Source: an uncultured bacterium (lineage in GTDB: Bacteria; Bacillota_I; Bacilli_A; RF39; UBA660). From it: a stretch of 5,587 nt of DNA. The stretch lies in assembly GCA_905215145.1 (NCBI GenBank), contig CAJMOW010000094.1:1-5587 (forward strand), written 5' to 3'. Below are positions 1-5,587 of this stretch, in pieces. The notes under the pieces are model-generated. The model was given only the letters and a program-made list of their open reading frames with translations. It was not told where the DNA came from and searched no databases. Each line of letters opens with the position of its first letter. The first letter of the stretch is position 1. The position numbers and the translations under genes are program-made.

Positions 1-10
1 TCGAAAAATA

Positions 11-19
11 TGATATAAT
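11..19 (+). promoter_or_regulatory. Extended -10 promoter element for the operon
   Basis: The bases read TGATATAAT, a perfect extended -10 (TG, one base, TATAAT) of the housekeeping sigma-70/sigma-A type. Transcription would begin near position 26, leaving a leader of about 40 bases before hsdM. The matching -35 box would lie just left of the window and cannot be seen. In such AT-rich DNA a TATAAT can occur by chance. The TG extension and the position directly before the first gene make this the best candidate for the operon promoter. No operator-like inverted repeat is visible around it. Confidence 0.6.
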
Positions 20-64
20 TTTATTTAGAAATCAATTGAAATCTAATGAATGTGAGGTAATTAT

Positions 65-1576
65 ATGGGAAAAGATATGCAAGAAATAGAAAAGACTTTA
101 TGGGCAGCAGCAGATAAGATGATTGGAGGACTATCTGTAACCAATTATAAATTTGTGGTATTAGGATTAATATTTTTAAAATATATATCAGATACATTTG
201 AAGAAAAATATAACGATTTAGTAAAAGAAGGATATGGATTAGAAGAAGATAGAGATGCTTATATGGAAGATAATATTTTCTTTGTTCCAGAAGAATCAAG
301 ATGGTCATATATAGTTAAACATTCAAAAGACTATAATATTGGAGAAATATTAGATAATGCTTTAGATTTAATTGAAAAAGAAAATCCTTCATTAAAGGGC
401 GTACTATTTAAAATATATAATAGTCCTGACTTTAGAAATGTTAATCTAGGAGAAATAATAGATTTATTTACTAATTTAAAATTAGGGACAAAAGATGCTT
501 CTGAAAAAGATATGTTAGGTAGAGTATATGAATATTTCTTAGGACAATTTGCTAGTAAAGATGGTCAAAAAGGTGGAGAATTCTATACTCCAGCATGTAT
601 TGTTAGAACAATGGTTGAAATGATAGAACCATATGAATGTAGAGTGTATGATCCAGCTTGTGGTTCAGGAGGAATGTTTGTTCAATCACTAAAATTTATT
701 GAAAGACACCAAGGCAATGTTAGAAATTTATCAATATTTGGTCAAGAAAAAAATCCAACAACTTGGAAATTAGCAAAAATGAACTTGGCAATTAGATCTA
801 TAGATGGTGATTTAGGTAAGTTTGCAGCAGATACATTCCATGAAGATTTGCACAAAGATTTAAAAGCAGATTTTATTCTTGCAAATCCTCCATTTAATAT
901 AAGTGATTGGGGACAAGAAAAATTAGTTGATGATTATAGATGGAAATATGGTATTCCTCCAAAAGGTAATGCAAACTATGCTTGGTTACAACATATGATA
1001 TCTAAATTATCTGCAAATGGCAAAGCAGCTATAGTATTAGCAAATGGTTCTTTATCTGCAGGTGGTCAAGAAGCAGAAATAAGAAAAAATTTGATTGAAG
1101 CTGATTTAGTTGATTGTATAATTGCAATGCCATCAAATCTATTCTATACAGTAACCATTCCTTGTTCTATTTGGATTATTAATAGAAATAAAAAACAAAA
1201 AGGACACACTTTATTTATTAATGCTTCAAATATGGGAACAATGGTTACAAGAAAACTTAGAGAATTATTAGAAGATGATACGCATAATGACATTAGCACA
1301 ATAGCTAATACATATCATAATTATCAAAATAATGAAAATTATGATGACAAACTTGGTTTTTGTAAAAAAACTTCATTAGAAGAAATTAAAAGAAATAGTT
1401 ATATTTTAACTCCTGGAAGATATGTTGGAATAGAAAAAAACGAAGAAGATGATATTTCTTTTGAAGAAAAGATGAAAAAAATCACTTCAGAACTATATAA
1501 CCAATTTGATGAATCTCATTCTTTAGAAGAAGAAATAAAAAAGAACTTAGAGGATATAGGTTATGAATGTAACTGA
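65..1576 (+). CDS. hsdM: Type I restriction-modification DNA methyltransferase subunit (HsdM)
   Basis: This is the modification subunit of a type I R-M system. With HsdS it transfers a methyl group from S-adenosylmethionine to the N6 of adenine in a two-part target. The 503 residues match the usual family length. The N-terminal helical HsdM domain (about 5-135) carries the typical run ending in LGLIFLKYISD (33-43). The catalytic domain starts at GGEFYTP (170-176). It has the SAM-binding motif I DPACGSGGMF (196-205) and the catalytic motif IV NPPF (274-277). TPGRYVG (449-455) is the usual C-terminal signature, followed by a charged helical tail. All key residues are present, so it should be active. 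The ATG at 65 is chosen because GAGG (54-57) lies seven bases upstream; the ATG at 77 is less well placed. The last 14 bases overlap the next gene. Confidence 0.97.
   Translation: MGKDMQEIEKTLWAAADKMIGGLSVTNYKFVVLGLIFLKYISDTFEEKYNDLVKEGYGLEEDRDAYMEDNIFFVPEESRWSYIVKHSKDYNIGEILDNALDLIEKENPSLKGVLFKIYNSPDFRNVNLGEIIDLFTNLKLGTKDASEKDMLGRVYEYFLGQFASKDGQKGGEFYTPACIVRTMVEMIEPYECRVYDPACGSGGMFVQSLKFIERHQGNVRNLSIFGQEKNPTTWKLAKMNLAIRSIDGDLGKFAADTFHEDLHKDLKADFILANPPFNISDWGQEKLVDDYRWKYGIPPKGNANYAWLQHMISKLSANGKAAIVLANGSLSAGGQEAEIRKNLIEADLVDCIIAMPSNLFYTVTIPCSIWIINRNKKQKGHTLFINASNMGTMVTRKLRELLEDDTHNDISTIANTYHNYQNNENYDDKLGFCKKTSLEEIKRNSYILTPGRYVGIEKNEEDDISFEEKMKKITSELYNQFDESHSLEEEIKKNLEDIGYECN
1549..1554 (+). 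promoter_or_regulatory. Ribosome binding site of the PIN gene, inside hsdM
   Basis: AGAGGA lies within the last codons of hsdM, nine bases before the ATG at 1563. It supports that ATG as the true start, although the start lies upstream of the hsdM stop codon. The arrangement suggests translational coupling of the PIN gene to hsdM. Confidence 0.65.
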
Positions 1577-2474
1577 AATATTTTTAGATACAAGTATTAT
1601 AAAAATTAAAAATGTTGAAGATTATTCTAATATTATTTTTGGAAAGAACTATTCTGATTTTGTGGATTTTATTAATTCAAATGGAATAAGTGATACTTGT
1701 AAAATTAATGTTGCAGAAATTGTTGTTGAAGAGTTTAAAAAACAAGCATGTGACAGTTTTGCAGAGGATGAAACAGATTTAAAAAAATATATAAATAAAT
1801 TCAGAGTTTACTATGGTCTCTCTCTTCCAGATACTAAGGATTTTAAAAAAAACTTAGATAATCAACTTAGAGATTATTTAGAAGCAGAAAATATTAGCAT
1901 AATACTTATTCCAAAAGAACGAAGTATATGGAATAAGATTATAAAAAAATCAATAAACAAAAAGAAACCATTTAATTGTGGAAACTCAGAATCAGACAAA
2001 GGATTTAAAGATGAATTGCAATGGGAGTCAATTATTGAGTATGCTAAAAAAAGTCCGAATGAACTATTTATTTTAATAACGAAGAATTCCAATGACTTCA
2101 CCGAAGATCTATGTGATGAATTTTATTCTGAAACAAATAAGAAATTAGAGATATATTACGAAATAGGTGAAGCACAGAGTAGATTATTAGAAATAAATCA
2201 AATTCAATCAAATTATTTATTTGTTGAATCGTATGTTAATTCGATGCTTGATAGTGGGGAATTATATGAAATAGTAAATAGAAAGATAAAAGAATATTAT
2301 GACATTAATATAGAAAGTATAAATAAATATTATGATTTAATTGATCAAGGTAATAACAATTACAAGTTTTTTATTGAAACACTTAATAATGGAACTATTG
2401 GTACATTTATCGTTGAATGTCAATTAAATTCAGAAAATCAAATTACAATTGGCGAAGTTATAATATGTTTGTAG
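1563..2474 (+). CDS. PIN-domain putative ribonuclease (DUF4935/PIN_12-like) embedded in the R-M operon
   Basis: PIN domains are metal-dependent nucleases, usually RNases, built around a cluster of acidic residues. The expected set is visible. FLDTS (7-11) opens the protein with the first Asp (D9). VVEEF (54-58) supplies E56 or E57. KGFKDELQWESI (146-157) supplies D150 and looks like the DUF4935/PIN_12 signature. LITKNSNDF (171-179), following a hydrophobic strand, supplies D178. The region from about 205 to 303 is an unassigned tail: helical at first, then ending in probable beta strands (about 278-302). At 303 residues the protein is much longer than a VapC toxin, and no antitoxin-like small gene lies beside it. 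It overlaps hsdM by 14 bases and ends nine bases before hsdS, so it is co-expressed with the methyltransferase. A role as a defence effector controlled by the R-M complex is inference. The family assignment is from motif recognition only. Confidence 0.8.
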   Translation: MNVTEIFLDTSIIKIKNVEDYSNIIFGKNYSDFVDFINSNGISDTCKINVAEIVVEEFKKQACDSFAEDETDLKKYINKFRVYYGLSLPDTKDFKKNLDNQLRDYLEAENISIILIPKERSIWNKIIKKSINKKKPFNCGNSESDKGFKDELQWESIIEYAKKSPNELFILITKNSNDFTEDLCDEFYSETNKKLEIYYEIGEAQSRLLEINQIQSNYLFVESYVNSMLDSGELYEIVNRKIKEYYDINIESINKYYDLIDQGNNNYKFFIETLNNGTIGTFIVECQLNSENQITIGEVIICL

Positions 2475-2478
2475 GTGA
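2473..2478 (+). promoter_or_regulatory. Ribosome binding site of hsdS
   Basis: AGGTGA overlaps the stop codon of the PIN gene (TAG, 2472-2474) and lies five bases before the hsdS ATG at 2484. It fixes the hsdS start. It also means that ribosomes finishing the PIN gene pass over the hsdS initiation site. Confidence 0.7.
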
Positions 2479-2483
2479 TATAA

Positions 2484-3638
2484 ATGTTAAAAAAATTAAA
2501 GGATGAATGCTATATAGTAATGGGGCAATCTCCAAGTTCGGTTAATTATAATCAAGATAAAACTGGTACACCTTTTATGCAAGGAAGAAAAACATTTGGC
2601 GATAAGTATCCAACCATTGATACTTGGACAACAAAATTAACAAAAATAGCTCCAAAAGGTAGTATTTTGATGAGTGTTAGAGCTCCAGTTGGTGATGTTA
2701 ATATTGCTCCTTGCGATTTATGTATTGGAAGAGGTTTAGCATCTATAAAGATGAAAAATGGTAATAATCAATATTTATACTATTTATTAAAAAATAATTC
2801 TGAATTGTTAAGAAATAGATCAACTGGAACTGTCTTTGAGGCAATTAATAAAGAAGATTTAGAAAATGTAGTATTAGATTTTCATGATGAAAAAGATCAA
2901 AGAAAAATAAGTACAATACTATCTAATATTGATAAAAAAATATTGCTAAATGAACAAATTAGTATCAATTTACATGAGCTATTAAAGACCTTATATTATA
3001 ATAGTTTTGTTCTTAATAAGAATGGCTCATGGAAGGTTGATAAATTAGGTAATTATCTTTATGTTGATAGAGGATTGTCATATAAAGGACAGTTTTTATC
3101 CGAACATGGTGTTCCGATGATTAACTTAGGAAATATAATGCCAAATGGTATTTTTAGAGTTGAAAAAAATAAATATTATTTGGGTGAATATAAAGAAAAG
3201 GTATTAACAAAAGTTGGAGATATCGTTTTAGCTAATACAGATATGACTCAAAATAGAGAAGTGATTGGATCTCCAGTCATTGTGCCTCCTATTTATGATG
3301 GTGATATAATTTTTTCACATCATATTTATTGTTTAAGAAATTTAAAATTACCTAAAATGTACATTTTTTACACTTTATTAACGGAACAATGGAATGCTGA
3401 ATCTGGAGGTAATGCAACTGGTACTACAGTATTGGCATTACCAAAAGAAACAATTGAAAATTATAAAATTGTGGTTCCTGATAAGGAATCATTGGTTTCT
3501 TTCGATAAATTGTCATCACCTATTCAAAAAAAGAGAGAACAATTAATGCTTGAAAATTTAAAATTAGAACAACTAAGAGATATGCTATTACCAAAACTAA
3601 TGATTGGTGAAATAGATTTAAATAATATAGAAATATAG
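2484..3638 (+). CDS. hsdS: Type I restriction-modification specificity subunit (HsdS)
   Basis: HsdS recognises the split DNA target and holds the HsdM and HsdR subunits. The 384 residues show the standard two-repeat layout. Target recognition domain 1 (about 1-132) carries MGQSP (13-17), SVRAPVGDVN (64-73) and CIGRG (80-84), all typical of one common TRD class. The first conserved spacer helix (about 136-175) contains DQRKISTILSNIDKKI (138-153). TRD2 (about 184-333) contains GDIVLANTDMT (245-255). The second helix (about 336-377) ends in LLPKLMIGEI (368-377), the usual HsdS ending. Both half-sites should therefore be read, and the protein looks intact. The target cannot be predicted from the sequence alone. 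The two TRDs differ clearly in sequence, so an asymmetric bipartite site is expected. No second hsdS copy or inverted repeats for shuffling are present in the window. Confidence 0.96.
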   Translation: MLKKLKDECYIVMGQSPSSVNYNQDKTGTPFMQGRKTFGDKYPTIDTWTTKLTKIAPKGSILMSVRAPVGDVNIAPCDLCIGRGLASIKMKNGNNQYLYYLLKNNSELLRNRSTGTVFEAINKEDLENVVLDFHDEKDQRKISTILSNIDKKILLNEQISINLHELLKTLYYNSFVLNKNGSWKVDKLGNYLYVDRGLSYKGQFLSEHGVPMINLGNIMPNGIFRVEKNKYYLGEYKEKVLTKVGDIVLANTDMTQNREVIGSPVIVPPIYDGDIIFSHHIYCLRNLKLPKMYIFYTLLTEQWNAESGGNATGTTVLALPKETIENYKIVVPDKESLVSFDKLSSPIQKKREQLMLENLKLEQLRDMLLPKLMIGEIDLNNIEI

Positions 3639-3661
3639 TATAAGTGTCAAATTTTGTGAAT

Positions 3662-3667
3662 GGAGGA
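3662..3667 (+). promoter_or_regulatory. Ribosome binding site of the Abi-like gene
   Basis: GGAGGA, one of the strongest Shine-Dalgarno sequences in the window, lies five bases before the ATG at 3673. It supports that start over the in-frame ATG at 3682. Confidence 0.7.
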
Positions 3668-3672
3668 ATATT

Positions 3673-4398
3673 ATGAGTAAAATGAATTCATTTATTGATT
3701 ATGCAAGTGATATATTAGGCGAAACTGATACTGGTATATCTACTATGGAAATAATAAGTATCTGTAATAGATTTGCTGCTGAATATAATGTTAATATTCC
3801 TCATACTAAAATTTATAAAGGATTTAATCAAACATTCTCAAATAAGAGAACTGCATTAAAAGAAAATCTTCAAAGATTTAATGAACAACAAGCATTTGAA
3901 ATTATAAAACATATTTGCGAATTAAGAAGATATAATGAATCAAAGGAATTCAAAGAAGTAAAAATAAAACTATATACTAATTTTCCACAATATGTGGATA
4001 AAGTAAATGATGTAGAATTAAGTGAAGATATTATAGAGAATAAGGAATTATTAGGAGATTTTCCTAAAGCAAAGAAAGTTTATGATGACGCTTGTTCATT
4101 GTTTACTATGGGATTATATGAAAGAAATTTAATTGATAATTTAAGATTATCTTTGGAATTAATTTGTAAGCAAGTTTTATCTAATGAAAAATCTTTAGAA
4201 AACAATATTAGTGCTATATGTGCATATCTAAAAACTAAAAACTGTTCTCAAGAATTTATTAATATGTTTCAAAAATTACTGGATTATTATTTAAAGTACA
4301 ACAATGATAATATTAAACATAATGAAAATATCAATAGCAATGAGATAGCTTTTGTTTTTGGATTAACTAATTTATTTATTAAGTTAATAGTTAAATGA
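3673..4398 (+). CDS. Uncharacterised helical protein, abortive-infection/HEPN-like C-terminal region
   Basis: I recognise the type of protein but no named gene. The 241 residues look almost wholly alpha-helical and soluble, with no signal peptide. The N-terminal part (about 1-85) contains a polar, conserved-looking segment with NKRTALKENL (57-66). This resembles N-terminal domains found in AbiJ-like and other phage-defence proteins. A variable linker (about 90-130) follows. The C-terminal part (about 132-241) runs YERNLIDNLRLSLELICKQVL (149-169), then a helix pair, then IKHNENINSNEIAF (214-227) and a hydrophobic last helix. That layout recalls the Abi_C/HEPN fold. The canonical HEPN R-x4-6-H pair is not seen: H216 is preceded by Tyr and Asn where Arg would be expected. 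RNase activity is therefore doubtful, and RNA binding, oligomerisation or sensing is as likely. It lies 34 bases after hsdS and overlaps or abuts the next gene. Confidence 0.55.
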   Translation: MSKMNSFIDYASDILGETDTGISTMEIISICNRFAAEYNVNIPHTKIYKGFNQTFSNKRTALKENLQRFNEQQAFEIIKHICELRRYNESKEFKEVKIKLYTNFPQYVDKVNDVELSEDIIENKELLGDFPKAKKVYDDACSLFTMGLYERNLIDNLRLSLELICKQVLSNEKSLENNISAICAYLKTKNCSQEFINMFQKLLDYYLKYNNDNIKHNENINSNEIAFVFGLTNLFIKLIVK

Positions 4399-4402
4399 GG
4401 TG
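4396..4402 (+). promoter_or_regulatory. Ribosome binding site deciding the start of the membrane protein
   Basis: TGAGGTG contains a GAGG core at 4397-4400 and lies four bases before the ATG at 4407. It overlaps the upstream gene's stop codon (TGA, 4396-4398). The earlier in-frame ATG at 4395 overlaps this element and has no Shine-Dalgarno sequence of its own, so 4407 is the preferred start. Confidence 0.65.
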
Positions 4403-4406
4403 TATT

Positions 4407-5048
4407 ATGAGTCAGGAAGCAATATTAAATATAGTATTATCTACAGTTGTTGCAATTACTGCAATATTTGCCTTATTTCAAACACATAGGCAAATAAAAT
4501 TGAGTAATAAACAATTTTTATTTAATAGAAGGCTAGATAAATATCTTTTAGCTAAAAGTTTAATTGAATTGTATAAAGATAACATAAATCTACTTGATTA
4601 CAAGGATAATAAAGATGATGAAGCAATAATTGTAGATTTTCAATTTACCAATTTGACTAATATTGAATATTTAAAAGATATAACTTGTGTAATTGGTGAT
4701 CCTAAAAATAATGAGTATAAAACTAATTTTCTAATAAAAATAGAAGAATTAAAAAAAATATCAACAGAGATAAAATTTATTTTTAAAAATAAGGAATCAC
4801 AATATTTAAGTAAATTTGTATTTAACTATCAAAATATTCTAATGGAATTATATAAATATCAAATACTTCTTGATAATATGATAAATGACAAAATACCTAG
4901 AAAACAGAAGCCAAGTTATAAAGAATTACAAAAAGAATATGGTGAATTAACTCATAGAAAAAGATTATATGGTGCAATAGATAGTTTAAATAGTAGTTAC
5001 AAAGAATTAATTAAAAAAATGCTATTAATAAAATTGAAAAAAGTATAA
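4407..5048 (+). CDS. Small single-pass membrane protein of unknown function, between hsdS and hsdR
   Basis: I do not recognise a named family. The 213-residue product begins with one clear hydrophobic segment (about 8-24, NIVLSTVVAITAIFALF). A basic, Gln/Asn-rich stretch follows (HRQIKLSNKQFLFNRRLDKY, 27-46), which by the positive-inside rule should face the cytoplasm. The rest (47-213) is highly charged, Lys-rich and probably largely helical, with likely coiled-coil parts near 105-125 and 145-185. No catalytic motif is visible. The segment lacks a signal-peptidase site and probably acts as an anchor. Similar short proteins, with a TM helix followed by a Q-x-x-LS-x-x-Q-type stretch and a helical cytosolic domain, occur near phage-defence genes, from memory only. 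The start overlaps the upstream gene's end, so the two are probably translated together and may act as a pair. An alternative start at 4395 would add four residues. Confidence 0.7.
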   Translation: MSQEAILNIVLSTVVAITAIFALFQTHRQIKLSNKQFLFNRRLDKYLLAKSLIELYKDNINLLDYKDNKDDEAIIVDFQFTNLTNIEYLKDITCVIGDPKNNEYKTNFLIKIEELKKISTEIKFIFKNKESQYLSKFVFNYQNILMELYKYQILLDNMINDKIPRKQKPSYKELQKEYGELTHRKRLYGAIDSLNSSYKELIKKMLLIKLKKV

Positions 5049-5054
5049 AGCTAT

Positions 5055-5061
5055 AAGGAAG
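5055..5061 (+). promoter_or_regulatory. Ribosome binding site of hsdR
   Basis: AAGGAAG lies eight bases before the ATG at 5070. A second ATG at 5066, four bases earlier and in another frame, sits closer to the same element but opens a three-codon ORF ending at 5077. The 5070 start is chosen because only its frame stays open and encodes HsdR. Confidence 0.7.
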
Positions 5062-5069
5062 TGAAATGT

Positions 5070-5587
5070 ATGTTTAATGAAGAAAGTTTGGAATTAATGA
5101 CTATAGATTTATTAAAAGAACAAGGATATACTTATGAAACTGGAGAATCAATTGGTAGAGATTATTCAGAAGTAATATTAGAATATAATTTGACTTGCGC
5201 TTTGTTTAAAATAAATAAAGGATTAAATGAAAATATAATTGCTGAAGCAGTTAGAATAATTAAAAATCTTGGTCAAAATAATTTAGTTAATAATAATAAA
5301 GTGTTTAGTAAATATCTTCATACTGGCATTAGTGTACCTGTGTATACTAAGGAAGGTGTAAGATATCATACTGTTAAATTAATTGACTTTGAAAATATAG
5401 ATAATAATGAATTCTTAGTCAGTAATCAATTTACTATTATTGAGCATAGTGAAAAAAGACCTGATGTCATTATCTTCATAAACGGACTTCCTTTAATAGT
5501 TTTTGAATTAAAAAGTATGACTCGTGAAGAAGTTGACCTAGAAAGTGCTTACAATCAATTAAAAGGTTATATGAATGTTCATATTCC
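5070..5587 (+). CDS. hsdR: Type I restriction endonuclease subunit HsdR, N-terminal part (cut by window end)
   Basis: Only the first 172 residues of a protein usually near 1000 residues are in the window. HsdR cuts DNA after ATP-driven translocation from the unmethylated target. The visible part is the N-terminal nuclease domain of the PD-(D/E)xK/RecB type. RPDVIIFINGLPLIVFELKS (130-149) supplies catalytic D132, E146 and K148. QLKGY (163-167) is the QxxxY motif found in type I R subunits. The start (ESLELMTIDLLKEQGYTY) matches the usual HsdR opening, in which a conserved Glu precedes an LGY/QGY segment. All expected active-site residues are present. The helicase motor domains and C-terminal assembly domain must lie beyond position 5587. 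The gap from the preceding gene is 21 bases, so it probably belongs to the same transcript, placed last and after the accessory genes. Confidence 0.95.
   Translation, partial: MFNEESLELMTIDLLKEQGYTYETGESIGRDYSEVILEYNLTCALFKINKGLNENIIAEAVRIIKNLGQNNLVNNNKVFSKYLHTGISVPVYTKEGVRYHTVKLIDFENIDNNEFLVSNQFTIIEHSEKRPDVIIFINGLPLIVFELKSMTREEVDLESAYNQLKGYMNVHI

Follow-up and report, generated by a model that had tools for sequence, protein, structure and literature searches.

A predicted PIN-fold nuclease gene embedded in type I restriction-modification operons

Phages carry blockers of type I restriction, and PrrC is the textbook case of a bacterium booby-trapping its own restriction-modification (R-M) enzyme against such blockers. 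The window analysed here, a stretch of 5,587 nucleotides from an uncultured bacterium, holds another nuclease-like gene inside a type I operon, between hsdM and hsdS. What does such a gene do there? A sequence-only reading had proposed that its product is a PIN-type nuclease that could guard the R-M complex. We find that interpretation partly supported; the RNase freed when phage disables R-M stays an analogy to PrrC.

The operon and its embedded PIN gene

The type I R-M set hsdM, hsdS and hsdR occurs together in the window, with hsdR partial because the window ends within it, and all six genes or ORFs lie on the same strand (Table 1). The 303-residue ORF, its 14-base overlap with hsdM and the overlap of its stop codon with the hsdS ribosome-binding site were all confirmed: hsdS starts 9 bases past the PIN stop, and the purine-rich stretch ahead of it includes the stop codon. 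A similar stop and ribosome-binding-site arrangement was seen in loci L001, L002 and L003. Both neighbours had been called methyltransferase genes; the PIN gene does lie between the two genes of M2S, but hsdS encodes the specificity subunit. No VapB-like small antitoxin gene was found beside the window PIN gene among the window's ORFs and Pfam matches, its neighbours being hsdM and hsdS.

Table 1. Features of the window, in positions counted from its first base.
Feature	Position	Strand	Support
hsdM, type I R-M methyltransferase subunit	65..1576	+	PF02384 (N6_Mtase) 4.8e-109, PF12161 (HsdM_N) 1.4e-22
hsdM/PIN overlap, 14 bases	1563..1576	+	hsdM end at 1576
PIN_12 nuclease gene (predicted), 303 aa, ATG start	1563..2474	+	
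D9 codon, active-site acid	1587..1589	+	73/73 relatives
E57 codon, active-site acid	1731..1733	+	73/73 relatives
D150 codon, active-site acid, end of SDKGFKD motif	2010..2012	+	73/73 relatives
D178 codon, likely fourth acid in near family	2094..2096	+	30/30 near relatives; 48/73 wider
C-terminal domain, residues 212-303, two helices and four strands, candidate contact domain	2196..2471	+	model
PIN stop codon merged with likely hsdS ribosome-binding site, TAGGTG	2472..2477	+	sequence
hsdS, specificity subunit	2484..3638	+	PF01420 (Methylase_S) 3.3e-22
ORF4, S/R interval, PADLOC candidate PDC-S32 match	3673..4398	+	6.4e-59
ORF5, S/R interval, hydrophobic N-terminus, no assigned family	4395..5048	+	L001 gene 56% identical
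hsdR start, partial at window end	5061..5587	+	PF04313 (HSDR_N) 4.9e-39

The protein matched Pfam family PIN_12 (PF16289; 7.2e-18, 66 bits against a curated cut-off of 32), with residues 6-179 aligned to profile positions 1-172 of 172, and this was its sole Pfam match at E <= 1; neither an ABC-type ATPase nor a PrrC anticodon-nuclease domain was found in that search. Given this score and the 37 protein clusters related to it at E <= 0.001, the PIN assignment is not a chance match. NCBIfam gave one chance-level match, far under its cut-off, and no PADLOC model matched at E <= 1 in a release that may or may not hold the PDC-S70 model. When solved structures were searched by sequence, neither the single protein nor an alignment retrieved a PIN relative. 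The AlphaFold2 model was confident (pLDDT 90.4) and has a predicted PIN fold, as had been proposed, and its best matches among solved structures were PIN proteins, those with named roles being mostly RNases (VapC, Rrp44, SMG6 and protein-only RNase P).

The acidic residues proposed for the active site were largely borne out. D9, E57 and D150 are conserved throughout the aligned PIN_12 proteins (Table 1), and the fourth acid of the set falls at column 178 or 175 (Asp in 48/73 and 37/73, respectively, residue 175 being Asn in the window protein). In the near family of 30 sequences, E57, D150 and D178 are invariant, as is the SDKGFKD motif, and D9 is kept in at least 90%. E56, which had been named beside E57, is Glu in just 21/73 and was rejected as a catalytic residue. 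The order of elements in the C-terminal domain matches that of a separately modelled relative from Alistipes; searched within the whole-protein model, the domain had no structural match clear of chance in the VIA lists. By its predicted fold and conserved active-site residues, the gene encodes a putative metal-dependent nuclease of the PIN fold.

VapC toxins, which have a role in growth arrest, share the PIN nuclease domain with the window protein. The phage-defence systems DS-3 and DS-5 share it as well (PMC13092281). The window PIN differs in lacking a VapB-like neighbour, in its extra C-terminal domain and in its link to hsd genes.

Relatives and their link to hsd loci

A PIN similarity scan of genome contigs found 11 loci, and 10 of them carried hsd genes. 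The hosts were uncultured Bacilli, Enterococcus mundtii, Oscillospiraceae, Ruminococcus, Alistipes, Epilithonimonas, Flavobacteriaceae, Treponema and Thauera; at the eleventh locus (L009, Thauera) no hsd gene was found on the 3.8-kb contig. The slot varied, among these loci and at L071, L107 and L139 from the genome survey described below. The order M-PIN-S was seen at L001, L002, L003 and L006, and at L007 M-PIN was followed by hsdS-like pieces on both strands (2836-4076), as in invertible hsdS regions. At L004, L005 and L139 the PIN gene lies between hsdS and hsdR, directly before hsdR in L004 and L005; in L005 a small gene separates it from hsdS. At L008, L010, L011 and L107 it follows hsdS, with other genes between it and hsdR, and at L071 it lies downstream of hsdR, outside the operon. 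The position between M and S had been taken as a hint of contact with the methyltransferase, a hint weakened by these same-clade relatives in the S/R slot and at L071.

The Enterococcus mundtii PIN (L004, 7995-9383) has a longer C-terminus, of which residues 356-454 weakly match the end of PDC-S15 (PADLOC, 6.7e-5), and in the order of this host only the centre genome itself, 1/188, passed the PF16289 cut-off. No PIN relative was found on plasmids or phages in either collection by tblastn with the window PIN, nor on plasmids with the L004 and L139 PINs; the L006 PIN found three Rhodococcus plasmid records at 28%.

A long HsdR gene was present at 13/15 in-clade hsd loci other than the window, and none was seen at L003 and L007, both on short contigs. 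Thus the PIN protein adds to restriction and does not replace it. Long HsdR at most loci would also suit a DNA-processing helper, whose PIN domain would widen restriction by cutting flaps, single-stranded DNA or DNA that HsdR translocation has opened, and DNA nucleases do exist among PIN-like folds. However, the fold matches with named roles are mostly RNases, a fold match itself showing no substrate, and we consider this explanation unlikely.

Is the link to hsd genes specific to these PIN proteins? PF16289 passed its cut-off in 5/392 genomes from the phylum of the window's genome (G001), 22/296 from that of the Alistipes genome, 8/299 from that of the Oscillospiraceae genome and 16/299 from that of the Thauera genome. 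The survey sample comprised 48 loci, with the centre genomes G001, G762, G761 and G765 excluded. The fetched stretch held hsd genes at 7/48 (L070, L071, L072, L073, L107, L139 and L052, the last being the same place as L003), a count that rests on hsd profiles built from sequences gathered in this same analysis, that includes L073 although other genes separate its PIN from hsdM, and in which short or contig-end loci (for example L103, L105, L120, L125, L126, L127 and L129) may hide hsd genes. In the PIN tree the window's clade has 31 rows (94/77) inside a 37-row clade (97/94). All five survey loci inside the window's clade (L070, L071, L107, L139 and L003) had hsd genes, compared to 2/42 placed outside it (L072 and L073), a figure that excludes L143, a match with stop codons that has no PIN ORF, no place in the tree and no hsd match. 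The hypergeometric value for this link was 1.4e-5, a guide only as the clade was picked after the tree had been seen.

DNA was read for 19 clade rows: 16 lie at hsd loci from several phyla, and three on viral contigs that lack hsd genes in the stretch read. The clade's remaining 12 rows are proteins with no known genomic context. One of the loci used, L074, came in by the HsdM search and not by the PIN search. The hsd fraction of the rows read was 16/18 in a first tree of 73 rows, made without L145, L108, L114, L140, L128, L129, L012 and L013, and 16/19 in a second of 76 rows, which added L114, L140, L128, L129 and L013 and removed the duplicates P0017 and P0024 (L145 and L108 duplicate L001 and L006, and L012 resembles L013). 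The HsdM profile score was at least 694 beside in-clade PINs at 14/14 loci where HsdM was read, against 498 and 528 at the two hsd loci with out-of-clade PINs. The HsdM tree has double copies of some places, and its group counts were left unused.

The link of the PIN clade to type I R-M, as read from gene neighbourhoods, is therefore well supported by these counts. Synteny shows that the window PIN is, as far as gene order can tell, an accessory dedicated to type I systems of one broad HsdM family. A second PIN_12 gene of genome G003 (L072, 7726-8826) falls outside the clade and lies directly before hsdM; its order PIN-M-S-R, in a different type I system, is a separate recruitment.

The three viral-contig rows (L013, L015 and L016) share one sub-clade with L008 and L071. 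As no hsd genes lie in the stretches read, the R-M complex cannot always be the keeper. The PIN_12 genes L015 (168-1256) and L016 (7668-8765) lie close upstream of a large terminase gene, and that of L013 lies near a transposase gene and a DNA methylase gene. Outside the main hsd set, 29/41 PIN_12 loci had no tight same-strand neighbour, so the family does not depend on a linked keeper.

Presence, absence and other cargo

A search for HsdM across 385 genomes from the order to which G001 belongs gave six places with at least 80% identity. PIN lies at the M/S junction in three of them (G001, which is the centre, G003 and G218, whose PIN is divergent) and is missing in G332 (HsdM 94% identical), G265 and G300. 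With G002 added from the PIN scan, PIN occurs in 4/7 operons at this level, and in 0/10 places with HsdM at 72-76% identity. PF16289 was found in 4/16 genomes of the HsdM set, so the remaining genomes are without PIN genome-wide, as far as they are assembled. In the PIN-less loci L020 and L023, hsdS has an in-frame start at the ATG inside the hsdM end at which the PIN gene of the window and L003 starts. Taken together, the junction and the presence and absence data show that the gene is gained and lost at a defined point in operons that are otherwise almost identical.

A one-off insertion was rejected, as further genomes carry the gene between hsdM and hsdS, patchily but repeatedly. The survey that the sequence-only reading had called for thus found the gene at hsdM-hsdS loci elsewhere; with a predicted PIN fold and, E56 apart, conserved acids, none of the findings it had named as refuting was made. 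Patchiness among close relatives is what a chance or neutral insertion without function would give, but the gene recurs across phyla with intact active-site residues, and synteny and conservation largely refute this explanation, the least probable of all. Control of expression, with the RNase trimming hsd mRNA to set the M:S:R balance, would suit a gene at a coupled translation junction; near-identical operons do without PIN, however, and PIN also occurs outside hsdM-hsdS, which leaves it very improbable.

The S/R interval of this operon family holds changing genes, in the window the PDC-S32 match and ORF5. ORF5 relatives lie between hsdS and hsdR in the PIN-bearing loci L001 and L074 (as two open frames in L074), and none was matched in the five PIN-lacking loci L075-L079. 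L002 has PIN, yet BLAST finds no similarity between ORF5 and a 217-aa gene in its S/R interval, and ORF5 was therefore rejected as an obligate partner or antitoxin. The S/R intervals of L075-L078 hold different genes, and L079 has PDC-S32-like frames between hsdS and hsdR. In L107, the stretch from PIN to hsdR (3716-7033) carries GmrSD_N and AAA_15 genes plus a further gene that Pfam does not match, and in L071 an AbiGi gene directly follows hsdR.

The operon is thus a cargo platform, which feeds the main rival explanation: that the PIN protein is autonomous defence cargo, a self-controlled abortive-infection nuclease that senses phage itself and gains shared expression, retention and transfer by riding in the R-M operon. 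The patchy occurrence at a defined junction, the two slots (M/S and S/R), the other cargo just described (PDC-S32, GmrSD_N with AAA_15, and AbiGi), the viral-contig relatives without hsd genes and the mostly neighbourless out-of-clade PIN_12 genes are all consistent with this. DS-3 is also a precedent, having been shown as a single-gene PIN defence without antitoxin (PMC13092281). However, free cargo would not be expected to stay so near to the hsd loci of a single HsdM family, nor does this reading account for the tight coupling on both sides of the PIN gene. We regard autonomous cargo as a serious possibility.

A possible guard of the R-M complex

The best supported reading, with autonomous cargo close behind, is a guard: an RNase effector, latent and associated with the R-M complex, PrrC-like but built on another fold, which we favour tentatively and by analogy. 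Coupling of its start and stop to hsdM and hsdS would tie synthesis of the PIN protein to that of HsdM and HsdS. As long as the R-M complex is intact, the PIN protein would stay bound to it and inactive, probably touching it through the C-terminal four-stranded domain. Once the complex is disabled or remodelled, by a phage product or by DNA damage, the PIN domain would be freed or switched on; it would then cut RNA (tRNA, rRNA or mRNA), and the infected cell would stop growing before the phage can finish. This would be the logic of PrrC on another nuclease fold, without PrrC's ATPase. We infer RNase activity, latency, control by the complex and the anti-restriction trigger alike.

Several lines of evidence count for the guard: the PIN fold with its conserved acids; hsd genes at 10/11 loci found by PIN similarity alone; 16/19 clade rows at hsd loci against 2/42 loci outside; fidelity to one HsdM family, with scores of at least 694 (14/14) against 498 and 528, although this may reflect shared descent instead of contact; tight junctions with hsdM and hsdS and no VapB-like gene adjoining in the window; a long HsdR at 13/15 in-clade hsd loci besides the window; and the precedent of PrrC, silenced by EcoprrI and activated by T4 Stp. 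Against it count the two slots together with L071 downstream of hsdR, which speak against a single fixed assembly; the patchy presence (4/7 at 80% HsdM identity or more, 0/10 at 72-76%); the three in-clade viral-contig relatives; the 29/41 PIN_12 genes elsewhere that have no tight neighbour; and the changing S/R cargo, which also fits a mere cargo role.

PrrC is likewise a nuclease encoded within a type I R-M locus, and the S/R slot of some PIN relatives resembles that of prrC, which lies between S and R in the EcoprrI locus. The window protein differs in its PIN fold, in having neither an ABC ATPase nor a PrrC domain, and in its M/S slot. PrrC is silenced by the EcoprrI type IC enzyme (PMC2610378, PMC12707154, PMC3874165) and activated by phage anti-restriction through T4 Stp (PMC2610378, PMC12707154). 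Toxin-like HEPN, Sir2, ParB and REase genes in type I and III loci are described in PMC3506569, which proposes immune components as their antitoxins. The guilt-by-embedding candidates (PDC series, Payne preprint 2024) are single genes embedded in other defence systems, and PDC-S70 among them also carries a PIN domain (PMC12988326); PDC-S70 was absent among the PADLOC matches of 20 other PIN_12 proteins. DarTG2 and TgvAB are also defence genes within type I hsd operons, DarTG2 between hsdS and hsdR, but they differ in enzyme type, the first a toxin-antitoxin pair and the second a type IV restriction pair (PMC12255303, PMC11411939). A PIN gene within hsdM-hsdS was not found in the accessible portions of PMC6211672, PMC7641849 and PMC10354927. 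The literature search, whose scope excluded the Payne 2024 preprint and one PIN superfamily classification, found no paper on PF16289 and no description of the PIN_12 clade at hsd loci. Publications already cover toxins embedded in type I loci and a guilt-by-embedding PIN candidate, and the clade at hsd loci is apparently new, in that we found no report of it.

A broader claim, possible but more doubtful, is that the phylum-spanning PIN clade is a dedicated R-M guard, a second counterpart to PrrC that evolved independently of it. Complexes of one HsdM family would hold these nucleases through the C-terminal four-stranded domain, and phages that block or dismantle type I restriction would let them loose on RNA. 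Natural plus/minus pairs of operons, with HsdM 94% identical and with or without PIN, make the guard idea directly testable. A PIN gene inside a type I operon, with relatives in similar operons of other bacterial phyla, may point to a second layer of phage defence built into the operon, and if the PIN clade acts as PrrC does, with another nuclease, then the guarding of R-M arose more than once.
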